Positions 1 to 62,779 of a DNA stretch of 62,779 nt are shown in pieces. The translations under genes were made by a program, and so were the position numbers. Position 1 is the first letter of the stretch. Every line of letters starts with the position of its first letter. The DNA lies in contig DXBF01000069.1 of the NCBI GenBank assembly GCA_019116705.1, positions 1 through 62,779 on the forward strand, given 5' to 3'. A model generated the notes under the pieces. The model was not told the DNA's origin. It worked only from the letters and a program-made list of their open reading frames with translations, and did not search any database. The DNA is from Candidatus Gemmiger avistercoris (lineage in GTDB: Bacteria > Bacillota > Clostridia > Oscillospirales > Ruminococcaceae).

Positions 1-561
1 CGCTATATGAACACCGCCTGCAATCGCTGGAAGGCGGAAACCACCATTGGCTTCGGCATTTACGGTACGCCTCTGGAAAGCACCACGTACAAGTTTGCCA
101 AGTGCCTGCAGAAGCGCTTCGGCATCATTCCCGGCATCACGGACAAGAACTATATCACCAACTCCTACCATGTCCATGTGGCCGAGCAGATCGACGCCTT
201 CACCAAGCTGAAGTTCGAGAGTGAGTTCCAGAAGCTCAGCCCCGGCGGCGCCATCAGCTATGTGGAAGTGCCCAACATGCAGGACAATCTGGAAGCGGTC
301 ATCAAGGTCATGCAGTTCATCTATGAGAACATCATGTACGCCGAACTGAACACCAAGAGCGACTACTGCCAGGTCTGCGGCTACGACGGCGAGATCAGCA
401 TCGTCGAGGAGGACGGCAAGCTGATCTGGGAGTGCCCCAAGTGCCACAACCGGGACCAGAACAAGCTGAATGTGGCCCGCCGCACCTGCGGCTACATCGG
501 CACCCAATTCTGGAACCAGGGCCGCACCCAGGAGATCAAGGACCGCGTGCTGCATCTGTGA
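1..561 (+). CDS. nrdD: Anaerobic ribonucleoside-triphosphate reductase (class III), C-terminal part
   Basis: The window opens inside this gene; the frame is open from base 1, so the 5' part lies outside. Class III reductase makes deoxyribonucleotides from NTPs in the cytosol of anaerobes using a glycyl radical. The visible 186 residues hold the family's C-terminal end: a Zn-ribbon with two CxxC pairs (Cys at fragment residues about 123/126 and 145/148) and the glycyl-radical loop RRTCGYIG at about residues 160-167. The stop is followed within 30 bases by a strong terminator, so no nrdG activase is transcribed directly after it; it may lie upstream or elsewhere. Family assignment is firm. Confidence 0.95.
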   Translation, partial: RYMNTACNRWKAETTIGFGIYGTPLESTTYKFAKCLQKRFGIIPGITDKNYITNSYHVHVAEQIDAFTKLKFESEFQKLSPGGAISYVEVPNMQDNLEAVIKVMQFIYENIMYAELNTKSDYCQVCGYDGEISIVEEDGKLIWECPKCHNRDQNKLNVARRTCGYIGTQFWNQGRTQEIKDRVLHL

Positions 562-586
562 TGCGCCGCAAACTTCAAACGAAAAA

Positions 587-620
587 GCAGGCTGCCCGCC
601 GGGCAGCCTGCTTTCTTTTT
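587..620 (+). terminator. Intrinsic terminator after nrdD
   Basis: An 11-bp perfect stem (587-597 with 601-611, loop of three bases) is followed by TTTCTTTTTG. It ends nrdD transcription. Confidence 0.9.
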
Positions 621-628
621 GTTTTCGC

Positions 629-693
629 CCTTTCTTTACAAAGAAAGGACCAAAGAAATTCCCGAGAAAATCGCACGATGTGCGATTTTGGGG
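629..693 (+). repeat. Structured intergenic repeat, class 1, copy A
   Basis: Two hairpins joined by a conserved box. The first is CCTTTCTTT / AAAGAAAGG, the box is ACCAAAGAAATTCC, and the second is AAAATCGCAC / GTGCGATTTT followed by GGGG. The copy lies downstream of nrdD in the same orientation. Other class 1 copies are at 31280-31344 (minus), 40197-40262 (plus) and 47432-47499 (plus). Confidence 0.85.
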
Positions 694-766
694 AAGGGTG
701 AAACAGAAAAGTACGTAGCGCGCGGGGACGCCGGGCAGGATCGGGCGGACCGGCTGCGGGCGGCGG

Positions 767-1267
767 TCACTGTGCGCTGCCGCGCAGCTGCGTCAGTTCC
801 AGGCCCTCTTTGCCGGTAATCTGCTCCGGCTCCAGGGCCAGCATGCAGAGGCCCGGCCAGAACCGGTCGATCTCGGCCTCACGGTCCGCCTCCGGGACGT
901 TGGGGGCATAGCGCAGGGCCAGCTTTTCCACCGCCGCGCGCTTCTCCTCCTCCTTTTCCAGCACCCGCACCCGGCCGAACACGATCACGCTGCGGTAGGC
1001 CGTGGTGAAGGCTTCGGGCAGGACCTCGTCCCGGTCGATGACACAGAAGGACACCCGGGGCTCCCGGACGATGGCGTCAACCTTATGGCCGGTGTTGGCG
1101 CTGTGGAAATAAACCGTCTGCCCGTCGTACACATAACTCAGCGGCACGGCGTAAGGGTAGCCCCCGTCCCCGGCCACCGCCAGCACGCCGGACGTGCCGC
1201 GCCGCAGGATCTCTGCGCAGGCGCCGGGGCTGAGCTGCTGCTTTTTGCGGCGCATCGCACGAAACAT
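767..1267 (-). CDS. Pyridoxamine 5'-phosphate oxidase-fold flavoprotein (Nim-like)
   Basis: About 166 residues with the split-barrel flavin-binding fold of the PNPOx/NimA group. The opening strands GVLAVAGDGGYPYAVPLSY and VYFHSANTGHKVDAI, then VSFCVIDRDEV, are typical. The exact reaction cannot be told from sequence; relatives bind FMN, F420 or heme, and some reduce nitroimidazoles. The start was set at 1267 because GGGAGG sits 8 bases before that ATG, whereas the longer open frame has no ribosome site. It lies 31 bases downstream of the ECF S-component gene on the same strand, so the two are probably co-transcribed, which hints at a flavin or B6 link (inference). Confidence 0.8.
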   Translation of the reverse strand: MFRAMRRKKQQLSPGACAEILRRGTSGVLAVAGDGGYPYAVPLSYVYDGQTVYFHSANTGHKVDAIVREPRVSFCVIDRDEVLPEAFTTAYRSVIVFGRVRVLEKEEEKRAAVEKLALRYAPNVPEADREAEIDRFWPGLCMLALEPEQITGKEGLELTQLRGSAQ

Positions 1268-1298
1268 GGCCTTTACCTCCCTGCCGGTGGGCACTGTT

Positions 1299-1928
1299 TT
1301 ACCGGGTCTTCAATATTTTGCGCAGCGGCACCGTGACCGCCGTGGCCACCGCCCCGCAGACTGCCGTTTCGATCAGGCCCTGCAGCCCCACCATGGAGGC
1401 CGCCAGCGCCACCGGGTTGGAAACGCCGAACGTCGTGATCAGGTTCTGGATCTGCTCCATATTATAAAAGAACAGCAGCAGGCAGCCCATGAAAAAGACG
1501 GTGTTCAGGATCGGGGCGCTGAGCGCGCCGATCAGGCAGGCCGTTTTTGGGCGGGCGGGCAGCAGCCGAACCGCCGCCCGGAACAGCAGGGCGCAGCACA
1601 GGCCGCAGGCCACCCGGGTGCCCACGCAGGTCAAAAAGCAGAGCACCGGGTCGTACTGGAAGGCAAAGGCCGTCAGCCCGCCGGTCCCGTTGACCGCATT
1701 GCCGAAGCTGGTCATGCCGAATACAAACCCCATCCAGGCGCCCCCCGTGGGGCCGCTCAGCATAGCGCCGATGGCCACCGGCACCGTGAGCAGGCTCATG
1801 GTCAGCGGGCCCACGCGCAGGTAGCCCAGGGGCGTGGCGGCCATGACCAAGACCACGGCCGTGAGCAGTGCAAGTTGGGTAAGCGTCCGCACTTTGGGCG
1901 TCTTACGGCGATCGTTCGTGTTTTTCAT
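1299..1928 (-). CDS. ECF transporter S component (vitamin-binding subunit)
   Basis: A 209-residue integral membrane protein with about six hydrophobic segments, matching the ECF-type S-component family. These proteins bind a vitamin or precursor and use a shared EcfA/A'/T energising module encoded elsewhere; no such genes lie in the window. The motif VGPLTMSLLTVPVAIGAM near the N-terminus is typical of the broad ECF_trnsprt family, which includes folate, pantothenate and related transporters. Substrate is unknown. The ATG at 1928 follows GGAGG; the TTG two codons earlier is too close to it. The next gene downstream is a flavin-fold protein. Confidence 0.8.
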   Translation of the reverse strand: MKNTNDRRKTPKVRTLTQLALLTAVVLVMAATPLGYLRVGPLTMSLLTVPVAIGAMLSGPTGGAWMGFVFGMTSFGNAVNGTGGLTAFAFQYDPVLCFLTCVGTRVACGLCCALLFRAAVRLLPARPKTACLIGALSAPILNTVFFMGCLLLFFYNMEQIQNLITTFGVSNPVALAASMVGLQGLIETAVCGAVATAVTVPLRKILKTR

Positions 1929-2017
1929 ATTCAATTTCCTCCTGCTGCCGTCTCCTACACATCGGGAGTACAGCGCAAATGTACAGGGTCGGCCCTGTCA
2001 AGCACAGTATAACGCAA

Positions 2018-2043
2018 AACCGGCCGCGTTACAAGCGGCCGGC
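2018..2043 (-). terminator. Intrinsic terminator after the HAD gene
   Basis: CCGGCCGC / GCGGCCGG stem with a seven-base loop, followed on the minus strand by TTTTGCG. It separates the HAD gene from the ECF S-component gene. Confidence 0.75.
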
Positions 2044-2073
2044 AGAAAAGGAACGTCCTTTTTGCAATTTTTC

Positions 2074-2733
2074 TTACAGTTCGCCCGCCCGCAGCAGGTC
2101 GCGTACTTCGAACAGGTCGCGGCAGCAGCGGGTGTACAGGCTGCGGATCTCCGCATCTGGCTGGGCCATATCGGGCACCATGACCGTCACGGCCCCGGCC
2201 GCATGGCCGGCGCGCACGCCGTTGAAGCTGTCCTCCAGCACCAGGCAGTTGCGGATGTCCAGCCCCAGGCGGCGGGCCGCTTCCAGAAAAATGTCGGGCG
2301 CCGGTTTGCTGTTTTTGACGTCGGCGCCGCAGACCACGTCGTGGAAATAGCGCGCCGTGCCCGTGGTCTGCAAATTCTGCTCGATCATATTCCGCGGGCT
2401 GGAACTGGCCACGATCCGCGGGATGCCGCGTTCTTCCAGCAGGGCCAGCAGTTCCCGCAGCCCCGGCTTGCAGGGCACGCCCCGGGCAAAGCGCTCGGTG
2501 CCGATCTGCCAGATCTTATCCAGCATCCGCTGGGGGTCCACCTGGGGGAAGTATTTCTGCACATGGGCTCGCAGTTTCTCCCCGGCCAGGCCCCGGCCTT
2601 CGGCAAAAAAAGTTTCCGTATCTTCCGGCATGGGGATGCCCAGCGCCCGGCAGGTGGGTTCCCACAGGGTATCCCACAGGCGCTCGGTATCGAACATCAG
2701 GCCGTCCATATCAAAAATCACACCTTGGATCAT
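2074..2733 (-). CDS. HAD-superfamily phosphatase/phosphomutase (beta-PGM-like)
   Basis: A 219-residue HAD hydrolase of subfamily IA. Motif I is FDMDGLMFDTE (nucleophile Asp plus acid/base Asp, residues about 8-17), motif II is the Ser in VASSSPRN, motif III is the Lys in KNSKPAPDIF, and motif IV is VLEDSFNGVRAG. The helical cap between motifs I and II has the size seen in beta-phosphoglucomutase and YqaB-type phosphatases. Substrate is probably a small sugar phosphate but cannot be fixed. The start at 2733 is the ATG before MIQGVIFDMDG and has AAAGGCGG upstream. Divergent from ilvE. Confidence 0.85.
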   Translation of the reverse strand: MIQGVIFDMDGLMFDTERLWDTLWEPTCRALGIPMPEDTETFFAEGRGLAGEKLRAHVQKYFPQVDPQRMLDKIWQIGTERFARGVPCKPGLRELLALLEERGIPRIVASSSPRNMIEQNLQTTGTARYFHDVVCGADVKNSKPAPDIFLEAARRLGLDIRNCLVLEDSFNGVRAGHAAGAVTVMVPDMAQPDAEIRSLYTRCCRDLFEVRDLLRAGEL

Positions 2734-2882
2734 AGGGGTGCCGCCTTTCTCTTTCAGGTTACAGGCCCATTGTACCGCATTTTGCCCGGGTCCGCAACCG
2801 CCGGGGCGGATTTTCCCCGCCGGTGGGGCGGCCGCCCCCGGCCCGAAGCCCCGCAGCACGGCGCCGCCGCAGAATTTGGGGC

Positions 2883-2911
2883 TTGTTTTTACCACTTTAC
2901 AGCGCTATAAT
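2883..2911 (+). promoter_or_regulatory. Promoter of ilvE
   Basis: TTGTTT, 17-base spacer, TATAAT (2906-2911). It predicts a leader of about 70 bases before the ilvE ATG. Confidence 0.75.
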
Positions 2912-2987
2912 GGAGGAAACTGCTCCGGGTTGCTGTGCGGCGGCCCGTCTGCGGCCTTTGAGTTCAAAACAGGGAGAGTGTACAATC

Positions 2988-4064
2988 ATGTTGAACATCC
3001 AGATCACAAAAACAACGGCCCCCAAGGCCCGCCCGCAGGACGAGAGCAAGCTGGGGTTCGGGCAGATCTTCAGCGACCATATGTTCCTGATGGACTATAC
3101 CGCCGGGGAAGGCTGGCACGACCCGCGGATCGTCCCCTACGGCCCCTGGCAGATGGACCCCGCCACCACGGTGTTCCACTACGCCCAGGAGATCTTCGAG
3201 GGCATGAAAGCCTACCGCACGGCGGAGGGTAAGATCCAGCTGTTCCGCCCCGACTGCAACGCCAACCGCTTCAACGATTCGGCGGACCGCCTGGGCATGC
3301 CCGCCATCCCGCCGGAGGACTTCGTCCAGGCCGTCAAGGCGCTGGTGGACGTGGACCGCGACTGGGTCCCCCACTCCGACGGCGCTTCGCTGTATATCCG
3401 CCCCTTCGCCATCGCCACCGACATCGGCCTGGGCGTGCACGCTTCCAAGCACTACCGCTTCGCCATCATCTGCTCCCCCTCCGGCGCTTACTATGCCGAG
3501 GGCCTGGACCCCGTGCGCATCTACGTGGAAGATGAATACATCCGCGCCGCGCCGGGCCTGACCGGCTTCACCAAGTGCGGCGGCAACTACGCCGCCTCCA
3601 TCAAGGCCGGGGAACTGGCCGAGGAACGCGGCTTCAGCCAGGTGCTGTGGCTGGACGGCGTGGAGAAGAAGTACGTGGAGGAAGTGGGCTCCATGAACAT
3701 CATGTTCAAGATCGACGGCAAGATCTACACCGCCCCCTGCACCGGCACCGTGCTGCCCGGCGTGACCCGCCGTTCCATCATTGAACTGCTGCGGGACTGG
3801 GGGTATGAGGTCGTCGAGGGCAAGCTGGCCATTGCCGACGTGATGAAGGCCGCCGACGAAGGCAAACTGGAAGAAGTTTTCGGCACCGGCACGGCCGCCG
3901 TGGTTTCCCCCGTCAAGGAACTGGACTGGGAGGGCAAGGTCGCCTACATTGGCGGCGGCAAGATCGGCCCCCTGACCCAGAAACTCTACGACACACTGAC
4001 CGGCATCCAGTGGGGCAAGCTGCCCGATACCAAGGGCTGGATCGTCCCGGTTGACCCGCAGTAA
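2988..4064 (+). CDS. ilvE: Branched-chain amino acid aminotransferase
   Basis: A 358-residue fold-type IV PLP aminotransferase that interconverts Leu, Ile and Val with their 2-oxo acids using 2-oxoglutarate/glutamate. The PLP lysine is in TGFTKCGGNYAAS (Lys196). The phosphate-binding end is GTGTAAVVSPV, and the N-terminal YGPWQMDPATTVFHYAQEIF matches the eukaryote-like (BCAT type II) group, whose usual length is about 350-360. The ATG at 2988 follows GGGAGAG. It is a single-gene unit bounded by its own promoter and a very strong terminator. Assignment is firm. Confidence 0.95.
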   Translation: MLNIQITKTTAPKARPQDESKLGFGQIFSDHMFLMDYTAGEGWHDPRIVPYGPWQMDPATTVFHYAQEIFEGMKAYRTAEGKIQLFRPDCNANRFNDSADRLGMPAIPPEDFVQAVKALVDVDRDWVPHSDGASLYIRPFAIATDIGLGVHASKHYRFAIICSPSGAYYAEGLDPVRIYVEDEYIRAAPGLTGFTKCGGNYAASIKAGELAEERGFSQVLWLDGVEKKYVEEVGSMNIMFKIDGKIYTAPCTGTVLPGVTRRSIIELLRDWGYEVVEGKLAIADVMKAADEGKLEEVFGTGTAAVVSPVKELDWEGKVAYIGGGKIGPLTQKLYDTLTGIQWGKLPDTKGWIVPVDPQ

Positions 4065-4081
4065 ACCATTCTGGAACCTTC

Positions 4082-4127
4082 CCGCCCGGATTTTTATGCA
4101 TGATGCATAAAAATCCGGGCGGTTTTT
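4082..4127 (+). terminator. Strong intrinsic terminator after ilvE
   Basis: A perfect 19-bp stem (4082-4100 with 4104-4122) with a three-base loop, followed by TTTTT. Because the stem contains an A/T block in the middle it is unusually long for this genome. Confidence 0.95.
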
Positions 4128-4152
4128 ATTGCATGTTGTACACGCCCGCCTC

Positions 4153-4181
4153 TTGTAAATCGCGCTCGAATGATGTAACAT
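4153..4181 (+). promoter_or_regulatory. Promoter of the putative structured RNA
   Basis: TTGTAA, 17-base spacer, TAACAT (4176-4181). No coding frame follows, which supports an RNA gene starting near 4186-4189. Confidence 0.5.
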
Positions 4182-4185
4182 AAAG

Positions 4186-4366
4186 GTACAGAAAGCGATG
4201 GCGCTTTGGAACGGTCAGACTCCGTGCCAAAGCGTTTTTTGATACCGCTTTCTGCCAAAGAGGAAGAATACCAGAGCGCCCTGCCGCCGCACTGGCGAAG
4301 GGGCATCCACTTGTAGAGGGGTGGGTTTTCATTCACAGGGAGGAACGGCAAGACGTTCTGTTTTTC
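4186..4366 (+). ncRNA. Putative structured non-coding RNA of about 180 nt
   Basis: The stretch between ilvE and the DJ-1 gene has no convincing protein but is highly structured. CAGAAAGCG (4189-4197) pairs with CGCTTTCTG (4246-4254). Inside, CGCTTTGG (4202-4209) pairs with CCAAAGCG (4227-4234), followed by TTTTTT. AAAGCG and CGCTTT can also pair locally around the loop ATGG, so mutually exclusive folds exist. The end is a hairpin at 4342-4359 (GGAACG / CGTTCT) with TTTTTCTCC. Promoter, terminator and about 180-nt length would fit a 6S-like RNA, and ACAGAA at the 5' end could pair with TTCTGT at the 3' end, but I do not recognise a 6S consensus. Identity is unproven. Confidence 0.45.
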
Positions 4367-4378
4367 TCCTTCTTTTTT

Positions 4379-4416
4379 GAAACGGGGCGGGGCAGTGGCC
4401 GCCCCGTTTTATTTTT
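4379..4416 (+). terminator. Second terminator before the DJ-1 gene
   Basis: GGGGCGG / CCGCCCC stem followed by GTTTTATTTTTTTT. It backs up the terminator at 4342-4366. Confidence 0.85.
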
Positions 4417-4435
4417 TTTGCCCCGCGGCGGCGGA

Positions 4436-4464
4436 TTGCAAAACCACCCCGGATGCGCTACAAT
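4436..4464 (+). promoter_or_regulatory. Promoter of the DJ-1 gene
   Basis: TTGCAA, 17-base spacer, TACAAT. Predicted start near 4471, giving a leader of about 100 bases. Confidence 0.7.
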
Positions 4465-4479
4465 AGAACCAACGGCCAG

Positions 4480-4543
4480 CCCTGCAAGGGGCCGGCACGC
4501 TGCCGGGCGCTGCCTTTGCAGGGCCTTTCCGGCCGGAAAGGCC
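4480..4543 (+). promoter_or_regulatory. Structured 5' leader of the DJ-1 gene
   Basis: CCCTGCAA (4480-4487) can pair with TTGCAGGG (4516-4523), enclosing CCGGCA / TGCCGG. The next bases, 4522-4543, are a perfect 22-base palindrome. The last two G of the first stem are shared with the palindrome, so the two folds compete. It does not match a riboswitch that I know. Confidence 0.4.
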
Positions 4544-4572
4544 GCAGATCCGTATACAAGGAGGTTTTTCCC

Positions 4573-5127
4573 ATGTCGAAAGCTGTTATCTTTTTTGCCC
4601 AGGGCCTGGAAGAGTGCGAGGGCCTGCTGTGTGTAGACCTGCTGCGCCGGGCCGGTGTGGAGGTGACTGTCGCCGCCGTAGGCGGGCAGCGGGCCATCGT
4701 CAGTTCCCACAAGGTCCGCATCGAGTCCGACGCCCTGGCGGAAGAACTGGACTACGCCGCCTTTGACGCCTGCATCCTGCCGGGCGGCCTGCCGGGCGTG
4801 GACAACCTGAAAGCCGACGCCACCGTGCGCCGGGTCTGCTGCGAGTTCGCCGCACAGGGCAAGATCGTAGCGGCCATCTGCGCCGCCCCCACCGCGCTGG
4901 CGGCTTTCGGCGTGCTGAACGGCAAAAAGGCCACCGTATACCCCGGCATGGACGCCGCGCTCACCGAGGGCGGCTGCACCTACACCGGGCTGCCGCTGAC
5001 CATCGACGGCAACATCGTCACCGGCGAAGCGCTGGGGGCCGCCATCCCCTTTGCGCTGGCGCTGGCCCGCATCCTGGCCGGCGGCGAGACGTCCGACCGT
5101 GTGCGCAAGGCCATCGTCTACCAGTAA
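4573..5127 (+). CDS. DJ-1/PfpI-family protein
   Basis: A 184-residue cytosolic protein of the DJ-1/ThiJ/PfpI family. The reactive cysteine is Cys103 in AAICAAPTALAAFGVL, with a supporting acidic residue at Glu13/14. The opening MSKAVIFFAQGLEECE is a standard YajL/DJ-1 start. Family members act as glyoxalase-III-like or deglycase enzymes, or as redox-sensing chaperones; which applies here is not visible. GGAGG precedes the ATG at 4573. It is tail-to-tail with methylglyoxal synthase and shares its terminator, so one product makes methylglyoxal and the other may detoxify it (inference). Confidence 0.9.
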   Translation: MSKAVIFFAQGLEECEGLLCVDLLRRAGVEVTVAAVGGQRAIVSSHKVRIESDALAEELDYAAFDACILPGGLPGVDNLKADATVRRVCCEFAAQGKIVAAICAAPTALAAFGVLNGKKATVYPGMDAALTEGGCTYTGLPLTIDGNIVTGEALGAAIPFALALARILAGGETSDRVRKAIVYQ

Positions 5128-5134
5128 GCCGCAC

Positions 5135-5172
5135 AAAAAACCTGCCCGGCAGCACGCCGGGCAGGTTTTTTG
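5135..5172. terminator. Bidirectional terminator between DJ-1 gene and mgsA
   Basis: AACCTGCCCGGC (5139-5150) pairs with 5156-5167, with A and T tracts on both sides, so it works for both converging genes. Confidence 0.9.
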
Positions 5173-5185
5173 CGCATTCTGCGGC

Positions 5186-5590
5186 TTATTTGCGGTCGTG
5201 CTGCAATTCCAGCCAGGCCAGATCGCCGCGCTCCAGCCCATGGATCAGGACTTCGGCAGTGGCAATGTTGGTCGCCATCGGAATGGTGTGCATATCGCAC
5301 AACCGCAGCAGCGTCACGTCGTTGGGTTCGCCGGGCTTGGCTCCCACCGGGTCGCGGAAGAACAGCAGCATATCCACCTCGCCGCAGGCGATCATGGCGG
5401 CGATCTGCTCGGCGCCGCCGCGCCCGCCCGGGTACAGGCAGCGCACCGGCAGGCCGGTAGCGTCACGTACGACCTTGCCGGTCACACTGGTGGCGACCAG
5501 TTCATTTTCCGACAGGATCCGCACATAGGCTGTGCAAAACTGCGCCATCAGTTCCTTGCGGGAATCATGGGCGATCAAAGCGATCCTCAT
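5186..5590 (-). CDS. mgsA: Methylglyoxal synthase
   Basis: A 134-residue enzyme converting dihydroxyacetone phosphate to methylglyoxal and phosphate in the cytosol, a bypass used when triose phosphates pile up. Family marks: IALIAHDSRK at the N-terminus (His8 in the active site), the phosphate loop YPGGRGGAEQIAAMI (53-67) and LLFFRDP with the catalytic Asp80. Length equals the short clostridial form. Its own promoter lies 60 bases upstream. Confidence 0.93.
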   Translation of the reverse strand: MRIALIAHDSRKELMAQFCTAYVRILSENELVATSVTGKVVRDATGLPVRCLYPGGRGGAEQIAAMIACGEVDMLLFFRDPVGAKPGEPNDVTLLRLCDMHTIPMATNIATAEVLIHGLERGDLAWLELQHDRK

Positions 5591-5648
5591 TACGGTTTCT
5601 CCCCTCTATGAAGCTCCCTGTTCGGAGCTGCGCAAAACTATCCTTTAT

Positions 5649-5677
5649 ATGATAAGCTACTTTGGCATAAAATGCAA
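5649..5677 (-). promoter_or_regulatory. Promoter of mgsA
   Basis: On the minus strand TTGCAT, 17-base spacer, TATCAT. Confidence 0.65.
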
Positions 5678-5846
5678 GGCCCTGCCCGGAAAACACGCCA
5701 AAAGAGGCTGTTCTCCCCTCTTTTTTCTTGTCGTTTTTACCAAAAGGCTTCCGCAAACTTTGGCAAAACCGCGCGCAGCCTCCATGCTATAATAAAGAAA
5801 ATCACCGGGGCGCAACCGGGCGCCCTGCGAAAAGGAGGCTCCTGTT

Positions 5847-6440
5847 ATGAAGAGATCTGCCCAGACGATCATTCGTCCCGACGCATGCTATACCATTGCC
5901 GCTGCCAATGGCCGTGTGCTGGAAGTGGCTGATTTCAACACCGAAAACGGCGCTTCGATCCGTTTGTGGAGTTACGAAGGCCAGCCCTGGCAGCAATGGC
6001 AGTTCGAGGAATCGGGCGAAGGCGAATACCGCATCAAAAACCGCTTTACCGGCAAGGTGATGGACCTGGCCATGTCCGGCGTAGCCAACGGCACCTGGGT
6101 CCACCAGTGGAGCCGCACCTCCGGCGCCGCCCAGCGCTGGCAGATCGTGGAAGCCGGCCACGGCAAGGTCAAGCTGCGCAACGTACTGGCCGACAAAGTG
6201 CTGGATCTGGTGGGCATGCGGGTGGAAAACGGCGCCCAGGCCCAGATCTGGCAGGATGTTTCGGGCGAGAACCAGCTCTGGCGGCTGGAGCCGGTCCCCG
6301 ACCGCCTGCTGGAAAAGCCCCTGGAGGCCCCACCCGCGCCGGCGCCTTCCAAGGCGAAGCGCACCGCCAAAACCACCCGCACCCAGACGGGCAAAAAGGC
6401 CAGCGGCAAATCCGCCCGCCGGGCCAGCAAGAACAAATAA
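5847..6440 (+). CDS. Ricin-type beta-trefoil lectin domain protein with basic tail
   Basis: 197 residues. Residues 13-150 form one ricin-B type beta-trefoil: three repeats each closing with a QxW motif (QQW 49-51, QRW 96-98, QLW 143-145). There is no signal peptide or membrane segment, so unlike most bacterial ricin-B modules it appears cytosolic and is not attached to a glycoside hydrolase. Residues 152-197 are a Pro/Ala/Thr/Lys/Arg-rich tail resembling histone H1-like bacterial tails, suggesting nucleic acid or polyanion binding. A TATAAT box sits about 55 bases upstream of the ATG. The ligand is unknown; the fold assignment is good, the function open. Confidence 0.8.
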   Translation: MKRSAQTIIRPDACYTIAAANGRVLEVADFNTENGASIRLWSYEGQPWQQWQFEESGEGEYRIKNRFTGKVMDLAMSGVANGTWVHQWSRTSGAAQRWQIVEAGHGKVKLRNVLADKVLDLVGMRVENGAQAQIWQDVSGENQLWRLEPVPDRLLEKPLEAPPAPAPSKAKRTAKTTRTQTGKKASGKSARRASKNK

Positions 6441-6508
6441 TTCCGCTGCCGGGCGGCGGGCTGTGCGCCGGATCATGGCATCCGGGGCGGCCCGCCGCTC
6501 TTTTGCGC

Positions 6509-6537
6509 TTGCGGGGCCGGGGAAAGCCTGTTATAAT
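6509..6537 (+). promoter_or_regulatory. Promoter of the DEAD-box helicase gene
   Basis: TTGCGG, 17-base spacer, TATAAT (6532-6537), about 40 bases before the ATG. Confidence 0.7.
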
Positions 6538-6577
6538 GGAAAGAACAGTGAAATGAAGGGAAGGCAGTACAAAGGCT

Positions 6578-7765
6578 ATGCAGTTTACCGAACTTACCAA
6601 TGTAGCGCCCGAGATCCTGCGCGCCACGCAGGCCATGGGCTTTACCGATATGACCGAGATCCAGGAAAAGGCCATCCCCCTGATGCTGGCGGGGCATGAT
6701 ATGATCGCCAAGGCCCCCACCGGCACCGGCAAGACGGTGGCCTTCGGCATCCCGCTGCTGAGCAAAGTGGACCCGAAACGCCTCAAACCCCAGGCCGTGG
6801 TGCTCAGCCCCACGCGGGAACTGGCCCAGCAGATCGCGCAGGACCTGCGCAACCTGGCCCAGTTCCTGCCCGAGATCAAGATCGTCTGCGTCTATGGCGG
6901 CGCCGGGATGGACAAGCAGCAGCGCCAGCTGAAAGCCGGGTGCCAGATCGTGGTGGCCACGCCGGGCCGCCTGATGGACCACTACCGCCACCGGGCCATC
7001 GACGTGTCCGAGGTGGAGACCGTGGTGCTGGACGAAGCCGACGAGATGCTGAACATGGGCTTTTACAAGGATGTACGGCACATCATCGACCTGATGAAGC
7101 ACCGCAAGAGCCTTTCGATGTTCTCCGCCACCATCAGCCGGGAAGTGCTGGACATCGGCTGGCTGTACCAGCACAACGCCGCCGAGGTCAGCGTGCAGCC
7201 GGTGGAGGATTCCAGCCCCAAGATCGCCCAGTACAAGCTGCTGACCACCGGCCGGGACAAGCTGGCCGACGCCGCCCAGCTCATCATCTCGGAAGGGTAC
7301 AAGCGGGTGATGATCTTCTGCAACACCAAGTACAACACCGGCATGCTGGCCAACCAGCTGGCCCGGCTGAACTTCAACGTGGACTGTCTGCACGGGGACC
7401 TCTCCCAGGCGGAGCGCAACCGCATCATGACCCGCTTCAAGGCCGGGGAGATCGCGGTGCTGGTGGCCACCGACGTGGCGGCCCGCGGCATCGACGTATC
7501 CGACGTGGACGCCGTCATCAACTATGACGTGCCGGAGGAAAACGAGCACTACACCCACCGCATCGGCCGCACCGGCCGCGCCCGCAAGGAGGGCGCCAGC
7601 TACCTGTTCTACACCAAAGAAGAACAGAAGCGGGTGGACCAGCTGCTGCGGCTGACCCGCAACCTGGACGACTGCAAGGCCGTCAAGTTCGATTTCAACC
7701 ATGAAAAGCTCGTCGTGGAGGAGGCCAAACCCCAGGACCGCTTCCAGATCAAGGCGTATTTCTGA
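6578..7765 (+). CDS. DEAD-box ATP-dependent RNA helicase
   Basis: 395 residues, the two RecA-like domains of a minimal DEAD-box helicase. All motifs are present: Q motif FTDMTEIQEKAIP, motif I APTGTGKT (46-53), Ia PTRELAQQ, Ib TPGR, II DEAD (152-155), III SAT (183-185), V ARGID and VI HRIGRTGR. There is no RNA-binding C-terminal extension of the DbpA/CsdA kind, so target RNA cannot be named; CshA-like roles in RNA decay or ribosome assembly are likely. It is monocistronic with its own promoter. Confidence 0.93.
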   Translation: MQFTELTNVAPEILRATQAMGFTDMTEIQEKAIPLMLAGHDMIAKAPTGTGKTVAFGIPLLSKVDPKRLKPQAVVLSPTRELAQQIAQDLRNLAQFLPEIKIVCVYGGAGMDKQQRQLKAGCQIVVATPGRLMDHYRHRAIDVSEVETVVLDEADEMLNMGFYKDVRHIIDLMKHRKSLSMFSATISREVLDIGWLYQHNAAEVSVQPVEDSSPKIAQYKLLTTGRDKLADAAQLIISEGYKRVMIFCNTKYNTGMLANQLARLNFNVDCLHGDLSQAERNRIMTRFKAGEIAVLVATDVAARGIDVSDVDAVINYDVPEENEHYTHRIGRTGRARKEGASYLFYTKEEQKRVDQLLRLTRNLDDCKAVKFDFNHEKLVVEEAKPQDRFQIKAYF

Positions 7766-7794
7766 CGGGCTTTTCCTGATCTTCACCACAAAGA

Positions 7795-7835
7795 CCCGCG
7801 TTCCGGCCGCCGTCTGCGGCAAGGGAACGCGGGTC
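7795..7835. terminator. Hairpin between the helicase and histidine kinase genes
   Basis: GACCCGCGTTCC pairs with GGAACGCGGGTC around a 19-base loop that itself contains GCCGC/GCGGC. T tracts are weak on both sides, so efficiency is uncertain, but it sits exactly between two converging genes. Confidence 0.6.
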
Positions 7836-7855
7836 GTCTGCGTTGTATGACGGTT

Positions 7856-9286
7856 TTAGTTGGCGGCCGGCAGGGTAAAGACGAAGCGGCACCACTGGCC
7901 CTCCTCGCTTTCGGCGTGGATCTGCCCGCCCGAAAGGTTGACGAGGATCTTGCAGATGTGCAGCCCCAGGCCGCTGCCCCGGGTGTTCATGCCGCGGGAG
8001 CGGTCCTCCTTGTAGAAGCGCTCAAAGACGAAGGGCAGCGCCTCCGGCGCGATGCCGGAGCCGGTGTTCTCGATGCGGACCTCCACCATGCCGCCCTTTT
8101 TCTGGGCGGAGAAGGAGATGGCCCCGCCCTCCGGCGTGAACTTGATGGCGTTGTCCACGATGTTGTAGACCACCTGGTGCACAAAGTCCGGGTCGGCGAA
8201 GATCATCATGGGCGGCCCACCCAGGCCCCGGATGTCGATGCGGCCATCCTCGATGCGCTGCTCGTCGCTGAGCACCACGTCGGTGACGGTCTTCCACAGA
8301 TCGTAATTGCGGGCATGCACCGGCACCTCCCCGGCTTCCAGCTTGGTGATGTCCAGCATATTCTGCACCAGCCGGGCCAGGCGGCCGGTCTCCTGGGAGA
8401 CGATGGTCAGGTAGTGCTGGTTTTCCTCCTGGGGGATCGTACCGTCCAGCATGCCGTCGATGAAGCCCTTGATGGTGGTCATCGGCGTGCGCAGTTCGTG
8501 AGCGATGTTGCCCATGAACTGCCCGCGGGAATTGTCGATGGTCTGCAACCGCTGGGCCATGTTGTTGAAGGTGGTGGCAAAATCCGCCAGTTCCACGCAG
8601 CCGTCCACCGGGGCGCGGGCCGTAAAGTCCCCGCTGCCCAGCTTGCGGGCGGCGTCGCTGATGGCCTCGATGGGGCCGGTGATCCGCCGGGCCAGCACCC
8701 AGCACAGCAGGCTGCACAGCAGCAGGATGGCCGCCGCCGAGATGCCGAACATCACCAGCATATCCATGATGTAGGACCCCAGGGCGGTCATGGGGCTGGC
8801 CGCAAAGAGGTAGCCCACCGTGCCGTTGATATCGATGCGCCGCCCGGCGGTGTAGTATTTATCCGTATAGACGCCGTCCAGCGTGCCGGTGACGAACAGG
8901 TCGTCGCCCGCGTCCATCTGGTCCAGCATCTTCTGGGGGACCCGGCGGTCGGTGAAATCCGCGCCTTCGGTGTGCAGCAGCACGCTGCCGTCCTCCGCCG
9001 TGACGAACACCATCGCCCCGGAGGAGGTATTGAACAGTTCGTAGCCGCTGCGAGCGCTCTGGGCGCGGTCGTCGCCCAGGGGCCTGGTGACGATGTAGCC
9101 GGCCTCGGCAAAGCGGTCGGTGAGGGCGACGGCGCCGTCCAGGATGGCGGTGAGCGCCGCGCGGCGCTCATTGACGAAGTAGGCGGCCGAGAGCGCCGTC
9201 TGGATGGCGCACATGACGCTGAGGCCCAGCACCAGCACCGCCGCGATGGTGGAAAAGAACTCCCGGCTGATGGTGCGGCGGTTCAT
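7856..9286 (-). CDS. Sensor histidine kinase
   Basis: 476-residue membrane kinase. TM1 is about residues 12-37, followed by an extracytoplasmic sensor of about 130 residues, TM2 about 172-199, HAMP 200-252, then the dimerisation/H box FMGNIAHELRTPMT with phospho-accepting His263, N box VVYNIVDNAIKFTPEGG, G1 GSGIAPEALPFVFERFY and G2 GSGLGL. This is the WalK/ResE/PhoR-like (HPK1) arrangement without PAS. The stimulus is unknown. It overlaps the response-regulator gene by four bases (ATGA), so the two are translationally coupled. Confidence 0.92.
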   Translation of the reverse strand: MNRRTISREFFSTIAAVLVLGLSVMCAIQTALSAAYFVNERRAALTAILDGAVALTDRFAEAGYIVTRPLGDDRAQSARSGYELFNTSSGAMVFVTAEDGSVLLHTEGADFTDRRVPQKMLDQMDAGDDLFVTGTLDGVYTDKYYTAGRRIDINGTVGYLFAASPMTALGSYIMDMLVMFGISAAAILLLCSLLCWVLARRITGPIEAISDAARKLGSGDFTARAPVDGCVELADFATTFNNMAQRLQTIDNSRGQFMGNIAHELRTPMTTIKGFIDGMLDGTIPQEENQHYLTIVSQETGRLARLVQNMLDITKLEAGEVPVHARNYDLWKTVTDVVLSDEQRIEDGRIDIRGLGGPPMMIFADPDFVHQVVYNIVDNAIKFTPEGGAISFSAQKKGGMVEVRIENTGSGIAPEALPFVFERFYKEDRSRGMNTRGSGLGLHICKILVNLSGGQIHAESEEGQWCRFVFTLPAAN

Positions 9287-9966
9287 TCCCTGACCTCGAA
9301 CTTATAGCCCACGCCCCAGACGGTCTTGAGGTTCCACTGGTCGGAGGCGCCCTCCAGCTTTTCGCGCAGGCGTTTTACGTGCACGTCGATGGTGCGGGAA
9401 TCGCCGTAGTACTCAAACCCCCACACCTCGTCCAGCAGCTGGTCGCGGGTATAGACGCGGTTGGGGTGGCCCGCCAGGCAGGCCAGCAGTTCCAGTTCTT
9501 TGGGCGGGGCTTCCACCACCTTGCCCTTGACCTTGAGTTCGTAGCGGTTCATATCCAGGTGCAGGTTGTCGAAGTCATAGACGCCCTTGTTGTCCTCCTT
9601 GGCGGAGCGGCGCAGCACCGCCTTGATGCGTGCCGTGACCTCCTTGGCGTCGAACGGCTTGACGATGTAGTCGTCGGCGCCCAGTTCCAGGCCCAGCACC
9701 TTGTCGTAGGTCTCGCCCTTGGCGGTGAGCATGATGATGGGGGTGTTGTCCTTGGCACGGATCTTGCGGCAGACCTCCCAGCCGTCCATCACCGGCATCA
9801 TCACGTCCAGCAGGACCAGGTCGGGGTGCAGCTTTTCAAATTCCGCCAGGGCGGCCTTGCCGTCGTTGGCCAGGGTGACGTTGTAGCCTTCCTTGACCAG
9901 ATAGAGCCGAAGCAGTTCGCAGATATTTTTGTCGTCGTCCACGACGAGGATCTTCTCGTTTGCCAT
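9283..9966 (-). CDS. OmpR/PhoB-family response regulator
   Basis: 227 residues: receiver domain with acidic pocket VVDDD (residues 8-12), phospho-acceptor Asp54 in LVLLDVMMP and the switch Lys in YIVKPFD, followed by a winged-helix DNA-binding domain ending in TIDVHVKRLREKLE and TVWGVGYKF. The ATG at 9966 follows GGAGGG; the TTG just upstream is not used. Partner of the downstream kinase. Just upstream, a perfect 15-base palindrome overlaps the -10 box, a possible autoregulatory or repressor site. Confidence 0.93.
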   Translation of the reverse strand: MANEKILVVDDDKNICELLRLYLVKEGYNVTLANDGKAALAEFEKLHPDLVLLDVMMPVMDGWEVCRKIRAKDNTPIIMLTAKGETYDKVLGLELGADDYIVKPFDAKEVTARIKAVLRRSAKEDNKGVYDFDNLHLDMNRYELKVKGKVVEAPPKELELLACLAGHPNRVYTRDQLLDEVWGFEYYGDSRTIDVHVKRLREKLEGASDQWNLKTVWGVGYKFEVRE

Positions 9967-10019
9967 CAAAGGTTCCCTCCGTTCTGTGGGGCGCGGTACA
10001 CCGGCCCCGTGTAGAATCT

Positions 10020-10034
10020 ATTATACTGTATAAT
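10020..10034. promoter_or_regulatory. Palindrome overlapping the -10 box of the two-component operon
   Basis: ATTATAC-T-GTATAAT, a perfect inverted repeat that contains TATAAT on the minus strand. It may be an operator or simply two back-to-back -10 boxes. No good -35 is visible at 17 bases. Confidence 0.45.
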
Positions 10035-10086
10035 TGTGGACAAAAAAAGAGCGGGACGGCGTTTTTCCCGCATTTTTTCCTGCCGG

Positions 10087-10131
10087 GCAAAAAGCAGGAA
10101 GGGAGCTTCCCGAAGAAAGTTCCCTTCCTGC
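10087..10131 (-). terminator. Terminator after the YhgE/Pip-like gene
   Basis: GCAGGAAGGGA pairs with TCCCTTCCTGC around a loop of about 16 bases, followed on the minus strand by TTTTTGCCC. Confidence 0.8.
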
Positions 10132-10173
10132 CCGTATTTTCCAAATTTCGTCCCGCTTTTCCCTCCGGACGTG

Positions 10174-13080
10174 TCAGGCCAGGCGGTGGCGTTCCAGCCA
10201 GACCATCAGGGTGGGCTTTTGCGCCCGGATGCGCTTGGCACGCACCACGAACACCACAATGGTCAGCAGCGTGAACACCGCCAGCCACACCGCCAGGTAC
10301 GCCAGGCAGCCGCCGATGTCCTGCCCGCCGCAGATCGCGCGGCGGAACGCCGTGACGCTGTAGGTGAAGGGCACCCAGTCATGCAGATACGGCACAAAAG
10401 AGCCGGACAGTTCCAACGGATAGGTGCCGACAGAACCCGCCAACTGGACCACCATAAAGACCAGCATCAGGAAGCTGCCCACCTTGCCCATCAGGTTGGT
10501 GAAGAAATACATCACCGACATAAACGTGACCGAAGCCACGCAGGCCACCAGCAACGTCTGCCCCATGCGGGCCGGGTCAAAGCCGTTGAAGGCGTGCAGC
10601 GCCGCCACCATGACCAGCGCCTGCAGCACCGCGATGGCATACAGCACGCTGGCTTTGCTCAGCCACCAAGCGGTCCCGCTCTTGAGTTTGCCGTAATATT
10701 CAGTCAGCGGGTACATCAGGCTGAAGGCGATGCAGCCCACCCACAGAGCCACCGACATCATGTAGGGCGCCATGCCGTGCCCGTTGTTGGGCACCTGGGT
10801 CAGCTGGGTCTCCCGGGTATCCACCGGCGCGGCGAACATATCCGTCACCGCGTCGCCGGTGTTCGTATCACGGATCTGCTGCGCGCCGTCCGCCAGGCTG
10901 CTTTGCAGGGTATCGGCCCCCTCCTGCAACTGCTGGATGCCGTCGGCCAGTTCCCCGCTGCCGTCCGCCAGCTGGCGGGCGCCGTCCTGGATCTGGCCGG
11001 CGCCGTCAGTCAGCGCCGCGGCCCCCGCGTTCAGCGCCGGGCTGTTCCGGGTCAGTTCACCCGTGCCCTCCGCCAGTTGGGCCGTGCCGTCCTTGAGGTC
11101 CCGGGTGCCCTGCTGCAGACGGCTGATGCCGTCGGTCAGCGCCGGGATCTGGCCGCGCAGGCTGTCCATCCCGCTGCGCAGCGTGCCGCTGCCGCTGACC
11201 AGTTCACCCAGGCCGCCGTCCAACTGGGCCGCGCCCTGGCGCAGGACCGCTGTGCCCTGCTGCTGCAACGCCGCGCCGCCGCTGGCCGCCTGGGCGATGC
11301 CATCGGTGAGCAGCGGGGCCTGCTGGGCCAACTGGCTGGTGCCGCCCTCCAACTGGGTCAGGCCGTCGACCAGCGAGTCCATGCCCGCCGACACGGTCTG
11401 TGCGCCCGTGTTCAGGGCGGGCAGGCCGTTGCTCTGGTCCGTCAGGGTGGCGCTGCCCGCTGCCGCCTGCGCCACGCCCTGCGTATAAGCGCCAAGGCCG
11501 TTTTGCAGGTCGGCCGCGCCCTGCTGCAGGGCCGCGAGCGACGCCGCCAGATCCCCGGCGCCTGCCGTGCTTTCGGCCCCGCGCAGCGTGCCTGCCGCCG
11601 CGGCCAGGGCCTCCGCGGCCTGCTGGCGGGCGGCGTCGGCGGTCTGGGCGTCCTGATAGTTCTGCTGCGCCGCAGCGGCCAGATCATTCGCCGCCTGTAT
11701 CAGCGTGTTCAAGGCATCCGGGTCCCCGTCCCGGGCCGCCTGGCTGTTGTCCGCAATGGTCTGGGCCAGCGCGGACGGGTCCTGCGGGGCCACTGCCCCG
11801 GCCTGTACCGTCTGCGCGGCCTGGTCCATCTGGACGGCCAGCGCCTCCAGCGCGGCCCCGTCCCCGGTCCCGGCAGCGCCGCCGAGCGCGGCAGCCAGGG
11901 CGTCCAGACCGTTTTTCAAGTTTGCGGCGCCGTCGTTCAAAGTTTGGGAATTTCCATTCAGCGCTTGCAGGCCGTCGTTCAGTGCCGCGGCCCCCTGCTG
12001 GGCGGTCTGCGCGCCCGCGGCCAGGCTCTGCGCGCCATGCTGCAACTGCTGCGCCCCCGCCAGGGTCTGGCTGGCCCCCGCTTCCAGCGCCGCCGCGGCA
12101 TCCGGCAGGGCGGCGGTCTGGGACTGCAGTTCGTTCAACCCTTCGTTCAGGGTCTTCATGGTATCGTCCACCTGGGCCGCGCCGCCGGCCAGCGTGCTGC
12201 TGCCGTCCTTGGCCTGGGCCGCGCCGTCGGCCAGCCGTTTGGCGCCGTCGTTCAGCGCGCCGACGCCCTGCGTCAGCGCCGGGGCCGCCGCACCCAGCTG
12301 GTCCACGCCGTCCTTCACCTGAGCCGCGCCGTCATCCAGTTTCCGCGCGCCGTCATCCAGCTGCTGCACGCCCTGGGTGTACTGGGCCAGCCCTTCGGTC
12401 AGCGTTTCGCTGCCGCTGCGGAAGGTCAGGGTGCTGTCCGCCAAAAGCTGCAGGTTTTCCCGGATGGTGCTGTTGCCATCCGCCAGTTCGCCGGTGCCGT
12501 CCTTCAGTTCCCCGGCGCCGTCGGCCGCCTCCTGCATGCCGTCGCCCACTTCGCCCAGCTGGTCGAACATCGTTTCGGCGTAGGTCTTGGTCACCTCGGC
12601 GCGCACCCCGGCCTGGATCTCCTTCATGGCGCTCTCGCTCAATTTGGAGGCGATGTAGTTGGTGCCGGGGTTGGTCTCATAGTTCAGTTCCATCTTGCGG
12701 GGATGCGGGTCGGTCAGCGTTGCCGCATTGGCCGAAAAGTCCTGCGGGATGGTGATGACCATGTAATAGTCCCCCGCCGCAAGGCCCTGGGCCGCCGCGT
12801 CCGCGTCCGCCACATGGAAATCCAGCGAGGCGTCCTCCAGCAGGTTTTCCACCAGCTGGCCGCCCACGTCCAGGGTCTTGCCCTCATACTCCACCGGCTG
12901 GTCCTGGTTGACCAGCGCCACCGGCAGGTGTTCCACATTGCCGTAGGGGTCCCACATCGACCCCAGAAACAGCGTGGTGTAGATGGTGGGGATGACGATG
13001 ACCGCCGCCACCACCAACAGCATCAGCTTGTTTTTGAACAGCTTCTTCCATTCGTTCTTCAGCATAGAACGAAACGTCAC
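10174..13080 (-). CDS. YhgE/Pip-family membrane protein with long repetitive coiled-coil ectodomain
   Basis: 968 residues. One membrane segment near residues 18-40, a conserved extracytoplasmic N-terminal block, then about 550 residues of Ala/Gln/Gly-rich heptad-like repeats with the recurrent unit L-x-DG-A (nearly twenty DG turns, such as KLDDGAAQVKDG), and a C-terminal ABC-2-like domain of about five membrane helices (residues about 760-945). This is the YhgE/Pip (phage infection protein) layout. Relatives have been linked to phage adsorption or to export, but the transport activity is not proven. GTG start at 13080 preceded by GAGGGAAGG. Divergent from a TetR gene, the usual pairing, so repression by that protein is likely. 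Confidence 0.85.
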   Translation of the reverse strand: MTFRSMLKNEWKKLFKNKLMLLVVAAVIVIPTIYTTLFLGSMWDPYGNVEHLPVALVNQDQPVEYEGKTLDVGGQLVENLLEDASLDFHVADADAAAQGLAAGDYYMVITIPQDFSANAATLTDPHPRKMELNYETNPGTNYIASKLSESAMKEIQAGVRAEVTKTYAETMFDQLGEVGDGMQEAADGAGELKDGTGELADGNSTIRENLQLLADSTLTFRSGSETLTEGLAQYTQGVQQLDDGARKLDDGAAQVKDGVDQLGAAAPALTQGVGALNDGAKRLADGAAQAKDGSSTLAGGAAQVDDTMKTLNEGLNELQSQTAALPDAAAALEAGASQTLAGAQQLQHGAQSLAAGAQTAQQGAAALNDGLQALNGNSQTLNDGAANLKNGLDALAAALGGAAGTGDGAALEALAVQMDQAAQTVQAGAVAPQDPSALAQTIADNSQAARDGDPDALNTLIQAANDLAAAAQQNYQDAQTADAARQQAAEALAAAAGTLRGAESTAGAGDLAASLAALQQGAADLQNGLGAYTQGVAQAAAGSATLTDQSNGLPALNTGAQTVSAGMDSLVDGLTQLEGGTSQLAQQAPLLTDGIAQAASGGAALQQQGTAVLRQGAAQLDGGLGELVSGSGTLRSGMDSLRGQIPALTDGISRLQQGTRDLKDGTAQLAEGTGELTRNSPALNAGAAALTDGAGQIQDGARQLADGSGELADGIQQLQEGADTLQSSLADGAQQIRDTNTGDAVTDMFAAPVDTRETQLTQVPNNGHGMAPYMMSVALWVGCIAFSLMYPLTEYYGKLKSGTAWWLSKASVLYAIAVLQALVMVAALHAFNGFDPARMGQTLLVACVASVTFMSVMYFFTNLMGKVGSFLMLVFMVVQLAGSVGTYPLELSGSFVPYLHDWVPFTYSVTAFRRAICGGQDIGGCLAYLAVWLAVFTLLTIVVFVVRAKRIRAQKPTLMVWLERHRLA

Positions 13081-13158
13081 TTCCTTCCCTCTGTTCCCAG
13101 AGAAATATCAACACAGTGTAGCATATACAACTTTTTGTTGCTTTTTGCTCCAGTTCCC

Positions 13159-13187
13159 ATTATACTAAGGGGGAACACGAAACTCAA
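13159..13187 (-). promoter_or_regulatory. Promoter of the YhgE/Pip-like gene
   Basis: On the minus strand TTGAGT, 17-base spacer, TATAAT. Confidence 0.7.
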
Positions 13188-13217
13188 CCGACAGCTTTGC
13201 GTCTTGACGTTCATTAG

Positions 13218-13242
13218 TCGACACTCTGTTGCGCTGTGTCGA
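13218..13242. promoter_or_regulatory. Candidate TetR operator
   Basis: TCGACAC and GTGTCGA separated by 11 bases form a perfect inverted repeat 40 bases upstream of the TetR ATG and about 30 bases upstream of the divergent promoter. Position and symmetry fit a TetR-family operator; binding is inferred. Confidence 0.55.
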
Positions 13243-13280
13243 GTTGTCACAAATATTTTACAAAAGAAAGGACAATCTGT

Positions 13281-13859
13281 ATGGAGAAGAAGCCGGACCG
13301 GCGCATCCCGCGCACCAGGGCCCAGCTGCGGCACGGCCTTGCCCTGCTGATGGAACAGAAAAGCGTGAAGGAAGTGACGGTAAAGGAACTGACCGACCTG
13401 GTGAACATCAACCGTTCGACCTTCTACCTGCACTACACCGACATTTACCATATGCTGGAAAGCATCGAGAACGAATTGTTCGAGGAGATCCTGCACACCA
13501 TCCACGCCCACCCGGTCAGCCCTTTTAACGAGCGCAGCTTCCCCTTTATCGAGGATATCTTCGCCATCCTGTTCGATAACCGGGAGATCTGCGCCGCCCT
13601 GCTGGGGCCGCACGGCGACATCACCTTCCTGAACCGCATCGAGGAGATGCTCTCCCGCTACTGCCTGAAAGCCCTGCAGGACGCCTACCCCGATCTGATG
13701 GACAACCTGAAATACAGCTACGCCTACTGCGTGGCGGGCTGCGTGGGGCTGATCAAGGACTGGCTTTCCCGCGGGTGCGAGGAAAGCCCCCAGCACATGG
13801 CCCAGCTCACCTTCCGCCTAGTGATGAACACGGTCCGCGACTCCTACCCGCACAACTGA
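13281..13859 (+). CDS. TetR/AcrR-family transcriptional regulator
   Basis: 192 residues. The N-terminal helix-turn-helix is VTVKELTDLVNINRSTFYLHY (about residues 33-53), with the Firmicutes-type TetR C-terminal ligand domain including YAYCVAGCVGLIKDWL. ATG at 13281 follows AGAAAGGA. It probably controls the divergent YhgE/Pip-like gene and itself through the inverted repeat at 13218-13242. Ligand unknown. Confidence 0.9.
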   Translation: MEKKPDRRIPRTRAQLRHGLALLMEQKSVKEVTVKELTDLVNINRSTFYLHYTDIYHMLESIENELFEEILHTIHAHPVSPFNERSFPFIEDIFAILFDNREICAALLGPHGDITFLNRIEEMLSRYCLKALQDAYPDLMDNLKYSYAYCVAGCVGLIKDWLSRGCEESPQHMAQLTFRLVMNTVRDSYPHN

Positions 13860-13889
13860 CCGCGGGCGGAAAAAACTTGCCTGCGCACC

Positions 13890-13918
13890 TTGAGAAAAGG
13901 CGGTGCATATGCTATCAT
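13890..13918 (+). promoter_or_regulatory. Promoter upstream of the small membrane ORF and ychF
   Basis: TTGAGA, 17-base spacer, TATCAT. The predicted transcript starts near 13925 and leaves a leader of about 125 bases before the next ATG. Confidence 0.6.
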
Positions 13919-14050
13919 AGATTCTGGTATTGTGCGGCCGCACATCACCTGTGCCTGCACGGTCCCCTACATGACATTTTCCCGGCAGCGCGGATCCCGC
14001 GGGAACGCGCCGCCATAAAATACGGAAGCCATCCGCAGCCTCACGACAGA

Positions 14051-14443
14051 ATGATGTGTAAAATTTCGTATCCGGCCCGCTGCAAAAGACTTGTTCTTGC
14101 GGCCAGAGATCTCGTGATCCCCATCCTGCTTCTCTACGCCGCGGAAATTTTGGGCATGATGGCAGGGTCGCTGGTCTATTCGTTCCTGCCGCGGCAGGGC
14201 TTGTCTTCGTATTTATACAGCCTCCTCAGCACGGCGGTTTATATTGCGCTGCTGTGCGCCCTGACGGCTTTCTACGAAAAGAAAGTTTTGCACCTGCCGC
14301 CGGCAAAACCAGCCGCCCTCTCCCCGCATCAACGCAGAAGGCTCGGCCTCTTTATCGCAGCGGAACTGGCTTCCATCCTTTTGACGGCCTCGCCGCCCCC
14401 ACAACAAAGAATCACTAAAACAAAGGAGTTTTGGAATACATGA
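14051..14443 (+). CDS. Small membrane protein, possibly a truncated CPBP-like protein
   Basis: 130 residues with two clear hydrophobic segments (about 16-42 and 52-74) and a weaker third (about 96-110). No ribosome site precedes the ATG pair at 14051/14054, and the base composition is visibly less GC-rich than its neighbours. Its stop overlaps the ychF ATG as ATGA, the pattern of coupled genes. The helices recall the N-terminal part of CPBP-family (CAAX protease-like) membrane proteins, but no catalytic EExxxR motif is present, so it may be a broken gene now serving as an upstream ORF. I am not sure it is a functional protein. Confidence 0.4.
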   Translation: MMCKISYPARCKRLVLAARDLVIPILLLYAAEILGMMAGSLVYSFLPRQGLSSYLYSLLSTAVYIALLCALTAFYEKKVLHLPPAKPAALSPHQRRRLGLFIAAELASILLTASPPPQQRITKTKEFWNT

Positions 14444-15570
14444 AACTGGGAATCATCGGGTTGCCCAACGTGGGCAAATCGACTTTGTTCAACGCCATCA
14501 CCTCCACCCGCAATGCGCAGGCAGCCAACTATCCGTTCTGCACCATCGAGCCCAATTCCGGCATCGTCGCCGTGCCCGACGCCCGGCTGGACAAGCTGGC
14601 CGAGGTCTGGCAGACCGACAAAAAGACCCCCGCCATCGTGGAATTTGTGGACATCGCCGGGCTGGTCAAGGGCGCGTCCCACGGCGCGGGGCTGGGCAAC
14701 AAGTTCCTGGGGCACATCCGGGAATGCGACGCGCTGGTGCATGTGGTGCGCTGCTTTGACGACGACAACATCGTGCATGTGGTGGAGGACGTGAACAAGC
14801 CCGAGGGCGTGGACCCCCTGCGGGACATCGACGCCATCGACCTGGAACTGATCCTGGCCGACCTGGAAGTGGTCAACAACCGCCTGGGCCGCCAGCAGAA
14901 GGCCGCCAAGACCGGCAACAAGAACGCGGCGGCGGAAGCCGCCTGGCTGGCGGAACTGGCCGCCCACCTGGAAGCCGAAAAGCCCGCCCGTACCTTTGCT
15001 TTTGACGAAGCGGACGACGCCCAGAAAACCGCCCGCCGGGAACTGGGCCTGCTCTCGGCCAAGCCGGTGATCTACGCCTGCAACGTGGGCGAGGACGACC
15101 TGCTCGGCGGGCTGGAGGGCAACCCCTACTTCCCGCTGGTCAAAGAGCACGCCGAGGCGGAAGGCGCGCTGGCCCTGCCCATCTGCGCCAAGACCGAGGA
15201 GGACATTGCCGACGCCACGCCGGAGGAAAAGCATGCCTTCCTGCAGGAGATGGGCATCGCCTCCACCGGCCTGGACCAGCTGATCCAGGCCAGCTACGAC
15301 CTGCTGGGGCTCATCAGCTTTTTGACCGACGGCAAAAAAGAGTGCCGCGCCTGGACCATCCGCAAGGGCACCAAGGCCCCCCAGGCGGCGGGCAAGATCC
15401 ACAGCGACTTTGAGCGCGGCTTCATCCGGGCCCAGGTCATCGCCTACGACACGCTGGCCGAATGCAACTTCGACTATGCCGCCGTCAAAGCCAAAGGGCT
15501 GCAGCGTACCGAGGGCAAGGAATATGTCGTGCAGGACGGCGATGTGATCGAGTTCCTGTTCAACGTCTGA
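14440..15570 (+). CDS. ychF: Ribosome-binding ATPase YchF (Obg family)
   Basis: 376 residues. G1 is GLPNVGKSTLFN (7-18), switch II region VDIAGLVKGASHGAGLGNKFL, and the C-terminal TGS domain carries WTIRKGTKAPQAAGKIHSDFERGFIRAQVI. The G4 position reads NVGE in YACNVGEDD instead of NKxD, which is why YchF prefers ATP over GTP. A helical coiled-coil insert sits at about 125-200. It binds ribosomes and affects stress responses and translation. AAAGGAG lies 12 bases before the ATG. mtnN follows 13 bases after the stop. Confidence 0.95.
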   Translation: MKLGIIGLPNVGKSTLFNAITSTRNAQAANYPFCTIEPNSGIVAVPDARLDKLAEVWQTDKKTPAIVEFVDIAGLVKGASHGAGLGNKFLGHIRECDALVHVVRCFDDDNIVHVVEDVNKPEGVDPLRDIDAIDLELILADLEVVNNRLGRQQKAAKTGNKNAAAEAAWLAELAAHLEAEKPARTFAFDEADDAQKTARRELGLLSAKPVIYACNVGEDDLLGGLEGNPYFPLVKEHAEAEGALALPICAKTEEDIADATPEEKHAFLQEMGIASTGLDQLIQASYDLLGLISFLTDGKKECRAWTIRKGTKAPQAAGKIHSDFERGFIRAQVIAYDTLAECNFDYAAVKAKGLQRTEGKEYVVQDGDVIEFLFNV

Positions 15571-15583
15571 TAGGAGGTCAACC

Positions 15584-16267
15584 ATGATCTACGGCATTAT
15601 GGGCGCCATGCCCGAGGAAGTCGACCAGCTCTGCGCCCGCCTGCAGGACGTGACCTGCGAGACCTACGCCGGGGTGGACTACCACCGCGGCACCCTGCAC
15701 GGCCGGCCGGTGGTCGTCTGCTGCGCGGGCATGGGCAAGGCCAACGCCGCCAGCACCGTGCAGGTGCTGTGCACCAAATACGGCATCGGCCGCCTGATCT
15801 TCAGCGGCGTGGCCGGGAACATGACCGGCAAGATCGGTATCGGCGACGTCTGCGTGGGCGAAACGGTGTTCTACCATGACGCGGAGCTGGACATGCTGGC
15901 CCAGAGCGCGCCGTTCCTGACCGAATACCACGGCGACCCGGCGCTGGTGCAGGCCGCGCTGCACGCCTGCAGCGCCTGCGGCGTGAAAGCCATTGCGGGG
16001 CGCATCGCCACAGGCGACACCTTTGTGGGCGATTGTGCGACCAAAGCGGCCATCGCGGAGAAATGCCACCCCGACTGCGTGGAGATGGAGGGCGCCGCGG
16101 TCAGCCAGATCGCGGCCCGCAACGGCGTGCCCTGCGTGGTGCTGCGCGCCATGAGCGACAACGCCGACGAGAGCGGCTACGAGGTGCTGGTGGTCAAGGA
16201 TTTCAGCATTGCGGAATACGTCCGCACCGCCACCGAGATCGTGGTCCGCATGATCGAAACCTTGTAA
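15584..16267 (+). CDS. mtnN: 5'-methylthioadenosine/S-adenosylhomocysteine nucleosidase
   Basis: 227-residue nucleosidase that cleaves MTA and SAH to adenine plus the ribosyl thioether, part of the methyl cycle. The start IYGIMGAMPEEV carries the conserved Glu12; FSGVAGNM, VEMEGAAVSQIA (substrate-binding Glu) and RAMSDNAD with the catalytic Asp are all present. Good GGAGG before the ATG; co-transcribed with ychF. Confidence 0.93.
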   Translation: MIYGIMGAMPEEVDQLCARLQDVTCETYAGVDYHRGTLHGRPVVVCCAGMGKANAASTVQVLCTKYGIGRLIFSGVAGNMTGKIGIGDVCVGETVFYHDAELDMLAQSAPFLTEYHGDPALVQAALHACSACGVKAIAGRIATGDTFVGDCATKAAIAEKCHPDCVEMEGAAVSQIAARNGVPCVVLRAMSDNADESGYEVLVVKDFSIAEYVRTATEIVVRMIETL

Positions 16268-16276
16268 GCAACGGCA

Positions 16277-16307
16277 AAAGCCGGGGGCCTTCAAAGCCCC
16301 CGGCTTT
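16277..16307. terminator. Bidirectional terminator between mtnN and the DUF523 gene
   Basis: GCCGGGGGC pairs with GCCCCCGGC, flanked by AAA and TTT. Confidence 0.85.
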
Positions 16308-16322
16308 CCTGTTGTTTTCGGT

Positions 16323-16757
16323 TCACAGTTCCGGCACGCTGTCCAGATCCTCCACGTCCACCACGCGCACGCCGCGGGCCGTCAGGGCGGCGGCCAGCAA
16401 TCCCTGGCCGTCGATCAGCCTGCGGGAAAAGCTGCCGTCGTAGATCTGTTTGACGCCGCAGGTGGGGCTGCGGGACTGCAGCACCGCCAGGTCGACGGCC
16501 TGCCCTTCGATCTGCCGCAGGGCCTTTTCCACCCCGGCGCGGAAAGCCGCGTCCACGTCCCGGCCGTTGCAGTCCACCGCCTTGCCGTTCCGCAGTTCCA
16601 CGCAGGGCCGCCGTACGCCCAGCCCGCCCAGCACTTCGGGGCAGACAGGGATCACATGGTGCCCCTGCAGGCGGCGGATCAGCGCTTCGCTGCGGTTGTT
16701 TTTTCCGTTATATTTACAGTTTTCGCCCAGCAGGCAGGCGCTGACCAGCACGTTCAT
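16323..16757 (-). CDS. DUF523 family protein
   Basis: 144 residues, the full DUF523 domain. It keeps the family cysteines: VSACLLGENCKYNG at the N-terminus, PVCPEVLGGLGVRRP near residue 37, and QSRSPTCGV near 93, a set that suggests metal or cluster binding. Function is not established. Single gene, converging with mtnN. Confidence 0.85.
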   Translation of the reverse strand: MNVLVSACLLGENCKYNGKNNRSEALIRRLQGHHVIPVCPEVLGGLGVRRPCVELRNGKAVDCNGRDVDAAFRAGVEKALRQIEGQAVDLAVLQSRSPTCGVKQIYDGSFSRRLIDGQGLLAAALTARGVRVVDVEDLDSVPEL

Positions 16758-16834
16758 GCGGCGTTCGCTTCCTCTCGGTACAGATTCCTGCCCCGATTAT
16801 ACCAGCCCGCCGCCCGCCGCGCAAGCCCTGCCGT

Positions 16835-17269
16835 TCAGATGAACTCCCGCCAGGCGGCTTCGGCCTGAGCCTGCATGGTCCCCAGTTCCCGGCACAGTTT
16901 TTGCGCGCCGGGGCTGGCCGCCGGGTAGTCTTTCTCGGCCCGCTTGCAGTCCAGCACCCCCTGGCCGCTGCCCTCGGCCAGCATGGTGGCCAGGTTGCGG
17001 GTGGATTTGTCCAGCATGGTGCGGGTGCGGATGCCCATGCTGACGCTCATGCGGGCTGCCGCGCTCTGGCCGTGGGCCTGGGCGCCGATGGCGTCCAGCG
17101 CGGTGTGGGCCGCCTGGTTGATGCGGCGGTATTCCCGCTTCTGGCGCATCATCTCGTCTTTCAGGCGCTGGTCATGGGTCAGGCCGATGAGCTCGTCCAG
17201 CGTGTTTTTGCCCATCTCGGTATTCTGCACGATCTCCTGCAGCATTTTTTCGTTATCGCTTTGCATCAT
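16835..17269 (-). CDS. Small helical-bundle protein of unknown function
   Basis: About 144 residues, nearly all predicted helix, charged and without signal peptide or membrane segment; the section GKNTLDELIGLTHDQRLKDE and a following KREYRRINQAA suggest a ferritin-like or coat-protein-like four-helix bundle. I do not recognise the family. Two adjacent ATG codons (17269 and 17266) follow AAGGGGG. That ribosome site is part of the 3' arm of a hairpin (17274-17306) that also looks like the terminator of the GGDEF-like gene upstream. Confidence 0.65.
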   Translation of the reverse strand: MMQSDNEKMLQEIVQNTEMGKNTLDELIGLTHDQRLKDEMMRQKREYRRINQAAHTALDAIGAQAHGQSAAARMSVSMGIRTRTMLDKSTRNLATMLAEGSGQGVLDCKRAEKDYPAASPGAQKLCRELGTMQAQAEAAWREFI

Positions 17270-17273
17270 AAAA

Positions 17274-17306
17274 CCCCCTTGTGCACTTAGTATGTACACA
17301 AGGGGG
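17274..17306 (-). terminator. Hairpin that ends the GGDEF-like gene and covers the next ribosome site
   Basis: CCCCCTTGTG pairs with CACAAGGGGG (10 bp, 13-base loop). On the minus strand it is followed by TTTT and immediately by ATG; the AAGGGGG used as ribosome site lies in the stem. Confidence 0.7.
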
Positions 17307-17324
17307 CCGCTTTTATGCATCGTT

Positions 17325-18122
17325 TTACAGCCGCTGCTGCGCCAGGGAGAGCATCATTTCCCAGGAGGAAGTCTCGGCCCATTCGGCGCTGGCCACCGAC
17401 ACCGTAAAGGTCCCGCGGCGCGACAGCGAGATGCTGAACACCCGGCGCGCGCCCTCCAGCGCCTTGTTGATGGCCTCCGCCAGACGGGCGGCGGGCATGC
17501 CCACGGTGACGGCCGCAAAAAGGCCGTCCTCCAGCCGGGCCAGTACCGCATGTTCCTGGTCGGTTCCCACGGCCAGCTGCAGGATGCCGGCCGCGCTGTT
17601 CAGGCAGCACTCGGCAGCTTCCCGCGACTCCCGGTTCCGCAGTTCCCAGTATTCATTGACGCGCAGCAGCACCGCCCCCACCGGGATGCCCCGGGACGCC
17701 TGCTTTTCGGCATAGCTGCGGTATTCCTCATGAATAAAACGGCTGTTGTACACGCCGGTCACATAGTCGCGGCGGATATCCTCCCGGTACTGGGCCAGCG
17801 CGCGGTCGTAGGAATTTTTGGCCCCCACCGTCGCGCGGCTGTCCTTGGGCATGGCCCGGTAGAGCACCAGCACGCAGGGGCGGCCGTCCACCCGGATGCC
17901 CTGGCTGATCTGCATCGTTTCCTGGCCGCCATGGCGTACCAGCTGCAGCCCGCGGCCCGCTTCATCCATGGGCGGGACAGGGGCGCTTTCCTCCTGCGGT
18001 TCCAACGTTGCCGGGTCCAGCCGTACCCCCCGGTACGGGTCAACGATATGAACCGCGTCGAACAGTTGCTCCAGGACCGCCGCCTGCAGCGAAAGTTCTT
18101 CCTTCGTATACTCCAGCTTCAT
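17325..18122 (-). CDS. Degenerate GGDEF-domain protein
   Basis: 265 residues, soluble. An N-terminal sensor-like part (1-110) precedes a GGDEF-like domain starting at RRDYVTGVYNSRFIHEEY (118-135; the usual form is D-LTGLYNRR). The signature loop reads RLEDGLF at 196-202, so the GG(D/E)EF catalytic residues are lost; it should not make c-di-GMP and may serve as a binding or dimerisation module. No RxxD inhibitory site is evident. A weak TATTAT box lies upstream. It is followed by the terminator/RBS hairpin and the helical-bundle gene. Confidence 0.75.
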   Translation of the reverse strand: MKLEYTKEELSLQAAVLEQLFDAVHIVDPYRGVRLDPATLEPQEESAPVPPMDEAGRGLQLVRHGGQETMQISQGIRVDGRPCVLVLYRAMPKDSRATVGAKNSYDRALAQYREDIRRDYVTGVYNSRFIHEEYRSYAEKQASRGIPVGAVLLRVNEYWELRNRESREAAECCLNSAAGILQLAVGTDQEHAVLARLEDGLFAAVTVGMPAARLAEAINKALEGARRVFSISLSRRGTFTVSVASAEWAETSSWEMMLSLAQQRL

Positions 18123-18270
18123 CTCGAACCCTCACTTGTGAAACATGGATTTTTCGCCCGGGGACCGGGCGGCTTTGTTGCATAATAATAGTACCACAAA
18201 CCGACGGTTTTTTCCTATATTTCGGTTGCACAAAAAATCCCGGACCGCAGAGCGGAATACTGGGCGATGT

Positions 18271-19818
18271 TTACAAAGTCTGCTTTTTCTGCCGTTTCAG
18301 GGCAGGCTCCGTGCGGAAGTAACGCGCGGTCATCGTGCGGATCTCTTTGGCCAGGGCCGGGGTCAGCGCCTTGTCGTCGGCGCGCCACTGCCAGTTGCCC
18401 CGGGGGCTGCCGGGGGTATTCATGCGGGCTTCGGCCGGGGCTTCCAACCAGTCTGTCATGGGGATGACCGCCAGTGCCGCCGGGCTGGCCAGCACGCCGC
18501 GCAGCAGCCCGCGCAGCACGCCCTCCTCTTCTGTCAGGGCAAAGTATTCCTTTGCCTGTTTGCGGCCCGCGCCGCCCAGTTCATGGTAGTACCAGCCCGC
18601 CAGCGTGTTGTTGTCGTGGGTGCCGGGGTAGGCCACGCAGTTGCGCGGGTAGTTGTGGGGCAGATCCACGCTGTCCTGCCCGTTAAAGGCGAACTGCAGC
18701 ACTTTCATGCCGGGGAAACCGCTCTCGGCCAGCAGTCTGCGGACCGAGGGGAACATCTCGCCCAGGTCCTCGGCCACGATGGGCATATCCCCCAGCGACA
18801 GGCGCAGCGCGCGGAACAGGTCCATGCCGGGGCCCTGTTCCCAGCGGCCGTTGCGGGCCGTGGTCTCCCCCGCCGGGATAGCCCAGTAGGTATCGAAGCC
18901 GCGGAAGTGGTCGATGCGCAGGATGTCGTATACCGACAGCGCATGGCGCAGGCGGCGCACCCACCAGGCATACCCGGTCTTTTTGTGGTAGTCCCAGTCA
19001 TAGATGGGGTTGCCCCAGAGCTGGCCGTCCACCGCAAAGTAATCCGGCGGGCAGCCCGCCACGCGGCGGGGGCGGCCGTCCTCATCGGTCTCGAACAGTT
19101 CGGGGCCCGCCCAGGCGTCGGCGGAATCCGGCGCCACATAGATGGGAATATCCCCCATAATGGAGACGCCCTTGGACGCCGCGTAGTTGTGCAGAGCCTC
19201 CCACTGGCGGTAGAATTCATACTGGACGAAGGCCCAGAACTCGATCTCGCGGGCGTGGTCGGCACGGAACCGGGCCAGGGCCGCGGGGTCGCGGCGGCGC
19301 AGTTCCCGCGGCCACTGCTGCCAGTCGATCATGCCGTTATCTTCCTTGATGGCCATGTACAGGCAGTAATCGGGCAGCCAGTCGGCGGAAAGGAACTGGA
19401 AACGGTACCAGTCGTCGGAATAGGGGGTCTCGTACCCGGGCAGCGGGCGGCGCTTGAGGAAGTTGGCGTACGCCTTGCGCAGCACCGCGAACCGGCGCTC
19501 ATACAGCGTGCCGTAGTCCACCCGCGACGGGTCGCCGCCCCACTGGAGGAAGGCATAATCCTTGCGGCGCAGCAGGCCGTCCCGGGCCAGCAGGTCCAGG
19601 TCGATGAAGTAGGGGTTGCCCGCAAACACCGAACAGCTCTGGTAGGGGCTGTCCGCGTAGCCGGTGGGGCCGACGGGCAGGATCTGCCAGACGCTCTGCC
19701 CCGCCCGGGCCAGAAAATCCACAAAGCGGCGCGCGGGCGCCCCCAGGCTTCCGATGCCGTACCCGCCGGGCAGGCTGGAGATCGGCATCAAAATTCCACT
19801 GCATCGTTTCAGTTCCAT
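18271..19818 (-). CDS. malQ: 4-alpha-glucanotransferase (GH77)
   Basis: 515-residue amylomaltase that transfers alpha-1,4-glucan segments in maltodextrin and glycogen use. Catalytic residues are visible: nucleophile Asp303 in ILRIDHFRGF, acid/base Glu350 in VAEDLGEM, and Asp402 in PGTHDNNTLAGW; MGDIPIYVAPDSADAWA is the substrate-side loop. Start at 19818 (MELKRCSGIL) with GGAGG upstream; the longer open frame has no ribosome site. It lies 69 bases after the lipoprotein gene on the same strand, probably one operon. Confidence 0.95.
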   Translation of the reverse strand: MELKRCSGILMPISSLPGGYGIGSLGAPARRFVDFLARAGQSVWQILPVGPTGYADSPYQSCSVFAGNPYFIDLDLLARDGLLRRKDYAFLQWGGDPSRVDYGTLYERRFAVLRKAYANFLKRRPLPGYETPYSDDWYRFQFLSADWLPDYCLYMAIKEDNGMIDWQQWPRELRRRDPAALARFRADHAREIEFWAFVQYEFYRQWEALHNYAASKGVSIMGDIPIYVAPDSADAWAGPELFETDEDGRPRRVAGCPPDYFAVDGQLWGNPIYDWDYHKKTGYAWWVRRLRHALSVYDILRIDHFRGFDTYWAIPAGETTARNGRWEQGPGMDLFRALRLSLGDMPIVAEDLGEMFPSVRRLLAESGFPGMKVLQFAFNGQDSVDLPHNYPRNCVAYPGTHDNNTLAGWYYHELGGAGRKQAKEYFALTEEEGVLRGLLRGVLASPAALAVIPMTDWLEAPAEARMNTPGSPRGNWQWRADDKALTPALAKEIRTMTARYFRTEPALKRQKKQTL

Positions 19819-19887
19819 GATCGTCCTCCGTTTCTGGCAGAGCGCCCCGCAGGGCGCAGGGGCCACGCCGCAGCCGCCTGCGGCGGT

Positions 19888-21138
19888 TTATTCTTCCGCT
19901 TCGGTCACGCCCAGGGCTTCCAGCGCGCTCCGGGTAAAGGCCCGGCGTTCCGCCGCAGTGCGTCCGTCGCTGTCCCGCAGGGACTCCTCGTTGGCGGCCA
20001 GCGCGTCGGCCTGGGCCTGGGTCATGCTCTCCCCGGGCAGGATGCCGGTGCCCGCCTGCTCCACCTGCATGGCACCCAGCGCCGTAGCGTCCGACGCGGT
20101 GTTCCACGGTGTGATGACGCCCAGCGTCTCGGTCAGGGCCTGTTCCCCGTCCCCGCTGCTGTACAGCCAGAGCACCGCGCTCTCGGCGGCTTTGCGGCCG
20201 GCCTCGTCGGCCCCGGCGCGGATCGTCAGCGTCCCGGCGTCGGCCAGGACGGGGTAGTTGAGCAGGCCGGTCAGGTTGTATTCTTCGGTGGAGAGATCCT
20301 CTTCCGTCAGGTTGCATTTGAAGGGGATCAGCACCAGGCTCTGGCAGGCTTCCGCCCCGTAGGCGGAGAGCAGTTCGGTGAGGGTGGCGCGGCGGAACAG
20401 CGCCGTCTCATCCCCCTGGGCCATGTTATCCCATTCCAGTGCCACGGCGGCATACACGCCGTTCAGCGGGCCGGTCAGGGTCTCCTCGCTCCGTTCGCCG
20501 CCCGCCGCCAGCAGCGCCGGGGTGTAGCCCGCCGTGCGGTCCATGGGTTCGGCAAAAACGCCGGTGGCGTTCAGCGTATCGGGTTTGGCCTCGGGCAATG
20601 CGTAGTCGCTGCCGGAGAGCGTCACGGTGGCCGCGCCGGGTTCCGCCAGCCAGTCCTGCAGCGTTTCCACAAAATCGCTCCATTCCGCCCAGGAGGCGTT
20701 CTGCAGGGCCTGGGCGCCGCCTTCGCCCAGCAGGGCTTCCAGCATGGCGCCGTTGGCCCAGTAGCCGTACAGGCTGCGGCCCACCGGCAGCGCGGCGCCT
20801 TCGGTCACGCCGGCCCGGGCGGCGGCCGCCGCCAGCAGGGAATCGCTGTTGATGTCCAGCCCTTCCGTCAGGCCGCCGGGGGCGTGGTCCAGCGCCACCA
20901 GATCGGCCTGGGACGCATCCTCCAGCACGGTCAGCTCCACCCCTTGGACGGCGGCATAGTCCTCCAGCGCGGGCAGCAGGGCGTCGGATGCGTACACGCG
21001 CAGCGCCTGGGGCGCGGCTGCGGCCGCCGTTTCCACCGTGGCGGCCGGCCCGGCCGGTTGCCCCGCCCAGGGGGCGGCGCACCCGGCCAGCAGCAGCGCA
21101 GGCAGGGCCAGCGCCGCAAAACGGATCATTTTCTGCAT
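19888..21138 (-). CDS. Putative extracellular solute-binding lipoprotein
   Basis: 416 residues with a lipoprotein signal: MQKMIRFAALALPALLLAGC, lipobox LAGC with Cys20. The mature part is very Ala-rich and has the feel of an ABC solute-binding protein (LRVYASDALLPALEDYAA, repeated substrate-lobe-like segments), but no close family motif is evident. There is no ABC permease or ATPase beside it. It is cotranscribed with malQ, so an alpha-glucan or maltodextrin ligand is plausible (inference). AAGGAA precedes the ATG. Confidence 0.65.
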   Translation of the reverse strand: MQKMIRFAALALPALLLAGCAAPWAGQPAGPAATVETAAAAAPQALRVYASDALLPALEDYAAVQGVELTVLEDASQADLVALDHAPGGLTEGLDINSDSLLAAAAARAGVTEGAALPVGRSLYGYWANGAMLEALLGEGGAQALQNASWAEWSDFVETLQDWLAEPGAATVTLSGSDYALPEAKPDTLNATGVFAEPMDRTAGYTPALLAAGGERSEETLTGPLNGVYAAVALEWDNMAQGDETALFRRATLTELLSAYGAEACQSLVLIPFKCNLTEEDLSTEEYNLTGLLNYPVLADAGTLTIRAGADEAGRKAAESAVLWLYSSGDGEQALTETLGVITPWNTASDATALGAMQVEQAGTGILPGESMTQAQADALAANEESLRDSDGRTAAERRAFTRSALEALGVTEAEE

Positions 21139-21269
21139 AGGGCAAATTCCTTAACGTTCAGCAGTAAATTCGTACTGCCTTTTATTATATAAGATTTCGG
21201 TGTTTTTTTCCACACCTGTTTTGTGGTATAATGGGAAAAATCTGAAAAAAGAGGAGGTCCCGCTTCGCC

Positions 21270-22421
21270 GTGACCGAAAAACTGTACGAAAACGACTCTT
21301 ACCTGCAAACCTTTACCGCCACCGTGCTGGCCTGCACCCCGGCTCCCGGCGGCTACGCCGTGGTGCTGGACCGCACCGCTTTCTACCCCGAAGGCGGCGG
21401 CCAGCCCTGCGATACCGGCCGCCTGGGGGACGCCGCCGTGCGGGCGGTGCATACCGACGGCGAGACCGTCCTCCACACCACCGACGCCCCGCTGCCCGTG
21501 GGCGGCACGGTGGAGGGGAGCATCGACTGGCCTGCACGGCTGGACGCCATGCAGCAGCATACCGGCGAGCATATCCTGAGCGGCGCGCTGCACCGCCTGT
21601 ACGGCGCGGAGAACGTGGGGTTCCACATCGGCTCCCCCTGGGTGCGGATGGACACCAGCATCCCGCTGACCGCCGCCCAGCTGGCCGAAGCCGAGGCCGA
21701 GGCCAACGCAGCCGTGCGGGCCGACACGCCGGTGCGCTGCTACCTGCCCGCCCCCGCGGAACTGGCCCGCACCGAATACCGCAGCAAAAAGGCGCTGGAA
21801 GGCCCTGTGCGGCTGGTGGAGGCGGGCGGCGACCGCTGCGCCTGCTGCGGCACCCATCTGGCCCGCACCGGGGAGGTGGGGCTGATCAAGATCCTCTCCT
21901 TCCAGCATTACAAGGGCGGCATGCGGCTGGCCGTAGCCTGCGGCCAGCGGGCCTGCGAAGCCATTGCCGCGGGCTGGGCCGACGCCGAAGCCGCCGGACG
22001 GCTGCTTTCGGTGCCGGTGGGGCGGCTGGAGGAAGCGGTGGGACGTTTCCGCAGCGGAGAAAGCCAGCTCAAACAGCGGCTGGCGGCCCTGCAGAACACT
22101 TTGAGCGGCGCGCTGGCCGATGCGGCCGTGCCCGGGCAGCCTTTTGCCGCCCGCGTGGAGGGCGCCGACGGCGACGGTCTGCGGCGGATGGCCGCCGCCG
22201 TGGCGAACCGTACCGGCGCGCCCTGCTGCCTGCTGGCCCCCGGCGGGCAGGGGCTCGCCTATGCGCTGGCCGCCGCGCCGGACGGCGACGTGCGCCCCGC
22301 CTGCAAGGCGCTGAACGAGGCCTTCCGCGGCCGGGGCGGCGGCAAAGCGGGGTTCTGCCAGGGCAGCCTGGCGGACAGCGACCCTGCACGCGTGCTCGCC
22401 TTCCTTGCGGAACTACTATAA
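21270..22421 (+). CDS. Alanyl-tRNA editing protein (AlaX-like)
   Basis: 383 residues. The N-terminal half is the AlaRS-like editing domain with the Zn ligands HTGEHIL (His97, His101) and CCGTHLARTGEVG (Cys192, His196), which hydrolyses mischarged Ser- or Gly-tRNA(Ala). The C-terminal 130 residues resemble the DHHA1 RNA-binding region of AlaRS, making this the long AlaX form. GTG start at 21270 preceded by GAGGAGG. A TATAAT box lies about 40 bases upstream, divergent from the lipoprotein gene. trmB follows after about 20 bases. Confidence 0.88.
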   Translation: MTEKLYENDSYLQTFTATVLACTPAPGGYAVVLDRTAFYPEGGGQPCDTGRLGDAAVRAVHTDGETVLHTTDAPLPVGGTVEGSIDWPARLDAMQQHTGEHILSGALHRLYGAENVGFHIGSPWVRMDTSIPLTAAQLAEAEAEANAAVRADTPVRCYLPAPAELARTEYRSKKALEGPVRLVEAGGDRCACCGTHLARTGEVGLIKILSFQHYKGGMRLAVACGQRACEAIAAGWADAEAAGRLLSVPVGRLEEAVGRFRSGESQLKQRLAALQNTLSGALADAAVPGQPFAARVEGADGDGLRRMAAAVANRTGAPCCLLAPGGQGLAYALAAAPDGDVRPACKALNEAFRGRGGGKAGFCQGSLADSDPARVLAFLAELL

Positions 22422-22442
22422 AGATCAGGAGTTTTATGAACC

Positions 22443-23177
22443 ATGCGAATGCGATTCAAACCCTACGCGCGGCCGGAACTGCTGGCCTGCGACTTCCATG
22501 TACATGAGCCGTTGACCCACGCCGGACACTGGCGGGAGCTGTACGCCCGGCCCGGGCAGCCCTGGCACCTGGAGCTGGGCTGCGGCAAGGGCGGGTTCCT
22601 GGCACAGATCGCCCCGGCCCACCCCGACGTCAATTACCTGGGCATCGACATCACCGACAAGGTGCTGATCCTGGCCAAGCGCAAGGTGGAAGCCGCCTAC
22701 GCGGCCCGCCGGCTGCCGCCGGACAACGTGAAGATCGCCAGCCTGGACATTGAGCGGATGGGCAACGCCTTCTCCCCCGAGGACCGGGTGGCGCGCATCT
22801 ACATCAATTTCTGCAACCCGTGGAGCAAAAACGCCGGGAGCAACAAGCACCGGCTGACCCACCCCCGCCAGCTGCTGCAATACCGCCGCCTGATGGACGA
22901 AGGCGCCGAGATCTGGTTCAAAACCGATGACGACGACCTGTTCCGGGACAGCCTGCAGTATTTCCCGGCGGCGGGGTTCGGGATCACCTGGCAGACCTTC
23001 GACCTGCACGCCGACGAGCCGGACTGGAACCTGCGCACCGAGCACGAAGGCATGTTCAGCGAGCAGGGCATCCCCATCAAAGCGCTGATCGCCCGCAAAG
23101 GGCCGGACAGCGCCGTGACCTGGGTGGAGCCCAAGGACCTGGCCAGACAGCGGGAGGATGCCGATGCCTCCGTTTGA
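22443..23177 (+). CDS. trmB: tRNA (guanine-N7-)-methyltransferase
   Basis: 244 residues. SAM-binding motif I is LELGCGKGGFLAQ, with YLGIDITDKVL; the substrate loop NFCNPWSKNAGSNKHRL replaces the more common NFSDPWPKK; the C-terminal TEHEGMFSEQGIPI is the tRNA-binding signature. It makes m7G46 in tRNA variable loops. AGGAG precedes the ATG. It overlaps the next gene by 14 bases. Confidence 0.93.
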   Translation: MRMRFKPYARPELLACDFHVHEPLTHAGHWRELYARPGQPWHLELGCGKGGFLAQIAPAHPDVNYLGIDITDKVLILAKRKVEAAYAARRLPPDNVKIASLDIERMGNAFSPEDRVARIYINFCNPWSKNAGSNKHRLTHPRQLLQYRRLMDEGAEIWFKTDDDDLFRDSLQYFPAAGFGITWQTFDLHADEPDWNLRTEHEGMFSEQGIPIKALIARKGPDSAVTWVEPKDLARQREDADASV

Positions 23178-24093
23178 ACTGGCGGCCCGCACCGTCTACT
23201 GGTTTTTCGTATATGGGCTGCTGGGCTGGTGCGCCGAGGTGATCTTCGCCGCCGTCAAGGAGCATCGGCTGGTGAACCGCGGGTTCCTGTGCGGGCCTAT
23301 CTGCCCGATCTACGGTTTCGGCATGGTGGCGCTGCTGTATGCGGCGCGGGCGCTGGGCGCCCCGGGGCTGCCGCTCTCCGTGCCGGTGGTCTTTGTGGTG
23401 GGCGGCGTGCTGACCACCCTGCTTGAACTGGTGGCGGGCTGGGGGCTGTACCGGCTGTTCCGCATCCGCTGGTGGGACTACACCGGCATCCCCTTCAACC
23501 TGGGCGGGTATATCTGCCCGCAGTTCTCGCTGCTGTGGGGGCTGGGCAGTGTGGTGATGGTCAAGGGCCTGCACCCGCTGCTGGCCCGCCTGGGGGACCG
23601 CATCCCGCTGCAGGCGCTGCTGCCGCTGGACCTTATTTTGCTGCTGGTCTTTGCGGTGGACACCGCCGCTTCGGCCGCCGCAGCCGCCGGGCTGGACCGC
23701 AAACTGAAAGAGATCGACGAACTGCGCGCACGGCTGCGCCGTACCAGCGACCGCCTGACCGAACTGCTGGGCACCGGCGCCATGACCGCCGACACCCTGC
23801 TGGACGAACAGAAACTGCAGCTGGCGCTGGCCCGGATGGAACGGCGCGACGACGCGGAAGCCCTGCGTGAAGAACTGACCACCCACGCAGCGGCCCTGCG
23901 CGCACGGCTGCGGGAGATGGATCTGGACCGCTTCGGCGCCCGCCGCCTGCTGCGGGCCTTTCCCCGGATGCGGAGCCTGCGCTACGGCGAGACGCTGGCC
24001 GCCACCCGCGAAGCCCTGCGGACCCTGGCCCGCCGCGCCCGGGAGGCCCGGCAGGCCGCCCGCGACGCCGCCAAACGGCGCGGCCGTTCTTGA
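23164..24093 (+). CDS. CmpB/PF06541-like membrane protein with long charged C-terminus
   Basis: 309 residues. The first half has four to five membrane helices with the family marks VYGLLGWCAEVIF, RGFLCGPICPIYGFG and NLGGYICPQFSLLWG, as in proteins annotated as putative ABC transporter permease (PF06541). The second half (about 175-309) is cytosolic, helical and very rich in Arg, Ala and Leu, ending in a basic tail. No ATPase partner is adjacent. The start at 23164 is preferred because GGAGG is six bases upstream; 23158 is too close. Function unknown. Confidence 0.75.
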   Translation: MPPFELAARTVYWFFVYGLLGWCAEVIFAAVKEHRLVNRGFLCGPICPIYGFGMVALLYAARALGAPGLPLSVPVVFVVGGVLTTLLELVAGWGLYRLFRIRWWDYTGIPFNLGGYICPQFSLLWGLGSVVMVKGLHPLLARLGDRIPLQALLPLDLILLLVFAVDTAASAAAAAGLDRKLKEIDELRARLRRTSDRLTELLGTGAMTADTLLDEQKLQLALARMERRDDAEALREELTTHAAALRARLREMDLDRFGARRLLRAFPRMRSLRYGETLAATREALRTLARRAREARQAARDAAKRRGRS

Positions 24094-24100
24094 ATCCACA

Positions 24101-24137
24101 GAAAAAACGCCCGTTCGCGATGAACGGGCGTTTTGTG
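24101..24137. terminator. Bidirectional terminator between the CmpB-like gene and the ABC permease
   Basis: AAAACGCCCGTTC (24104-24116) pairs with 24122-24134 around a five-base loop, with A and T tracts on either side. It ends both the plus operon and the FHA operon. Confidence 0.88.
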
Positions 24138-24145
24138 CTGCCGTT

Positions 24146-24979
24146 TTATGCTTTGCGGCGGTCGAAGGAGATCTGCAAGACCAGCCAGGCAGCCACGATG
24201 CAGACCGCCGCGATGAGCGCCAGCATCTGCCAGCAGCCCAGCAGGTTGGCCACGGTGGCGTCGTACATGGGGCCGTCAAAGCCCGCTTTCAGCCAGGCCA
24301 GACGGCTGTTGAGGTCGGTGGAAGCGCCCAGCGCCCCCATGCCCCAGCGGCAGACGATGACCGAAGCGATGGCGCTGGCCGCGCCGGTCAGCGTGAAGAG
24401 GATGCCGCTGAACACCACCTGGCCGATCATGAGCACCAGCACCACAAGGATGGCGGTCTCGCCGCTTCTGAACACCGCAGACACCAGCAGGCCGGTGGCG
24501 CTGGAGGCGAACAGCATCAGCAGGACGGTGATGAAGATCTCCACATCGGTCTCAAACAGAAGATGGTTCTGGGGCACATGGACCACGTTCACGAAACCGA
24601 CGGTCAGGATGGCCGCCTGGGCCACCTCGATGAGCAGCAGCACGAAAGCCTTGCTGAGCACCACGGCCAGCAGGTTGACCCCCACCGAGGCTTCCCGCAG
24701 GATGATCTCCCGCTCTTTGCAGATCTCCCGGTAGGAGTTCAGCGTGCCCATGAACGCCGCCATGGCGCTGAGGATGAACAGCGCCGTGCGGCTGCCCACG
24801 TTGACCAGGTTGGAGGTAAAACAGTAGGGGTCCGCCACCAGGCGGATGACCAGCACCATGAAGGGCGCCTGCAGGATCAGGCTGGCCAGCAGCAGTTTGT
24901 CGTTGACGATCAGGCGCAGGTTGCGCTGCACCAGTACGGTGAACTGGCGCAGGGATTTCATTACTTTGACGGGGCGCAT
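24146..24979 (-). CDS. ABC-2 type permease (ABCG-like) of the FHA module
   Basis: 277 residues with six predicted membrane helices in the ABC-2/ABCG order. The segment after helix 2, NSYREICKEREIILREASVGVN, is the conserved coupling stretch of ABCG half-transporters (white/Rv1747 type). It overlaps the ATPase gene by 19 bases and starts at ATG 24979 with GGAGG nearby. It should pair with the double-FHA ATPase to form an exporter; the substrate, probably lipid-like or glycolipid by analogy with Rv1747, is unknown. Confidence 0.85.
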   Translation of the reverse strand: MRPVKVMKSLRQFTVLVQRNLRLIVNDKLLLASLILQAPFMVLVIRLVADPYCFTSNLVNVGSRTALFILSAMAAFMGTLNSYREICKEREIILREASVGVNLLAVVLSKAFVLLLIEVAQAAILTVGFVNVVHVPQNHLLFETDVEIFITVLLMLFASSATGLLVSAVFRSGETAILVVLVLMIGQVVFSGILFTLTGAASAIASVIVCRWGMGALGASTDLNSRLAWLKAGFDGPMYDATVANLLGCWQMLALIAAVCIVAAWLVLQISFDRRKA

Positions 24980-26490
24980 CGTTTGTCTGCCTCCTGTGCT
25001 GCTTCGGGCCAGGCCGCCGCCAGGCGGTTGAACTCCGGCGTGGTAAAATACTTGCGGCGGTACAGTTCCACCTGTTCGGGGTCGCGCAGTTTTTCAAAAA
25101 TATCGCTGGTCAGTTCCACCGCAAAATAGTCGTGGAGGGTTTCCGGCGGGCCGTAATAGCACAGCACGCCGCCCACCCCCAGGAACGCGATCCTGTCGCA
25201 GAGGTTGATGTTGGACATGTTGTGCGTGACCATGAGCACCGTGCAGTTCTGGTGGCTCAGGCGGCGGCACAGTTCCATCATGCTGCGGTCCAGATCTGGC
25301 GAAAGGCCGCTGGTAGGTTCGTCCAGAATCAGCAGGCGCGGGCTGGCCAGCAGTTCCATGGCGATGGAGACCCGCTTTTTCTGCCCGCCCGAAAGCTGGG
25401 AGATCAGCGTTTTTTCCCGGCCGTTGAGGTCCACCGCGTCGATGGCGTGGGCCACGGCGGCGGCGATCTCGGCTTTGCTGGCGTCGTGGGCGATGCGCAG
25501 CTTGGCGGTGAAGGTCAGGCTCTGCTCCACGGTCAGATTATCGTGCATGATGTCCTTTTGGGGCACATAGCCCAGCACCGCGTCGAAGGCGTTGCGGTTT
25601 CCCCGCGTCTCGACGCCGTCAAAGCGGACGCTGCCCGACGTGCAGGGGGCTGTGCCGGTGATGCAGGTAAGCAGGCTGGACTTGCCGGTGCCCGACCCGC
25701 CCACCAGCACCGTAAAGCTGTTGGGTTCGATCTCCAGGCTGGTGCCGTCCACGATGTTCAGGGGCTGCCGGGTGTTGCGGTCCTGCACGGTCTTGCAGAC
25801 GTTGAGCAGCTGCACGCTGATGCCGCTCTTGTGCACGTGGTAGTGCAGCAGGCCGCCGGTGAAGGCGAACACCTGGGCCGGCACATTGATGACGGAACCG
25901 TTGCGCAGCGCCGCCCGGCTGACCCGGACGCCGTCCACGTAGGTGCCGTTGGTGGAACCCAGATCCCGCACAAAGAACTGGCCGTCCTGGCAAAAGACCT
26001 CGCAGTGGTGGCGGGAGACGCGGTCGCTGACCAGTTGGATGTCGCAGTCCTCCCCGCGGCCGATGAGCACCCGCTTTTTGCGGCGCACATCGACTTCGCG
26101 CAGGATGGAGGCGTCGGGCTGTTCCCGCCGGGGTCCGGCGGAAACGTCCTGCGCCTCACGGATCGCCTCCACCCGGAAGGTGATCTCCTGGGTGGCGGCG
26201 TTGCCGTCGGTGTTGAGTCCGATCACATCGCCGGGCTGCAGGGCGCAGCGCTCCCCCGCCGCCAGATAGCGGTTGTTGTACCAGGTAGTGCCGTCCCCCG
26301 CTTCATCGGCCACCGTCCACTGTCCCTCGCTGTAACCGATGGAAAACTGGCGGTCGCCCACGCTGTTGCGGCGCAGCACATACTCGCACTGGGCACTGCG
26401 CCCGAAGCGGTAGGCCCCCCGGCCCGACGGCAGCGTGATGCGCTGGCGGTTGCGCTGTTCGGTGATAAGGAATACGATCTCACTCGGCAC
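24961..26490 (-). CDS. ABC transporter ATPase with two N-terminal FHA domains
   Basis: 509 residues. FHA1 (about 25-95) is degenerate: FGR at 29-31 is kept but the Ser-x-x-His pair is lost. FHA2 (about 138-205) is canonical: IGR 143-145, SRHH 159-162, LGSTNGT 177-183, so it should bind phosphothreonine. The ABC domain has Walker A GGSGTGKSS (264-272), signature LSGGQ (366-370) and Walker B LLILDEPTSGL (386-396), of ABCG type. The arrangement matches the front half of mycobacterial Rv1747, which is fused to its permease; here the permease is a separate overlapping gene. GTG start at 26490 with AAGGGGG upstream. Confidence 0.92.
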   Translation of the reverse strand: MPSEIVFLITEQRNRQRITLPSGRGAYRFGRSAQCEYVLRRNSVGDRQFSIGYSEGQWTVADEAGDGTTWYNNRYLAAGERCALQPGDVIGLNTDGNAATQEITFRVEAIREAQDVSAGPRREQPDASILREVDVRRKKRVLIGRGEDCDIQLVSDRVSRHHCEVFCQDGQFFVRDLGSTNGTYVDGVRVSRAALRNGSVINVPAQVFAFTGGLLHYHVHKSGISVQLLNVCKTVQDRNTRQPLNIVDGTSLEIEPNSFTVLVGGSGTGKSSLLTCITGTAPCTSGSVRFDGVETRGNRNAFDAVLGYVPQKDIMHDNLTVEQSLTFTAKLRIAHDASKAEIAAAVAHAIDAVDLNGREKTLISQLSGGQKKRVSIAMELLASPRLLILDEPTSGLSPDLDRSMMELCRRLSHQNCTVLMVTHNMSNINLCDRIAFLGVGGVLCYYGPPETLHDYFAVELTSDIFEKLRDPEQVELYRRKYFTTPEFNRLAAAWPEAAQEADKRCAPSK

Positions 26491-26502
26491 GGCTGCACCC
26501 CC

Positions 26503-26982
26503 TTACCATTGGAACCCGCCGCCGCAGAACGGCACGAACCGCAGGGTGGACTCCCCCAGCGTCAGTTCCGCGCCGGCCGCCAGCGGGCCGGGTTCCAGCA
26601 CCGCCCGGCCGCCCAGATAACACAGCTGCTGGGAAGAACCCGGCAGCAGGGTGAACGCGCCGGTCTTTTCGTCGTAGGCCACGGCCGCCTGCCGCACCCC
26701 CAGCGGGGCGTCGGGGCTGAGGGTGACGGGCGCAGCGGCCCCGTCCAGCCCCAGGAAAGTCCGCCCCACGCCCAGGCGCAGATCCCGCCCGCGCCCCGGG
26801 CCCGCGGTCACCACCAGCCAGCCCGTCACGGGGCCTTCCGGCGGCGCAGCCTCCGCCGCTTCCGCCGCCGCGCTGGTGTGGACGATGGCGCTCTCGCTCT
26901 GCAAATCGGTATTGCAGTAGGGGCAGGCAGGGTATTTGTCGCCGTCATAAAAATGCCCCTGTTCGCATTTGGTCAGTTTCAT
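26503..26982 (-). CDS. Zn-ribbon plus FHA-like domain protein
   Basis: 159 residues. Residues 1-25 form a single zinc ribbon (CEQGHFYDGDKYPACPYCN); a linker rich in Ala/Glu follows, then an FHA-like beta domain (about 52-155) that starts at LRLGVGRTFLGLDG and lacks the SxxH and STNGT phosphate-binding residues. Such small Zn-ribbon/FHA proteins commonly accompany FHA-type secretion or signalling operons in Firmicutes. It lies between the VWA/FHA gene (22 bases) and the ATPase gene (12 bases). Start at 26982 with GAGGAA upstream. Confidence 0.75.
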   Translation of the reverse strand: MKLTKCEQGHFYDGDKYPACPYCNTDLQSESAIVHTSAAAEAAEAAPPEGPVTGWLVVTAGPGRGRDLRLGVGRTFLGLDGAAAPVTLSPDAPLGVRQAAVAYDEKTGAFTLLPGSSQQLCYLGGRAVLEPGPLAAGAELTLGESTLRFVPFCGGGFQW

Positions 26983-27004
26983 CGCACGTTCCTCGCTTCT
27001 TTCC

Positions 27005-28720
27005 TCACAGTACCAGCCGCACCGTGGTGCGCCCCAGCCGCAGGGCGTCATTGTTTTGCAGGCGGTGTTCCCCCTCGATGCGTTCGCCGTTCACGAACAC
27101 CGGCGCGCCGGGGTCCAGCGTCTGTACCAGCAGCGACTCGCCGCGCACACACAGCACGCAGTGCTGGGCCCGCACCTGGGCATCCGGCAGGCAGAGGTCG
27201 CACTGGGCGGCGTCGCTGCCCAGGATCAGGCTGCTCTCCACCATGCCGGCCCAGCGGCTTTCGGCGATAGACCCTTTCTGCGCCCAGAACAGCGTCACCC
27301 AGCGGCGCGGCAGGGCGGCAGGCCCCTGGGTACCGGCCAGCAGATGTTCCGCCTCGGCGGTCTGTTCCGCCGCCCGGTCCCGCCGCCGCAGCCGCCGCCA
27401 CTGCAGGGCCAGCACCGCCAGCACGGCAGCCGCCAGCAGCAGCGGGGCGCGGAACCGCGCCAGATAGAAAGCCCGGTCCCGGGGCCAGACTGCGATCGTA
27501 AAATCCGTCTCGTCCCGCAGGGAACTGACGTTGGCGGGCGAAAGGCGACTGGACACCTTGTTCAGCGCCACATTGTAATTGCCCTTGTACAGCGGATCGG
27601 TGGTCAGCAGCACGATGCGGCCGTCCTCGCTGATCTCGACCTCGCGCACCGGCACATGCCAGTTCCAGATGTCGTTGCTGGCGACCCGGTAGAACTGGGG
27701 CCGCGTGGCGTTGGGGTTGACCGCCTGGTTCATCGTCAGGCGCAGCGTGTTGCGGCCAAGGACCTCGACCTTTTCCACCTGGGGCCGGGTCATGCGGAAC
27801 CCCATATAGACCGTGGTGCTGCTTTGCACCGCGCTGCCCAGGCTGGGGATGGACAGGGTGACGATCTCCTGCCGTTCCCCGGCCAGATTCTCGGGCACTT
27901 CGGTGCGCAGTTCCAGCGCCGAAGCCATCTGCTGCTGCAGGGCCAGCATCCCGTCGCCCATCTCGTCCATTGCGCAGGGGATGATCTGCCCGTTGCTGAG
28001 CGCCCGCAGCACTTCCAGCGCCTGCGGGGACGGGCCGCCCACAAAGGTGTAGAACGCGGCGTTGAGCGTGCCGGCGCCGGACGCTCCGGCCAGCAGCGCC
28101 GGCTGGCGGAACAGGCTGGCGGCCGCCGTGCAGAGGAACACCGCCTTGCGCGGCGCCAGGGCCTGATAATCCCGCTGGATGTCGCCCAGCAGCAGGGCGG
28201 GGGCTCCGGCGGCGTCCGGCGCGCCCTCGGCCTGTTCGATCCCCGCCAGCGCCGTATACAGAGAGGACGCGTCGGAGGTGGCGGGCTGCACGCAGGCCGC
28301 GCCGCCCGCCAGGGTATACAGGGCGATCTGGTCGTTGGGCTCCTTGTGGCGGATCAGCTGCCAGACCGCCCCGCGCATCTGGCGGAAATCGGCAGGTTCG
28401 ATCTCCGCACTGTTATCCAGCACGACCAGGTAGCAGACCGGGCTGCTGGCCTGCCCCAGCGAACTGGCGTCCAGCGTGTGATCGCCCAGCGTCAGTTCCA
28501 GCCCCGCCGCCTGCACCATCGTGGGGGTGTAGGCGTTGCCCTCGGCGTCCTGCGCGTAGAAAAACACGTTCATATCGGGCACGTTGACATACGCCTGTTC
28601 CAGCCGGAAGGCGCCCGCCCCGCCGGTCATCGTCGTGGTATCGGCCCGCGGCGCCGGCGCGGTCAGCAGGCAGAGCACCAGCGCCGCGAACAGAGCCAGC
28701 GGGTATCGTAGGGTCTTCAC
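27005..28720 (-). CDS. Membrane protein with extracytoplasmic VWA-like domain and cytosolic FHA domain
   Basis: 571 residues. Signal peptide 1-26, an extracytoplasmic domain containing a VWA-like strand YLVVLDNSAEI (97-107) in which the metal-site DxSxS reads D-N-S-A-E, then Ig-like beta sections, one transmembrane helix at about 428-447 followed by RRLRRRDR, and a cytosolic C-terminal FHA-like domain (about 490-570; LGSD, QHC and VNGE positions recognisable, STNGT lost). It probably senses or scaffolds something outside and docks the FHA module inside. GTG start at 28720 with GGAGG. Neighbours are 15 and 22 bases away. Confidence 0.8.
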   Translation of the reverse strand: MKTLRYPLALFAALVLCLLTAPAPRADTTTMTGGAGAFRLEQAYVNVPDMNVFFYAQDAEGNAYTPTMVQAAGLELTLGDHTLDASSLGQASSPVCYLVVLDNSAEIEPADFRQMRGAVWQLIRHKEPNDQIALYTLAGGAACVQPATSDASSLYTALAGIEQAEGAPDAAGAPALLLGDIQRDYQALAPRKAVFLCTAAASLFRQPALLAGASGAGTLNAAFYTFVGGPSPQALEVLRALSNGQIIPCAMDEMGDGMLALQQQMASALELRTEVPENLAGERQEIVTLSIPSLGSAVQSSTTVYMGFRMTRPQVEKVEVLGRNTLRLTMNQAVNPNATRPQFYRVASNDIWNWHVPVREVEISEDGRIVLLTTDPLYKGNYNVALNKVSSRLSPANVSSLRDETDFTIAVWPRDRAFYLARFRAPLLLAAAVLAVLALQWRRLRRRDRAAEQTAEAEHLLAGTQGPAALPRRWVTLFWAQKGSIAESRWAGMVESSLILGSDAAQCDLCLPDAQVRAQHCVLCVRGESLLVQTLDPGAPVFVNGERIEGEHRLQNNDALRLGRTTVRLVL

Positions 28721-28735
28721 GCACAGCCTCCTGTT

Positions 28736-30088
28736 TTACTGTATCGGTTGCATGCGGTCCAGTTTGCTGTGCAGCGCGCGCAGGGCCGCCAGCACCTTCC
28801 GGCGGCGGGGATCCTGCGCGGGGGTGCGCTCAGGCAGGATCTCGATCCCGCCGTCCGCATCCCCGTCGTCCTCGTCCGCGGCGCTCAGGTCCGGCATCAG
28901 GGGCGTGTGGGGGCCGCGGGCGGGCGGTTCTTCATCCAGGATCGGTTCGCCCTCCTGCCGCAGAATGGGGTAAGAGAAGATCGCCCCCGGCACCTCGATC
29001 TCCGGCGGGTCGCTGGGCTGGTCCTTCGGTTCGGTGTCAAAATACTCCGGCGAGGGGGTGGTCTCCCCCTCCGGCGCGGGCAGCACCACCGGCTCCGGGG
29101 CGGGCTCCGCTTCGTCCAGGCCAGGTGCGACCACACAGTTTACCGGCGCGGGGCCCTGCAGGCTGCCGTCCGTTTGCTCCGGCTGCGGCAGGGCGGCCGC
29201 CGCCGCACGCACCGTCTGGTCCGAAAGGTCCAGTTCCGGCTCGGGCGCTTCCTGCAGGCCCACGTCCCGGTAGGGCGCCAGCGGGCTGTTCTGGCGGGCA
29301 TAGTCCTGGGCTTCCTGCAGTTCCCCGATCATCTCGGCCAGAAAATCCAGCAGCTTGTCCCGCTGCTGCTCCATCGCCGTAATGCGGCTCTGCAGGTCCT
29401 GCAAACGCAGGCGGTGGGCGTTCTGGATCTCCTGCGTCTCATCGGTGGCGGCCTGCACCATCTTGCGCGCCTGGCTGATGGCCTGGTCCCGCGCCAGCTG
29501 GTCGATGGCCTCCGCCTTGCGGTTGGCCTCCGCCAGCAGCGCGTCGGCGTCCGCCCGGGCCTGGGCGCGGATCTTGTCTGCCTCGGCGTTTGCCTGCGCC
29601 AGCACCTGGTCCCGGTCGCTTTCCAGTTTCTGCCGCGCTTCGTCGTGGGCGCGCCCCTTGATGCGCAGCGCGGCCTCGGCGTTTTCGGCGCGCTCGTTCA
29701 GTTCCTGTTTTTCCCGCGTAAGGTCGCTGTTTTTCAGGCGCAGCACCGCCACCTGGTCAGTCAGGGAGTGGTTGCGCTCCTGCACTTTGGCATAACGCGC
29801 CGCCAGATCGTCCTGCCGCCGGGCGATCTTGTCCGTCTGCCCGGCCAGCGTTGCGTTCTGGGCCGCCAGGTTCTGGTTCTGCCCCAGCAGCGTCTGGCAG
29901 CGGCGGCGCAACGCCTCGCCTTCCTGCCGGGCCGCGCGGGTCTCGGCCGCCGCGCTGGCAAGACTCTGTTCATAGTCGCCGCACAGGGCACGCAGGGCCG
30001 CGCGCACGTCCTCGGGTTCGTACCCGCCGAATCGCGCTTTGCGCACCCCGCACTGTTCCATGTACTGGTTTGGATCGATTTTTGCCAT
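28736..30088 (-). CDS. DivIVA-like coiled-coil protein heading the FHA operon
   Basis: 450 residues. The N-terminus KARFGGYEPEDVRAAL (about 17-32) matches the DivIVA/GpsB membrane-curvature signature (F..GY...DV). Residues about 33-255 are a long coiled coil with an AEADKIRAQARADADAL stretch, as in DivIVA relatives; residues about 270-420 are acidic and Pro-rich, and the last 30 are basic. Such proteins sit at poles or septa and recruit partners, so it may place the exporter at the division site (inference). ATG at 30088; the TTG three codons upstream is not needed. First gene after the promoter at 30127-30155. Confidence 0.75.
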   Translation of the reverse strand: MAKIDPNQYMEQCGVRKARFGGYEPEDVRAALRALCGDYEQSLASAAAETRAARQEGEALRRRCQTLLGQNQNLAAQNATLAGQTDKIARRQDDLAARYAKVQERNHSLTDQVAVLRLKNSDLTREKQELNERAENAEAALRIKGRAHDEARQKLESDRDQVLAQANAEADKIRAQARADADALLAEANRKAEAIDQLARDQAISQARKMVQAATDETQEIQNAHRLRLQDLQSRITAMEQQRDKLLDFLAEMIGELQEAQDYARQNSPLAPYRDVGLQEAPEPELDLSDQTVRAAAAALPQPEQTDGSLQGPAPVNCVVAPGLDEAEPAPEPVVLPAPEGETTPSPEYFDTEPKDQPSDPPEIEVPGAIFSYPILRQEGEPILDEEPPARGPHTPLMPDLSAADEDDGDADGGIEILPERTPAQDPRRRKVLAALRALHSKLDRMQPIQ

Positions 30089-30126
30089 AGAACGCAATCC
30101 CCCGACAAATTTGTATATATAGTATC

Positions 30127-30155
30127 ATTATACGGCAAGGGATTGTTGAACGCAA
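30127..30155 (-). promoter_or_regulatory. Promoter of the FHA/ABC operon
   Basis: On the minus strand TTGCGT, 17-base spacer, TATAAT. It serves five tightly spaced genes down to 24146. Confidence 0.75.
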
Positions 30156-30255
30156 GCGGATTTTGACGCCCGGAGCCGCAGGCAGACGCCTTTTCCCGCC
30201 CCCCTGCGCCGCCTGCCCATAAAAGGCCCCGGGCCTTGCCGCGGTATAGTAAGAA

Positions 30256-30291
30256 GCCGCCCCCGGCTTTGCTGGCAAAGCCGGGGGCGGC
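30256..30291 (-). terminator. Hairpin after the GNAT gene
   Basis: GCCGCCCCCGGCTTTG pairs perfectly with its partner across a four-base loop. The trailing bases on the minus strand (TTCTTAC) are only moderately T-rich. Confidence 0.65.
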
Positions 30292-30293
30292 GG

Positions 30294-30767
30294 TCACAGC
30301 ATACAGCGCATGGTGCGGGCTGCCTCCACGAAGTCGTGGGATTCATACAGGGCGATAGCGCTGCTGTTCTGCGCCAGGACGTTCAGTTCCAGGTATTCCA
30401 GCCGGCGGTCCCGCGCCCAGCGCTTGGCGGCGCCCAGCAGCGAACTGCCGATGCCCTGCCGGCGCTTTTCCGGCGCGACGATCAGGTCGTTCAGGCTGGC
30501 GTAGCGGTGGGGCAGCACGCAGCTGAACTCCGGCGTCCACCCGGCATAGAGCACCAGGGCAAAGCCCACCACGGCCCCCTCCTGCTCCGCCAGCAGAAAG
30601 TCCGCGTCCGGGGCTTCGATATAACGGCGGACGGGTTCCTCCTCCCGCGGGGCGGCACAGAAAAACTCCGGCTGCAGGTCGACCAGTTCTTCGTCCAGGA
30701 CCCGGTACAGGCCCAGGATGGCGGGCAGGTCGGCCGCTGCGGCGGGCCGGATCACGGTTTTTGGCAT
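30294..30767 (-). CDS. GNAT-family N-acetyltransferase
   Basis: 157 residues, a single GNAT domain. The acetyl-CoA loop is VAPEKRRQGIGSSLLGAAKRWA (about 94-115), preceded by the strand YASLNDLIV and followed by LELNVLAQNSSAIALYESHDF. Opening residues MPKTVIRPAAAADLPAI match the usual start; the longer frame upstream has no ribosome site, while GAGGGGG lies before 30767. Substrate unknown. Confidence 0.88.
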   Translation of the reverse strand: MPKTVIRPAAAADLPAILGLYRVLDEELVDLQPEFFCAAPREEEPVRRYIEAPDADFLLAEQEGAVVGFALVLYAGWTPEFSCVLPHRYASLNDLIVAPEKRRQGIGSSLLGAAKRWARDRRLEYLELNVLAQNSSAIALYESHDFVEAARTMRCML

Positions 30768-30864
30768 GGCAGAAGCCCCCTCTCTGCAAAAAATGCAGCA
30801 ATGATACACAAAAAGACAGCCCACGGCCGGGCTCCCGCCGTTCCCGTGGAACGGCAGCGCCCAA

Positions 30865-30912
30865 AACGCCGCAACGCTGTCTTTTGGTCAAGTGGCGGCG
30901 TCGTTTTTTTCA
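30865..30912. terminator. Possible terminator hairpin
   Basis: CGCCGC and GCGGCG arms around a loop of about 20 bases, with TTTTTTT on the plus side and TTTT on the minus side. The only gene it can serve is the 77-residue ORF on the minus strand just upstream of it. Confidence 0.45.
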
Positions 30913-30974
30913 GCAAACCACGCCTGAAACACCCGTCGGAGCCTGGCCCTGCCGGGTACGTGAGACCGAAATTT

Positions 30975-31208
30975 TTACTTGATCTCCTGGATCGTGTAGG
31001 TAAAGCCGTATTCTTCCTGCAGCTTTTTCACCGCGGGCTCGCAATCCTCAATGAAGGTGGGGGCGTAAACGCTCTGGCCGTTGTGAGCCTTCTTGTAGTC
31101 CTCCACGATCTCGGTCAGCTTGTTCCAGCCCTCGTCCGCCTTGGCCTGGTCCATATCCTTGGGGAAGTCGATGATAAATTCGCGGTGTTTGGGGATCCGT
31201 GCTTTCAT
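30975..31208 (-). CDS. Small conserved-looking cytosolic protein, 77 residues
   Basis: 77 residues starting MKARIPKHREFIIDFPKDMD, soluble, mixed alpha/beta, no signal or membrane segment. The codon use and GC pattern at third positions look like a real gene, and GGAG precedes the ATG at 31208 (the in-frame GTG three codons earlier overlaps the ribosome site). I do not recognise the family. It follows a class 1 repeat that sits between it and tatD. Confidence 0.65.
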   Translation of the reverse strand: MKARIPKHREFIIDFPKDMDQAKADEGWNKLTEIVEDYKKAHNGQSVYAPTFIEDCEPAVKKLQEEYGFTYTIQEIK

Positions 31209-31279
31209 GGTTTTCACTCCTGGTCGTTGTTGTTGTCCTTCCCGCTTTCCTGTAAGAAAGCCGGCAAAGAACGTTTATT

Positions 31280-31344
31280 CAAAATCGCACATTCGTGCGA
31301 TTTTATTTGGAATTTCTTTGGTTCTTTCTTTGTAAAGAAAGAAC
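31280..31344 (-). repeat. Structured intergenic repeat, class 1, copy C
   Basis: Minus-strand copy starting three bases after the tatD stop codon: GTTCTTTCTTT / AAAGAAAGAAC hairpin, CCAAAGAAATTCC box, then AAAATCGCAC / GTGCGATTTT. Confidence 0.85.
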
Positions 31345-31347
31345 ATT

Positions 31348-32142
31348 TTATACAATTTGGAAACATTCGCGCGCATTGGCGGCGGTCAGGTCCAGCACCG
31401 CCTGGGGTTCCATCTGCCAGATCCCGGCGATGTAATCCGCCACATGGGCGATGTTGCGGCTGTCGTTGCGGCGGCCCCGCACCGGCTCCGGCGCCATGTA
31501 GGGGCAGTCGGTTTCCAGCACCGCCCACCGGGGTTCGATGGCGGCCAGCACCCGGGCGGCCCGCTTGGCCCCCCTGTAGGTCACGGCCCCACCGAAGCCC
31601 AGGTACATCCCCTGCCCGGTGAGCCAGACCGCATCCTCGGCACTGCCGCTGTAACAGTGCAGCACGCCCCGGGGCTTGTACCGGCGCAGCAGTTCGTACA
31701 TCTCGGCGTGGGCCTCCCGGTCGTGGACCGATACCGGCAAGTCCAGTTCCGCCGCCAGCTGCAGCTGGGCCTCAAACAGTTCCAGCTGTGCCTGCCGGGG
31801 CACCGGCCAGTGATGGTCCAGCCCGATCTCCCCCACGGCCACCACCCGGCCGTCCTCATACAGCGGGCGCATGGCGTCCAGTTCGGCGCGCCAGTCGCCG
31901 TGGTAGACGGCCACCGTGGCGGCGTCCTCCTCGATGATGCTTTCGGGGTGGATGCCCAGCGCCGCATACACAAAAGGCTGGCTGCGGGCCAGTTCCAGCA
32001 CGCGGGGCGCGTCCCCCGAATGGGTCGCACATTCCAGCACGCCGGCCACCCCGCCGGCGGGCAGTGCCGCCATCAGTTCGCCGCGGTCGGCGTCGAACTG
32101 TCGGGAACAGTAATGGGCGTGGGTATCAAAAATATTCTGCAT
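31348..32142 (-). CDS. tatD: TatD-family metal-dependent hydrolase/DNase
   Basis: 264 residues, TIM-barrel amidohydrolase. Metal ligands: FDTHAHY at the N-terminus, GEIGLDHHW near residue 107, SVHDREAH, LHCYSGSAE and LETDCPYMAPEPVRGRRNDS. TatD proteins act as 3'-5' exonucleases or D-aminoacyl-tRNA-type hydrolases in quality control. Two ATG codons (32145, 32142) overlap the stop of the EamA gene; the second has better spacing from GGAG. metG, the EamA gene and tatD form one transcript, a metG-tatD pairing common in Firmicutes. Confidence 0.9.
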   Translation of the reverse strand: MQNIFDTHAHYCSRQFDADRGELMAALPAGGVAGVLECATHSGDAPRVLELARSQPFVYAALGIHPESIIEEDAATVAVYHGDWRAELDAMRPLYEDGRVVAVGEIGLDHHWPVPRQAQLELFEAQLQLAAELDLPVSVHDREAHAEMYELLRRYKPRGVLHCYSGSAEDAVWLTGQGMYLGFGGAVTYRGAKRAARVLAAIEPRWAVLETDCPYMAPEPVRGRRNDSRNIAHVADYIAGIWQMEPQAVLDLTAANARECFQIV

Positions 32143-33110
32143 CATTCACTCCGTTTGGGCGCGCGGTTTACCAGCACGATGCCCGCGCAGACCAGCGCCA
32201 GCGCCGCCAGATAGTTCCACTTGAACAGCGGTTCGCCGTTGAGCACCGCCGACAGCAGCACGTTGACCACCGGGATGACCAGCCCGAACACGCTGATGCG
32301 TGAGACCGGGTTGTTTTTCATCAGCAGCGCCCACAGCACATAGCCCACAGCCGAGATCAGCGCCAGGATCAGCAGCACCGGCACCGCGCCCATGCTCTGG
32401 GGGTGCAGGCTGCCGCCCATGGCGAAGCCCAGCACCGCGAGCACCAGGCCGCCCACCCCCAGGTTGAGGCAGGTGACCGAAAAACTGTTGACGCGGCGCG
32501 TCACCGCCTTGTTCCACGGCCCCGAACTGGCAAACACCGCGGAGGCCAGCAGCATGCAGGCGATGCCCGCCGGGCTGCCGCCCGCGCCGTCCCCCAGGGT
32601 GACCACCAGCACGCCGCCAAACCCCAGCACGCAGCCCAGGGCTTTGGGCAGCGTCATGCGGTCAGCCTTGCCGTAGAGGAAATGGGCCAGGATGACGCCC
32701 ATAAAACTCTGGGTGCTGTTGAGGATGCCGCCCAGCGCGCCGGTGAGCAGCGCCACAGCGTTGTAGTAGAAAAAATACTGGGTGGAGGTCTGCCACAGCC
32801 CCAGGGCGCAGCAGGCAGCCAGGTCGCGGCCGCGGGGCATGGGCAGCGGCCGCCGCTCCAGCAGCAGGCCGAACAGCCACACCAGCACAGCGCCCAGCAT
32901 GAAGCGGACGCCCGCAAAGCAGAGGATCGAGGGCGTATCCGCCGCGTCGATGGCGAACAGGCGGTAGCCCATCTTGATAAAGGGGAAGGCCGACCCCCAC
33001 ATGGCGTTGCAGAGAATGGCCATTACCACCGCCACCGCCGGGACGGCGAAAAAGGCGTCGATGCGCGACGGCGCAGCCTGCTGTGCCGGGGTATCGCTCG
33101 TATGACCCAT
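32142..33110 (-). CDS. EamA/DMT-family transporter
   Basis: 322 residues with ten predicted membrane helices in two EamA repeats; marks include NAMWGSAFPFIKMGY in helix 1 and the second-half SAVFASSGPWNKAV. Drug/metabolite transporters of this type export amino acids or other metabolites; substrate unknown. ATG at 33110 after GGAGGAA, 20 bases behind metG. Its stop overlaps the tatD start. Confidence 0.88.
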   Translation of the reverse strand: MGHTSDTPAQQAAPSRIDAFFAVPAVAVVMAILCNAMWGSAFPFIKMGYRLFAIDAADTPSILCFAGVRFMLGAVLVWLFGLLLERRPLPMPRGRDLAACCALGLWQTSTQYFFYYNAVALLTGALGGILNSTQSFMGVILAHFLYGKADRMTLPKALGCVLGFGGVLVVTLGDGAGGSPAGIACMLLASAVFASSGPWNKAVTRRVNSFSVTCLNLGVGGLVLAVLGFAMGGSLHPQSMGAVPVLLILALISAVGYVLWALLMKNNPVSRISVFGLVIPVVNVLLSAVLNGEPLFKWNYLAALALVCAGIVLVNRAPKRSE

Positions 33111-33130
33111 CGTGTTCCGTTCCTCCCGCC

Positions 33131-35122
<1,992 letters not shown>

Positions 35123-35218
35123 TGCAGGGACATCCCTTTCCTTCAGATTCTTAATGGCTGGCGGTTTCGGCTGCCCGGCACATTCGGAAACCGGGCCGGC
35201 GGCAGCCGGGGCCGGTGT

Positions 35219-35962
35219 TCATGGCCGCCCTCCCGTCCCGCCGTCAAAACCAACGGGCGTTATGCCGCAGGCCAGCAGGGCATGGCGGCAGAGCACCTCG
35301 GTGCTGTCGATGAAAAAGCGGTCCAGATGTTCGTCCCGCTTGACCAGGCTCAGTTCGGTGCACCCCAGCACGGCCCGGTCGCAGCCCTGGGCTTTCAGGT
35401 CCGCCACGGCGGCGGCGAATTTCTGCATGTCCGCGCGGCGGCCCTGTTTGATGTCGTCATAGATCACCGACATGACCCCCCGCTGGTGTTCCGCCGCGGG
35501 GACCGCCCAGCCCACGCCCGCTTCCTCACAGGCCAGCTGGTAGGTGCGGGCGGCCAGGGTGCCGTCGGTGGCCAGAATGCCCAGCCGGGTGCAGCCCGCG
35601 GCTTTGGCGTCCGCCACCGTCAGCCGGGGCATATTGAGCACCGGCACCGGCAGCGCCCGGGCCAGACGGTCGTAGAAATAGTGGGCCGTGTTGCAGGGGA
35701 TGGCCAGCACCGTGGCGCCGTAGGCCACCAGGCTGCGGCCGTCCTGTTCCATGACGGCGAAGGGGTCCTCGTCGCTTTGGCCCAGGATGAAGGCCGTGCG
35801 GTCCGGCGTGGACGCGCGGGAGGAGATGACCAGGTCCAGGTGATCCTGGTCGCGGGACGCAGGGGTATGCTCGGTCAGCATCTGGTACAGGTAGCAGCTG
35901 GCCGCCGGGCCCAAGCCCCCCAGGATGCCCAGCACCGGTTTTTTCGGCGTTTCCTGCGGCAT
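35219..35962 (-). CDS. Aspartate/glutamate racemase family protein
   Basis: 247 residues. The two catalytic cysteines of the PLP-independent Asp/Glu racemase family are present, in AIPCNTAHYF (about 89-98) and LGCTELSLV (about 199-207); GILGGLGPAAS begins the fold. It probably makes D-Asp or D-Glu for cell wall use, but hydantoin-racemase-like substrates cannot be excluded. Start at 35962 with GGGGGAG. Confidence 0.88.
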   Translation of the reverse strand: MPQETPKKPVLGILGGLGPAASCYLYQMLTEHTPASRDQDHLDLVISSRASTPDRTAFILGQSDEDPFAVMEQDGRSLVAYGATVLAIPCNTAHYFYDRLARALPVPVLNMPRLTVADAKAAGCTRLGILATDGTLAARTYQLACEEAGVGWAVPAAEHQRGVMSVIYDDIKQGRRADMQKFAAAVADLKAQGCDRAVLGCTELSLVKRDEHLDRFFIDSTEVLCRHALLACGITPVGFDGGTGGRP

Positions 35963-36040
35963 GCGCGCTCCCCCCTGTCCGCCGTGTGATACTGTATATT
36001 ATAAGCCGCGCCGCGGGATTATGCAAGTGCCGCGCCGCAT

Positions 36041-36072
36041 AAAGAACGGGCAGCCCCGCAGGGCTGCCCGTT
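36041..36072 (-). terminator. Terminator after rny
   Basis: AACGGGCAGCCC (36045-36056) pairs with 36061-36072 around a four-base loop, followed on the minus strand by CTTTATG. Confidence 0.75.
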
Positions 36073-36074
36073 GC

Positions 36075-37628
36075 TTATTTGGCGTATTCGGTGGCGCGGC
36101 TCTCGCGGATGACGCTGACCTTGATCTGGCCGGGATAATCCAGCTCGCTCTCGATCTTTTTCGCCACATTGCGCGCCAGCAGGACCACCTGGTCGTCGCT
36201 GACCTTGTCCGGCTGGACGAGGATGCGCACCTCGCGGCCCGCCTGGACGGCGTAGGAGCTTTCCACCCCTTCAAAGCCGTTGCAGAGGGCTTCCAGCGTT
36301 TCCAGGCGCTTGATATAGCTCTCCATATTCTCGCGGCGGGCGCCGGGGCGGGCGGCCGAGATCGCGTCGGCGGCCATGATGATGAACGCCAGCGTGGTCT
36401 TGGGCTCCACGTCGCCGTGGTGGGCCTCCACCGCATGCACGATCTGCGGATTCTCGCGGTATTTCTTGCAGATGTCCACGCCGATCTGCACGTGGCTGCC
36501 CTCGATCTCATGGTCCAGCGCCTTGCCGATGTCATGCAGCAGGCCGGCGCGGCGGGCCTGCTGGACGTTGACGCCCAGTTCCCCGGCCATGAGCCCGGCC
36601 AGCCAGGCAACCTCGATGGAGTGGTTGAGCACGTTCTGGCCGAAGCTGGTGCGGTATTTCAGGCGGCCGATCAGCTTGACCAGATCGGGGTGCAGGCTGT
36701 GGATGCCCAGTTCCATGACGGCCTTCTCGCCCTCGCGCTTCATCTGGATCTCCAGTTCGCGGCGGCATTTTTCCACCGTTTCCTCGATGCGGGCCGGATG
36801 GATGCGGCCGTCGGCGATCAGGCGTTCCAGCGCCATACGGGCCACCTCGCGGCGGGTCTGGTCGAAGCTGGACAGGGTGATGGCTTCCGGCGTATCGTCG
36901 ATGATGAGGTCGCAGCCGGTGGCCGTTTCCAGCGCGCGGATGTTGCGGCCCTCGCGGCCGATAATGCGGCCCTTCATCTCGTCGCTGGGCAGCGGCACCA
37001 CGCTGACGGTGGCTTCGCTGGTGGCGTCGGCGGCGCAGCGGGCAATGGCCTGGCCGATGATGTCGCGGGCGATCTGGTCGCACTCATCCTTCATGTTGGC
37101 CTGGTATGCGCTGATCCGCATGGCCTTCTCGTGGGTCAGTTCGTCGTCCACCTGCTTGAGCAGCACGGCGCGGGCGTCCTCCTGGCTCATGGCGGCGATG
37201 GTCTCCAGCTTTTCGGTCTGGCGCAGTTTCAGCTGTTCCAGTTCATCCAGCCGGGCCTCCACGGTTTCGCTGCGGCGCTTGAGTTCTTCTTCCTTGCGTT
37301 CCAGGGCGGCGGTGCGCTTATCCAGCGCTTCTTCCTTCTGATCCATGCGGCGCTCCTGGCGGGAGACCTCGGCGCGGCGGTCCTTGATCTCCTTGTCGGC
37401 GTCGCTCTTGAGTTTGAAGGCTTCGTCCTTGGCTTCGATGATGGTTTCCTTGCGTTTCTGTTCGGCAGCCTTGATGGCATCGTTGACGATGCGTTTGGCT
37501 TCCTCCTCCGCCGAGCCGAGCTTGGCTTCCGCGGTGCGCTTACGGTTTTCCCCGCCAAGGTAAAAACACAGCGCCCCGACGATGGCGGCAACGACAAGGA
37601 CCAGCACCACGACAACAATAGGTGGCAT
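36075..37628 (-). CDS. rny: Ribonuclease Y
   Basis: 517 residues, the usual RNase Y size. N-terminal membrane anchor (about 4-24), long charged coiled coil (about 30-200), KH domain with [13 protein letters not shown] near 220, and an HD domain with [30 protein letters not shown] and VEAHHGD. It starts mRNA decay at the membrane in Firmicutes. The ATG at 37628 is preferred over the GTG at 37640, which overlaps AAGGAG. Transcribed from a strong promoter 270 bases upstream, leaving a long leader. Confidence 0.95.
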
Positions 37629-37893
37629 AGTCGGTTTCACTCCTTATTCCATAGATAGGAGGGCGCAGCACGACGGGACGCTTTTTTCCTGTATGCAGTT
37701 TTCTATAGCAAACAATGCGCGGCGGCACGGCACAAAACGGCCCAAAAGGGCGCACTTGTACCATGGCGGCGCGAAAGAAACGAAGAAAAGCCTGAAAGCA
37801 GGCGGTTGCACATGGGCGAAAAGCGGTGTCCCCGACGGGCGACACCCAACGGACCCTGCCGGCGATACGGCGGCGGTATCCCTTAAGTTCCTG
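37629..37893 (-). promoter_or_regulatory. Long structured 5' leader of rny
   Basis: About 265 bases of leader with no gene. It contains hairpins such as GATAC / GTATC and GGTGTC / GACACC close to the 5' end. RNase Y leaders could mediate autoregulation; I recognise no named riboswitch. Confidence 0.5.
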
Positions 37894-37899
37894 TACTTC

Positions 37900-37928
37900 A
37901 TTCTAGCTTTATTTTGGCTGATTGTCAA
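37900..37928 (-). promoter_or_regulatory. Promoter of rny
   Basis: On the minus strand TTGACA, 17-base spacer, TAGAAT, with an A/T-rich flank. Confidence 0.8.
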
Positions 37929-38021
37929 GAAATTGTTACAAAAACACGCCCGGCCTTATGCAGTTTTTCACAAGCGTCCTGTTTTTGTCAAAGCCAGGGG
38001 CTCCCCGCCGCTTTTGGCGCA

Positions 38022-38112
38022 CAAACACAAGGACCCGCAGTTGCCTGCGGGTCCTTGTGCATAGAGGGGTGGGAAAGTATATAAAGGTCAGAAGATGTCG
38101 TGATTGATAACA
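38022..38112 (-). ncRNA. Candidate small RNA with consensus promoter
   Basis: A perfect promoter (38119-38146) on the minus strand would start a transcript near 38112. It runs about 55 bases of unstructured sequence and ends in a perfect 15-bp hairpin (38026-38040 with 38045-38059, loop of four). The bases after it (TTTGTG) are a weak U tract. No convincing ORF: a 24-codon frame starts in the hairpin but has no ribosome site. It fits a small regulatory RNA of about 85-90 nt; target unknown. Confidence 0.5.
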
Positions 38113-38118
38113 GTTATT

Positions 38119-38146
38119 ATTATAGCGATTTTCCTTAAATTGTCAA
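38119..38146 (-). promoter_or_regulatory. Consensus promoter of the candidate small RNA
   Basis: TTGACA, 16-base spacer, TATAAT, both hexamers perfect. Back-to-back with the Lrp promoter, 9 bases apart. Confidence 0.75.
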
Positions 38147-38155
38147 ACGCGGCTC

Positions 38156-38184
38156 TTGTATTTTCTTTTTCAAAATATTATAAT
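38156..38184 (+). promoter_or_regulatory. Promoter of the Lrp-family gene
   Basis: TTGTAT, 17-base spacer, TATAAT in a strongly A/T-rich block; leader of about 130 bases. A second TATTAT box is nearer the gene (about 38293). Confidence 0.6.
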
Positions 38185-38323
38185 ATGCGAGGATTCACTT
38201 AATTATTTTTAGTTTGTCTGCAAAAAATCGTACTTTTCCAACTTTGTCAGACCGCACAACGGCGCTTTTCTTCATTTTATTTTTTTGTGCGTATTATACA
38301 AATCAAGCGAGGTTTTTGCTTTT

Positions 38324-38755
38324 ATGGACGATCTGGATCGCAAAATCATCCATCTTCTGGCCGAAAATGCACGTATGCCCGTCAAAGACATCGCCCAGCG
38401 GGTGAATCTGACGAGTCCGGCGGTATCCAGCCGTATCCACCGGCTGGAACAGGAGGGCATCATCGGCGGGTACACCGTGGTGCTGCGCCGCCCCGACGCC
38501 CCCGCCCGGGTGGAGGCGCTGATCTCGGTGCTGGTAGATTCCGCCATGCGCGAGGATTTCCTCGCCATGATCGAGCGGGAGTCCCAGGTGCTGCAATGTT
38601 TCCGGGTGACGGGCAGTTATAATTTTATGGTAAAGGTCAGCTGTACCGACATCGACGCGCTGGAGCACCTGCTGACCAAAATGCAGAAGCTGGGTTCCAC
38701 CAACACGCAGATCATTCTCAACACCCAGCTGGACCGGAACCTGGCGCTGGAATAA
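38324..38755 (+). CDS. Lrp/AsnC-family transcriptional regulator
   Basis: 143 residues: N-terminal winged helix (LDRKIIHLLAENARMPVKD; recognition helix SPAVSSRIHRLEQEG, residues about 29-44) and the C-terminal RAM/AsnC ligand domain (VEALISVLVDSA ... FRVTGSYNFMVKV). These sense amino acids and form octamers. The ATG at 38324 is preceded by GCGAGG at 11 bases. The A/T-rich leader could hold its own binding sites. It is followed in 15 bases by a Zn-ribbon membrane gene. Confidence 0.9.
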   Translation: MDDLDRKIIHLLAENARMPVKDIAQRVNLTSPAVSSRIHRLEQEGIIGGYTVVLRRPDAPARVEALISVLVDSAMREDFLAMIERESQVLQCFRVTGSYNFMVKVSCTDIDALEHLLTKMQKLGSTNTQIILNTQLDRNLALE

Positions 38756-38770
38756 GAAGGGAGTTGCCCT

Positions 38771-39169
38771 ATGCGATATTGTAAAAACTGCGGCCTGCTG
38801 GCCCCTTTTGACGCCGCCTGCTGCCCCCAGTGCGGGGCCGCGCTGCCGCCGGAACCGGCCGCCCCCGCGCAGCCGCGGCAGGCCGCGCCCCAGTACGGCC
38901 GGGATGCGGCGGCGGACGACGCCGCGGTGCCCGCCCTTTCCTCCTGGGCCACGCTGGGCGCGCTGCTGCTGTTCGCCGTGCCGGTGGCCGGGTTCCTGTT
39001 CTCGCTGGCGTGGAGTTTCGGCTTTACCAAAAACCCGGCCCGCCGCCGTCTGGCCCAGGCGTACCTGATCCGCACGCTGCTCGTGGCTGTCGTAGCGGCG
39101 CTGCTGCTGTTCTGGGTGGCGGTCTCGTCGGTGCTTACGCTGTCCGTGACCCCCTACCCCTATTATTGA
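38771..39169 (+). CDS. Zn-ribbon membrane protein
   Basis: 132 residues: a single zinc ribbon MRYCKNCGLLAPFDAACCPQCG at the N-terminus, a Pro/Ala linker, and two membrane helices at about 58-80 and 97-122. Common small-protein layout in Firmicutes without known function. Probably transcribed with the Lrp gene and the glycosyltransferase. Confidence 0.7.
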   Translation: MRYCKNCGLLAPFDAACCPQCGAALPPEPAAPAQPRQAAPQYGRDAAADDAAVPALSSWATLGALLLFAVPVAGFLFSLAWSFGFTKNPARRRLAQAYLIRTLLVAVVAALLLFWVAVSSVLTLSVTPYPYY

Positions 39170-39188
39170 ACGCCCGGAAGGAGAAGCC

Positions 39189-40178
39189 ATGAAAGCCTCT
39201 GTCATCATCCCCAACCTGAACGGCGCGGGCTGGCTGCGGGATTCCATAGAATCCATCTGGGCCCAGACCGAGCAGGACTTTGAACTGATCGTTATTGACA
39301 ACGGTTCCACCGACGAAAGCCGGGAGATCGCGCGCAGCTACCGCGGCCGCGACCGCTACACCCTGATCGAGAACGACCACAACACCGGCTTTTCCCACGC
39401 AGTGAACCAGGGCATCGCCATCGCCCGCGGCGAATACGTGGCGCTGTTCAACAACGACGCCTTCGCCGAGCCGGACTGGCTGGCCGAACTGCTGAAAGCC
39501 GCCGCGGCCGACCCGAAAATTTTTGCGGTGTCCAGCCTGATGCTGCGCTACTATGAGCCCGAACTGGCCGACGACGCCGGGGATTATATGACCATCCTGG
39601 GGTTTGCCTGCAAGCGGGGCGACGGGCTGAAAGCCAGCCGCTACCAAAAGCCCTGCCGGGTCTTTTCAGCCTGCGGCGGCGCGGCGCTCTACCGCAGATC
39701 CATTCTGGATCAGATCGGCGTTTTTGACGAACTGTTTTTCGCCTACTATGAGGACGTGGATCTTTCCTGGCGGGCGAACAATTTCGGGTATAAAAACGTC
39801 TACTGCCCCACGGCCCGCTGCCGCCATATCTGCGGCGCCACCACCGGCGCGGTGCGCTACAACCCGTTCAAGAGCATCCAGAGCGGCCGCAACAGCATCC
39901 TGCTGCCCTACAAAAACCAGCCCGCCCTGATGCTGGCGGTGAATTTCCTCCCCATGGCGCTGGGCTATCTGCTCAAAGTGGTCATGTTCCGGCACCGGGG
40001 CTTCGGCAACGACTACGCCAAGGGCTACGCCGAGGCGAAAGCCGCGCTGCCCAGGGTGGACAAACCGAAATTTTACTGGCGCAACCTGCCCAACTACCTG
40101 TGGGTGGAGGGCAGCCTGATCGCCGGACTGTTCCGCTACCTCGTCTACCGCCTGCAGCGCGCGCTGAAGATCACCTGA
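39189..40178 (+). CDS. GT2-family glycosyltransferase
   Basis: 329 residues. GT-A fold: ASVIIPNLNGAGWLRDSIESI, IDNGSTDES for nucleotide binding, FNNDA as the DxD-like metal site, FSACGGAALYRRSI and YYEDVDLSWRANNFGYKN as acceptor loop, with hydrophobic stretches near 240-265. Resembles rhamnosyltransferases of WbbL type for cell-surface polysaccharide; the sugar is not certain. GGAGAAG-like site (AAGGAGAAG) before the ATG. Class 1 repeat B begins 19 bases after its stop. Confidence 0.88.
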   Translation: MKASVIIPNLNGAGWLRDSIESIWAQTEQDFELIVIDNGSTDESREIARSYRGRDRYTLIENDHNTGFSHAVNQGIAIARGEYVALFNNDAFAEPDWLAELLKAAAADPKIFAVSSLMLRYYEPELADDAGDYMTILGFACKRGDGLKASRYQKPCRVFSACGGAALYRRSILDQIGVFDELFFAYYEDVDLSWRANNFGYKNVYCPTARCRHICGATTGAVRYNPFKSIQSGRNSILLPYKNQPALMLAVNFLPMALGYLLKVVMFRHRGFGNDYAKGYAEAKAALPRVDKPKFYWRNLPNYLWVEGSLIAGLFRYLVYRLQRALKIT

Positions 40179-40196
40179 CGCGGGGCGGTTTTCCGT

Positions 40197-40262
40197 CCTT
40201 TCTTTGCAAAGAAAGGACCAAAGAAATTCCAGAGAAAATCGCACAGCGTGCGATTTTGGGGG
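40197..40262 (+). repeat. Structured intergenic repeat, class 1, copy B
   Basis: CCTTTCTTTGCAAAGAAAGG perfect palindrome, ACCAAAGAAATTCC box, AAAATCGCAC / GTGCGATTTT hairpin and GGGG. Same orientation as the glycosyltransferase gene. Confidence 0.88.
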
Positions 40263-40289
40263 AAGTAAAACAGGGTTCGTCCGGCTGCG

Positions 40290-40620
40290 CCCGCAGCTAA
40301 CAGACTACTGAAAATTTATAATACGTCGCTGTCGGCGGACATGTGCCGACGACAGCGACACCAACAGGGAAATTTTGCGGCAAATTGTGTACGAGGAACG
40401 AAGTGACAAGTGCGCGATTTGCCGTAAAATTTTGTCGAAGGGGAATCCAAAGGGCTGCGGAGCCGAGCGCCGCCTGCGGCGGATGCAGCAAGGCGGAGCA
40501 GGGGCCGCGGTCGCAGAGCGCAAGCGCCGTTCCAAGGCGCGTCGCGCGATGCGGGAACCGCAACCCGTTAAACAGGAGCGTTAGGCGCAGCCGTGCGCGG
40601 CTGTTGCCCCTTTTGGAATT
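40290..40620. repeat. Inverted-repeat-rich intergenic region, possible dispersed element remnant
   Basis: No convincing gene. GTCGCTGTC (40325-40333) pairs with GACAGCGAC (40351-40359). Next, 40370-40385 pairs with 40417-40432 over 16 bp with one G-T wobble, around a 31-base loop containing GAGGAACGAAGTGACA. Several G/C palindromes follow (such as GCCGCCTGCGGCGG and GCGCAAGCGC), and it ends in CAGCCG / CGGCTG before a T tract at 40619-40625. The texture is that of a repeat or mobile-element remnant; no second copy is in this window. Confidence 0.4.
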
Positions 40621-40632
40621 TTTTTGCAGAAC

Positions 40633-40659
40633 GCAACCTTTTGCCGCCCCCGGCCGTAT
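40633..40659 (+). promoter_or_regulatory. ECF-sigma type promoter
   Basis: GCAACC, 16-base spacer, CGTAT, matching the AAC/CGT signature of ECF-sigma promoters. It lies 90 bases before the sigma gene and suggests autoregulation. Confidence 0.6.
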
Positions 40660-40749
40660 GGTAGATGAAGGGACCTTCCAACAAAGCAAGGGCAACGCCG
40701 CATAATTCCCGCCTAAGAATCGTGCGGCGCTGCCAAAGGAGTGATCAGA

Positions 40750-41232
40750 ATGCAGCGGACTGTGGACGAAGTGTTCGCCGCCTACGGGGACCGCATCTTC
40801 GCGGCGGCGTTCAGCGTCTGCCGGAACCGGGCCGACGCCGACGACGTGGTGCAGGACACCCTGGTGCGCTACTACACCCACCCGCGGGAATTTGAGAGCG
40901 AGGACCACCTGAAAGCCTGGCTGCTGCGGGTCGCCATCAACCGCGCGCGGGACGTTTCCACCTCCTTCTGGCGCAAACACACCGTCGCCTGGGAGGAGTA
41001 CATGAACGACCTGGCCTTTGAGGAACCGCAGGATTCCCGCCTGTTTGAAGCGGTGATGCGCCTGCCCGCCAAATACCGCGCCGTGCTGCACCTGTTCTAT
41101 TACGAAGGCTACGCCGTGGCGGAGATCGCCCACATTCTGCACCGGCCCGCGGGCACTGTGAAAAGCCAGCTGAACCGCGGCCGGGCACTCCTTAAAACCA
41201 CATTGCAGGAGGAATGGAACGATGACGAATAA
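40750..41232 (+). CDS. ECF-family RNA polymerase sigma factor
   Basis: 160 residues. Sigma region 2 (about 8-75) has VFAAYGDRIFAAAFSVCRNRADADDVVQDTLVRYY and LKAWLLRVAINRARD; region 4 (about 100-155) has LPAKYRAVLHLFYYEGYAVAEIA and the recognition helix GTVKSQLNRGRALLK. The ATG at 40750 has AAAGGAG 8 bases upstream; the GTG at 40741 overlaps that site. It overlaps the anti-sigma-like gene by 11 bases. Likely controls its own operon and a cell-envelope regulon. Confidence 0.92.
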   Translation: MQRTVDEVFAAYGDRIFAAAFSVCRNRADADDVVQDTLVRYYTHPREFESEDHLKAWLLRVAINRARDVSTSFWRKHTVAWEEYMNDLAFEEPQDSRLFEAVMRLPAKYRAVLHLFYYEGYAVAEIAHILHRPAGTVKSQLNRGRALLKTTLQEEWNDDE

Positions 41233-41824
41233 AGCGCGATACCAACAGACCTTTGCCGTTCTGCACGCCTCCCGCGCAAGCCTTGAGGAGGTAAAGAGAA
41301 TGCAAGCCAACCACACCTATCGTCCCGTGCGCGTCAAGCGGCTGGTGGCCGTATGCGCCGCCCTGGTCGCGCTCTTCGCCCTGTCCGCCGTGGCCTATGC
41401 GGCCGACGTGGGGGGCATCCAGCGCACCATCCAGATCTGGCTCCACGGCGAACTGACCGACGCCGTGTTCCAGGTGGAGAACGGCAGCTACACGCTGGAC
41501 GTTCCCAACGGGGACGGCACGACTTCCCAGCGCGCCGGCGGCGGCGTGGCCATCGACGCTTTTGGCGGCGAGCGGCCGCTGACCGAGGAGGAACTTCTGG
41601 CGCAGTTGGACCACCCCGAAGTGGAATATAATGACGACGGCACGGTGGTGGTCTACTACCGCGACCAGTCCTTCGACATCACCGACCTGTTCGACGAGGA
41701 CGGCGTCTGCTACCTGCAGTTGGAGGAGGACGGCCATCCGCTGTATATGACGGTGGAGTACCAGAACGGCTATTCCACCAGCACAAGCCGTTACCCCGCG
41801 CCCAGCGGGTCCAGCGTCGGCTGA
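41222..41824 (+). CDS. Putative anti-sigma factor, single-pass membrane protein
   Basis: 200 residues: about 38 cytosolic residues, one membrane helix (39-60), and an acidic extracytoplasmic domain ending in a Ser/Thr-rich tail. Size, topology and the 11-base overlap with the ECF sigma gene are those of a regulatory partner; the cytosolic part is shorter than a zinc-type anti-sigma domain and has no HxxxCxxC motif. AGGAGGAATGG precedes its ATG. Confidence 0.72.
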   Translation: MTNKARYQQTFAVLHASRASLEEVKRMQANHTYRPVRVKRLVAVCAALVALFALSAVAYAADVGGIQRTIQIWLHGELTDAVFQVENGSYTLDVPNGDGTTSQRAGGGVAIDAFGGERPLTEEELLAQLDHPEVEYNDDGTVVVYYRDQSFDITDLFDEDGVCYLQLEEDGHPLYMTVEYQNGYSTSTSRYPAPSGSSVG

Positions 41825-41829
41825 ACCAA

Positions 41830-41866
41830 AACCGCCCTGTGGAGCGTTCCACAGGGCGGTTTGCTG
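41830..41866 (+). terminator. Terminator of the sigma/anti-sigma operon
   Basis: AACCGCCCTGTGGA pairs with TCCACAGGGCGGTT around a short loop, then TTTGCTG. Confidence 0.85.
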
Positions 41867-41968
41867 TTTACGGGGCGGCGGGGTCAAGACCCCGCCCTAC
41901 AGAATCACCGGGAGCGGGAGGTCTGACCGGGAACGCCGCGCCTGCCGAAAAACATGAACCCCTTGCCT

Positions 41969-42655
41969 TTACCGCCCGCGGCGGCGCAGGGCGCCTACAC
42001 ACGCGCGCAGCCAGCTGAGGGCCGCGGCGGCCAGCGCCGGGTAGAGCACCAGGCAGAACGCCTGGTACCAGCTGGGCACAAAATACTCCCACGCGGCGGG
42101 CAGCGTGTCGGCCCCGTTGAGGGTGATGGCCCCCGGGCGGAAGGTCAGCCCCACGGTCTTGTTGGCGTCGGGGCTGCAGGGGTCCAGCCGCAGCGCCACG
42201 ATGGTCGTGCGGGGCAGCGTGTAGAGATAGCGCCCGCCCCCCAGCGCCTGGGGAAAGACCCGGCGGTCCTGGCTGTACGGTTCCCCCACTTTGGTGGTGT
42301 AGTACAGGCACATCTCCCGCGCGTCGCCGTCAAACTGCACCGTGTAGCTGAGGGTGCGGACCGTCATATCGGACACATCCTCCAAGATCATCTGGGGGTC
42401 GCCGTCGGTGGTGGTCAGCGTGACCGAGTCCTCCAACACCGCCGTTTCCGGCGTGGCGGCAGTCTGGGTCAGGCCCGCCAGCTGCCAGTCGGAGAGGGGG
42501 ATCTCGGCCTCATACAATGCGCCCGCGCGCCGCGCCAGGGCGTCGCCGCCCCAGTGGAGCGCCCCCTGCGCCAGCCAGAGCACCAGCGCCAGCAGGTAAC
42601 AGGTCAGGGGCAGCGCCCCCCGGCGGGCGAACCAGCTTTTCACAAAGTTTTTCAC
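41969..42655 (-). CDS. Membrane accessory protein, second copy of the duplicated glycan module
   Basis: 228 residues: N-terminal membrane helix (about 14-34), an extracytoplasmic beta-rich domain with the pattern YYTTKVGEPYSQDRRVF and ALRLDPCSPDANKTV, and a C-terminal membrane helix (about 195-218). It is homologous along its length to the protein at 44750-45424. GTG start overlaps the stop of the preceding GT-C-like gene (GTGA). Function unknown; it probably assists its GT-C partner. Last gene of the operon. Confidence 0.65.
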   Translation of the reverse strand: MKNFVKSWFARRGALPLTCYLLALVLWLAQGALHWGGDALARRAGALYEAEIPLSDWQLAGLTQTAATPETAVLEDSVTLTTTDGDPQMILEDVSDMTVRTLSYTVQFDGDAREMCLYYTTKVGEPYSQDRRVFPQALGGGRYLYTLPRTTIVALRLDPCSPDANKTVGLTFRPGAITLNGADTLPAAWEYFVPSWYQAFCLVLYPALAAAALSWLRACVGALRRRGR

Positions 42656-44730
42656 GGGGCGGCCACCTCCATCTCCATCGGGGCAAAGCCCGTGTCCGTC
42701 ACACGGTAGAGCAGCGTGTCCCCGTCAAGGGCCGCCGCCAGGCCGTCGGTGAACAGTTCCTGATAGCTCTGCACGAAAATATCGTCGATGGTTTGCAGAT
42801 AGAGCACCGTGCAGCCGTTGCCCCGCACGACGGCGTCCAGTTCCTCGGCGGTAAAGCCGTGGTAATAGAAATTCTTGGGGCCTTCCTCGGTGGGGCGGAG
42901 CTCCGGCAGGCCCAGTTCCCCGCCGCCGCCGATCATCTCGGACACGATGCCGGAATAATCCACCAGGATGGGGTAGAAATCGAACACGGCGGAGAACCAG
43001 CGCTCGCCGTTGTCCCCCTGGCTGACGAAGAACACCCGGTCCTCCTGCGTCAGATAGCTGCACACCAGTTCGGCTTCGGCCCGGATGCCGCGCCGGTCGG
43101 CAAATTCACTTTCGGCAAAGCCCAGCACGCTGAGCTGGGGCAGCACCAGCTGGCCCTGCCGCAGCAGCATGGCCGCCGCCAGCGCCAGCACAGCCCCCTG
43201 CCCTGCCAGCCCCCAGCGGGGCGCATAGCGTGTGGAAACAAGGACCGCCGTGGGGCCGTGCGTTTGCTGCCGGACGACGATCTGCGGCAGCAGCGCCGCC
43301 GTCAGGCAGGCCAGCGTGATGAGGAACCAGCCGATGTAATAGCTGTAAATGTAACGGTTGTAGTCGGTGAGGATGGCCGTCTGGTCCGGCGTAAAGATGA
43401 ACCCGTAGCTGAGGGCCAGCATCAGGTTGTAACCCGCAAAGCAGAGGGTGGACAGCGCCGCCAGCGCCGCGATGCGCCCCCGCAGCTGCCAGCCCGCGGC
43501 CACCGCAAAAGCCACCGCGAACACCGCCAGGATCAGCAGCACCACGTTGCGGCCCTGGCCGATCATGCTCAGTTTGCCGTCACTGGTCCAGAACTGGGCG
43601 CCCATATCGGCCATGGCCTGCAAAAACTGGGGCTGGCGCTCGGCAAAAAAGCCTTCCACCGGCAGGCCCAGCAGGATCTTGACGCCGTTGACGACCACGT
43701 CCGACAGAGCGGCAGAGGTCTCCCCCACGCCGCCGGAACTGCTGTTGCGGGCCACCAGCCAGCCCACATAGCGCACGTTCCACAGGTAGTACACCGCCAT
43801 GGGCGCGGCGAAGCAGGCCGCCGCGAAGCCGGTGCGGCGCGCAAGCCCCTGTTTGAAGGGGCCGGCGCAGAAGAACCACACGTCCACGGCAATGAGTCCC
43901 GCTGCCGCCAGGCTCAGCACAAAGTCGTTGGCCTTGAGGTTGGCGGCCAGCGCCAGGATGGGCAGCACGGCCCATTTGGGGCCGTCCAGCTGCCGCAGGG
44001 CCAGCCACGCCGCCACCGCCCCGCCGAACACCAGCCCCGCAGGGACGTCGCCGTAGGAGGTCAGGTAGGTATCGGCCAGGTAGATGGTGTGGTTGTAGAT
44101 GGTGAAGAAGAAGGGTGTACACCACAGCACGGCGGCCAGCGGCACCGCCGCCCGCCATTTTTTCCAGGGCAGGGCGCTGAGCACGGCCGCAAAGCAGGCG
44201 AAATACAGCGCGTCGTAGGCAAGATAGATCTTCCAGTCCGCATAGCTGCCGAAGAACTGGAAGAAGTAGCTGATGAGCGGCAGGCCGGGGTTCTGGGTGA
44301 CGGCCCACGGCGTGCCCAGGGTGGCGGTGGAGTAGAGGCTGTTGTCCACCTTGGTGACCTTGACGGCGGTGGCCCACAGGTTCAGTTCGTCAAAGCCGGT
44401 GGCCAGCGGCTGCCGGAGGAAGAAATAGACCGCGAAGGCCAGCGTCATGCCCCAGAACACCACGCTGCCGGGGGTGAACAGGGCCTTCCAGCCGGGGGTC
44501 TGCCCCTTGCGGGGCCACAGCGCCCAGACGCCCCCCGCCGCACAGAGGGCGTACACCGCCCAGGCCGCCGGGTAGAGCGCCCCGGCCATGCCCGCCAGCG
44601 TGAACACGGCGGCGATGGCCGAGAGCGCCGTCAGCGGGGCGACGCCCGCCGGGACCCCGGCCTTGAGCGTGAGCGCGGCGCAGAGCAGAAACAGCGCCGC
44701 AGCCGCCGCCAGTACGCAGAGCAGTTCCAT
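42652..44730 (-). CDS. GT-C-like polytopic membrane protein, second copy
   Basis: 692 residues with about a dozen membrane helices. The first large loop carries ATGFDELNLWATAVK (acidic pair in FDEL, 113-116), the place where GT-C glycosyltransferases keep their D/E catalytic motif. The soluble C-terminal part contains DRVFFVSQGDNGERW, shared with the first copy (DRVLVLSQGDDATRW). Likely transfers a sugar from a lipid-linked donor on the outer face of the membrane. Start at 44730 with AAGGAG upstream. Confidence 0.7.
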   Translation of the reverse strand: MELLCVLAAAAALFLLCAALTLKAGVPAGVAPLTALSAIAAVFTLAGMAGALYPAAWAVYALCAAGGVWALWPRKGQTPGWKALFTPGSVVFWGMTLAFAVYFFLRQPLATGFDELNLWATAVKVTKVDNSLYSTATLGTPWAVTQNPGLPLISYFFQFFGSYADWKIYLAYDALYFACFAAVLSALPWKKWRAAVPLAAVLWCTPFFFTIYNHTIYLADTYLTSYGDVPAGLVFGGAVAAWLALRQLDGPKWAVLPILALAANLKANDFVLSLAAAGLIAVDVWFFCAGPFKQGLARRTGFAAACFAAPMAVYYLWNVRYVGWLVARNSSSGGVGETSAALSDVVVNGVKILLGLPVEGFFAERQPQFLQAMADMGAQFWTSDGKLSMIGQGRNVVLLILAVFAVAFAVAAGWQLRGRIAALAALSTLCFAGYNLMLALSYGFIFTPDQTAILTDYNRYIYSYYIGWFLITLACLTAALLPQIVVRQQTHGPTAVLVSTRYAPRWGLAGQGAVLALAAAMLLRQGQLVLPQLSVLGFAESEFADRRGIRAEAELVCSYLTQEDRVFFVSQGDNGERWFSAVFDFYPILVDYSGIVSEMIGGGGELGLPELRPTEEGPKNFYYHGFTAEELDAVVRGNGCTVLYLQTIDDIFVQSYQELFTDGLAAALDGDTLLYRVTDTGFAPMEMEVAAP

Positions 44731-44749
44731 GGGTTTCTCCTTCCTGATG

Positions 44750-45424
44750 TTACACTTCCGGGCCGCTTTGCTCCCTGCGGAGGACGGCCTGCACCAGCCC
44801 CGCCGCGGCCGCCGCCAGCGCGGGGCCGAAGAGCAACAGCAGCCATTGGCCGCCGTCGGGCACAAAACGCCCATACCACGGCGTGGCGGGGTTCAGTTCG
44901 ATGCCGTGGAACAGGGTGGGCACACCGCCCACACTGTCGGGGTCGATGCGCAGGCCGCTGACCCGGCGGCCGCCCAGGTCGAAGGTGTACTCCCCTTCCC
45001 CGGTCACCCGGGCGTAGACTTTCTGGGCTTCGCTGTAATCGGTCTGGCCGGGCAGCAGGTAGTACAGCGCCACGCCCCCCGGCGGCAGGCGGTGCCCGGC
45101 GTACAGCCGCACGGTCTCGATGTAGCCTTCCCCCTGCCAGTAGATATGGGGGTCGCTGTCGGTGGAAAGATACCACGCCGGGTCGTCGTCGGGCGGGGTC
45201 CACCACTGGTTGGAGCTGTAGGGGGCGAAGCTCTCGGTCTGCAGTTTAGCGGGCTGCACGGTCCGCTGGGGCATTTCGCCCCGCAGCTTGTAGTTCAGCA
45301 TGACGGCGCTGCCCACAAAGCCGCGGGCCAGCCACAGCACCGCCGCCAGCAGGTAGGCCACCAGCAGCAGCTGCTGCGGGCGGAACCGCAGGGCCTTGCG
45401 CCCCCATTCTCTGCGCTGCACCAT
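44750..45424 (-). CDS. Membrane accessory protein, first copy of the duplicated glycan module
   Basis: 224 residues, same plan as the protein at 41969-42655: membrane helix about 19-38, extracytoplasmic domain with YYLLPGQTDYSEAQKVY and GLRIDPDSVGGVP, and a C-terminal membrane helix about 190-212. Start is either ATG 45424 or GTG 45427, both overlapping the stop of the preceding gene. Function unknown. Confidence 0.65.
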   Translation of the reverse strand: MVQRREWGRKALRFRPQQLLLVAYLLAAVLWLARGFVGSAVMLNYKLRGEMPQRTVQPAKLQTESFAPYSSNQWWTPPDDDPAWYLSTDSDPHIYWQGEGYIETVRLYAGHRLPPGGVALYYLLPGQTDYSEAQKVYARVTGEGEYTFDLGGRRVSGLRIDPDSVGGVPTLFHGIELNPATPWYGRFVPDGGQWLLLLFGPALAAAAAGLVQAVLRREQSGPEV

Positions 45425-47412
45425 CACCGCACCTCGCTTTCGGTGGCCACCGCGACCGTAAACGGCACCTCGGCGTCCGCCCCTTCAAAGTGGTAGAGGG
45501 TGGCCGGCATGTCGTTGGTCAGGCCGCCCTCGAACAGCGGGCTGAATTCCCGCTCCAGGTAATCGTCGGCCCGGTCGATGAGCAGGTAGTCGCAGTCCTT
45601 CTCGGCCATATAGGCCACCAGCGTTTCGGGCACGCAGACAGCCTTGTAGTCATAGAGGGTCCAGTTTTCGCTCTCCACCAGGTTCATGAAATCGCTGTCC
45701 CAGCGGTCCTCGGTCTCGCCCAGGCGGCCATAGAAGCCGCCGAACCCGTTGACCACCCGGGCCGTCAGTTCATAGCGGTAGTAGTACCAGCGGGTGGCGT
45801 CGTCCCCCTGGCTGAGCACCAGCACCCGGTCGTCCCAGTCCAGCGCCGTGTTCATGGCCGCGGCCCGCCGCTGCACGTCGGCCCGCAGGGTGTACAGGCT
45901 GTCGGCGTTGGTCCAGAATCCGGCGGCGGGCACGCCGCGCCAGCAGAACACCGCCGCCAGCACCGCCGCCGCGCCGCCCAGCGCCGCCTGACTCAGCCGG
46001 GCGCGGGCCCCGCGCCCCAGCAGGCAGAGCATGGCCAGCATCCACGCCTGATAATAGGGCGTCAGGTAGCGGGCGTAGTCCTTGAGGGCCAGGCCCTCCT
46101 CGTCGGAAAAATTATAATGGTACAGGATCAGGTGGAAGGCATAGAGCGCCGCAAAGCAGAGCGCAAAGCCCAGGTGCAGCGCCAGGACGCGGCGGCGGGG
46201 CGCGCCTTTTCCGGCGGCCAGCCAGGCCGCGGCCGCCACCAGCGTGATGGCCGCCACCGCCAGGACGCCGCTGCCCAGCAGGCAGACCCGGCGGGTGAAG
46301 AAAGCATCCCCCATGGCCGCCATAATCTGCGCGAACTTTGCTTCCCGGCCGATGCCCAGCAGCTGCCGCACGCCGCCCAGCAGCACCGCGCCGTAGCTGA
46401 GGCCCTCGCTGCCCACGCTGGCGGCAGTGTCCGCCGTGGGGGTAACGGCCGCCGTGTAGCGGCTCCAGCTCAAGAAAGCCGCCAGCACCACGGCCGCCAG
46501 CCCGCCCCCCTGGACGAGCGCCGGTACTGCGCGTTTGCGCAGCGGGCCCGCAGCGAGCTGGTCCAGCGCGATCAGAAAAACCGCGATGAGCCCGTAAGCA
46601 AAGCAGATGTCTTTGGTCAGGGTCAGCAGGGCCAGCGGCAGCGCCGTGAGCCAGACCAGACCCCTGCGCGGGGCCGTGCCGAAGTACAGGCACAGCGTCC
46701 CGCCGAAGAGCAGGGCCATGGGCAGTTCGGCCATGGCGCTGACATACTGGGTGGCGTAGGCCCCCGGCGCAGGGTCGCTGAAGAAATAGGGCAGCAGCAC
46801 GCCCCCGGCAAAGACCGCCACCGCCGCCGCCCATCGGGGCCGCGGCAGGGCCGAAGCCGCCGCCACGCAGGCCAGGGCCAGGGTGTCCAGCGCAGCCAGA
46901 CAGGCCCACTCGGCCCAGCGGCCGAAGGGCAGGAACAAATAGGCCGCCAGACTGGTGGCCGGGTAGGTGAAGCTGGCCTTGAGGTTGACGGGGTCCGCCA
47001 CATAGAACGCGCCCCGTTCCACCACCATCTTGGGGGCCAGGCCCCAGGCGGTGAACTCATCCCACTGGGTGAACATGGGCTGCTGCACGAAGAACAGCAG
47101 CCAAAAAAACGCGGAGCCGCCCAGGAACAGGGCCAGGCCGGGGGTGCAGAGTGCGGCGCGGCAGGCGCGCAGGAAGCCCGCCGGACGCAGCCGCACGACC
47201 CCTGCGGCGCACACCGCCGCCAGCGCCAGCCAGACAACGGCGGCCCCCACGGGCAGCGCGCCCGCCAGACCGAAGCCGTACAGCAGCACCGCGCCGCCCG
47301 CCAGCAGCGGCAGCGGCCACAGCGCGGCGGAAAGGCGGCAGGCAGAGGCCAGCACCGCGCAGGCGCCCCCCAGCAGGGCCAGCAGCGCCAGACCCGCCAG
47401 CAACGTTACCAT
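45424..47412 (-). CDS. GT-C-like polytopic membrane protein, first copy
   Basis: 662 residues, about a dozen membrane helices. The first outer loop holds PMFTQWDEFTAWGLAPK with the acidic pair at 118-119, and the C-terminal soluble part has DRVLVLSQGDDATRW. Homologous to the protein at 42652-44730. AGGAGG sits well before the ATG at 47412. A class 1 repeat (47432-47499) lies just upstream of this ribosome site. Likely a lipid-linked sugar transferase for a surface glycan. Confidence 0.7.
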   Translation of the reverse strand: MVTLLAGLALLALLGGACAVLASACRLSAALWPLPLLAGGAVLLYGFGLAGALPVGAAVVWLALAAVCAAGVVRLRPAGFLRACRAALCTPGLALFLGGSAFFWLLFFVQQPMFTQWDEFTAWGLAPKMVVERGAFYVADPVNLKASFTYPATSLAAYLFLPFGRWAEWACLAALDTLALACVAAASALPRPRWAAAVAVFAGGVLLPYFFSDPAPGAYATQYVSAMAELPMALLFGGTLCLYFGTAPRRGLVWLTALPLALLTLTKDICFAYGLIAVFLIALDQLAAGPLRKRAVPALVQGGGLAAVVLAAFLSWSRYTAAVTPTADTAASVGSEGLSYGAVLLGGVRQLLGIGREAKFAQIMAAMGDAFFTRRVCLLGSGVLAVAAITLVAAAAWLAAGKGAPRRRVLALHLGFALCFAALYAFHLILYHYNFSDEEGLALKDYARYLTPYYQAWMLAMLCLLGRGARARLSQAALGGAAAVLAAVFCWRGVPAAGFWTNADSLYTLRADVQRRAAAMNTALDWDDRVLVLSQGDDATRWYYYRYELTARVVNGFGGFYGRLGETEDRWDSDFMNLVESENWTLYDYKAVCVPETLVAYMAEKDCDYLLIDRADDYLEREFSPLFEGGLTNDMPATLYHFEGADAEVPFTVAVATESEVR

Positions 47413-47431
47413 CCTGTACCGCCTCCTTTCT

Positions 47432-47499
47432 GTTCTTTCTTTGCAAAGAAAGAACCAAAGAAACTCCCGCTAAAATCGCATATCCATGCGATTTTGGGG
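47432..47499 (+). repeat. Structured intergenic repeat, class 1, copy D
   Basis: A 24-base perfect palindrome (47432-47455), then CCAAAGAAACTCC, then AAAATCGCAT / ATGCGATTTT and GGGG. The outer stem pair of hairpin 2 is T-A where other copies have C-G. It lies opposite to the genes on either side. Confidence 0.85.
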
Positions 47500-47519
47500 A
47501 AAAGAATGTTTTCGTTTTA

Positions 47520-47547
47520 TTCTTTGCTTGCTTTCTTTACAAGAAAA
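47520..47547 (-). repeat. Degenerate class 2 repeat
   Basis: Minus-strand remnant: imperfect TTTCTTGTAAAGAAAG hairpin followed by CAAGCAAAGAA. Confidence 0.5.
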
Positions 47548-47576
47548 TAAAAACCCAATTCTTACTACCCATTCAC

Positions 47577-47625
47577 GGGTCGAAAAGTTAAAAGTTCTTT
47601 GCTTACTTTCTTTCAAGAAAGTAAG
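47577..47625 (-). repeat. Structured intergenic repeat, class 2, overlapping a stop codon
   Basis: Minus-strand CTTACTTTCTT / AAGAAAGTAAG hairpin followed by CAAAGAACTTTT and CGACCC. The hairpin's first arm encodes the last residues (Leu-Leu-Ser) and the TGA of the DUF2142 gene. Confidence 0.8.
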
Positions 47626-49301
47626 TGGACCGTGTACACCGGGCCCACGAAATAGTGCTGGAGCAGCAGCACCGCGCCCAGCAGCGCGTAGCCGCCGCAC
47701 AGCGGCAGCGCCAGCGCCTGGGCCCGCGCAGAGGTCAGCCGGGGCGCCAGCACTCGCCGGGCCAGCGCCGCCGCGGCCAGGACCAGCAGCAGCCACAGCG
47801 GCAGGAAATACCGCGTCTGCAGCCCCACGATGCGCACCATGCCCACCGGGGTGTAGGTGATATACATAGCCGTCATGGCGCCGACGCCGTACAGTGCCGC
47901 AAAGACGCCCAGCCCGCCCAGACGGCGGCGGCCCAGGGACTGCCCCCGGGGCGTACACAGCAGCGCAGCGGCCAGCAGCACCAGCGGCCCGGTCAGGTTC
48001 AGGAACGCAATGGGCAGATCCTTCCAGCCGAACAGCCCGGTCTGCCCCAGGAAACCGTCGTTCTCATAGAGTGTGCCCAGCAGCACGGCGATATAACGCA
48101 GCGGGTTCTGCAAAATAAAGGCCAGCTGCCCCCCGCCGTTGACCGCCGCGCCGCCCTGGCGGGCGATCGTGCCGTAGTTGTGCCGCATCAGCACGCCGTA
48201 CTGTTCCACAAACAGCGTCATTGCCAGCGAACCGGCGGCGCACAGGGCCACCCAGGCCCCGCGGCTGCCTTTGGCGGTCCATTCCCGCTTCGCCAGCAGC
48301 AACGGCAGCGCCACCCACAGCAGGTTCAGGTAGGGTTTGGTGCCGTTGGCAAAGATGCAGGCCAGCGCATACAGCAGCGCCTCGCGGGTGGTCCAGCGGG
48401 TGCGGGTCAGCAGCGCCAGCATCAGGTAATAGCAGCCCAGCAGCGTGGCGTCGTAACTCAGCGACGCCCCCATATAGAGCGAGATGGGCAGCAGCATGAT
48501 GCAAAGGAAGGCGGGCCGGGCTTTCTGCGCCGCGCGCAGCCCCAGCCAGCACAGCAGCGTGTAGGCCAGCAGGTTGCCCAGCCGCCCTGCGTACAGGCAG
48601 CCCAAGGCCCCCAGCCCCGGCAGGCGGGCCAGCGCCATGCCCAACGCCCCCGGCAGGAAGGGCAGGATCAGAAAGCTGATGGGTTCGGTGACGGGGTCGC
48701 CGCCGCTGTCCTCCCCGCTGAGATACCGGGCGAAACTGTCGGCGATGCTCTGCACCGCGCCGTCCTTGCCGTACTGTTTGAGGGCGTAGCCCGCGGTGTT
48801 GTAGGGCTGTTCCTCGCCGGTGTCGGGGTCCTCCCCCACCCCGGCGGAGGTATGGGCGTTCACCCACGCGCCGGGGAAGGCCTGCATCAGCCGGGTCACG
48901 TCCTCGGGGTAGCCGCGCTCGGCGTCAAAGTCGAAGCGCCCCATGGAGATGGCGTAGGTGCGCAGGTAATGTTCGGTCTCGTCGGGGGTCTGCAGCGGCG
49001 GGTTGGCAAAGACGAACAGCGCCCCGCACAACAAGATGCAGACCGCGCCGCGGCGGGCAAAGTCCCGGATCTGCCGCAGCGCCAGCGCGGCCCCGGCCGC
49101 CCCCGCGCCCAGCACCGCACAGAAGGCCGTGGGCCACAGCGGCGGGACGCCCCGGGCGTCCAGGCCGTAAAAGACGCGCCAGTAATAGCTGAGCACCACG
49201 CCCGCCAGCGCGCCCAGCGCCAACACGAAAGCCCACCGCACGGCTTTGGGCCAGACGGTGGGTGAGATGCGGCGCAGGTTTGCCTGTTTGCGCCCGCCCA
49301 T
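47613..49301 (-). CDS. DUF2142-family polytopic membrane protein
   Basis: 562 residues with about twelve membrane helices. The first outer loop has NPPLQTPDETEHYLRTYAISMG (about 100-120), the PPDE/DE signature of DUF2142 proteins, which are GT-C-like and found in surface-polysaccharide clusters. The ATG at 49301 lies one base after the stop of the LegB-type gene, without a separate strong ribosome site, so it depends on coupling. The last codons fall inside a class 2 repeat hairpin. Confidence 0.82.
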   Translation of the reverse strand: MGGRKQANLRRISPTVWPKAVRWAFVLALGALAGVVLSYYWRVFYGLDARGVPPLWPTAFCAVLGAGAAGAALALRQIRDFARRGAVCILLCGALFVFANPPLQTPDETEHYLRTYAISMGRFDFDAERGYPEDVTRLMQAFPGAWVNAHTSAGVGEDPDTGEEQPYNTAGYALKQYGKDGAVQSIADSFARYLSGEDSGGDPVTEPISFLILPFLPGALGMALARLPGLGALGCLYAGRLGNLLAYTLLCWLGLRAAQKARPAFLCIMLLPISLYMGASLSYDATLLGCYYLMLALLTRTRWTTREALLYALACIFANGTKPYLNLLWVALPLLLAKREWTAKGSRGAWVALCAAGSLAMTLFVEQYGVLMRHNYGTIARQGGAAVNGGGQLAFILQNPLRYIAVLLGTLYENDGFLGQTGLFGWKDLPIAFLNLTGPLVLLAAALLCTPRGQSLGRRRLGGLGVFAALYGVGAMTAMYITYTPVGMVRIVGLQTRYFLPLWLLLVLAAAALARRVLAPRLTSARAQALALPLCGGYALLGAVLLLQHYFVGPVYTVHLLS

Positions 49302-49302
49302 A

Positions 49303-50286
49303 TTACAGGATATACTGCCCGACCTTGTACTGGTCGAGGTTGCCGCGCAGGAACTCGATGGTCTCAGCCAGCCCCTGCGCAAAGGTATATTGCGGCTTCC
49401 AGCCGGTCAGGCTGCGCAGCTTGGAAGCGTCGCCCAGCAGGCGGTTGACCTCGCTCTTCTCGGGGCGCAGGCGCTCGGCCTCGCAGACGATGCGGGCTTC
49501 GGGGTTGATCTGGGCGATCAGTTCATGGGCCAGGTCGCCGATGGAATGTTCCACGCCGGTGGCGATGTTCAGTTCCTGGCCGATGGCGGCGTCGCAGTCG
49601 GCGATGGTCATGAAGCCGTTGGCGGTGTCCTTGACGTAGTTGAAGTCCCGGGTGGGGGTCAGGCTGCCGAGCTTGATCTCTTTCTGGCCCGCCAGCAGCT
49701 GGGTGATGATGGTGGGGATGATGGCCCGGCCCGACTGGCGCGGGCCGTAGGTGTTGAAGGGCCGCACGATGGTGACCGGCAGATCGAAGCTGCGGTAGAA
49801 GCTCTCGGCCAGACGGTCGGCGCCGATCTTGGTGGCCGAGTAGGGGCTCTGGCCCTGGAAGGGGTGCTTTTCGTCGATGGGCACGTACTGCGCGGTGCCG
49901 TAGACCTCGCTGGTGGAGGTGACCAGCACGCGCTGCGTGCCCAGTTCGCGGGCGGCGTTGAGCACGTTCAAAGTGCCCTTGATGTTGGTATCCACATAGC
50001 TGTCTGGGCTGTGGTAGGAAAACGGGATGGCGATGAGCGCCGCTAAGTGGAACACCCGTTCCTGCCCGCGCATGGCGGTGCGCACGCCGTTGGGGTCGCG
50101 CACGTCGCCCATAAAGACGTCGATCTCGTTTTTGATCTCGGGGGGCAGGGTGTCGATCCAGCCCAGGGACCCGAAGGAATTGTACAGGCAGAAGGCGCGG
50201 ACCTTCTCGCCGCGCTTGACCAGTTCTTCCGTCAGATGGCTGCCGATGAAACCATCCGCGCCGGTGACCATTACGGTGTGTGCCAT
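49303..50286 (-). CDS. legB: LegB-type NAD-dependent 4,6-dehydratase (extended SDR)
   Basis: 327 residues. Rossmann start VMVTGADGFIGSHLTEELV, TSTSEVYG, catalytic YSATK, and RPFNTYGPRQSGRAIIPT. The internal sections FHLAALIAIPFSYHSPDSYVD and VLVTSTSEVYGTAQYVP are those I associate with LegB, the GDP/UDP-GlcNAc 4,6-dehydratase that opens the legionaminic acid pathway. No legC, legG, legI or legF lies in the window, so the product may feed another 6-deoxy sugar. First gene of the glycan operon; AAGGAG before the ATG. Confidence 0.82.
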   Translation of the reverse strand: MAHTVMVTGADGFIGSHLTEELVKRGEKVRAFCLYNSFGSLGWIDTLPPEIKNEIDVFMGDVRDPNGVRTAMRGQERVFHLAALIAIPFSYHSPDSYVDTNIKGTLNVLNAARELGTQRVLVTSTSEVYGTAQYVPIDEKHPFQGQSPYSATKIGADRLAESFYRSFDLPVTIVRPFNTYGPRQSGRAIIPTIITQLLAGQKEIKLGSLTPTRDFNYVKDTANGFMTIADCDAAIGQELNIATGVEHSIGDLAHELIAQINPEARIVCEAERLRPEKSEVNRLLGDASKLRSLTGWKPQYTFAQGLAETIEFLRGNLDQYKVGQYIL

Positions 50287-50388
50287 GGTATGCTCCTTTT
50301 TTAGAAAGCGGGCGCTGCGCCCGGAATGACAGATTGATTACAGAACAGTATAACCGATTTCACAAGAGATTTCAACCGCCAGGCAGCA

Positions 50389-50421
50389 AAAGCGCCGCAG
50401 GCGTTCTGCCTGCGGCCGCTC
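50389..50421 (-). terminator. Terminator after the cyclophilin gene
   Basis: GCCGCAGGC pairs with GCCTGCGGC around five bases, followed on the minus strand by GCTTTTGC. Confidence 0.7.
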
Positions 50422-50472
50422 ACGGGTCTTATATAGGCGGGGCGCCATCTGCGGGCGCCGCCTTTTGACAAC

Positions 50473-50943
50473 TCAGACGATCTCCACTTTCTCCATGACC
50501 ACGGGGGTGCGGGGCTTGTCGTTCCAGTCGGTAGCGACGGCGGCGATCTCGTCCACCACGTCCATGCCGCTGACCACATGGCCGAAAGCCGCATAGTCCC
50601 CGTCCAGATGCGGCGCGTCCTGGTGCATGATGAAGAACTGGCTGCCGGCGGAGTTGGGGTCCATGGCGCGGGCCATGCTGATGACGCCGCGGGTGTGCTT
50701 GATGGGGTTGGCCACGCCGTTGCGGGCGAACTCGCCCTTGATGTGCCAGCCCGGGCCGCCGGTGCCGGTGCCCAGCGGGCAGCCGCCCTGGATCATGAAG
50801 CCGGGGATGACGCGGTGGAAGGTCAGGCCGTTGTAGAAGCCCTGGCCCACCAGCTTTTCAAAGTTTTCGCAGGTGATGGGCGCCGCGGCGTGGTCCAGTT
50901 CAATGTCGATGGTCTTGCCGTTCTGCATGGTGATGCGGATCAT
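50473..50943 (-). CDS. Cyclophilin-type peptidyl-prolyl cis-trans isomerase
   Basis: 156 residues, one cyclophilin domain, no signal peptide, so cytosolic. Active-site parts: FHRVIPGFMIQGG, the GTGGPG loop, MARAMDPNSAGSQFFI and FGHVVSGMDVVD. It speeds proline isomerisation during folding. Starts three bases after the phospholipase-like gene with AAAAGGAG. Confidence 0.95.
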   Translation of the reverse strand: MIRITMQNGKTIDIELDHAAAPITCENFEKLVGQGFYNGLTFHRVIPGFMIQGGCPLGTGTGGPGWHIKGEFARNGVANPIKHTRGVISMARAMDPNSAGSQFFIMHQDAPHLDGDYAAFGHVVSGMDVVDEIAAVATDWNDKPRTPVVMEKVEIV

Positions 50944-50946
50944 AGT

Positions 50947-51879
50947 TCATTCTCCTTTTGTGTCATTTTCCTCCGCCACAGGGGCCGCCGGGCAGCTTTC
51001 CGGCGTGGGGCGGCCCTGGGTGTAACTCATACTGCCGAGGGTGCGGCAGAATTCTTCGCCTGTCATTTTGTCCATCCAGAACAGCAGCGCCGCGCTCATG
51101 AACTTTTCGCTGCGTTTCTGGGCGCGGGGCAGCAGGGCGAACACGCCGCCCTCGTGCTGTTTCCCGCTGAAGGGGTCGGTCCAGGCGTCGGGAAGATCGG
51201 GCGACAGCTTGCGCGGCGAGACATGGCCCGTGATGAACCCCTTGCCCCCCACGGCCAGCTCCGCCAGACGGAACAGCGCCCTGCGCACGCCGTAGCGGCT
51301 GGGGAACAGCCCCCGCACCCGCCAGGTGTGGTAGAACGCGTCGGCCAGGTACTCCACCTGGACGTCCAGGCCGTAGACTTCCTGCAGGCAGGTGTGCAGC
51401 AGCGCGGTAATGTCCGCCAGCTGCTCCCCTGCGGGCAGGGGGCTGGTATCCTGCGGGGGCACGCAGGCGTCGCCGGTATCCTCCTGGTGGAGCGTGGAAT
51501 CCAGCGCGATCTCCAGATACCCGTGCCCGCCCTTGCCCGCGTAGGGCATGCCGGGCTCGCACATGGCGCAGACGAAAGGATGCACCACGGTGTCGGCGGC
51601 ATAATGGCTCAAAAAGCCCAGGGCGTACTCGATCTGGGGCCGGGTATGGACGTGGCTGCACAGGCTGTACAGGAACGCGCCGGTCTTTTCCTCATGCATG
51701 CGGTTGCCGAGGGCCGGCAGATCCCGGCGGCGTTTTGCCGGACGCTTCCACACCTCAAAGCAGAAAAAACTGTCCGGCCCGTTGGCCCCGGCGGCAAAGG
51801 CTTCGGGGCACTGGATCTTGTAGTGCAGCGCAGCCGCCGCCCGGCGTGCCGTCCGCACATGGGTATAGCCTTCCGGCAT
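50947..51879 (-). CDS. Zinc-dependent phospholipase C-like protein
   Basis: 310 residues of the ZnDep_PLPC family, all helical. Likely metal ligands: THVRTA near residue 6, GPDSF near 34, FLSHYAADTVVHPFV near 89-103 and later HTW. There is no signal peptide, so unlike secreted PLCs it may act in the cytosol. Probably cotranscribed with the cyclophilin gene. The substrate is not certain. Confidence 0.75.
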   Translation of the reverse strand: MPEGYTHVRTARRAAAALHYKIQCPEAFAAGANGPDSFFCFEVWKRPAKRRRDLPALGNRMHEEKTGAFLYSLCSHVHTRPQIEYALGFLSHYAADTVVHPFVCAMCEPGMPYAGKGGHGYLEIALDSTLHQEDTGDACVPPQDTSPLPAGEQLADITALLHTCLQEVYGLDVQVEYLADAFYHTWRVRGLFPSRYGVRRALFRLAELAVGGKGFITGHVSPRKLSPDLPDAWTDPFSGKQHEGGVFALLPRAQKRSEKFMSAALLFWMDKMTGEEFCRTLGSMSYTQGRPTPESCPAAPVAEENDTKGE

Positions 51880-52038
51880 GGGGTCTCACTTCCTTTTATA
51901 CAGGGGGTATTGTACCCCGCCGGGGCGGAAAAGTCAAATTCGATCAAAGAGGAGGTGTCCCCCGTCGTCGGCGCAGTGTCCGCCGACGGGGACGGGTTTG
52001 AAAATGGCGAATACAAACCGCTGTACAAGAAGGGATCG

Positions 52039-53406
52039 TCAAATATCGATGTTTTTCCCCTTCAGCGTCCGGGGCAGCACGAAGAAGTAGAGCACCGCCC
52101 CCACCAGGATGACCAGAATCACCGACAGGATGCCGTAAGGCCCCGCCGCCGCATTGATGGCGTCGATCTGTTCGGCGCTGGCAGTGGCCGCCGTCAGGCC
52201 CTGGTCCGCCAGCATGCGGGAAGCCGCCATGGCGCTGACCGCACCCACCAGCGTGGGGCCGAGGATGGAGGAGAACTTGCCGAAAATATCAAAGAAGCCG
52301 AAGAATTCGCCGCTGCGGTCCCGGTCGGGGATCAGGCGGCCGAACATGGAACGGGACAGCGCCTGGATGCCGCCCTGGCTGGTGGCGCAGAGCACCGCCA
52401 GCGTCCAGAACTGCCACAGGCTGTCCATAAAGAAGCCGAACACACAGATGAACATATAGACGCAGATGCCCACGCCCACCATGCGCCGGGCGCCGAAGCG
52501 GGCGGCCAGCTTCATATACAGCAGGCAGAAAGGCAGGCCCAGCACCTGCACCAGCAGCAGCGCCAGCAGCATACCGGCGGAGTCCAGCCCCAGGTTGGTG
52601 CCGTAGCTGGTGGCCATGCTGATGATGGTATGCACGCCGTCGATGTAGAAGAAATAGGCGACGATGTAGACCAGCATGGGCTTGTTGTGCCAGATCTCCC
52701 GCATGGTGGCGAACACGCCCCGCAGGTTGCGGCCCACGTCGCCTTTTTCATAGGGCTTGCCGGAGGTCTGGCGGCAGTTTTTCAGCAGCGGCAGGCTGAA
52801 CACCAGCCACCACACGGCGGTGATGGCGAAGATCACGGCCAGACAGGTGAGCATGGGCACGCCCACGGCGTTCATGACCAGGAAGATCACCAGCGGGATG
52901 GTGGACCCGCCGATGTAACCCAGGCCGTAGCCCATGGTAGAGACCGAGTCCATCCGTTCGGGGGTGGTGACGTCGGTGAGGAAGGCGTCGTAGTAGATGC
53001 AGGAAGCGTCGAAGCCGATGGTGCTCAGGATGTACAGCACCAGCACGATCATGGCCACCCGGCCTGCCGCGCCGGTGGAGGAGGTGAAGTCCATTCCCGG
53101 CGTGAGGGCCAGTCCTGCCACCGACACCACGCCCAGCAGCATGAACGCCGCGAACAGCTTTTTGCGCATGCCGCGGATGTCGCCGAACACGCCCAGGAAA
53201 GGCGCGCTCAGCGCCACGATGGCCATGGCGATGCTGGTGGCGTAGCCCCAGGTGGACATGCTGGAGACGCTGTCCGCCGTGCACTCGGCCACCGAATCGA
53301 AGAAGATCGGCAGGATGGTGACGACGATGACCGAGTGGGCGCTGTTGGCCCAGTCATACATCATCCAGCTCAGTTCCTGTCTGGTGAATTTTTTCAAGAA
53401 TCCCAT
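52039..53406 (-). CDS. MFS transporter, UMF1/Atg22-like
   Basis: 455 residues, twelve predicted helices. The start QELSWMMYDWANSAHSVIVVTIL and YYDAFLTDVTTPERMDSVSTMGYGLGYIGG are the UMF1/Atg22 signature. Family members are thought to export amino acids or other small molecules. Start at 53406 follows GGAGG; the longer frame does not. Single gene. Confidence 0.85.
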   Translation of the reverse strand: MGFLKKFTRQELSWMMYDWANSAHSVIVVTILPIFFDSVAECTADSVSSMSTWGYATSIAMAIVALSAPFLGVFGDIRGMRKKLFAAFMLLGVVSVAGLALTPGMDFTSSTGAAGRVAMIVLVLYILSTIGFDASCIYYDAFLTDVTTPERMDSVSTMGYGLGYIGGSTIPLVIFLVMNAVGVPMLTCLAVIFAITAVWWLVFSLPLLKNCRQTSGKPYEKGDVGRNLRGVFATMREIWHNKPMLVYIVAYFFYIDGVHTIISMATSYGTNLGLDSAGMLLALLLVQVLGLPFCLLYMKLAARFGARRMVGVGICVYMFICVFGFFMDSLWQFWTLAVLCATSQGGIQALSRSMFGRLIPDRDRSGEFFGFFDIFGKFSSILGPTLVGAVSAMAASRMLADQGLTAATASAEQIDAINAAAGPYGILSVILVILVGAVLYFFVLPRTLKGKNIDI

Positions 53407-53514
53407 AGGCGTTTCCTCCCCGTTTTGACACAACATATTTTTATTGTATCATTCCACCGGGGGAAAAACAACCGGGACCCGCCGTTTTGGGGTCAACAGG
53501 CCGTAAAAAGTCTG

Positions 53515-54360
53515 TCAGGTTTCTGTAAGTTCGCCCTGCCGGGCGCGCAGTTCCCAGAACGCCACGGCGGCGGCCGCCCCCACGTTGAGGGAGTCTACCC
53601 CGTGCTGCATGGGGATCATGACGGCGGCGCGGCAGCGGGCGATGGTCTCTTTCTGCAGGCCGTCGCCCTCGGTCCCCAGCACGACGGCCAGTTTCGGCGC
53701 CTGCCGCAGCGCCGGGGCGTCCACCGGCAGCGCCCGGGGGTCCAGCGCCATGGCCGCCGTGACGAACCCCATCGCATGCAGGCGGTCCAGCCCGGGTCCG
53801 GGCCAGGCGGCGCCGTCCCCCAGCCGCGCCCAGGGCACCTGGAACACCGTGCCCATGCTGACCCGCACGGCACGGCGGCACAGCGGGTCGCAGCATCCCG
53901 GGGAGAGCAGCACGGCGTCCATGCCCAGCGCCGCGGCGCTGCGGAAGATGGCCCCGATGTTGGTGGAATCCACGATGTTTTCCAGCACCGCCACCCGGTT
54001 TGCCCCGGCGCAGACTTCCTCCACGCTGCGGGGCGCGGGGCGGCGCATGGCGCAGAGCACGCCCCGGGTCAGGGCGTAACCGGTCAGTCCGGCCAGCACC
54101 GCCCGGTCCGCCGTGTAGACCGGCGTATCGGGGCAGCGGGCCAGCAGCGGCGCGGCGGGGCCGTCGATCTGGCGGCGCTCCATCAAAAAAGAGAGCGGCG
54201 CATACCCGGCGTCCAGCGCCGTGCCGATGACCTTGGCGCTCTCGGCGATAAAAACGCCCTTCTCGGGCTCCAGCCTGCTGCGCAGCTGGGCTTCGGTCAG
54301 GCGGGCGTAGACGTCCAGCGCGGGGGCGGACAGGTCGGTGATCTCGATGATGCGGGCCAT
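53515..54360 (-). CDS. TrmH/SpoU-family RNA 2'-O-methyltransferase
   Basis: 281 residues: N-terminal substrate-binding domain (about 1-110) and SPOUT domain with motif 1 ENIVDSTNIGAIFRSAAALG, motif 2 LAVVLGTEGDGL and motif 3 IPMQHGVDSLNVGAAAAV. It methylates a ribose in rRNA or tRNA; the exact target is not visible. AAGGAGG before the ATG. Followed upstream by cysK on the same strand. Confidence 0.88.
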   Translation of the reverse strand: MARIIEITDLSAPALDVYARLTEAQLRSRLEPEKGVFIAESAKVIGTALDAGYAPLSFLMERRQIDGPAAPLLARCPDTPVYTADRAVLAGLTGYALTRGVLCAMRRPAPRSVEEVCAGANRVAVLENIVDSTNIGAIFRSAAALGMDAVLLSPGCCDPLCRRAVRVSMGTVFQVPWARLGDGAAWPGPGLDRLHAMGFVTAAMALDPRALPVDAPALRQAPKLAVVLGTEGDGLQKETIARCRAAVMIPMQHGVDSLNVGAAAAVAFWELRARQGELTET

Positions 54361-54468
54361 GGGCGGCGTACCTCCTTGGGGTCAGTATGGTTCCAGCATA
54401 CGCCAAAACCGGGGGAATTGCAACAGAAAATGCCCGCTGCGGGCAGCGGGCATGCAGGGAAAAGACGC

Positions 54469-55404
54469 TTATTCCCCGGCAAACAGCGGGGTGGAGAGGT
54501 AGCGGTCGCCGGTGTCGGGCAGCAGCACCACGATGGTCTTGCCCTTGTTTTCCGGCCGTTTGGCCAGCTGCAGGGCCGCCCACAGCGCCGCGCCGGAGGA
54601 GATGCCGGCCAGCACCCCTTCCCGGCGGGCCAGCTGGCGGCCCGCCGCGTAGGCGTCGGCTTCGGTAACGGGGATGACCTCGTCATAGACCGAGGTATCC
54701 AGCACTTCGGGCACGAAGCCCGCGCCGATGCCCTGCAGGCCGTGGGGCCCTGCCTTGCCGCCTTCCAGCACCGGGGAGCCGGCGGGTTCCACCGCCACCA
54801 CCTGCACGGCGGGGGACTTCTCTTTCAGGTAGCCGCCCACGCCGGTGACGGTGCCGCCGGTACCGGCCCCGGCCACGAAGATATCCACCCGGCCGTCGGT
54901 ATCCTGCCAGATCTCGGGGCCGGTGGCCGCCCTGTGGGCCGCCGGGTTGGCGGGGTTCACGAACTGCCCGGCAAGGAAGCTGCCGGGGGTCCGGGCTGCC
55001 AGCTCCTCGGCCTTGGCGATGGCCCCGGCCATACCCTTGCTGCCCTCGGTGAGCACCAGTTCCGCGCCGTAGGCCTTCATCAGCTGGCGGCGCTCGACGC
55101 TCATGGTCTCGGGCATGACGATGATGACCCGGTAGCCGCGCATGGCCGCCATCATGCACAGGCCGATGCCGGTGTTGCCGGAAGTGGGTTCGATGATGAC
55201 CGACCCGGGCTTGAGGCGGCCGTCGGCTTCGGCCTGGTCCAGCATGGCCCTGGCTACGCGGTCCTTGACCGAACCGCCGGGGTTGAAGGATTCCAGCTTG
55301 GCCAGCACCCGGGCCTGCAGGCCCTCGGCGGCTTCGATGCGGGTGAGTTCCAGCAGCGGGGTATGCCCGATCAGCTGCTCGGCGGATGTATAGATCTTGC
55401 TCAT
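54469..55404 (-). CDS. cysK: Cysteine synthase A
   Basis: 311 residues, fold-type II PLP enzyme making L-cysteine from O-acetylserine and sulfide. PLP lysine in [11 protein letters not shown] (about 41-51), TSGNTGIG substrate loop, phosphate loop [12 protein letters not shown] and ISSGAALWA. Length is typical. AAAGGAGG before the ATG at 55404. No T-box or other leader motif is obvious in the short divergent space. Assignment firm. Confidence 0.94.
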
Positions 55405-55516
55405 GGAATGTTTCCTCCTTTGGCAGATGCCGGCCGCTTTTCATCGGGCGGCCCTGCGTGTATAATATAGGGAAAAGCGCTGCCTGCGCGGTTCAACAGA
55501 AAGTGAGGGATATGCC

Positions 55517-56278
55517 GTGACGTACCGGGAGATCCGGCAGACCGCCCTGCGGCAGTCGGCCGTGGACTGCGGCTGCCGGCCTGAGGATTTTTTGCAGGAG
55601 CGGCCCGTGATCGTGGAATCCGCCCCCAACCGCAACGCCCGAAAATATCTGGACCTGCCTTTCGTCTGCGATCTTGTGTCCTACGGCAGCAACGTGGTGG
55701 CCTCCATAGACGGCCGCTACCGGGAACTGGTTGCGGGATACCTGGAGCGCTTCCCCGCCGAGCACTGTTTTGAAACGCCCGCCCTGCATGTGCTGGACGA
55801 TGCGTTCCGCCCCCACGGCATGCGGGTGTGGTATATGGCGGAATATTTCCTGCCGGACCCGGCGGCGCTGCGGCAGTACGGCTGCCCCTATCCCCTGCGG
55901 CTGTTGGGCCCGCGGGATTTTGCGGGGCTGTACCTGCCCGCCTGGTCCAACGCCCTGTGCGAAAAGCGCAAAGAACTGGACGTGCTGGGCGTGGGCGCTT
56001 ATGACGGGGAGCGTCTGGTGGGGCTGGCCGCCTGCTCGGCAGACTGCGACGGCATGTGGCAGATCGGCGTGGACGTACTGCCCGGCGCACGGCGGCAGGG
56101 CGTGGCCGCCGCCCTTACCAGCCGCCTGACCGGGGAGATCTTCGCCCGCGGCAAGGTGCCTTTTTACTGCTGTGCCTGGGCGAACATCAAGTCCGCCCGC
56201 ACGGCGCTCAAATGCGGGTTCCGCCCCGCCTGGGCCGAGGTGACGGTGCGGCCCGTGCTATCCATACCAGTTTTGTAG
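55517..56278 (+). CDS. GNAT-family acetyltransferase with N-terminal extension
   Basis: 253 residues. The GNAT core is in the second half: VGVGAYDGERLVGLAACSAD, MWQIGVDVLPGARRQGVAAALTSRL (acetyl-CoA loop) and CCAWANIKSARTALKCGF. The first 130 residues are a specific N-terminal region, as in acetyltransferases with an extra substrate domain. GTG start at 55517 with GAGGG; a TATAAT box is about 55 bases upstream. Substrate unknown. Confidence 0.85.
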   Translation: MTYREIRQTALRQSAVDCGCRPEDFLQERPVIVESAPNRNARKYLDLPFVCDLVSYGSNVVASIDGRYRELVAGYLERFPAEHCFETPALHVLDDAFRPHGMRVWYMAEYFLPDPAALRQYGCPYPLRLLGPRDFAGLYLPAWSNALCEKRKELDVLGVGAYDGERLVGLAACSADCDGMWQIGVDVLPGARRQGVAAALTSRLTGEIFARGKVPFYCCAWANIKSARTALKCGFRPAWAEVTVRPVLSIPVL

Positions 56279-56296
56279 GATAATAAGATTGTACAC

Positions 56297-56335
56297 GCGC
56301 GCGGCGGTTTTGTCAATATCCCGCGCCGCTTTTCC
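56297..56335 (+). terminator. Terminator after the GNAT gene
   Basis: GCGCGGCGG pairs with CCGCGCCGC (with small offset) followed by TTTTCC. Confidence 0.6.
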
Positions 56336-56352
56336 CCGGCCTTTTTCCTCCC

Positions 56353-56381
56353 TTGCAATTTGCCGGGCAGGAGTGTAAAAT
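56353..56381 (+). promoter_or_regulatory. Promoter of pyrG
   Basis: TTGCAA, 17-base spacer, TAAAAT. Start near 56388, short leader. Confidence 0.65.
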
Positions 56382-56427
56382 GTATTATGTATTTGTTTTT
56401 TTGTGCATAGACGTGGGAGGGATTTCT

Positions 56428-58074
56428 ATGGCAACGAAGTATATCTTTGTGACCGGGGGCGTGGTCTCCGGGCTGGGGAAGGGCATCACGGCGGCCAGCC
56501 TGGGCCGTCTGCTCAAGACCCGCGGGCTGAAGGTGGCCAGCCAGAAGCTGGACCCTTACATCAACGTGGACCCCGGCACGATGAGCCCGCTGCAGCACGG
56601 CGAGGTGTTCGTCACCGACGACGGCACCGAGACCGACCTGGACCTGGGCCACTATGAACGGTTCATCGACGAAAACCTGAACAAATATTCCAACCTGACC
56701 ACCGGCAAGGTCTACTGGAACGTGCTGAACAAGGAGCGCCAGGGCGCCTACCTGGGGCAGACCGTGCAGATCATCCCCCATATCACCAACGAGATCAAGA
56801 GCTACATCTACAATCTGGCCAAGAGCACCGAGGCCGACGTGGTCATCACCGAGATCGGCGGCACCACCGGCGATATCGAGAGCCAGCCCTTCCTGGAGGC
56901 CATCCGTCAGGTCGGGCTGGAGCAGGGCCCCGAAAACTGCTGCTACATCCATGTGGTGCTGGTGCCGTATATTTCCGGCTCCAACGAGTACAAGTCCAAG
57001 CCCGCCCAGCACTCCTGCAAGGAACTGCAGGGCATGGGCATCAGCCCCAATGTCATCGTGCTGCGGGCCGACGGCCCCGTGGGCGCCGACATCAAGCGCA
57101 AGATCAGCATGTTCTGCAACGTGCGGCCCGACTGCGTCATCGAGAACCTGACCATGCCCAGCCTGTACGAGTGCCCGCTGATGCTGGAAGCCGCCGGACT
57201 GACCAACGTGGTGGCCCGCCAGCTGCATCTGGAGACGCCGCCCTCCGACCTGACCGAGTGGAAGGAACTCATCAGCCGCATCGCCACCCGCAGCCGCACC
57301 TGCACCATCGCCCTGGTGGGCAAGTACGTCAAGCTGCACGACGCTTACCTGAGCGTGATGGAGAGCCTCTACCACGCCGGTTTTGAGACCGAGAGCAAGG
57401 TGGACATCAAGTGGGTGGACAGCGAGACCCTGCTGGACCAGGACCGCTGCGCCGAGGAACTGGCCGACGTGGACGGCATCATCCTGCCCGGCGGTTTCGG
57501 CGACCGGGGCATCGAGGGCATGATCCAGGCCGCCCGCTACGCGCGGGAACAGAACATCCCCTACTTTGGCATCTGCCTGGGCATGCAGATCATGGTCATG
57601 GAATACGCCCGCCATGTGCTGGGCTACGCCGACGCCAATTCCAGCGAATTCACGCCCGACGGCGCCCACAACGTCATTGCGCTGATGCCCGACCAGCAGG
57701 GCAATATCCCCAAGGGCGGCACCATGCGCCTGGGCAAGTACCCCTGCGCCATCGCGCCGGGCACCCGGATGGCCGCCTGCTACGGCAAGCAGGAGATCGA
57801 CGAGCGCCACCGCCACCGCTACGAGTTCAACAACGACTACCGCGCAGAATTTGTGGAGAAGGGCCTGACCATCGCGGGCACCAGCCCCGACGGCCGCCTG
57901 GTGGAAGCCGTGGAGCTGACCGAACGGCCCTTCCACATCGGCGTGCAGTTCCACCCCGAGTTCAAGAGCCGCCCCAACCGCGCCCACCCGCTGTTCAAGG
58001 GCTTCATCACCGCCGCCCTGCAATACCAGGCCGACCACATCCCCACCGGCCACCCCGCCATGATGGGAGAGTGA
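56428..58074 (+). CDS. pyrG: CTP synthase
   Basis: 548 residues. The synthetase domain begins [29 protein letters not shown] with the P-loop-like [27 protein letters not shown] and [11 protein letters not shown] follow. The glutaminase domain has GICLGMQ (Cys near residue 382) and FHPEFKSRP. It makes CTP from UTP, ATP and glutamine. The ATG at 56428 follows GGGAGG. A class 2 repeat and terminator follow. Confidence 0.97.
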
Positions 58075-58090
58075 GAACAGCGGTTTTGGA

Positions 58091-58126
58091 CTTCTTTTCT
58101 TGAGAGAAAAGAAGCAAAAGAACTTT
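58091..58126 (+). repeat. Structured intergenic repeat, class 2, after pyrG
   Basis: CTTCTTTTCTT / AGAAAAGAAG hairpin, then CAAAAGAACTTT; starts 16 bases after the pyrG stop and leads into the pyrG terminator. Confidence 0.8.
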
Positions 58127-58129
58127 GAA

Positions 58130-58165
58130 AGAAAAAGCACACCGCTGCGGCGGTGTGCTTTTTGC
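58130..58165. terminator. Strong bidirectional terminator between pyrG and gltA
   Basis: AAAAAGCACACCGC (58132-58145) pairs with 58150-58163 around TGCG, with A and T tracts at the two ends. Confidence 0.92.
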
Positions 58166-58217
58166 TGCGCTTTATCCAGGATTGCCCCAGGGCCGGTCCC
58201 CTTCACTTCCCCTTCCC

Positions 58218-58266
58218 GGGTCGATCCATGAAAAGTTCTTTGCCTACTTTCTTTCAAGAAAGTAGG
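58218..58266 (-). repeat. Structured intergenic repeat, class 2, after gltA
   Basis: Minus-strand CCTACTTTCTT / AAGAAAGTAGG hairpin, CAAAGAACTTTTC box, then TCGACCC. It follows the gltA stop by 17 bases; a partial second copy of the hairpin (CTTTCAAGAAAG) fills the space. Confidence 0.82.
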
Positions 58267-58283
58267 TCTTTCAAGAAAGCAGG

Positions 58284-59639
58284 TCAGCGGTCCTGCAGGG
58301 GCACATAGTCCCGGGGGACCATGATGCTCTGGTACGCCGGACGGATGATCTTGTCCATGTTGGTCAGTTCTTCCATGCGGTGGGCCGCCCAGCCCACGAT
58401 ACGCGCCACGGCGAAGATCGGCGTGTAGAGTTCCACCGGGATGTCCAGCATGTCATAGACGAAGCCGGAATAGAAGTCCACGTTGGCCGAAACGCCTTTG
58501 TAGATGTGGCGTTTCTCGGCAATGACCCGGGGCGCCAGCCGCTCAATGGTGTTGTAATACTCAAAGTCATGCTGGCGGCCTTTGGCGTCGGCCAGCTGGT
58601 GCACGAAGTTCTTGAACACCACGGCGCGGGGGTCGCTGAGGGAGTAGACCGCATGGCCCATGCCGTAGATCAGGCCCTTCTGGTCGAAGGCCTGCCGGTC
58701 CACGATCTTGCCCAGGTAGTCCCGCATGGCCTCCTCGTCGGTGGGGTCGGCCACGTGCGCCCGCACATCGTCCATCATCTGCATGACCTTGATGTTGGCG
58801 CCGCCGTGCTTGGGGCCCTTCAGGCTGCACAGGGCCGCCGCCATCACCGAGTAGGTGTCCGACCCGGAGGAGGTCACTACGCGGGTGGTGAAGGTGGAGT
58901 TGTTGCCGCCGCCGTGCTCCATGTGCAGCAGCAGCGCGATGTCCAGCACGTGGGCTTCCAGGTCGGTGTACTGCCGGTCGGGGCGCAGCATCTGGAGCAG
59001 GTTTTCGGCGGTGGAAAGCTCCGGCCGGGGACGGTGGATGTACATGCTGCCGTCGCACTCATAATAGTGGTAGGCATGGTAGCCGTAGACCGCCAGCATG
59101 GGGAACACGCTGATGAGCTTGATGCACTGTTCCAGCTGGGTCTGCAGGTCGGTTTTGCCGATGTCGTCGTCATAGCTGGCCAGCGTGAGCACGCTGCGGG
59201 TCAGCGAGTTCATCAGGTCCTTGCTGGGCGCTTTCATGATGACGTCCCGCACAAAGTTGGTGGGCAGGTCCCGGCATTTGACCAGGCATTGCTTGAAAGT
59301 TTCCAGCTGCTGCTCATTGGGCAGGTCCCCCAGCAGCAGCAGGTAGGCCGCTTCCTCAAAGGCATAGCGTTTGCCGCGCAGCCCCCGGATCAGGTCGTAC
59401 ACATTGTAACCGCGGTACCACAGCTTGCCGTCGCAGGGGACCTTTTTGCCGTCCCGTTCCTCAAACGCGTCGATGCGGGAAATGTTGGTGATGCCCGCCA
59501 GCACGCCTTTGCCGTCCTGGTCGCGCAGGCCCCGCTTGATGTTGTATTGGGCAAACAGTGTGGGATCGACGCGGTTGTTGGTCACACATTCCTCGGTAAA
59601 AACGCGCGCTTCCTTCTCGATGGCTGCATAATCACTCAT
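58284..59639 (-). CDS. gltA: Citrate synthase
   Basis: 451 residues, a large-subunit bacterial citrate synthase. Catalytic residues: His in LLHMEHGGGNNSTF, His in IYGMGHAVYSLSDPRA and Asp in NVDFYSGFVYDMLDIP. It condenses oxaloacetate with acetyl-CoA, in an anaerobe mainly for glutamate synthesis. ATG at 59639 has AAAAGGAGG. Its perfect promoter and a palindrome at the predicted transcription start suggest tight repressor control. Confidence 0.95.
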   Translation of the reverse strand: MSDYAAIEKEARVFTEECVTNNRVDPTLFAQYNIKRGLRDQDGKGVLAGITNISRIDAFEERDGKKVPCDGKLWYRGYNVYDLIRGLRGKRYAFEEAAYLLLLGDLPNEQQLETFKQCLVKCRDLPTNFVRDVIMKAPSKDLMNSLTRSVLTLASYDDDIGKTDLQTQLEQCIKLISVFPMLAVYGYHAYHYYECDGSMYIHRPRPELSTAENLLQMLRPDRQYTDLEAHVLDIALLLHMEHGGGNNSTFTTRVVTSSGSDTYSVMAAALCSLKGPKHGGANIKVMQMMDDVRAHVADPTDEEAMRDYLGKIVDRQAFDQKGLIYGMGHAVYSLSDPRAVVFKNFVHQLADAKGRQHDFEYYNTIERLAPRVIAEKRHIYKGVSANVDFYSGFVYDMLDIPVELYTPIFAVARIVGWAAHRMEELTNMDKIIRPAYQSIMVPRDYVPLQDR

Positions 59640-59707
59640 GGCGGGCCCTCCTTTTCGACCTCATTTTCAACGGTTTGTTTTACTTATGCTGTATCTCCCC
59701 GAATTTT

Positions 59708-59722
59708 TATACACTGTGTATA
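59708..59722. promoter_or_regulatory. Candidate operator at the gltA start
   Basis: TATACAC-T-GTGTATA, a perfect 15-base inverted repeat covering the predicted first transcribed base of gltA. Position is that of a repressor site; the regulator is unknown. Confidence 0.6.
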
Positions 59723-59728
59723 GTTCCC

Positions 59729-59757
59729 ATTATATTCTTTGCCCCGGCCCCTGTCAA
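59729..59757 (-). promoter_or_regulatory. Consensus promoter of gltA
   Basis: On the minus strand TTGACA, 17-base spacer, TATAAT: both hexamers perfect. Confidence 0.85.
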
Positions 59758-59799
59758 ACGAACTTTTCATGAACAGGCGGGCCGGCAGGGGCGCGGTCC

Positions 59800-61461
59800 T
59801 CAGTCCTGGCGCGCCTGCAAAGCGGCCAGCAGCGGCGGGATCAGCTGCTTTTTGCGGCTGACCACCCCCGGCAGCACGGCCATGCCGTCCTGCGGCTCCA
59901 CGCCGAAAGCGTCGCGGACGATCTCACCGGCGTTATGGCCGCAGAACATCAGGTCGGTGCTCTGGGATTTCATGTCGGTGAACATATAGAAGATCAGGGG
60001 CAGGCTTTCCCGCCGGGCCGCTTCCGGCAGGAAGGGACCCACCAGCGCCTCGGCGGCGGCGCGGGATTTGTCGGTCATATAGATGGACTGGCCCACGCCG
60101 AATTTCACGTCGCCGCGGCTGAACGCCTTGAAGTCGGAGCGGAACACGTCCTCGGCGTCCCGGCCGGTCAGGTCGGCCCCCGCCTCGAACATCTGCTCGG
60201 CGTAGGAGGGGATGTCCTCCCCCGCCAGGGCGGCCAGGGCCTGGGCGGCCTGCTCATCCAGCGGGGTGGAGGTGGGCGAGCGGAACATCAGCGTGTCGGA
60301 CAGAATGGCCGACAGCAGCAGCCCCGCGATGGGCCGGGAGGGGGTCACGCCCTGTTCCTGGAACATCTGGTAGAGGATGGTGGCCGTGCAGCCCACCGGC
60401 ACGTTGCGGAAATAGACGGGGCCGGTGGTCTCCAGGCTGCCGATGCGGTGGTGGTCGATGATCTCCAGGATATCGGCCTGTTCCAGGCCGTCCACAGCCT
60501 GGGTGCGCTCGTTATGATCGACGAGGATCAGCTGTTTGCGGTGCAGGTTCAGCAGGTTGCGGCGGGACACCACGCCGCAGTATTTGCCGTTTTCGTCCAG
60601 GATGGGAAAATAGCGGTGCCGCACGCTGGCCATGACTTTGCGCGCGTCCTCGATGGGGGTGTTGACGCTGAACTTGAGCAGTTCCTTGGTGCGCATGAAG
60701 TGGCGCACCGGCGCGGCGGTGGTGATGAGCCGCCCGGCGGCGTAGGTGTCGTAGGGGGTGGTGAGCACGGCGCAGTGTTTTTCCTGCGCGCGGGCCAGGA
60801 TGGTGCGGGGCACCGCCGACCCGCAGCAGACGATGATGGCCGCCGCGCCGCAGTCGATGGCGCACATCTGGGTCTCGTACCGGTTGGAGACCAGCACCAG
60901 GTCCCCCGGCTTGACCAGTTCCTCCATGATCTCGGGGCTGGTGCCGATGCAGATGCTGCCCTCGGTGATGCGGGCGTCAGGGTCCCCGGCGATCAGTTCG
61001 GCTTTCAGTGTTTCCAGCAGGTTGCGGTAGCTGGTGTTGGCGGCCGCCAGCACGCCGGTGTCGAACAGGTCCATGTTGGCGTCGGCAATGTCCTTGATGG
61101 TGATGAGCCCTTTCAGTTCCTGCCCGCCGTCCACGATGCAGAGGGTGTCGATCTCCACGTCACGCATCAGGTTCCAGGCGGCGCGCACGCTCATTTCCGC
61201 GTCGATGCCCGGCTGTTTGCGGATGTCGATGTCCTTGATCTGGGGGCTGACGTCGGTGCACAGGCGCGGCGGTTCCACGCCGAAATGCTGCAGCACGAAC
61301 CGCGTCTCGCGGTTGACATGCCCGGCGCGGCGGGCCTCATACTGCCCGGTCAGGCTGCCGCGGTTTTTCAGCCAGGCGTAGGCCAGCGCGGAGCAGATGG
61401 AATCGGTGTCCGGGTTCTGGTGGCCGATGATGTTGATGTGACGGGTATTCTCTACCTGCAT
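59800..61461 (-). CDS. Family II inorganic pyrophosphatase with CBS and DRTGG insert
   Basis: 553 residues, Mn-dependent pyrophosphatase of the DHH superfamily. Metal ligands: IIGHQNPDTDS (His13, Asp18, Asp20), VDHN (315-317) and IDHHRIGSLE (336-338); the C-terminal DHHA2 domain ends in VVSRKKQLIPPL. Between the first two motifs lie a CBS pair split by a DRTGG domain (about 70-305), as in nucleotide-regulated clostridial enzymes, where AMP/ADP inhibit and ATP or diadenosine polyphosphates activate. ATG at 61461 follows GGAGG. A TATAAT box lies upstream at about 61598. Confidence 0.93.
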   Translation of the reverse strand: MQVENTRHINIIGHQNPDTDSICSALAYAWLKNRGSLTGQYEARRAGHVNRETRFVLQHFGVEPPRLCTDVSPQIKDIDIRKQPGIDAEMSVRAAWNLMRDVEIDTLCIVDGGQELKGLITIKDIADANMDLFDTGVLAAANTSYRNLLETLKAELIAGDPDARITEGSICIGTSPEIMEELVKPGDLVLVSNRYETQMCAIDCGAAAIIVCCGSAVPRTILARAQEKHCAVLTTPYDTYAAGRLITTAAPVRHFMRTKELLKFSVNTPIEDARKVMASVRHRYFPILDENGKYCGVVSRRNLLNLHRKQLILVDHNERTQAVDGLEQADILEIIDHHRIGSLETTGPVYFRNVPVGCTATILYQMFQEQGVTPSRPIAGLLLSAILSDTLMFRSPTSTPLDEQAAQALAALAGEDIPSYAEQMFEAGADLTGRDAEDVFRSDFKAFSRGDVKFGVGQSIYMTDKSRAAAEALVGPFLPEAARRESLPLIFYMFTDMKSQSTDLMFCGHNAGEIVRDAFGVEPQDGMAVLPGVVSRKKQLIPPLLAALQARQD

Positions 61462-61624
61462 GGAATGTCCTCCGAAATGTTTGATCGAAATGCCCGGGCC
61501 TGCCTTTCGCCCGGGCGCGGCGGCTGCCGCCCCCTCTTGCCGCTTGGCTAAAATAGCCAAAATCTCCGGCGCGGGCCGCCGCTACATTTTCTATTATATC
61601 ACACTTTTTGCCCCTTTGCGATTC

Positions 61625-61653
61625 TTGACAATAAGTGCATAACAGCGTACAAT
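61625..61653 (+). promoter_or_regulatory. Promoter of typA
   Basis: TTGACA, 17-base spacer, TACAAT; leader of about 60 bases with a short GGGGGCCTCCCCC hairpin. Confidence 0.78.
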
Positions 61654-61720
61654 AAATAAATATGTGAGTATGGGGGCCTCCCCCTTTGCTTTGTGAGTTC
61701 AAATAGAGAGGGAACGGTAT

Positions 61721-62779
61721 ATGATTCAGGAAAATTTACGCAACATCGCCATCATTGCCCACGTTGACCATGGCAAGACGACGCTGGTGGACCAGATGCT
61801 CAAGCAGTCCGGCGCGTTCCGCGCCAACCAGCAGGTCGCCGAGCGGGTGATGGACTCCGGCGATATCGAGCGTGAGCGCGGCATCACCATCCTTGCCAAG
61901 AACTGCTCCTGCGTGTATGAGGGCGTCAAGATCAACATCGTGGACACCCCGGGCCACGCCGACTTCGGCGGCGAGGTGGAGCGCGTGCTGAAAATGGTCA
62001 ACGGCGTGCTGCTGCTGGTGGACGCTGCCGAAGGCTGCATGCCCCAGACCCGTTTTGTGCTGCAGAAAGCCCTGCAGCAGAACCTTTCGCTGGTGATCGC
62101 GGTGAACAAGATCGACCGCCCCGACGCCCGCATCAAGGAAGTCATCGACGAGATCCTGGAACTGCTGATGGACCTGGGCGCCACCGACGAGCAGCTGGAC
62201 AGCCCCATGGTGTTCTGCTCCGGCCGCAACGGCACCGCCAGCTACGACTGGACCCACCCCGAGGAGGGCACCGACCTCAAGCCCCTGTTCGACACCATCC
62301 TCAAATACGTGCAGCCGCCGGAGGGCGAACCCGACCAGCCGCTGCAGATGCTGGTGTCCAGCGTGGACTACAACGACTTTGTGGGCCGCATGGGCGTGGG
62401 CCGCGTGCAGAACGGCGTGATCAAAGTGGGTTCCGCCGTGCAGGTCTGCGACTGGCACAACCCCGACGTGCATATGACCGGGCGCATCACCAAGCTGTTC
62501 GACTTCAAGGCCAACGGCCGCGAGCCCATCGAGCAGGCGTCCGCGGGCGACATCGTGGCCTTTGCGGGCCTGCCGGATATTTCCATCGGCAATACGCTGT
62601 GCGACCCCGGCAAAGTCCAGCCGCTGCCCTTTGTGAAGATCAACGACCCCACGGTGGAGATGACCTTCTCGGTCAATGACTCCCCCTTTGCGGGCAAGGA
62701 GGGCAAGTACGTCACCTCCCGCCAGATCCGCGACCGTCTGTTCCGCGAGCTGCTCAAGGACGTGGCCCTCAAGGTGGAG
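61721..62779 (+). CDS. typA: GTP-binding protein TypA/BipA, 5' part
   Basis: Runs off the right end: 353 codons visible. G1 is AHVDHGKTTL (13-22), switch I RERGITI, G3 DTPGHADFGG, G4 NKIDRPDAR and G5 CSGRNG. The continuing domain II (VSSVDYNDFVGRMGVGRV) and the start of domain III match TypA, a ribosome-associated translational GTPase for stress and cold growth. ATG at 61721 has GAGAGGGAAC upstream. The shape is that of TypA rather than LepA or EF-G: EF-G would carry a longer G-prime insert. Confidence 0.95.
   Translation, partial: MIQENLRNIAIIAHVDHGKTTLVDQMLKQSGAFRANQQVAERVMDSGDIERERGITILAKNCSCVYEGVKINIVDTPGHADFGGEVERVLKMVNGVLLLVDAAEGCMPQTRFVLQKALQQNLSLVIAVNKIDRPDARIKEVIDEILELLMDLGATDEQLDSPMVFCSGRNGTASYDWTHPEEGTDLKPLFDTILKYVQPPEGEPDQPLQMLVSSVDYNDFVGRMGVGRVQNGVIKVGSAVQVCDWHNPDVHMTGRITKLFDFKANGREPIEQASAGDIVAFAGLPDISIGNTLCDPGKVQPLPFVKINDPTVEMTFSVNDSPFAGKEGKYVTSRQIRDRLFRELLKDVALKVE

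Follow-up and report, generated by a model that had tools for sequence, protein, structure and literature searches.

Candidatus Gemmiger avistercoris carries a five-gene membrane-export operon that is conserved within the genus Gemmiger, and the second FHA domain (FHA2) of its ATPase is, judged by pocket residues, the sole one of four FHA domains in the operon with an intact pocket. By homology and gene neighbourhood, genes 2 to 4 belong to a wider Clostridial cassette that encodes a Ser/Thr kinase, PP2C phosphatases and FHA proteins, and the operon's apparent ancestor is a module under kinase control. The reading that we prefer, to which we give about an even chance as a whole, is that a former kinase-coupled cassette became one membrane assembly in which FHA2 would be the remaining phospho-input. 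The window, i.e. the whole stretch of DNA that was analysed, comprises the 62,779 nucleotides of contig DXBF01000069.1.

All five open reading frames lie on the minus strand (Table 1), separated by 15, 22 and 12 bases and then a 19-base overlap, just as the first-pass annotation had described (12-22 bases or overlapping). The gene order is complete in 16 of the 17 Gemmiger loci fetched (L042-L058), the 17th ending at a contig edge, and the operon is present in 22 of 35 Gemmiger genomes (partially in one of the 22). In G. formicilis ATCC 27749, genes 2 and 3 lie 420 bases apart. The order was not found outside Gemmiger in the relatives' loci examined, so the expectation that relatives would keep it holds within the genus only. 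A limited literature search found no printed description of the five-gene operon. The earlier claim of a single promoter stands in part: 16 of 17 loci, the window among them, have the TATAAT box (30132-30127 here) 44-69 bases upstream of gene 1, but the -35 hexamer is poor, and a simple consensus promoter scan found no site above its thresholds here. The terminator-like hairpin after gene 5 is absent from the scan's listing for the minus strand.

Table 1. Features of the operon and its flanks (positions in the window)
Feature	Position	Strand	Basis
Promoter-like site, TTGCGT - 17 bases - TATAAT	30127..30155	-	sequence
Gene 1: coiled-coil protein, N-terminus weakly DivIVA-like	28736..30088 (ATG at 30088)	-	profile, model
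Gene 2: N-terminal hydrophobic stretch, VWA, beta-sandwich, one TM helix, FHA	27005..28720	-	
FHA domain of gene 2, pocket residues lost	27032..27226	-	sequence
Gene 3: Zn-ribbon + degenerate FHA	26503..26982	-	homologs, pocket alignment
Gene 4: FHA-FHA-ABC ATPase	24961..26490	-	Pfam, alignment
FHA1 of gene 4, pocket Ser/His/Asn lost, Arg kept	26215..26412	-	sequence
FHA2 of gene 4, complete pocket	25885..26070	-	sequence
Codons of Thr483-Thr484, ATPase C-terminal tail; candidate FHA2 ligand	25039..25044	-	
Gene 5: ABC-2 permease	24146..24979	-	Pfam
Terminator-like hairpin + T-run, 3' of gene 5	24102..24134	-	sequence + fold

Genes 4 and 5 together have the two parts of an ABC-2 exporter. The gene 4 product matches the Pfam families FHA (twice, E 2.6e-32) and ABC_tran (8.7e-30), and the permease match, ABC2_membrane (4.4e-12), falls in the separate gene 5, which bears out the annotation as a split double-FHA ABC exporter. 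Gene 2 matches FHA (9.2e-12) and VWA_2 (1.4e-6), and its VWA domain is predicted to lie outside the membrane and its FHA domain inside. The gene 3 product of the window has no Pfam FHA match, and only one of ten Gemmiger members matches, weakly (E 0.035); its homolog L096:7175-7768, however, matches FHA at 5.9e-8. The descriptions of gene 2 as a VWA/FHA membrane protein and, through these homologs, of gene 3 as a Zn-ribbon/FHA protein were thus confirmed.

The four FHA domains differ in the residues that we take to form the phosphothreonine pocket (Arg, Ser and Asn). In FHA2, all three are retained in 18 of 18 Gemmiger sequences. In FHA1, by contrast, the Ser, His and Asn are lost in all 18; the Ser is present in 4/4 C41-type and 8/9 fused relatives. 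The pocket Arg of gene 2 is found in 0/17 Gemmiger sequences versus 6/6 relatives, and that of gene 3 in 0/18 versus 27/27. By alignment, therefore, pocket residues are missing in Gemmiger from FHA1 of the ATPase and from the FHA domains that genes 2 and 3 encode, and the earlier count of one complete pocket in four is upheld. Some residues persist and run counter to our preferred reading: the FHA1 Arg (18/18), the gene 3 Ser (8/18) and the VWA DxSxS motif in two of 17 Gemmiger gene 2 products. The scarcity of that motif in Gemmiger (2/17) beside its presence in 6/6 relatives nevertheless agrees with the reading.

Outside Gemmiger, the VWA and Zn-ribbon/FHA genes lie within PP2C/kinase/FHA clusters. 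Within 7 kb of 27 gene 3 loci in other Clostridia, we found PP2C at 26 and a Ser/Thr kinase at 16, in a set gathered by profile searches, which favour well-kept members, and the profiles for PP2C, kinase and VWA drew part of their training data from the 27 themselves (5, 5 and 6 loci). One cluster (L096) encodes a Ser/Thr kinase, an M15_4 carboxypeptidase, PP2C, trypsin/FHA, a second PP2C, Zn/FHA, VWA/FHA and a fused FHA-FHA-ABC-ABC2 chain; another (L234) combines two PP2C, Zn/FHA and a PASTA kinase with FHA-FHA-ABC and permease as separate genes. The fused chain also lies beside PP2C and kinase in L059 (another Gemmiger genome) and L060. The clusters L096, L098-L101, L103, L231 and L234 share a homologous Zn-ribbon/FHA gene with the operon, and some of them also its VWA/FHA or FHA-FHA-ABC genes; unlike the operon, they all have PP2C, have a Ser/Thr kinase within 7 kb (except L101) and keep mostly intact pockets. 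Since L098-L101 have no FHA-ABC gene within 7 kb, and the kinase and PP2C queries found neither in L102, L107 and L108, the link is not general. The exporter tree shows long branches, and no order of split and fused forms was drawn from it.

The Gemmiger locus has homologs of genes 2, 3 and 4 of this cassette but neither PP2C nor kinase. Profiles built here for both found nothing across the whole window, as the first-pass annotation had noted, and no match in 16 Gemmiger loci; the search it proposed for a conserved neighbouring kinase or phosphatase gave matches near the relatives' gene 3 homologs and not at the Gemmiger operon. Because relatives mostly keep both kinase and pockets, a single derived state seems to underlie the FHA degeneration and the lack of a kinase, and we infer that enzymes and pocket residues were lost rather than ancestrally absent.

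The earlier statement that the kinase must be one encoded outside the window can be made more precise. Of the 22 Gemmiger genomes with the operon, 11 have as their only Pkinase matches (E<=1e-8) one strong kinase, accompanied in 10 of the 11 by a match termed C11-type. PASTA-type kinases from 36 genomes (a duplicate locus in G027 counted once) have DFG in 36, HRD in 35 and HQD in one; those of our genome and of G017 carry three PASTA domains. The C11-type protein also has PASTA domains, but was rejected as an active kinase, as HRG and GYG in 15/15 checked operon-bearing genomes mark it as a pseudokinase type. A cluster at C41 of the same genome encodes PP2C, FHA-FHA-ABC, permease and Ser/Thr kinase, and is likewise a split double-FHA exporter, with an ATPase 27% identical to that of gene 4 over residues 152-473. 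Unlike the operon, it keeps its pockets and has kinase and PP2C adjoining. Its kinase was rejected as the cognate enzyme for all Gemmiger, as the cluster occurs in 4/35 genomes and the operon in 22.

In our preferred reading, the five products would form a single Gemmiger membrane assembly, comprising the exporter, the transmembrane gene 2 protein, gene 3 as a putative Zn-ribbon/FHA adaptor and the coiled-coil gene 1 protein, which is probably co-transcribed. The three degenerate FHA domains would act as phosphorylation-independent links within the complex, and the exporter would be switched when FHA2 docks on a phosphothreonine produced by a kinase encoded elsewhere, in the simplest case the core PASTA kinase. 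The phosphorylated residue could belong to a different protein or be part of Thr483-Thr484 in the ATPase tail. This Thr-Thr pair is invariant in 18/18 Gemmiger sequences and missing there in C41-type and fused relatives, which makes it a candidate ligand of FHA2, though it sits within a conserved stretch and may have a structural role. In Rv1747, the phosphothreonine site presumably lies in the FHA1-FHA2 linker; a site of this kind was rejected here, since the linker has no invariant Thr in the Gemmiger alignment. Genes 1 and 3 have none either. A possible KT(V/I)G phospho-site in the linker of the relatives' gene 3 proteins (13/27, versus 0/18 Gemmiger) was discarded because the pattern is too loose. 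The specific version, in which a kinase/phosphatase-run FHA exporter became a mostly phosphorylation-independent machine whose FHA2 reads the Thr-Thr of its own tail with input from the housekeeping PASTA kinase, we propose only tentatively. We guess that the substrate is an envelope component, by analogy with the D,D-carboxypeptidase and amidase adjoining in relatives (M15_4 in L096, L101 and L103; Amidase_3 in L060).

It is unlikely, though conceivable, that the machine works wholly without phosphorylation, with FHA2 also structural and the C11-type pseudokinase as a possible partner. The lack of a linked kinase or PP2C, the three degenerate domains and the presence of this pseudokinase in all 15 checked genomes suit such a scheme, and there is a reported precedent for phosphorylation-independent action in YukB/EssC, whose FHA domains work with the pseudokinase YukC/EssB (PMC9600267, PMC11217815). 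However, the FHA2 pocket has stayed complete while the other three decayed, and C11-type matches also occur in operon-free Gemmiger genomes, so the co-occurrence is not specific.

We consider equally improbable the original proposal of an Rv1747-like phospho-switched exporter with all FHA parts in phospho-signalling and gene 1 as a DivIVA-type scaffold to septum or pole. Gene 1 is first in the operon in 16/16 loci reaching that end, and 7 of 10 members give a DivIVA profile match (E<=0.01 at full length; E<=0.05 for the N-terminal 65 residues). The monomer model (helices 6-12 and 25-267; pTM 0.26) could fit a DivIVA-like layout of short helix, loop and long parallel coiled coil. Gene 1 also has a disordered tail with an invariant GAIFS motif, and a C-terminal helix. 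Yet the likeness is weak: the window protein scores 20.1 bits, below the curated Pfam cut-off of 28, and the N-terminal 65 residues of the 10 members reach at most 20.7. Gene 1 also stands alone at the same site in two (G008 and G015) of seven readable operon-free Gemmiger sites (L247 left out, with its contig ending 229 bases past abcB); both copies retain GAIFS and a TATAAT box, and neither matches the DivIVA profile at E<=0.001. Among 340 other genomes of the class (341 including our own) there is no full-length homolog, 11 matching over coiled-coil stretches only; the gene 1 profile recognised no homolog in clusters L096-L103, and a PDB profile search gave five matches at E<=0.01, no DivIVA among them. 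A literature search on Gemmiger budding and gene 1 found nothing of use. As gene 1 occurs alone, is marginal by profile, and a second, canonical DivIVA is encoded at C43 of the same genome, a dedicated scaffold role is doubtful, and the pockets lost in three of four FHA domains also speak against this proposal.

That the exporter is a decaying relic with neutrally eroding FHA domains is very improbable: it has no match (E<=1e-30) in 13/35 Gemmiger genomes and pockets are lost, but reading frames are intact in all 16 complete loci, the Walker and signature regions are invariant in 10 aligned ATPases, and mean identity to the window across 17 orthologs is 0.74 for FHA1, 0.79 for FHA2 and 0.89 for the nucleotide-binding domain.

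Degenerate FHA domains as such are already known. What Gemmiger adds is a matched natural set, in which relatives with kinase, phosphatase and intact pockets can be compared with one genus that has neither enzyme at the operon and one reader left, so the role of pocket-less FHA domains becomes testable through natural orthologs. Our preferred reading also gives a concrete regulatory prediction for an exporter in the cultured gut species Gemmiger formicilis. If true, it would show how a signalling switch is being rebuilt in nature and, in the more tentative specific version, a transporter that bears both reader (FHA2) and ligand (the lineage-specific Thr-Thr).

FHA I of Rv1747 binds phospho-Rv2623. 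Rv1747 of Mycobacterium tuberculosis, with PknF (PMC3908365), is a close known system. Both have two FHA domains N-terminal to an ABC ATPase. In a comparison by description rather than by sequence, the operon differs in that ATPase and permease are separate, overlapping frames (in the window and 17/17 loci L042-L058), that no kinase is linked and three additional genes are present, and that FHA1, judged by sequence, lacks the Ser, His and Asn of the pocket in 18/18 sequences. In type VII secretion variants c-f (PMC11217815), kinases, PPM phosphatases, FHA and vWA proteins are encoded beside a membrane export machine and some FHA pockets are degenerate; the machine there has FtsK-type EssC/TsxC ATPases and WXG100 proteins, whereas ours is an ABC-2 exporter. 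ArnA and ArnB of Sulfolobus also pair an FHA with a VWA protein, but they are archaeal motility regulators, not an exporter (PMC6509490), and prediction puts the gene 2 VWA domain on the outer side of the membrane. A fold search with gene 2 returned ArnAB (8s05) at ranks 5 and 6, with low TM-scores.

The first-pass annotation had read five genes of the window as a split Rv1747-like, phospho-switched exporter with a DivIVA-type scaffold. They encode a weakly DivIVA-like coiled-coil protein (gene 1), a VWA/FHA membrane protein (gene 2), a Zn-ribbon/FHA protein (gene 3), a double-FHA ABC ATPase (gene 4, with FHA1 and FHA2) and an ABC-2 permease (gene 5). ORF and domain analysis bore out the reading frames, domains and spacing, with gaps of 15, 22 and 12 bases and a 19-base overlap of the last pair. 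The window corresponds to contig C38 in a 1.95-Mb, 83% complete genome of the class Clostridia; those of its relatives that carry names belong to Gemmiger, G. formicilis ATCC 27749 among them. In a survey of 61 genomes (this one and 60 relatives), the ATPase was found at 73% identity or more in 22/35 Gemmiger genomes, with the G007 match cut at a contig edge. Loci were fetched from 18 of the 21 other ATPase-bearing genomes (all except G011, G017 and G023); two, L042 and L061, are truncated by contig edges. The proposed search of related genomes found the five genes in order in 16/16 uncut Gemmiger loci (L043-L058), where genes 4 and 5 overlap by 13 to 22 bases, and abcB and trmB lie directly downstream in 13/17 loci (L042-L058). 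The five-gene operon is real, conserved and genus-level. Upstream of gene 1, at a distance of 44 to 69 bases, 16/17 loci carry a TATAAT box, the window counted (44 in eight; L057 is the sole exception). A consensus promoter scan of the operon region returned no promoter; sequence and fold place a hairpin and T-run 3′ of gene 5. In G. formicilis ATCC 27749, genes 2 and 3 are 420 bases apart, and the spacer contains inverted-repeat-like sequence.

Positions of features in the window and in fetched loci
Feature	Locus	Positions
Five-gene operon (minus strand)	the window	24146-30088
GAIFS.PI motif (gene 1 residues 368-375)	the window	28964-28987
Gene 2/gene 3 spacer	L052 (G. formicilis ATCC 27749)	8954-9373
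Lone gene 1	L244	6815-8407
Lone gene 1	L246	6915-8315
C11-type kinase match	L011 (own genome, contig C11)	6389-8044
Second split double-FHA exporter	L009 (own genome, contig C41)	5881-11792
Fused FHA-FHA-ABC-ABC2 exporter	L059 (Gemmiger G012)	5269-11073
FHA/trypsin-like protease	L096	5338-6420
FHA/trypsin-like protease	L222	8250-9761

The operon newly extends the FHA/kinase-linked export modules; a literature search for it found no paper. Rv1747 is a fused protein whose FHA I binds phospho-Rv2623 and upon whose loss PIM levels fall (PMC5549992). Garrett et al. (PMC11217815) report T7SS variants that include FHA and vWA parts as well as kinases and phosphatases, and T7SSb EssC FHA domains without a pThr site. 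In B. subtilis the YukC pseudokinase co-purifies with the YukB FHA region (PMC9600267).

The point of interest is that kinase and phosphatase are missing and three phospho-pockets are lost, while one is retained. As the first-pass annotation had stated for the window, profile searches found no Ser/Thr kinase (STK) or PP2C gene there, nor in the 16 Gemmiger loci. The residues tabulated are those presumed, after the FHA literature, to form the pocket.

Conservation of presumed pocket residues (Gemmiger vs relatives; for FHA1, vs relatives like the contig C41 exporter ATPase, C41-type, and single-chain fused relatives)
Domain	Arg	Ser	His	Thr	Asn
Gene 2 FHA	0/17 vs 6/6	2/17 vs 6/6	17/17 vs 6/6	0/17 vs 6/6	0/17 vs 6/6
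Gene 3 FHA	0/18 vs 27/27	8/18 vs 24/27	0/18 vs 21/27		5/18 vs 25/27 (Asn position)
Gene 4 FHA1	18/18	0/18 vs C41-type 4/4, fused 8/9			0/18 vs C41-type 4/4, fused 9/9
Gene 4 FHA2	18/18	18/18	18/18	18/18	18/18

The Zn-ribbon cysteines of gene 3 are kept throughout (Gemmiger 18/18, relatives 27/27). The VWA metal-site motif DxSxS is present in 6/6 relatives and 2/17 Gemmiger proteins (L052, L057).

Outside the genus, profiles for genes 2, 3 and 4 were searched in 341 class genomes, an even sampling of a larger group. Besides our own genome, gene 2 matched in 6 genomes, gene 4 in 8 (E ≤ 1e-60; open frames of 680-807 aa) and gene 3 at 27 places in 26; gene 4 relatives whose loci were read have the permease domain fused in the chain (L106 is cut). 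Within 7 kb of the 27 gene 3 places, where the contig permits, we found PP2C at 26 (all except L229), STK at 16, VWA at 7, FHA-ABC at 3 and an additional FHA gene at 25, with profiles partly trained on counted loci (PP2C on L096, L098, L101 and L103; VWA on L096-L101; STK on L096, L098, L099, L100 and L103). The L096 row reads STK, M15_4 carboxypeptidase, PP2C, trypsin/FHA, PP2C, Zn/FHA, VWA/FHA and fused exporter, and L234 has a split FHA-FHA-ABC and permease together with two PP2C, Zn/FHA and a PASTA kinase. A general tie of this cassette to export is doubtful, because L098-L101 have no FHA-ABC gene within 7 kb of the gene 3 homolog and queries found no kinase or PP2C in L102, L107 and L108 (one or two neighbours being domain-scanned in L102 and L107). 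The tabulated FHA/trypsin-like fusions lie inside kinase/PP2C/FHA clusters. At seven loci (L220, L221, L223, L224, L227, L228, L230), PP2C-like genes and a second FHA gene adjoin the Zn-ribbon/FHA gene, with small proteins of ~142 aa and one of ~725 aa; in L220, which also has a DnaJ gene, one small protein is weakly similar to Hcp/TssD (E 0.0014). These seven are possibly an unrecognised secretion locus.

All 61 genomes have a Pkinase match at E ≤ 1e-8. The three in our own genome are a PASTA kinase with three PASTA domains and an adjoining PP2C gene, the contig C41 kinase, and a C11 type with a Zn-ribbon and two PASTA domains. The last is, by its motifs, a predicted pseudokinase, since HRG and GYG occur in 15/15 checked, each from an operon-bearing Gemmiger genome. 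PASTA-type kinases from 36 genomes (26 Gemmiger), typed by similarity with PASTA domains confirmed in two, have DFG in 36 and HRD in 35 (HQD in one). Kinases of L096, L098, L099, L100 and L103 best match the C41 kinase, whose cluster is limited to 4/35 Gemmiger genomes. There, a second split double-FHA exporter of our own genome adjoins PP2C and STK genes; the fused exporter of G012, which is without the five-gene operon, likewise adjoins PP2C and a kinase. Among the matches listed at E ≤ 1e-8, 11/22 operon-bearing genomes (G003, G005, G006, G007, G011, G017, G018, G019, G021, G022, G027) have only one strong kinase and one C11-type match, G017 being without the latter, the C11 type of G007 and G011 being called from match pattern alone, the strong kinases of G011 and G019 being unfetched, and several having weaker candidates under the threshold. 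The simplest guess is therefore that the PASTA kinase acts on the operon in trans, as judged from co-occurrence in partly incomplete genomes.

Across all aligned rows, gene 2 has four invariant threonines, gene 4 has 21 and gene 5 has five; genes 1 and 3 have none. The C-terminal stretch of gene 4 carries Y[FY]TTxxFN, with Thr483-Thr484, in 18/18 Gemmiger proteins, whereas C41-type and fused relatives have no Thr-Thr pair there. We take this stretch to be reminiscent of the GarA/OdhI ETT motif. The pair may be a ligand of FHA2, or could instead be structural, because flanking residues are also conserved.

The AF2 model of gene 2 (mean pLDDT 77.4, pTM 0.50) comprises a VWA domain, a beta-sandwich, a long TM helix (424-458) and an FHA domain. 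VWA proteins were the top fold-search matches; ArnAB (8s05) came at ranks 5 and 6, its TM-scores on the query being close to 0.25. Residues 8-26 and 420-438 form hydrophobic stretches, which suggest that FHA lies inside and VWA outside.

The AF2 model of gene 1 (mean pLDDT 72.6, pTM 0.26) has helices at 6-12, 25-267 and 427-446, the last after a disordered tail in which GAIFS.PI looks like a binding motif. Pfam DivIVA matched 7/10 full-length members at E ≤ 0.01 (best 4.2e-5) and, at E ≤ 0.05, 7/10 N-terminal 65-aa segments, of which none exceeded the cut-off; a canonical DivIVA is encoded elsewhere, on contig C43. The operon ATPase is absent from 13 Gemmiger genomes. A search for trmB located it in 11 of these, and eight sites were fetched, seven of them counted, as the L247 contig stops short of the operon's place. 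In five of the seven, not one of the five genes occurs within the stretch fetched; in two (L244, L246), gene 1 is present by itself, adjoining abcB, at the operon's usual site, and L246 also has two unrelated ABC matches. At that site gene 1 can therefore exist without the exporter. Both lone copies retain GAIFS.PI and the TATAAT box, and a hairpin and T-run, seen by eye, follow each.
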